Of a stretch of 17,850 nt of DNA, positions 1 to 17,850 are shown piece after piece. The position numbers and the translations under genes were made by a program. Positions within the stretch are counted from its first letter, which is position 1. Each line of letters opens with the position of its first letter. The DNA comes from Gemmatimonadota bacterium (GTDB taxonomy: Bacteria > GCA-2686955): contig NYZA01000005.1 of NCBI GenBank assembly GCA_002686955.1, forward strand, positions 1 to 17,850, given 5' to 3'. The notes under the pieces are model-generated. The model had not been told where the DNA came from and searched no databases. It saw nothing but the letters and a program-made list of their open reading frames with translations.

Positions 1-177
1 TGCCTGCGTGATTGCGACCGGACCCGGAACATCCCGGTCGTCGCTTTGTCTGCCAGCGCCATGGTTGGAGACGTCGAGAACGGACAGGCTGCCGGCTTCG
101 CCAAGTACCTGACCAAACCGGTGGAAGTGGACGACCTGCTGACGACGATCAAGGAATTCTTGGGAGAAGGTTCATGA
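1..177 (+). CDS. C-terminal end of a receiver domain, probably of a hybrid sensor histidine kinase (5' truncated)
   Basis: The window opens inside this gene, and frame 1 is open from base 1 to the TGA at 175-177. The visible 58 residues match the second half of a CheY-like receiver domain. 'IPVVALSASAM' is beta-4 with the conserved Ser/Thr switch, 'GFAKYLTKPVE' carries the conserved Lys-Pro after beta-5, and a final helix follows. The phospho-acceptor Asp lies upstream of the window. The stop codon overlaps the ATG of the next gene (ATGA, 174-177), so the two are probably translationally coupled. A receiver at the extreme C terminus followed by a single-domain response regulator is typical of a hybrid histidine kinase in a phosphorelay, but the kinase part is not visible. 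It could equally be another receiver-containing protein. Confidence 0.8.
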   Translation, partial: CLRDCDRTRNIPVVALSASAMVGDVENGQAAGFAKYLTKPVEVDDLLTTIKEFLGEGS

Positions 178-602
178 CGATTCCCAGTCAACGGTTGCAG
201 AAGTTGAGGATCCTGGTTGTCGATGACAATCTGATCAATCTCAAGGTCGCTGAGCGGATGCTTCAGAGTATGGGATGCGATGTCGACTCGGTCGGGAGCG
301 GCGCCGAAGCGATCGTGGCGATCGAGAACACTGACTACGATTTCGTGTTCATGGACTGCCAAATGCCGGAAATGGACGGCTTCGAGACCACCAAACGGGT
401 TCGGCTGATGGAGGGCGGAGACAGTTTTCCAATTGTCGCTCTCACGGCCAACGCGATGGAAGGAGACCGCGAACGCTGTTTGGCAGCGGGCATGAACGAC
501 TATCTGGCAAAACCGATCGATCGTCGTCGGCTCGCTGAGATGCTGAGCAGATTCCTTGCCAACCGATTCGACACGACTCTACTCGGGGAGAACGACCTCT
601 AG
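174..602 (+). CDS. Single-domain response regulator (CheY-like receiver)
   Basis: A 142-residue protein consisting of one receiver domain and no output domain. The acidic pair is D17-D18 in 'ILVVDDN', the predicted phospho-acceptor is D61 in 'VFMDCQMPEMDG', the switch threonine is T91 in 'IVALTANA', and the conserved lysine is K113 in 'YLAKP'. I chose the ATG at 174 because it overlaps the upstream stop as ATGA and because the domain begins about 10 residues later. The longer upstream reading in this frame is only a shadow of the previous gene. It probably relays phosphate to or from the upstream receiver-containing protein, as such proteins do in multistep phosphorelays. Its last 24 bases overlap the 3' end of valS on the other strand. 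The final partner of the relay cannot be told from the sequence. Confidence 0.9.
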   Translation: MTIPSQRLQKLRILVVDDNLINLKVAERMLQSMGCDVDSVGSGAEAIVAIENTDYDFVFMDCQMPEMDGFETTKRVRLMEGGDSFPIVALTANAMEGDRERCLAAGMNDYLAKPIDRRRLAEMLSRFLANRFDTTLLGENDL

Positions 603-3173
603 CGCTCCCCCTTCGGTCTCGGCCACTTCGGTGCGAAGCGCTGCTGCCGCCGTGGCGGCCAGAAGATCGTCTTCGGCCCCGATCAACGCGTGCAGACGTT
701 GCGACGGCCCGCGCACAACGATGACGGGAACTTCGAACCGGATCGACAGGCTCCGATCGCTCTTGATCTTCCGCACCTGCCCCAGCACGTCGACCGCGCC
801 AGTGAAGGCGGTCGCTTCACTCTCGTCGATCCCGAACTCCTCCCGAATCGGCCAGGTCGACAGATGGACCGAAGCGCCGCCGGAGCCGAACTGCCACTCC
901 CACGCTTCTTCGGTGATGAAGGGCAAGAATGGCGCGAAGAGGCGCAGGACCGCCGAGAGGCCGCACGACCAACCCGCGAGAGCCGAGCGATCCCCGGCGT
1001 AGGCCCGCCCCTTGGCCAACTCGAGATAGTTGTCGGTGAAGACCGACCAGAACCACGATTCCACGCTTTCCAGCGCCACCGCTGATTCGAACGCTTCGAA
1101 ACGCTGCGTTGCAGTGTCGACCACCGGCAGCAGCGTGGCCAGGGCGCCGCGATCGATCGGATGGGTCAGATCGGCCACGCCGAGAAGACGAGGCTCGATC
1201 CCCGCCTCGCGCACCCGCCCGATTACCAGCTTCGAGGCGTTGAAGATCTTTGTCACGAGCCTCTTTCCGGTCTTCATCACCGATTCATCGCTCGCGGTAT
1301 CGGTGCCGAGACGAGCCCTCGCGGACCAGTATCGGGTTGCATCAGAGCCGAAGCGCTCTAGCACGCCGATCGGTGTGACCACGTTCCCCTTCGATTTCGA
1401 CATCTTCTTGCGGTCGGGATCGAGAACCCAGCCAGAGATCACCGCGTTGTTCCAGGGCAGGCGGCCATCGAGCATCGTTGCGCGCGCGATCGTGTAGAAA
1501 GCCCAGGTGCGGATGATCTCGTGCGCCTGGGGGCGCATATCCATCGGATAGGTGCGGCTGAATCTCTCATCGTCTTCTTCGAAGCCGGTCGCGATCTGCG
1601 GAGTCAGCGACGATGTCATCCAGGTATCGAACACATCCGCTTCGCCGGTGAAACCGCCCGGCTTGTCGCGCATCGACTCATCGAAGCCCTCGGGGGCGTC
1701 GGTCATCGGGTCGATTGGAAGACGAGAGCGATCGGGAACGATCGTGCCTTCCTCGATCGGGTTCCCGTCGTTGTCGACGTGGTACCAAATCGGAATCGGC
1801 ACACCGAAGTACCTTTGCCGGCTGATGCACCAATCGTATTTGAGCCCCTCGACCCAATGCTCATATCGGTGCCGCATGTGCTCGGGATGCCACGCCACTT
1901 TGCGTCCCTGGTCTAGGAGGATCGCCTTCTTGTCGAGCAGTCGAACGAACCACTGTCGCGTGGGGATGATCTCGAGCGGTCGATCCCCTTTTTCGTAGTG
2001 CTTGACCTGCTGATCGACCGACTCCGGCTCGCTCTCGAGGGGCGGACGATCGGTGCCGTCCGCGGCGGCCTGCCCATCCGCCAGAATTAGAGCCATCTCC
2101 GTCTTCGCCTGGCGCGTGGTCTTGCCCTCCACGCGGGAGTAGAAGTTTCGGGCGGTTTCCACATCGAGCGATTCCCAACCGTCGGAACCGAAGGGGAGCG
2201 CGAGTAGGCGTCCCGTGCGCCCCAAAATGACGCGGGTTCGCAGCTCGAGCTCTTTTTGCCAGGTGACGTCGGTGGCATCGCCGTAGGTGCACACCATGAC
2301 CGCACCGCTCCCTTTCTCAGGGTCGGCCAGCTCATGCGCCACGATCGGGACCGGCACCCGGAAGGCGGGTGTCACCGCCCGTTTGCCCCGCAGCGACGCG
2401 AATCGGCGATCATCGGGATGCACGACCACGGCGACGCAGGCGGGGAGAAGCTCGGGTCGCGTGGTCATGATCGGGAGCGTCCCCCCTCCTTCGATCCCGA
2501 AGCGGAGCCGAAACTGGAGCCCTAGGGTCTCGCGATCCTCGACCTCGGCTTGGGCAACGGCGGTTTGGAAGTCCACATCCCACATCGAAGGAGCGTCGGA
2601 GGTGTACACCTCCCCTTTTCGCAACAGATCGAGAAAATCGAGCTGCGATATCCGCCTGCAGTGATCGTCGATTGTCGCGTAGGTCTGGAGCCAATCGACC
2701 GAGAGCCCCAAGCGGGTCCATAGCTTCTCGAATGCCCGCTCGTCGGATTGTGTCACTTCGTGGCAGAGCTCGATGAAGTTGCGGCGACTGATCGGTGCCG
2801 CGCGCTTCGCCTTGCGGTCGGGCTCGAGCGCGGGATCGTACGGGATGTGCGGCTCGCACCGAACATTGTAGTGATTCTGCACCCGCCGTTCAGTCGGCAG
2901 CCCGTTGTCGTCCCACCCCATCGGATAGAAGACGTTCTTGCCCCGCATGCGCTGGAAACGAGCCACCAGATCGGTATGTGTGTAGCTAAACACATGACCG
3001 ATGTGGAGCGATCCGGAAACAGTCGGGGGAGGGGTATCGATCGAGAAGGTCTCTTCCCGAGGCCGAGTCGGATCGTACCGATAGGTGCCTTCCTCGGCCC
3101 AACGGGCCATCAGACGTGCTTCGAGCTCGGCGGTGCGAAGTTTCTTGGGCAGGGATTCCAATGTGGGCGCCAT
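579..3173 (-). CDS. valS: Valine--tRNA ligase (ValRS)
   Basis: An 864-residue class I aminoacyl-tRNA synthetase that charges tRNA-Val in the cytoplasm. The HIGH motif is at 57-60 ('SGSLHIGH') and the KMSKS loop at 590-594. Between them lie the editing-domain signature 'TTRPE' and 'CISRQRYFGVPIPIWY'. 'PMGWDDNGLPTERRVQN' is characteristic of the archaeal/actinobacterial-like ValRS group rather than the E. coli type. The protein ends shortly after the anticodon-binding region, and I see no long heptad coiled-coil arm like that of E. coli ValRS. The first ATG (3173) is used because N-terminal homology begins close to it, although no good Shine-Dalgarno sequence precedes it. It is divergent from the rhomboid gene (75-base gap) and overlaps the response regulator by 24 bases at its 3' end. 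No T-box-like leader fits in the short gap. Confidence 0.97.
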   Translation of the reverse strand: MAPTLESLPKKLRTAELEARLMARWAEEGTYRYDPTRPREETFSIDTPPPTVSGSLHIGHVFSYTHTDLVARFQRMRGKNVFYPMGWDDNGLPTERRVQNHYNVRCEPHIPYDPALEPDRKAKRAAPISRRNFIELCHEVTQSDERAFEKLWTRLGLSVDWLQTYATIDDHCRRISQLDFLDLLRKGEVYTSDAPSMWDVDFQTAVAQAEVEDRETLGLQFRLRFGIEGGGTLPIMTTRPELLPACVAVVVHPDDRRFASLRGKRAVTPAFRVPVPIVAHELADPEKGSGAVMVCTYGDATDVTWQKELELRTRVILGRTGRLLALPFGSDGWESLDVETARNFYSRVEGKTTRQAKTEMALILADGQAAADGTDRPPLESEPESVDQQVKHYEKGDRPLEIIPTRQWFVRLLDKKAILLDQGRKVAWHPEHMRHRYEHWVEGLKYDWCISRQRYFGVPIPIWYHVDNDGNPIEEGTIVPDRSRLPIDPMTDAPEGFDESMRDKPGGFTGEADVFDTWMTSSLTPQIATGFEEDDERFSRTYPMDMRPQAHEIIRTWAFYTIARATMLDGRLPWNNAVISGWVLDPDRKKMSKSKGNVVTPIGVLERFGSDATRYWSARARLGTDTASDESVMKTGKRLVTKIFNASKLVIGRVREAGIEPRLLGVADLTHPIDRGALATLLPVVDTATQRFEAFESAVALESVESWFWSVFTDNYLELAKGRAYAGDRSALAGWSCGLSAVLRLFAPFLPFITEEAWEWQFGSGGASVHLSTWPIREEFGIDESEATAFTGAVDVLGQVRKIKSDRSLSIRFEVPVIVVRGPSQRLHALIGAEDDLLAATAAAALRTEVAETEGGALEVVLPE

Positions 3174-3248
3174 TCAGTGGGGGAGCTTCGTTTCTTGCGA
3201 GCCCATAGCATAGGCTGAGGTGAGGTTCGTTTTGGAGACCTTCTACCG

Positions 3249-4016
3249 ATGATCCCGATCAGCGACGAGAACCCAACCCTTCACACCCCCTTCGTGACCT
3301 ACGCGATCCTGCTCGCCATCGGCGCGACCTGGATCTTCTTTCAGGGGGCGGGAATGGACCCCAACGCGCTGGCGGCCAGCGTGTGCAATCTGGGATTGGT
3401 GGCGGGAGAGATCACGGGCCTGGCCGAAGTGGGGACGGCGGTGCCGGCCGGCAGAGGCCTCGTCTGCGTTGTCGATCGGGAGCCGATCAACGCCCTCACG
3501 CCGATCACATCGATGTTTCTGCACGGCGGCTGGGCACATCTGCTCGGCAACATGCTCTTCTTCTGGGTCTTCGGGAACAACATCGAGGACGCCATGGGGC
3601 CGATCCGCTTCGTGGCCTTCTATCTGATCTGTGGATTGGCCGCGGCCGCGGCGCAGATCGCGATCGACCCCTTCTCTCCCGTGCCGATGGTGGGGGCCTC
3701 CGGAGCGATTTCGGGCGTGATGGGCGGCTACCTGCTTCTCTATCCCCGCGCCCGGGTGAACATGCTCTTCATCTTCGTAATCATCATCCGGATCATCCCT
3801 CTTCCGGCCTGGCTGGTGCTCCTCTGGTGGTTCGCGCTACAGCTTCTCGGAGCGGCGCCGATCCTCGCGGGCGGGCCATCCGCCGCGGGAGGTGTCGCGG
3901 TGATGGCGCATGTCGGTGGATTCGTGGCGGGTCTGCTCCTGGTCAGGCGATTCGCTAGAAGACCGTGGCCGCCAACTCGTCACGGTCGATTTCGCCGCCG
4001 AGGACGGCGTCCATGA
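3249..4016 (+). CDS. Rhomboid-family intramembrane serine protease
   Basis: A 255-residue polytopic membrane protein. The rhomboid hallmarks are present: 'HGGWAHLLGN' (H92, H97, N101) in the second core helix, the catalytic serine S151 in 'VGASGAISG', and the partner histidine H221 in 'MAHVGGFVAG'. The Ser-His dyad is therefore intact and the protein is predicted to cleave membrane-embedded substrates. The N-terminal helix (about 15-32) is followed by an unusually long extracytoplasmic-type loop before the core. The tail is very basic ('RRPWPPTRHGRFRRRGRRP') and is encoded antisense to the end of the subtilisin gene (62-base overlap). GGAG at 3234-3237 lies 11 bases before the ATG. Its substrate is unknown; the convergent secreted protease need not be functionally linked. 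Confidence 0.93.
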   Translation: MIPISDENPTLHTPFVTYAILLAIGATWIFFQGAGMDPNALAASVCNLGLVAGEITGLAEVGTAVPAGRGLVCVVDREPINALTPITSMFLHGGWAHLLGNMLFFWVFGNNIEDAMGPIRFVAFYLICGLAAAAAQIAIDPFSPVPMVGASGAISGVMGGYLLLYPRARVNMLFIFVIIIRIIPLPAWLVLLWWFALQLLGAAPILAGGPSAAGGVAVMAHVGGFVAGLLLVRRFARRPWPPTRHGRFRRRGRRP

Positions 4017-5628
4017 TCGCGACCGCCCGGTACTCGCCGACCGGCGCGAAGGCGGGCACATCGGCCGAGATCTCCGCATTGACCGCCATGCCGGCCGGCA
4101 GAACCGTGCTTTGGGGCCCCATAAAGGGGTTCCCTGGATGTGGATTCCCGTTCGGCAGGTAGAGATCGACGCGGATCTCCACATCTACCGGCGAAACGCC
4201 GCCGTTGAACAAGGCCACGTCGAATGTAGTGCTCGACCCCTGGGCCGCGGAAAGCTGCTCGGGATAAAGCGACAATGTGGCTCGATCGCCAACGACTCCA
4301 TGCAATGCGCCGTGAGCATTCACCATGCCGCCCACCTCGCGATATGTGTCGAGTGGATGCGATGTTGCGCGCAAAGTCGTGCGCACCTCTTCCGGCGTCG
4401 CCGTCGGATCGAGCTGAACGATGTTCGCGACGGCCCCGACCACCACGGGTGTGGCTCCGGAGGTGCCCCCGAAATCGGGCGTGAAGCCGCTCGATGTCGT
4501 TGTCGTGTACTGCGACTCCCCGGCGGCCGCGACGTCTACCCGCGGGCCGTAGTTGGTAAAATATGCGCTATCGTCCGATACATCGAGTGCACCAACGATG
4601 ACACTTCCCGTGAAGTTGCTCTGTTCATAGTCGAGAAGTGTACTGTAGTTGCCTGCCGCCGCTACGACGTGGATGCCGCCGGCGACCGCCCCGGCCACCA
4701 GATCGGAAACTCCCGGAATCCGCTCCGCCGATCCACCGTATTGAGCTTCGAGTACGATAATGTCGGGATCGAGCAAGATGGCGCCGGCGACACAATTTGC
4801 GACGCCCTCTTCGAAAGAGATGTCATCCGTCCCATCGTAGTTGTAGTACTGAAGAGGAATCACCTTCGATTCGTGGGCGCCGCCGGCGATCTCGAGCCCA
4901 TTCGATTCGGCCGACATGATCCCCGTGACCGCGGTGCCGTGATAGCGGAAGATCCCGTCGTCCACATCCAAGGGGGCATCGAGGTCGGCGAAATCCTCGC
5001 GGAACGATACGATGAAGTTGTCATCGAGCTCCCAATGGTCGGTCTGGTATCCGGCGTCGCAGTCGGCGATCACGACTCCATCTCCGCAGGCATCCGCCCA
5101 GGCGCGGTCGTGCTCGGTTCGGAATAGATACCACTGACCCTGCGAGATCCGATCGACCGCGTTCGGATCGGTAGGGATGATGCAAGCCCCCGGAGGTGGA
5201 TAGGCCATCGAGATCTCCGCTCGCTCCACGATCGTCTCGGCTCGCAGGAGCGCCGCCACATCTCGACCATCGACCCCGCCGGCCAGCTCGATGACGAAAT
5301 GGCGGGAGAGATCGATCGAACGCTCGGAGAACTTCGCGTTCGCCCCTCGCACGATTCCCCGCAGGGCACGCCTTCGTTCGACCGATATCAGATCTCTGAG
5401 CTCGACCAGGGAGAGGCTCTCCAGGAGGTCGTTCAGGATCTCGATCTCGGGGATGTTCGATCCGGTGAAACGGTTGCCCCGCAGCACGATACCAGCGTCG
5501 CTCTCAAAGCTCACCAGGACGAACTCCGGGTGCTCGCGGGGCGCGGACAGCTCCGAGGCATGGGAGGCGATGCCAGGTGCGAAGAGCAGGTAGATGGCGG
5601 TTGGGATTGCAAGGATTCGAGGTGACAT
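3955..5628 (-). CDS. Secreted subtilisin-like serine protease (peptidase S8)
   Basis: A 557-residue protein. Residues 1-24 look like a Sec signal peptide (hydrophobic 'IPTAIYLLFAPGIASHA'). A possible propeptide occupies roughly 25-150, followed by an S8 catalytic domain at about 160-445. The triad is D191 ('ADCDAGYQTDH'), H230 ('YHGTAVTGIMSA') and S390 ('GGTSGATP'), with oxyanion Asn N327 ('AAAGN'). The Asp box reads DAG where DTG/DSG is usual. Residues 450-557 form a likely beta-sandwich ending in a pattern common to secreted-protein terminal domains; no LPXTG, PEP-CTERM or clear sorting tail is visible. A strong SD (GGAG, six bases from the ATG) supports the start. It is convergent with the rhomboid gene, overlapping by 62 bases, and divergent from the methyltransferase. 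It probably degrades extracellular or cell-surface protein. Confidence 0.94.
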   Translation of the reverse strand: MSPRILAIPTAIYLLFAPGIASHASELSAPREHPEFVLVSFESDAGIVLRGNRFTGSNIPEIEILNDLLESLSLVELRDLISVERRRALRGIVRGANAKFSERSIDLSRHFVIELAGGVDGRDVAALLRAETIVERAEISMAYPPPGACIIPTDPNAVDRISQGQWYLFRTEHDRAWADACGDGVVIADCDAGYQTDHWELDDNFIVSFREDFADLDAPLDVDDGIFRYHGTAVTGIMSAESNGLEIAGGAHESKVIPLQYYNYDGTDDISFEEGVANCVAGAILLDPDIIVLEAQYGGSAERIPGVSDLVAGAVAGGIHVVAAAGNYSTLLDYEQSNFTGSVIVGALDVSDDSAYFTNYGPRVDVAAAGESQYTTTTSSGFTPDFGGTSGATPVVVGAVANIVQLDPTATPEEVRTTLRATSHPLDTYREVGGMVNAHGALHGVVGDRATLSLYPEQLSAAQGSSTTFDVALFNGGVSPVDVEIRVDLYLPNGNPHPGNPFMGPQSTVLPAGMAVNAEISADVPAFAPVGEYRAVAIMDAVLGGEIDRDELAATVF

Positions 5629-5662
5629 CTGGTTCTCCGGAAAGCAGAACGGGACACCATGC

Positions 5663-5680
5663 TAACCTGAGCTCCGGTAA
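5663..5680. promoter_or_regulatory. Near-palindrome in the divergent protease/methyltransferase spacer
   Basis: TAACCTGAGCTCCGGTAA is an 18-base dyad in which 7 of 9 pairs match around the central GAGCTC. It lies 35 bases upstream of the subtilisin start, in the 161-base spacer between the two divergent genes. It could be an operator or a chance palindrome; only one copy is seen. Confidence 0.25.
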
Positions 5681-5697
5681 CCTTTGCGAGCGGTCGG

Positions 5698-5726
5698 TTC
5701 TTGCTCGATGTAATAGATGTTATATT
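5698..5726 (+). promoter_or_regulatory. Possible sigma-70-type promoter for the methyltransferase gene
   Basis: An AT-rich patch stands out in this GC-rich window. TATATT (5721-5726) is a fair -10 element, and TTCTTG sits 17 bases upstream as a poor -35. The predicted start lies about 55 bases before the ATG at 5790. The call rests mainly on the -10 and the local AT richness. Confidence 0.3.
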
Positions 5727-5789
5727 TGTGCAAGAAGTCGTTGCGCGCATCACCAACAACGCCCCCCAATAAGGACTCCGCCACGCCAC

Positions 5790-6770
5790 ATGGACGACTA
5801 CAGTAGAGCCAATCGCGACCGATGGGATGAGCTCGTCCCGATTCACGCGAAATCGCCGTTCTACGATGTAGCGGGGTTCGAGCGCGGCAGAATCGCGCTC
5901 GACGCCGTCGAACGTGAGGGAGTGGGAAACGTGATCGGGAAGACGCTTCTGCACCTTCAGTGTCACTTCGGGCTGAGTACCCTCTCTTGGGCGCGGCTCG
6001 GTGCCGAGGTCACCGGAGTGGACTTCTCGCCGCGGGCGATCGATCTGGCCCGAAAGCTGGCTCGCAAGCAGGATCTTCCCGCGGATTTCATATGTTGTGA
6101 TGTGTACGATCTCCAGCACCATCTGGATCGACAGTTCGATGTCGTTTTCTCGAGCTACGGTGTGCTCTGTTGGCTCTCCGATCTCGAGCCTTGGGGCAGG
6201 ACGATCGCCCGCCACCTCGCGCCCGGCGGCACCTTTTTTCTAGCGGAGTTCCACCCCTTCCTCTGGGTCTTCGATGATGATCCGGCAACTCGATCGCTCC
6301 GGTTACGCTACCCCTACTTCAAAACGCCGAAGCCCCTTCGATTCGAGGAAGACGGCACATATACGGGAGACAAGCTCGCCAAGATCCGCAACACGACGAC
6401 CTACGAATGGAGCCACTCTTTCAGCGACGTGCTCCAGGCCCTCATCGACGCGGGCCTGAAGATCGATGAGGTGCGGGAGTTCGATCGATGTTGCTATCAG
6501 GCGCTCCCCATCATGAAAGAGGCTGAAAAAGGCTGGTGGAAGCTGCCCAAGGAAGTGGGATCTCTCCCACTGATGTTCTCGATTCGAGCGACACATCGGC
6601 GCGGCGCCACCAACCTCCTACCGCGAGCGCTCGAAGAGTCCCCACAGAAAGAGCCCGAGCCCGAAGAGCCCGAGCGGTACGCCGAGCGGCAGGAGCATCA
6701 CGGTCACGCCCATACCGAGCCCCAGGATCATGAGAAGAGCTCCGGCGACGATCGCGCCGGCGTGCCCTAG
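5790..6770 (+). CDS. Class I SAM-dependent methyltransferase with an atypical C-terminal tail
   Basis: A 326-residue protein. Motif I is 'LLHLQCHFGLSTL' (53-65), followed by 'AEVTGVDFS' with the ribose-binding acidic residue D78, then 'DFICCDVYDL' and 'HLAPGGTFFLAEFHPF'. The LQCHFG form instead of GxGxG is usual for one branch of Methyltransf_25/11-type enzymes of unknown substrate. Homology should end near residue 270 ('LMFSIRAT'). The last 56 residues are a Glu/Pro/His-rich tail that lies antisense to a small membrane-protein gene, so the tail may be unselected read-through or the annotated end may reflect a lost stop. The ATG at 5790 is chosen because family homology begins at once; AAGGA at 5771-5775 is a somewhat distant SD. 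The substrate cannot be inferred. Confidence 0.85.
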   Translation: MDDYSRANRDRWDELVPIHAKSPFYDVAGFERGRIALDAVEREGVGNVIGKTLLHLQCHFGLSTLSWARLGAEVTGVDFSPRAIDLARKLARKQDLPADFICCDVYDLQHHLDRQFDVVFSSYGVLCWLSDLEPWGRTIARHLAPGGTFFLAEFHPFLWVFDDDPATRSLRLRYPYFKTPKPLRFEEDGTYTGDKLAKIRNTTTYEWSHSFSDVLQALIDAGLKIDEVREFDRCCYQALPIMKEAEKGWWKLPKEVGSLPLMFSIRATHRRGATNLLPRALEESPQKEPEPEEPERYAERQEHHGHAHTEPQDHEKSSGDDRAGVP

Positions 6771-6833
6771 TAGTCCAAATAGCCGCTTCCCTGGTCTCGC
6801 CGTCCCGTCGTCTTGCCGTTGAATTCCAGCCAT
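6618..6833 (-). CDS. Small two-helix membrane protein, function unknown
   Basis: A 71-residue reading frame. After a polar N terminus (1-17) there are two hydrophobic, Gly/Leu-rich segments (about 22-40 and 43-67), and it ends with 'ERSR'. The glycines are spaced in a glycine-zipper-like pattern ('LGLGMG', 'LGVPLGLFGLG'). GGAG lies six bases upstream of the ATG, a good SD. 153 bases overlap the methyltransferase C-terminal tail on the other strand; the tail's EPEPEE-type composition is what the complement of Leu/Gly codons would produce, so this strand is the more protein-like of the two. It lies immediately downstream of the decayed beta-helix gene. I recognise no family by name, and it could be spurious. 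Confidence 0.5.
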   Translation of the reverse strand: MAGIQRQDDGTARPGKRLFGLLGHAGAIVAGALLMILGLGMGVTVMLLPLGVPLGLFGLGLFLWGLFERSR

Positions 6834-6856
6834 CCGAATCTCCGCAGTATCTGAGC

Positions 6857-7533
6857 TCAGGCTCGCCGGAAAGTGGGATCATGAAGTCGATCCACTGATC
6901 CGCATCGGGGCCGCCATAGGCCCCCCAAGTCGGGCCATGCGCCGTTGATATACCTCGGATCGATCGCACCCCAATTGATTGAATCATCTTCACCGTCGCC
7001 CGCATCGATGCAAGGAGAGCCCTGGGCCAATCCGTAAGGGTACCCCTTCCAGTCGCGAAGTCGGGGTGCCTCGTCCAGATTCCCCTCGCCGGGCCATCCT
7101 CCCTGCACGGCACTGAAGGTGACCGCCGGCAAGACACCATCGAAAGGCTGCTCCGGCTGGTCGGCGATGATGCAGTTCACGAAGCGGGTTCCAGACCGAT
7201 AGATGCAGTAAGCAACGTCTCCATTCGTGGCACGATTGCCTGAGATCGTGCAGTTCCGGAATGTCAGATGCGAAGTATAGCTGGCGAAGACCGCGCCGCC
7301 GTGGCGGCCCGCGTGATTGGCGCTGAAAAGACAGCTGAGAAACAAGGGGTCGCGGAGAGCACGGTGCCGGGCGCGACCACCACATGGTCGCCGGCATCCG
7401 CGGCGTCGATCGCATCTTGCACCGTGGGGTAATCGCCCGGAACACCGAGCCACGTAGACATGGCCGGTGAGACCGCGAACAACCAGGTCGCGCTGATTCG
7501 CCGCAACCCCTTGTGTTTTCGACCGTGGATCAT
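6857..7533 (-). pseudogene. Decayed secreted right-handed beta-helix (pectate-lyase-like) protein gene
   Basis: Three minus-strand frames must be joined to read this gene. The N-terminal piece (from ATG 7533) has a hydrophobic leader and 'VPGDYPTVQDAIDAADAGD' then 'HVVVAPGT', the classic opening of secreted beta-helix proteins. Near 7350-7366 the frame changes to one encoding 'PLFLSCLFSANHAGRHGGAV', 'FRNCTISGNRATNG' and 'AQGSPCIDAGDG', the usual C-terminal repeats. The long middle block of repeats is missing, as if deleted out of frame. A second shift occurs at the C6 run 6921-6926: one base fewer would convert 'DLGGLWRPR' to the expected 'DLGAYGGPDADQWIDF'. The restored frame would read past 6857 into the small membrane-protein gene. 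Total coding potential is about 225 residues against more than 400 in typical relatives. Assembly error could explain the homopolymer shift but not the missing middle. Confidence 0.75.
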
Positions 7534-7644
7534 GGAACAGCTCTCGGCGAGGTGTCCGTCGTGCTCGCATATGAGGGTACGGAGCCCGCCGGTAGTCTGC
7601 TATCCTCCCTTCAACCCAAATCGTCCATCCTGGGAGATGATGCA

Positions 7645-8292
7645 ATGCTCTTCAGAGACAAACGACAGGAAAACGTGGTCGCCGAGATCGAGCGATTCTG
7701 CGGGATGATCGGAGAGGCGGTTTCCGAGCATGGGAAGATGGTCCGCGATTACCTTGAGGGCAACGAGCAGTTCAGAGAGGAATCGAAGCATGTTCACGAG
7801 CTTGAGAGCGGTGCCGATCTGATCCGCTTCGAGGTCGAGCGGGAGATGCACCGGGGGGCATTCTTGCCAGCTTACCGACAAGACTACATCGACTTGCTCG
7901 AGACGCTCGATCGCGTCGCCAACAAAGCCGAGGACTCCGCCGATCTGATCGTTCTCGCGCGGCCCGAGATTCCGGAGGAGATCAAAGACGATTTGCGCGA
8001 GATCTGCGACCTGACATCGAAGTGCTACCAGCCGATCCCCGAGATGGTCAGGAGCACATTGCGCGATGAGCACGAGGTCCAGGAGCAGGTAGAGGAGATC
8101 GGCCGACTCGAGCAGCGAATCGACAGCATTCAGTTCTACGCCGTGCACAGGGTATACCGCGAGCTCGATCTCGAGAAGATCGACAAGCTGGTCCTCAAGA
8201 TGGTCATCGACCTGATCTGTGGAGTAAGCGATCGAATCGAAAACGTGGGCGATCGGCTCTCCATCATCGCCATAAAGCGGAAAATGGCTTGA
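7645..8292 (+). CDS. DUF47 / PhoU-like protein (partner of PiT-type permease)
   Basis: A 215-residue, almost entirely helical, highly charged protein matching the DUF47 (TIGR00153-type, PhoU-related) family in length and pattern. Examples are 'ESGADLIRFEVEREMHRGAF', 'YRQDYIDLLETLDRVANKAE' and a C-terminal 'DLICGVSDRIENVGDRLSII'. The acidic E/DxxD clusters resemble the metal-binding motifs of PhoU. The ATG at 7645 is preceded by GGGAG (7632-7636) and family homology starts at residue 1; a longer frame upstream lies in the spacer and is rejected. Sixteen bases separate it from the PiT permease gene, so the two form an operon. DUF47-PiT pairs are widespread, and the DUF47 member is thought to modulate the transporter. 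Phosphate is the likely but unproven ligand. Confidence 0.92.
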   Translation: MLFRDKRQENVVAEIERFCGMIGEAVSEHGKMVRDYLEGNEQFREESKHVHELESGADLIRFEVEREMHRGAFLPAYRQDYIDLLETLDRVANKAEDSADLIVLARPEIPEEIKDDLREICDLTSKCYQPIPEMVRSTLRDEHEVQEQVEEIGRLEQRIDSIQFYAVHRVYRELDLEKIDKLVLKMVIDLICGVSDRIENVGDRLSIIAIKRKMA

Positions 8293-8308
8293 GCTCGGGA
8301 GCCGCGGG

Positions 8309-9277
8309 ATGACGCTCGCTCTGAGCATCGGGATCGTTTTGGCGGGCCTTTACGTCGGGGCCAATATCGGCGCGAACGACGCGGCGAATTGCATCGGTGC
8401 ATCGGTGGGCGCGGGTCTGATCCGCTTCAAGGTGGGGATCAGCCTGGTCGCGGCCTTCGCGATCGCCGGCGCACTCCTGCAGGGCGGCGCCGTCGCAAAA
8501 ACGGTGGGCAAGGGGATCGTCACCGTCCCCCTCTCCCCCGAAGCGGCACTCGCCGCGCTGCTCTGCGGAGGGCTCTTCGTCACCATCGCCACCTTTCGCA
8601 GAATCCCGGTCTCCACATCCCAATCGATCGTCGGCGCCGTTGCGGGCGTGGGGGTGGCCGGCGACATGCCGATGGATTGGACGAAGACCCTGAGTATCGC
8701 CGGCTCCTGGGTTCTCTGCCCCATCCTGACCGCCATTCTCAGCTACCTGCTCTATCGCACGACACTGGCCCTCCTTTCGCGTATGGAGAAAACTCGAGGG
8801 CCACGAATCGTTTTGACCTGGCTCGTTCTGGTTTCGGCGGCTTACGGCTCGTACTCTTTGGGCGCCAACAATTTGGGCAATGCGATCGGCCCGATCATCG
8901 CCCTAGACAACCAGATTCTGGACCCCCGCATGCTCACCGTCCTCGGCGCTCTCTCGATCGCTCTTGGCGCCCTCTTCTTTGGCCGGGGCGTAGCGGAAAC
9001 GGTGGGACGCAGCATCATCCCGCTCGATCTACCGGGCGCATTCGCCGCGCAGACCTCGGCCGGTTTCGGGCTGCATCTATTCTCGATGTGGGGTGTTCCG
9101 GTATCGACTTCCCAGGCGATCGTCGGAGCCCTCCTCGGCATCGGACTCTATCGTGGGATCAAGACCGTCTCACGGAGCAAGATGTCGGAAGTCGTGATCG
9201 GCTGGATCGCCACTCCAACCTGTGCCGGGGCGGTTTCGTTCCTGCTCTTCGTGGTCATTCGGGCCGCTTCGGCGTAG
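8309..9277 (+). CDS. PiT-family inorganic anion (phosphate) permease
   Basis: A 322-residue inner-membrane permease with the inverted internal duplication of the PiT family. The two signature loops are 'GANDAAN' (21-27) and 'GANNLGN' (185-191), and each half also carries a matching PVSTSQ re-entrant motif (100-105, 264-269). PiT proteins transport phosphate with H+ or Na+; some short members such as B. subtilis CysP carry sulfate instead. At 322 residues this is at the short end, nearer CysP-sized proteins than the roughly 500-residue E. coli PitA. GGGAG (8297-8301) is placed 7 bases before the ATG. It is co-transcribed with the upstream DUF47 gene. The next genes encode a kinase-like protein and a TSUP permease, which makes sulfate or another oxyanion a reasonable alternative substrate. 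Confidence 0.93.
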   Translation: MTLALSIGIVLAGLYVGANIGANDAANCIGASVGAGLIRFKVGISLVAAFAIAGALLQGGAVAKTVGKGIVTVPLSPEAALAALLCGGLFVTIATFRRIPVSTSQSIVGAVAGVGVAGDMPMDWTKTLSIAGSWVLCPILTAILSYLLYRTTLALLSRMEKTRGPRIVLTWLVLVSAAYGSYSLGANNLGNAIGPIIALDNQILDPRMLTVLGALSIALGALFFGRGVAETVGRSIIPLDLPGAFAAQTSAGFGLHLFSMWGVPVSTSQAIVGALLGIGLYRGIKTVSRSKMSEVVIGWIATPTCAGAVSFLLFVVIRAASA

Positions 9278-9280
9278 AAA

Positions 9281-9357
9281 GGGTCCCCACGCAAGAACAA
9301 GTGGTGAGTTTGACGCCCGTGGGATGCGAAACTCGCTAGTCATTCTTGCGTGGACCC
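9281..9357 (+). other. 77-base imperfect palindrome able to form a long hairpin between permease and kinase-like genes
   Basis: GGGTCCCCACGCAAGAA (9281-9297) pairs with TTCTTGCGTGGACCC (9343-9357). This gives 15 base pairs with a two-base CC bulge. Inside the 45-base loop, GAGTTT (9306-9311) pairs with AAACTC (9329-9334). It begins 4 bases after the PiT stop and ends 32 bases before the kinase-like ATG. No U-run follows on the plus strand. It may be an mRNA-processing or attenuation structure, or a small palindromic repeat element. Confidence 0.7.
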
Positions 9358-9389
9358 AAAGATCGACAACACGGAGGCCAGGTCTCCCC

Positions 9390-10865
9390 ATGCCGGTGAT
9401 CACGATTTCCCGCGGGTCGTTGAGCGGGGGGAGTGCCTTGGCGAAAGCCCTCGCCACCAAGCTCGGATGCGCTTGCATCGATCGCGAGTCCCTCGCCGAT
9501 CTGGCCATCGACCGGGGCATTCAGGTCGGACAGCTGGAGTCCGTGCTGGTCAAGGCGCCGGCGAGCCGGCGGAAGCTGGCCCGAGAACGAGAGCTGTACC
9601 TCGCTACCGTGACGGCGAAGCTCTGCGAGCTCGCGCTCGCGGGGGATCTCGTCTATCACGGCCACGCCGGACATCTGCTCTTGCGGGGCGTGCCGCACGT
9701 GCTCAGGGTGCGGGCCGTAAGCAGCACAGAAAAGCGGATCGAGGCGGTCGAGAGCCGGCTGCGCCTGCCCCGCGAGCAGGCGATCGAGTTCATCGACAAG
9801 ATCGACAGGGACAGATCCCGCTGGGCCGAATACCTCCACGGTGTCCGCTGGGATGATCCCACGCTCTACGACATCGTCGTGAACCTCGAGAGTATGCCGC
9901 CGGAAAACGCAGCGGTCGCCCTCTGCGCCATGACGGAGCTCCCCGACTACCAACAGACCCCGGCCTCCCGCCGAGCGATCGCGGAGTTGCTCCTGGCCAG
10001 CCGGGCGCGGATCGCACTCGGCCAAGACGAGAAGACCTCACGCGCCGATGTTCGCGTCAGGACCCGGGGCGGCACCGTGTCGGTTCACTGCATGCCACGC
10101 CAGGCGTCGGTCATCGAGCATATTCCGGGTGCTCTCGCGAAGATCGAAGGCGTCGAAAATATCCGTTGCACGATCGCCGAGACCAATATCTTGTGGATTG
10201 AGGAGGAGTTCGACCCGAGGAGCGACACATTTTCCGATATCGTGGCGATCGCGGAGGGATGGGATGCGGCAGTCGAGTTGCTTCGCTTTGTCGCGCGCGA
10301 TGAGAGCGACCCGGCCGATGCACCCGCGTCCGGCGAGGAATGGCATGAGGGAGATGAGGATTCGCTGGAAGCCGGCGGCATCGCCGACACTTTGGCGGAG
10401 CTGCGGAAGATCAACCGATCCGGTGGACGCAGAGTCGTACATGGTGATGCCAACGCGCTCCTCCATTCGATCGACAGGCAGGTGAAATACAGCCTTTTCG
10501 TAGTCGGTGGGGTTTACAAAGTGAAACCGCTCGGCGCGCAGCTTCGATTGGCCAGAGAGCTGGCGAGCATTCTGAGCGACAATTTCGCGACGGCGGTGGT
10601 GGATACCGAGGGGATCAAGAAACAGTACCGAGCCGGGCGCGGCGATATTGCAACGGCACTGATTCGAATCGCGATCGTCGCTGCCATATATCTTTTCTTC
10701 TTCAGCTTTCAGGAGCAGATTCTGGCGTTCACCGGTGCGACCGACTCCAAGAGCTGGCCGCTCAAGCTGCTCACGGCCATTTCGATCGCCTGCTTCATTC
10801 CCCTCCTGGCACGTCTCTACGGTTCATCGGCAGCGAGAATCCTCAAGATGATCGGCATCGAGTAG
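9390..10865 (+). CDS. Cytidylate-kinase-like protein with BON-like segment and C-terminal membrane anchor
   Basis: A 491-residue multidomain protein. Residues 1-210 match the Cytidylate_kin2 type: 'ITISRGSLSGGSALAKALA' is a variant P-loop, and 'DKIDRDRSRWAEYLHG' followed by 'DDPTLYDIVVNLESM' is the lid and C-terminal signature. The loop lacks a canonical GK[ST], as is common in this family, so NMP-kinase activity is uncertain. Residues 218-262 resemble a BON domain ('GGTVSVHCMPR', 'IEGVENIRCTI'). An acidic linker lies at 303-328. Residues 330-415 form an alpha/beta-looking unit I do not recognise. Two transmembrane helices (about 421-440 and 457-477) close the protein. GGAGG at 9373-9377 lies 12 bases before the ATG. 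The TSUP permease gene starts 10 bases after its stop, so the two probably act together, perhaps with this protein regulating transport. Confidence 0.8.
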   Translation: MPVITISRGSLSGGSALAKALATKLGCACIDRESLADLAIDRGIQVGQLESVLVKAPASRRKLARERELYLATVTAKLCELALAGDLVYHGHAGHLLLRGVPHVLRVRAVSSTEKRIEAVESRLRLPREQAIEFIDKIDRDRSRWAEYLHGVRWDDPTLYDIVVNLESMPPENAAVALCAMTELPDYQQTPASRRAIAELLLASRARIALGQDEKTSRADVRVRTRGGTVSVHCMPRQASVIEHIPGALAKIEGVENIRCTIAETNILWIEEEFDPRSDTFSDIVAIAEGWDAAVELLRFVARDESDPADAPASGEEWHEGDEDSLEAGGIADTLAELRKINRSGGRRVVHGDANALLHSIDRQVKYSLFVVGGVYKVKPLGAQLRLARELASILSDNFATAVVDTEGIKKQYRAGRGDIATALIRIAIVAAIYLFFFSFQEQILAFTGATDSKSWPLKLLTAISIACFIPLLARLYGSSAARILKMIGIE

Positions 10866-10875
10866 GAGAGTGGTG

Positions 10876-11937
10876 ATGCTCGGAGAAGAGCTGTTCATCG
10901 AACTGAGCCTTGGATCGGCGCTGCAGGTGGTGATGCTGGGATTCATCGGAGGCATGCTCAGCGGATTCATCGGCAGCGGTGGCGCTTTCTTCATGACACC
11001 GGGCATGATGAACCTCGGTGTTCCCGGTGTTGTCGCGGTTGGCAGCAACATCACCCACAAATTCGGAAAGGCGCTGGTCGGTTCGAAGAAGCACGGTGAG
11101 ATGGGAAATGTCGACAAGCTGCTCGGGATGTGCATGCTGGTCACCGCCTCGGCCGGCATCTCGATCGCCGCGTTCCTGAACAGCCACTTCTTCAAATCCG
11201 CCGAAGGATCCGCCGGCGGCGACCTGTACATCAGTGTGATCTTCATCTCTTTCCTGTCGATCGTCTCGGTCTCGATGCTGAGCGATGTCTGGAGAGCCGC
11301 GCCAGGGGAAGGGCCATCGCTCAAAATCGCGGAGATCTGTTCCCGAATTCGACTGTGGCCGATGATCCACTTCAAAGTGGCAGATGTGAGAGTTTCGCTC
11401 TGGGTCATCATGCCGATCGGTCTCGCGACCGGCTTTCTGGCCGGCACGATCGGAGTCGGCGGGTTCATCGGTGTGCCGGCGATGATCTACGTGCTCGGTA
11501 TTCCGACGGCCGTAGCGGCTGGCACGGAGCTGTACCTAGCGGTGTTCATGGGCGCGTGGGGTTGTCTCAACTACGCTTGGAACGGCTACGTCGACCTTCG
11601 TCTAACCCTGCTTCTCTATGTTGGTTCGCTCGTGGGCATCCACCTCGGCGCGTACGGGACCAAGGTCGTGAAGGAGGTGTATATCCGCTTGGTGACGGGA
11701 GTGATCATTCTACTCTGTGTGGTCAGTCGGCTGATCGCGACACCCGAGTACCTTCGAAGGCTGGGCTACATCGACATCGATCCCCGACACGACATCTGGT
11801 GGGACTACACCAGCAAGACGATCCTCTTCGCCAGTGGAATCGTCGGTGCGCTCGCTATCTTGTGGACCGTTGGCCGAGCCTATGTTCACAGGCGAAGGTT
11901 GCGGGCCAGCTTGTTCGTGGCGCAATCAGGCGAGTAG
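10876..11937 (+). CDS. TSUP-family (TauE/SafE) anion permease
   Basis: A 353-residue membrane protein with the two homologous TSUP halves. The first is 'GFIGGMLSGFIGSGGAFF' with 'GVPGVVAVGSN'; the second is 'GLATGFLAGTIGVGGFIG' with 'GIPTAVAAGTELY'. About eight or nine hydrophobic segments are visible, and a central cytoplasmic-type loop ('RAAPGEGPSLKIAEICSR') separates the halves. Family members export or import sulfite, sulfoacetate, taurine-derived sulfonates or related organic anions; the substrate here is unknown. I prefer the ATG at 10876 to a GTG at 10870 because GGAG (10865-10868) is then 7 bases away. It is tightly coupled to the kinase-like gene. Its last 12 bases overlap the end of the minus-strand pseudokinase gene. 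Confidence 0.92.
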   Translation: MLGEELFIELSLGSALQVVMLGFIGGMLSGFIGSGGAFFMTPGMMNLGVPGVVAVGSNITHKFGKALVGSKKHGEMGNVDKLLGMCMLVTASAGISIAAFLNSHFFKSAEGSAGGDLYISVIFISFLSIVSVSMLSDVWRAAPGEGPSLKIAEICSRIRLWPMIHFKVADVRVSLWVIMPIGLATGFLAGTIGVGGFIGVPAMIYVLGIPTAVAAGTELYLAVFMGAWGCLNYAWNGYVDLRLTLLLYVGSLVGIHLGAYGTKVVKEVYIRLVTGVIILLCVVSRLIATPEYLRRLGYIDIDPRHDIWWDYTSKTILFASGIVGALAILWTVGRAYVHRRRLRASLFVAQSGE

Positions 11938-13410
11938 CCGACACAATTTCGGTACGAGCGCTTTGACGTCGTAACGGAGCGCCCCGAGCATCATGGAAGC
12001 ATCGGCCGATATCGCGAGTACGAAACCACGAGCCAGGGGTACCAGAAGGAACATCCCAGACGCGTTTTCGGCTAAGACCAGCTTGGGGTCTTCCTGCTTG
12101 ATGCGCTCGGTAGCTTTGATCGCGGCGACGAAGAAGAGCTGAACGGCGGAGCCGAGAGTGTCGAAATCGACATTCGCTTTTCCCCGGATTCGGGCGACGA
12201 GCCCATCGCCGTCGACCAAGGCGGCCGCGATGACACCTTCGATCGCCACGATCTTCTCGAGGCATTCATCCAGTCCAGAATCTCTGTCGCCCCATGGGCG
12301 CAACAACGGTTCCGAATGGGCGAGAGGCGGCGCGGATGCGTCTTCGCTCGACTCCACAATCGATCTGTCGCTCAGCTCCCCTATCACTTTCAGAGTGGGG
12401 GGCGGCGGCTCCTCGTGAGGAGTGACTTCGTTGTCGGGTGGGGCGGAGCAGGTTGCTGGCTTCTCGGATTCGCGCTCCGGCGCAACCGCCTCGGTCTCGA
12501 TTCCCGCGGCGGATGCCAATGCCAGCCGCAACTCAGCGGCACCTCTGAATCGCCCCCTCGGATCTTTGTTCATCCCCTTCTCGATCACTTCGTGCAACTC
12601 GGGCGGGATGCGCGGGGAGAGAGGAAGCTGGAACATCATGTGGCCGAGGCGAGACTCTCGTCCATTCGTTCCAAAAGGTGGAGCACTGTCCATTAGAACG
12701 AAAAGAGTCGCGGCAACGGAGTAGATATCACTTCTGGGTGTCGGTGCCTCGCCTCGAATGCACTCGGGGCTGCTGCACGGGTACCGTCGATCGAGCACCC
12801 CCTTCATCTCATCTCGCGGATCCAGGAGTGCCCGCATGCCGAAGCCGGCGATTCTGGCCTCGTCGCTTCCGACCAGCAGCACCGTGTCGATATCGAGACA
12901 GCCGTGCACGGCCCCCAACCCGTGAGCGTACTCCAGCCCTTTCAGAATCTGGATCCCAAGGAGGACGGCGCGATTCGGAGCGACCCGGCCTGTAGCCAAT
13001 CTCTCGAGAACATGGGCAAAGGGACGCCCGCTCGCTTTTTCGGTGATCAGGAACTCGAGATCGCCGTGCCTACGGTGCGAGAGAGTTCTCACAATGTTCT
13101 CGTGGCGCAGCAGGGTCGCCTTCTCGCATTCCTCCGCCAGTGTCGCGCCAGCCCACTGTTTGAACCCGGAATCGCCAACGTCCTCGTAGTGGATGAGATG
13201 AAGGGTGACCGCCTCCCCTCGTTCGATATCGGTCGCAAGATAGGACGATGAAAGCACCCCGAGGAAATATCTGCGCTCGAGCCGATAGCGGCCGTCCAGC
13301 AACTCGCCGATCGAGGGCTGCGGCACGTTTCGCGGAGCGCTCGTACGCTTGCGCAAGGTCCGCAAACGTGCAATCAGCTCGGCGTTCCCGAGATCTCTCA
13401 GTGCAATCAT
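11926..13410 (-). CDS. Pseudokinase (STK fold) fused to a C-terminal Roadblock/LC7-like domain
   Basis: A 494-residue cytoplasmic protein. Residues 40-300 follow the Ser/Thr kinase fold: 'DGRYRLERRYFLG', an alpha-C E94, 'RHENIVRTL', 'SSPECIRG' (the APE-like motif) and 'SDIYSVAATLFVLM'. Every catalytic residue is changed: the VAIK lysine position reads 'VTLHLIH', HRD is H169-G-C171, the catalytic-loop Lys and Asn are Asp and Thr ('HGCLDIDTVLL'), and DFG is G189-F-G. The Gly-loop is degenerate too. Residues 305-372 are a Pro/Glu/Ser-rich linker. Residues 378-493 match a Roadblock/LC7 (MglB-like) domain: 'LEKIVAIEGVIAAALVDGDG' and 'GMFLLVPLARGFVLAISAD'. It is thus probably a scaffold or small-GTPase-linked regulator rather than an enzyme. 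GGAGG lies 8 bases before the ATG. It follows the sigma-54 activator gene after 169 bases in the same direction. Confidence 0.88.
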   Translation of the reverse strand: MIALRDLGNAELIARLRTLRKRTSAPRNVPQPSIGELLDGRYRLERRYFLGVLSSSYLATDIERGEAVTLHLIHYEDVGDSGFKQWAGATLAEECEKATLLRHENIVRTLSHRRHGDLEFLITEKASGRPFAHVLERLATGRVAPNRAVLLGIQILKGLEYAHGLGAVHGCLDIDTVLLVGSDEARIAGFGMRALLDPRDEMKGVLDRRYPCSSPECIRGEAPTPRSDIYSVAATLFVLMDSAPPFGTNGRESRLGHMMFQLPLSPRIPPELHEVIEKGMNKDPRGRFRGAAELRLALASAAGIETEAVAPERESEKPATCSAPPDNEVTPHEEPPPPTLKVIGELSDRSIVESSEDASAPPLAHSEPLLRPWGDRDSGLDECLEKIVAIEGVIAAALVDGDGLVARIRGKANVDFDTLGSAVQLFFVAAIKATERIKQEDPKLVLAENASGMFLLVPLARGFVLAISADASMMLGALRYDVKALVPKLCRLLA

Positions 13411-13579
13411 GGGACGCGTCCTCCGTGCGGACCGAACGGGGGCTTCGCCCCTCGATGATGCCGGAGGAAGGGAAGCCGAAGAGCGGCGTCACCATCCACG
13501 TCGTGCACGGGGGGGAACCGATCGGAATGCGGGTCGGGATGGGGTCCGGGTACTGACTAGAGGATAACCCGCGACCATC

Positions 13580-15157
13580 CTATCCGGAACCGGTTCTGAA
13601 TCCTCGCGCGCCACCGAGACCCAGCTTCTGCATGCGGCTGCGAAGTGTACTCGGGTTGATTCCCAAGATCTCGGCCGACCCGCCCGGACCGTAGAGCTTG
13701 CCTCCCGTGCGCTCGAGGGCCGCGACGATGTGACGACGCTCCATCTCTCGCAGAGTTGGCAGACTTACGCTGCTCACGGGCGATTCGACCGGCTCGGCAC
13801 CGGCGGTCTCATGCCGCATCTCGTCAGCTCCGAAATCGAGCTCCGATCCCGGGCTGAGGATCGTGGCACGCTCCAGCGTGTTGACCAATTCGCGCACATT
13901 GCCCCGCCAGGTTTGCTTCGAGAGCCACTGCTCGGCCCGCTCGCCGAAGCGCCACGGACCACGCCCCGTACGCCTGCTCAATTGATCTAGAAACCCCTCC
14001 GCGATCGGAGCGATATCTTCTCGGCGTTCACGCAAGGGGGGGATGTGGACCGGGAAGACCGCGAGACGGTAGTAGAGGTCTTGCCTGAATCGCTGCTCCG
14101 CGACCGCGCGGAGAAGATCGATGTTGGTCGCGGCGATGACCCGTACATCGACGCGGATCGTCCGGTCGCTGCCCACCGGCTCGAAACAGCCTTCCTGCAG
14201 AGCCCGCAAGAGCTTCGCTTGCAGGTCGAGCGGCATCTCTCCGATCTCGTCGAGGAAGAGCGTGCCGCCGTTCGCCGCTTGAAACCGTCCGATCCGGTTC
14301 TTCGTGGCTCCGCTGAATGCGCCTTTGACGTGTCCGAAGAGCTCGCTCTCGATCAAGCTCGGTGGCAACGCGGCACAGTTGATGCCGACCAGCGGTCGCT
14401 TGGCCCGTTCGCCCCAGCCGTGAATCGCGTTCGCCAAGACCTCTTTCCCCGTCCCGGTCTCACCAGTTATGAGAACCGGGGTGCCCGATTGCGCCACCCG
14501 TCTGGCGACACCCACGACCCGCGACATGGCCGGGCTCCGGCTCGCCTCCATCATCTCGCAGGCATCGCCTCTGGCGCCGACCCGCTCGCGGAGCAAACGG
14601 TTCTGCTCTCGCAGTTGCTGGCTCATCCTTCCCAACATGGAGGATTGCTCGCCGTAGCTCATAGCCATGGCCAGGAGCTTTCCGAAGACATCGGCCAGCT
14701 CGACGACGGTCGAAGGGTACTCCCCGCAGATTCGCCGATCGAAAGTCATGATGCCCAAAGCGCCGGAGCGGGCACGGAGGGGCACCACCATGCAGGAGTG
14801 CCCATGGGGTAGGTCCAAGACACCGTCGAAGGCGTCTCCGTCCCCGTCCCGGTGGTCGTGCTCCGTGAATGCCCTGGCACGATCGCCCCTCAACAGATCG
14901 CGGATTCCAGGGAACCGATTCAAATCGAGCTGATGTCGCTCCACCACCGGCCCCGCGAGCGGGCCTCGTGCGACCCGAACCCGCAATCGCTCTCCGCTCA
15001 GCTCCATGATCGTCGCGAGATCGTACGGAACCAAGCCACCGAGGATCTCCATCGCCTCACCGAGCAGCTCGTTCACCTGTTCCACCGTCGTTCCCAGATC
15101 GAGGGCGGCACTGATATCGCGCGTAAGGTCGAGAATCGTCCGGCCGGGCCGTGGCAT
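13580..15157 (-). CDS. Sigma-54-dependent activator: GAF, AAA+ and Fis-type HTH domains
   Basis: A 525-residue bacterial enhancer-binding protein of NorR/FhlA-like layout. A GAF-like sensor domain covers about 15-170, followed by a short coiled linker (175-195). The AAA+ ATPase covers about 205-435, with Walker A 'GETGTGKE' (232-239), the sigma-54-contacting loop 'GAFSGA' (279-284, Ser in place of the usual Thr), Walker B '[11 protein letters not shown]' (297-307) and '[10 protein letters not shown]'. A Fis HTH follows at about 475-512 ('[20 protein letters not shown]'). I take the ATG at 15157 because GGAGG lies 5 bases upstream. A longer frame reaching 15259 would run through the repeated operator-like elements. 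The gene diverges from the peroxiredoxin operon, whose upstream region carries a -24/-12 promoter, so this is its likely activator. The GAF ligand (peroxide, NO or a metabolite) is unknown. Confidence 0.95.
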
Positions 15158-15193
15158 CTGCGCCTCCGGGTCGTGTGTCGCGCGGGATCGCGC

Positions 15194-15254
15194 AATATCG
15201 CGGAAGTGGGAGCATAGCGCGATATTTCGGGGTTCGGCAGCGCCAAATATCGCG
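15194..15254. promoter_or_regulatory. Three-copy AATATCGCG element, likely enhancer (UAS) for the sigma-54 activator
   Basis: The element occurs as AATATCGCG (15194-15202), CGCGATATTT (15218-15227) and AAATATCGCG (15245-15254), in alternating orientation. Copies 2 and 3 are a perfect 10-base inverted repeat with a 17-base spacer; copies 1 and 2 pair over 9 bases with a 15-base spacer. They lie upstream of both divergent genes and about 73-148 bases upstream of the -24/-12 promoter, the normal position for enhancer sites. Three sites upstream of a sigma-54 promoter recall the NorR-norVW arrangement, although the motif differs from NorR's. Confidence 0.75.
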
Positions 15255-15326
15255 TTCACCCGGTGGCCGCGCTCAGTCCAAATGTTAACTCTTTGCCATA
15301 CAATCTATTACGCCGTTACAGCGCGT

Positions 15327-15342
15327 TGGCACACGCCGTGCT
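15327..15342 (+). promoter_or_regulatory. Sigma-54 (-24/-12) promoter for the peroxiredoxin-sodB operon
   Basis: TGGCACACGCCGTGCT matches the TGGCAC-N5-TTGCW consensus with one mismatch. The invariant GG (15328-15329) and GC (15340-15341) are exactly 10 bases apart. The predicted transcription start is near 15353, giving a leader of about 70 bases before the ATG at 15423. The AT-rich stretch upstream (about 15280-15312) could help DNA bending between the enhancer and the promoter. Confidence 0.8.
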
Positions 15343-15422
15343 ATATAGAGCCTGAGCAAGATGTCGCAGTTCCTGGAAGCGGCCACTTCAACCCAAGAAA
15401 CCCTGAAGGAAGAGAGAGAACC

Positions 15423-16019
15423 ATGAGCACGCTGATCGGCAAGCAAGCCCCCGACTTCGCCGCCCCCGCCGTTCTCGGCAACAACTCGATCGTTGAGGGC
15501 TATGGCCTGAGCGATCTCAAGGGCAAGTACGTCGTACTCTTCTTCTACCCCCTCGATTTCACCTTCGTTTGCCCGACCGAGATCATCGAATTCAATCGCA
15601 AGCTCTCGGCCTTCAATGAGCTCGGCGCCGAGGTGATCGGTGTGTCGGTCGACAGCCAGTTCTCCCACCTCGCCTGGAAAAACACCGAGGTATCGCAGGG
15701 CGGTATCGGCAACATCCAGTACCCGCTGGTGGCCGACCTGACCAAAGAGATCAGCCGTGACTACGGCGTGCTCCTCGAGGACGCGGGTGTTGCGTTCCGC
15801 GGCACCTTCCTGATCGACCGCGAAGGCGTCGTGAAGCACGCTGTGATCAACGATCTGGGACTCGGTCGCAACATCGATGAGACGCTGCGCATGGTCAAGG
15901 CGCTGCGCCACCACGAAGAGCACGGCGAGGTCTGCCCGGCGAACTGGAACGAAGGCGAAGAGGCGATGCAACCCTCGCCCGAGGGTGTCGCCGACTACCT
16001 CACCAAGCACGGTGCGTGA
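15423..16019 (+). CDS. Typical 2-Cys peroxiredoxin (AhpC/Prx1 type)
   Basis: A 198-residue thioredoxin-fold peroxidase that reduces H2O2 and organic or nitrogen-centred peroxides. The peroxidatic cysteine is C50 in '[12 protein letters not shown]' and the resolving cysteine is C171 in 'GEVCPANW', so it is the dimeric typical 2-Cys class. A GGIG motif is present (93-96), but the C-terminal YF associated with over-oxidation sensitivity reads YL ('DYLTKHGA'). No AhpF-like reductase gene is visible nearby, so the thioredoxin system is the probable reductant. An AGGA/GAGAG-rich SD region lies just upstream of the ATG. It is the first gene of an operon with sodB, 14 bases downstream, and sits behind the sigma-54 promoter, facing away from the GAF-AAA-Fis activator. 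Confidence 0.96.
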
Positions 16020-16033
16020 AAGAGAGACGGATA

Positions 16034-16624
16034 ATGGCTTTTCAACTTCCCCCTCTGCCCTGGTCCTCCGACGCGCTGGAGCCCTACATATCCGCCAAGA
16101 CGATGAGCTTTCACTACGGCAAGCATCATATGGCGTATGTGAACAAGCTGAACGCGGCGATCGAAAACACGCCGCTCGCGGAGATGAGCCTCGAGCAGAT
16201 CATCACCGAAACGGCGAATGACGCATCCAAGGCCGGGATCTTCAACAACGCGGCCCAGGTTTGGAATCATACGTTCTTCTGGCGCTCGATGAAGCCCGGC
16301 GGCGGTGGCGAGCCGACCGGGGAGCTGGCGGAGAAAATCGTTGCAGCCTTCGGTAGCATCGACGCTTTCAAGGAGGAGTTCGCGACGAAGGCCGCGACAC
16401 TATTCGGAAGCGGTTGGACATGGCTCGTGGATAGCAAGGGTTCGCTCGAGATCGTGCAGACCACCAACGCCGGCAATCCGCTCACGGAAGGCATGACTCC
16501 ACTTCTCACTCTCGATGTATGGGAGCACGCCTACTATCTCGACTATCAGAATCGGCGCCCCGACTTCATCAAGACCTACCTCGATGAGCTCGTCGATTGG
16601 GAGTTCGCCGCCAAAAACCTCTAG
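16034..16624 (+). CDS. sodB: Superoxide dismutase, Fe type
   Basis: A 196-residue Fe/Mn-family superoxide dismutase that converts superoxide to O2 and H2O2 in the cytoplasm. The metal ligands are H27 ('SFHYGKHH'), H79 ('QVWNHTFFW'), D161 and H165 ('DVWEHAYYLDYQ'). Q75 in 'AAQVWNHT' together with 'NAGNPL' (no Gln at the Mn-type position) points to the iron form, though metal use can be cambialistic. The ATG at 16034 fits the family N terminus; an in-frame GTG at 16016 overlapping the upstream stop is less likely. AGAGAGACGG provides the SD. It lies 14 bases after the peroxiredoxin gene, so the H2O2 made here can be removed by the product of the same operon. A hairpin follows the gene. Confidence 0.97.
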   Translation: MAFQLPPLPWSSDALEPYISAKTMSFHYGKHHMAYVNKLNAAIENTPLAEMSLEQIITETANDASKAGIFNNAAQVWNHTFFWRSMKPGGGGEPTGELAEKIVAAFGSIDAFKEEFATKAATLFGSGWTWLVDSKGSLEIVQTTNAGNPLTEGMTPLLTLDVWEHAYYLDYQNRRPDFIKTYLDELVDWEFAAKNL

Positions 16625-16673
16625 AGACGGTTTCCCGATCGTCTCGAGTGCACAACGTCCGGGTGCACAAAGA

Positions 16674-16717
16674 GAAGCGCCCCCGCCCGCTCCCAGGAGC
16701 CGTGGCGGGGGCGCTTC
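16674..16717. terminator. Strong hairpin between convergent sodB and PEP carboxykinase genes
   Basis: GAAGCGCCCCCGCC (16674-16687) and GGCGGGGGCGCTTC (16704-16717) form a perfect 14-base-pair stem. A small inner GCTC/GAGC stem is possible inside the loop. Only three T's follow on either strand (TTT in 'gaattt', and TTT on the minus strand), so the U-tracts are weak. The placement between two convergent genes suggests a bidirectional terminator. A weaker GAGACG/CGTCTC dyad (16624-16645) precedes it. Confidence 0.75.
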
Positions 16718-16740
16718 GAATTTGCGCTCATGCGGCGAGA

Positions 16741-17850
16741 TCAGCTCTGAAGCTGCTCCGGCGTCACGATCGGGCCGAAGCGCTCCTTCAGACCGAGCAA
16801 CCCGGCCCTCTGCGCCTTCAGCACCTCGAAAAGCTTCTCCGGGACATTCTCCTCCTTGCGATATGCCCCCTCTTGCAGGTCGATCCTCGACACGATCTTC
16901 TCGATGTAGAGCGAGAACTGCTTCGCATAGAGATCTTCGGCGTACTCCTTGTCGATGATCGACTCGAAGAGCGTCCGAAGATCCTCGTACTTCGGCAGAT
17001 TCCCGACCGGAGTCTCGATCGAGTCGACTTCACCATGGGCATAGCGCTCGACCCAGGCCAGCCAGACCTTCACGTCCCGCTTCTCACCCAGAAGCTTCTT
17101 CGAGCTGCCGTCCCGGGCTTCGTCGGTCAAGAAGTAGTTGAGTCCGGCCATGACCGGCTTTTTGTCGTCCGCGATCGCGTCGCTGCCGAAGAACTTGAAC
17201 TGCGCGTCCATATAGTCGCCGAGCGAGCCGGGGATGAAGGGAGCGTTGGCCCAAGGAGCACGCTTCACGCCGGTCGCTCCGACCTCGGTGGCGGTCGCCG
17301 CCGAGACGATGCAGGCGCCGATGACCACACCTTCGTCCGATCCTGGCGCCACCCAGACCGGCGGCATTGTGTCGCTGTCTCGACCGCTATAGGTGATGAT
17401 GCGGGTCTCGACACCATCGGGATGCTCCGCGAGAGTGTTGTAGTTCGCGAGCGCCGTGGAAGCGACGGTGCAGCGAGCATTCGGATGAGAGATCGGAACC
17501 TCTTTCCCATTATCGTCCACCATGCCCTGATTCCACTCGCCCTGGAAGTTCCGCCCATGGGAGGGGGACTCTTCGCCGTTGCCGGTCCAGTGAGGAACCC
17601 CATTCTCATCGATCAGCACGTTCGACCAGATCACCTCGGTGCCGGGTTCGCGCAAGAGCTTCATCAGATGGGGATCGCCCTCCCAATTCACATCGGCGAC
17701 GATTCCGAAGATGCCGCACTCCGGATTGATCGAACGGATGGCGCCATCGTCCGCGATCCACATCTGGGCCAGATCATCGCCGACGAACTGGCTGCCGGCC
17801 ATCGCGGTGGTCGTCTTTCCGCAGCCACTGGGAGCCGCCCCGGCGCACCA
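16741..17850 (-). CDS. pckG: Phosphoenolpyruvate carboxykinase, GTP-dependent (N terminus beyond the window)
   Basis: The frame is open from the right edge to the TGA at 16741-16743, giving the C-terminal 369 residues of a protein that is usually about 600 long. The kinase-type P-loop is visible at the edge ('APSGCGKTTTAMAG', from 17832). 'GDDLAQMWIADDGAIRSINP' with 'CGIFGIVADVN' and 'GRDSDTMPPVWVAPG' also match GTP-type PEPCK. An apparent ATG at 17802 is internal and lies just after the P-loop, so it is not the start. The enzyme interconverts oxaloacetate and PEP with GTP/GDP, in gluconeogenesis or anaplerosis. The sequence seems closer to the archaeal/other-bacterial GTP form than to the vertebrate type, but I cannot test this. 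It is convergent with sodB, separated by a hairpin. Confidence 0.93.
   Translation of the reverse strand, partial: WCAGAAPSGCGKTTTAMAGSQFVGDDLAQMWIADDGAIRSINPECGIFGIVADVNWEGDPHLMKLLREPGTEVIWSNVLIDENGVPHWTGNGEESPSHGRNFQGEWNQGMVDDNGKEVPISHPNARCTVASTALANYNTLAEHPDGVETRIITYSGRDSDTMPPVWVAPGSDEGVVIGACIVSAATATEVGATGVKRAPWANAPFIPGSLGDYMDAQFKFFGSDAIADDKKPVMAGLNYFLTDEARDGSSKKLLGEKRDVKVWLAWVERYAHGEVDSIETPVGNLPKYEDLRTLFESIIDKEYAEDLYAKQFSLYIEKIVSRIDLQEGAYRKEENVPEKLFEVLKAQRAGLLGLKERFGPIVTPEQLQS

Follow-up and report, generated by a model that had tools for sequence, protein, structure and literature searches.

A gene for a GAF-AAA+-Fis sigma-54 activator (bEBP) lies divergent from a peroxiredoxin-superoxide dismutase (prx-sodB) operon in the 17.85-kb stretch of DNA analyzed here (the window), and a predicted -24/-12 promoter faces the operon. 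We regard it as probable that this NorR-derived activator responds to peroxide or another oxidant and activates antioxidant operons through sigma-54. The predicted wiring is strongly supported by comparison among genomes, while the signal is one that we infer. That an antioxidant operon is under a dedicated sigma-54 activator of the GAF type had been proposed in the preliminary description of this DNA, and the proposal is supported by the cross-phylum comparison, the promoter and the presence of rpoN.

The divergent arrangement of the activator gene and the peroxiredoxin and Fe-SOD genes, claimed in that description, was borne out by the ORFs and domain calls (Table 1), and the two operon genes are separated by 14 nt. 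The ATG start of the activator at 15157 is backed by alignment with its orthologue in the only other genome of the same phylum compared (G001). The strand of the activator also encodes, downstream of it, a protein kinase that has a Roadblock/LC7 domain at its C terminus (window 11926-13410, minus strand).

Table 1. Positions of the activator, its putative sites and the divergent operon in the window.
Feature	Position	Strand	Basis and remarks
GAF-AAA+-Fis sigma-54 activator (bEBP) ORF	13580..15157	-	525 aa; domain searches and alignments
Enhancer-like site 1, CGCAATATCGCG	15191..15202	+	Repeat search and motif location; family palindrome consensus
Enhancer-like site 2, CGAAATATCGCG (= CGCGATATTTCG on +)	15218..15229	-	Repeat search and motif location
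Enhancer-like site 3, CCAAATATCGCG	15243..15254	+	Repeat search and motif location
-24/-12 sigma-54 promoter (predicted), TGGCACA-CGCC-GTGCT = TGGCACACGCCGTGCT	15327..15342	+	GG-N10-GC; start predicted near 15353
Typical 2-Cys peroxiredoxin, AhpC/TSA (AhpC/Prx1 type)	15423..16019	+	Domain/family search
Iron-type superoxide dismutase (Fe/Mn SOD family, sodB-like), second gene of operon	16034..16624	+	Domain/family search

The family search assigned GAF_3, Sigma54_activat, AAA lid and HTH_8 domains to the activator, with the GAF domain at residues 29-166, the sigma-54 interaction AAA+ domain at 207-370 and the Fis helix-turn-helix (HTH) at 468-512. The protein carries the features of a bEBP: an AAA+ domain with Walker A and B motifs, a GAFTGA loop, an arginine finger and the Fis HTH, with a -24/-12 element ahead of the target and an rpoN gene in the same genome. 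In the window activator the loop reads GAFSGA, and this change from T to S is common to many members of the family.

The promoter element had been described as having GG-N10-GC spacing and a single mismatch to consensus. This description holds with respect to TGGCAYRNNNNTTGCW, from which TGGCACACGCCGTGCT differs at one position; it differs from TGGCACGNNNNTTGCW at two. The element was the top GG-N10-GC match on both strands of the window, where 0.13 equally good matches would be expected by chance, and the shuffled intergenic region alone reached its score with P of about 0.01. Taken alone, the element constitutes modest evidence. Three observations named beforehand as refuting were a rival sigma-70 promoter, the absence of rpoN and the loss of the element in relatives. 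A scan of 15100-16760 gave no sigma-70-like site; rpoN is present in the same genome (E 7e-63); and G001 retains the activator and the motifs as well as a -24/-12 element before sodB. It is the conservation of the element in relatives that makes its assignment convincing.

Three copies of the CGAAATATCGCG type, in the orientation +, -, +, occupy 15191-15254, between the activator start and the promoter (the repeat search showed two copies of the motif, and the motif scan placed three cores). The inverted pair of cores is unique in the 4.28-Mb assembly. In G001, whose activator orthologue (75% identity) is divergent from sodB alone, the three sites recur in the same order and orientation, with TGGTATGAATAATGCA ahead of the gene. 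Two more distant relatives face other targets, each with an 11/12 match to the -24/-12 element on the target strand: that of G029 (53%) is divergent from ahpC-ahpD-dps, and that of G052 (46%) from katG, where 366 nt separate the element from the annotated start of the gene.

Across the family, the palindrome CACCGAAATnTCGGTG was the strongest shared word, occurring in two to three copies in 19 of 19 diverse intergenic regions; the window sites fit it in part only (12/16 at best). The three-site layout between activator and -24, known from norR-norV, was seen in the window, in G001 and G052 and at several other loci, while myxobacterial loci mostly had two sites at the cut-off used. At four loci from Myxococcus-type genomes (L146, L148, L149 and L181) an insertion splits the activator from ahpC; there the palindrome pair occurs twice, once beside each gene, and the -24/-12 element is kept 80 nt before ahpC.

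The distribution of the activator clade was surveyed with a profile built from the GAF part only, at a loose cut-off. The clade was detected in five phylum-level groups, including that of the window, in which both genomes carry it. It occurs in 1 of 5 genomes of the G052 group, 2 of 8 of the G427 group and 35 of 282 of the G570 group. In the phylum of G029, 82 of 195 genomes matched at the loose cut-off, the weakest matches being NorR types. A sample spread over 386 genomes yielded 13 matches at this cut-off, of which G427 and G570 alone added clade members from groups not yet represented.

A redox-defense gene was divergent from the activator in 72 of the 88 clade loci read, most of which come from one myxobacteria-like family, such that the counts are not independent. 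The divergent targets comprised ahpC (55 loci), dihydrolipoyl dehydrogenase (4), prx (3), and katG, rubrerythrin and dps (2 each), with sodB, a di-haem peroxidase, a catalase and a Prx-glutaredoxin at one locus each; no recognized redox gene was divergent in the remaining 16. Among 106 generic bEBP loci, collected as a control by contig search with conserved AAA+ peptides, such a gene was present in only one, despite a larger mean locus size. Since many of the 72 loci are close relatives, the strength of this result lies not in the count but in the replacement of targets: about ten target families replace each other across the clade, and on the tree the target group must have changed at least 13 times (the NorR types being treated as one group).

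Several loci depart from the common pattern. The clade member at L178 (G222), with a perfect -24/-12 element, faces a respiratory operon of the cytochrome c7/molybdopterin type rather than an antioxidant gene. At L219, L222, L223 and L224, all from one lineage, the target is a dihydrolipoyl dehydrogenase-like flavoprotein that may supply an AhpD-type system with electrons. Genome G124 has a second, diverged copy of the clade activator (L165), which adjoins genes for a TetR-like regulator and an ABC transporter.

Of the 67 redox loci whose loop is intact (including L226 and L180, in which the loop is GAFSGA), 64 have a -24/-12 element that matches at 9/12 or better ahead of the target. The element typically reads TGGCACG-nnnn-CTGCT and is placed 80-90 nt from the start codon, with most elements lying 50-95 nt upstream of the target start. 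The four spacer bases vary freely, as expected for a selected site. Two of the three loci lacking the element have a degenerate version in place, TGGCCCGATTCTCGAT (L208) and TGGCCCACCTCTTGTA (L211), which the strict scan counted as absent. A search of 16 genomes for rpoN found it in 14; the other two assemblies are 75-82% complete.

Five loci (G163, G199, G200, G169 and G248) have no -24/-12 element, and in all five the GAFTGA loop is broken: it is deleted or reads GAFAGA, GAFASA or GG-EGAA. These loci nevertheless retain the GAF residues, the HTH, the palindromes and the ahpC neighbor, and rpoN is kept in four of the five genomes (the fifth is 82% complete). The association between the two losses has a P of 4e-6, by a statistic that ignores relatedness, and on the tree it requires at least two events. 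Their joint loss is strong evidence that, elsewhere in the clade, the activator works its promoter through sigma-54. Three loci from which the sigma-54 element has been lost (L173, L174 and L175) share the word TTGCTTGCG in the intergenic region, perhaps a replacement sigma-70 -35 region.

NorR is a sensor of nitric oxide (NO) and the activator of norVW. The comparison with NorR made in the preliminary description proved apt as regards kinship: the architecture, the iron-site positions and the divergent layout are shared. The window activator belongs, however, to a distinct clade, sister to NorR in the tree (SH-aLRT 100), with an altered iron-site signature. Like NorR of E. coli and its relatives, it is a one-component GAF-AAA+-Fis bEBP, divergent from its target and accompanied by several palindromic enhancer-like sites. 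In contrast to NorR, the Fis domain of the clade has an inserted YGxGG-A motif. The targets differ as well, since prx-sodB in the window and the targets of the family remove oxygen species, whereas those of NorR remove NO.

The candidate iron-site residues of the window activator are H102, D108, D111, H120, C122 and D140, with an additional invariant cysteine, C144. The five positions of the NorR non-haem iron site (D96/D99/H111/C113/D131 in E. coli numbering; D-D-H-C-D) are kept in the clade, D111 being replaced in 3 of 55 members and C122 invariant in all 55. The Arg75 position is occupied by Gly in the window and replaced in 54 of the 55 clade members, whereas it is Arg in 7 of 7 NorR types. 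Conversely, His102 and Cys144 are present in 55 of 55 clade members and in none of the seven NorR types. Arg75 of NorR is the postulated ligand displaced by NO (PMC2941729), and the clade histidine may possibly take its place as a ligand. The structure model, for which related-locus sequences were the only input, was poor at residues 102-116, the ligand loop. Overall, these residues suggest an iron-binding GAF sensor tuned to an oxidant.

In the proposed mechanism, the activator would bind the three palindromic sites adjoining its own gene, and its N-terminal GAF domain, with an altered NorR-like non-haem iron site, would keep the AAA+ ring off. The GAF domain would be changed by an oxidant, for which H2O2 or an organic peroxide is the likeliest candidate and superoxide or O2 a less likely one; the GAFTGA loop would then engage RNA polymerase carrying sigma-54 at the -24/-12 element, turning prx-sodB on.

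The main rival retains this wiring and substitutes the signal: the clade would be a NorR variant responding to NO or peroxynitrite, with prx, katG, ahpC and SOD removing peroxynitrite or preventing its formation. All five acidic, histidine and cysteine positions of the NorR iron site are indeed kept, NorR is the best NCBIfam match of the window activator, albeit at 363 bits against a cut-off of 476, and AhpC-type peroxiredoxins and KatG are able to reduce peroxynitrite. We nevertheless consider this signal unlikely. The arginine whose displacement by NO is postulated has been lost almost throughout the clade, and none of the divergent neighbors seen in it is a gene for NO reductase, flavorubredoxin, Hmp or RIC, whereas, by ORF reading, two of the NorR types retrieved with the same profile lie near RIC/YtfE-like genes and others near NnrS-like genes. 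Moreover, catalase, di-haem cytochrome c peroxidase and rubrerythrin as targets suit peroxide better.

Quite improbable, in our estimation, is a cue other than oxidant chemistry at an iron center, namely thiol oxidation or another redox or metabolic signal through C122 and C144, or the availability of iron. The invariance of both cysteines would suit a thiol switch, and dps, rubrerythrin, dihydrolipoyl dehydrogenase and the respiratory cytochromes as targets would be compatible with a cue from iron or respiration as well; yet the full carboxylate and histidine set, superfluous for a pure thiol switch, is kept, and most targets remove peroxide. An unrelated activator that merely adjoins stress genes beside a fortuitous -24/-12 match might be imagined in a genome so rich in bEBPs (at least 24 matches), and the shuffle of the single site gave a P of only about 0.01. 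The neighbor class, the element, the palindromes and the coupling of loop and promoter are, however, conserved across five phylum-level groups, and such a chance neighborhood is effectively refuted by the comparative data and extremely improbable.

Returning to an oxidant as signal, a broader reading is marginally favored: that these proteins form an undescribed, multi-phylum class of oxidant-sensing sigma-54 activators, which would have arisen from a NorR-like NO sensor by giving up the Arg75 iron ligand in exchange for a His (plus a second Cys) and would control nearly all known classes of peroxide- and superoxide-removing enzymes, some lineages having shed sigma-54 with the joint loss of loop and -24/-12 element.

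OxyR, PerR, SoxR and Fur are regulators of the LysR, Fur or MerR type that act with sigma-70. Their target genes are of the same kind (ahpC, sod, katG), but to our knowledge these controls involve no sigma-54, ATPase or remote enhancer. No antioxidant wiring of this sigma-54 kind was found described in a literature search covering mainly open-access papers. In Campylobacter jejuni, rpoN has been linked to oxidative stress, the rpoN mutant being more, not less, resistant to peroxide (PMC3196706), and a sigma-54 regulon prediction from 2025 includes the peroxiredoxin COG0450, in Proteobacteria only (PMC12316311); unlike the present system, neither describes a dedicated activator. In Myxococcus xanthus, where rpoN is reported to be essential, MXAN_1565 appears in the papers searched only as an NtrC-like activator in a panel of swarming mutants, with no target, signal or family assigned to it (PMC8570273). 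The order MXAN_1562 (Dps), MXAN_1564 (AhpC) and MXAN_1565 (activator), pieced together from four papers, agrees with locus L181, and from this order of tags MXAN_1565 is probably an orthologue of the clade activator.

These findings point to a NorR-like bEBP with a new class of targets, a putative and hitherto undescribed switch for defense against reactive oxygen. A sigma-54 route with a remodeling ATPase would allow a tight off-state together with strong induction, and it is the predicted antioxidant switch of most of the Myxococcaceae-like genomes examined and of several other groups. The system opens the question of how the ligand specificity of a GAF iron sensor changes, through the swap of Arg to His, and that of the natural exit of an activator from sigma-54, exemplified by the five loci in which loop and promoter element have both gone.
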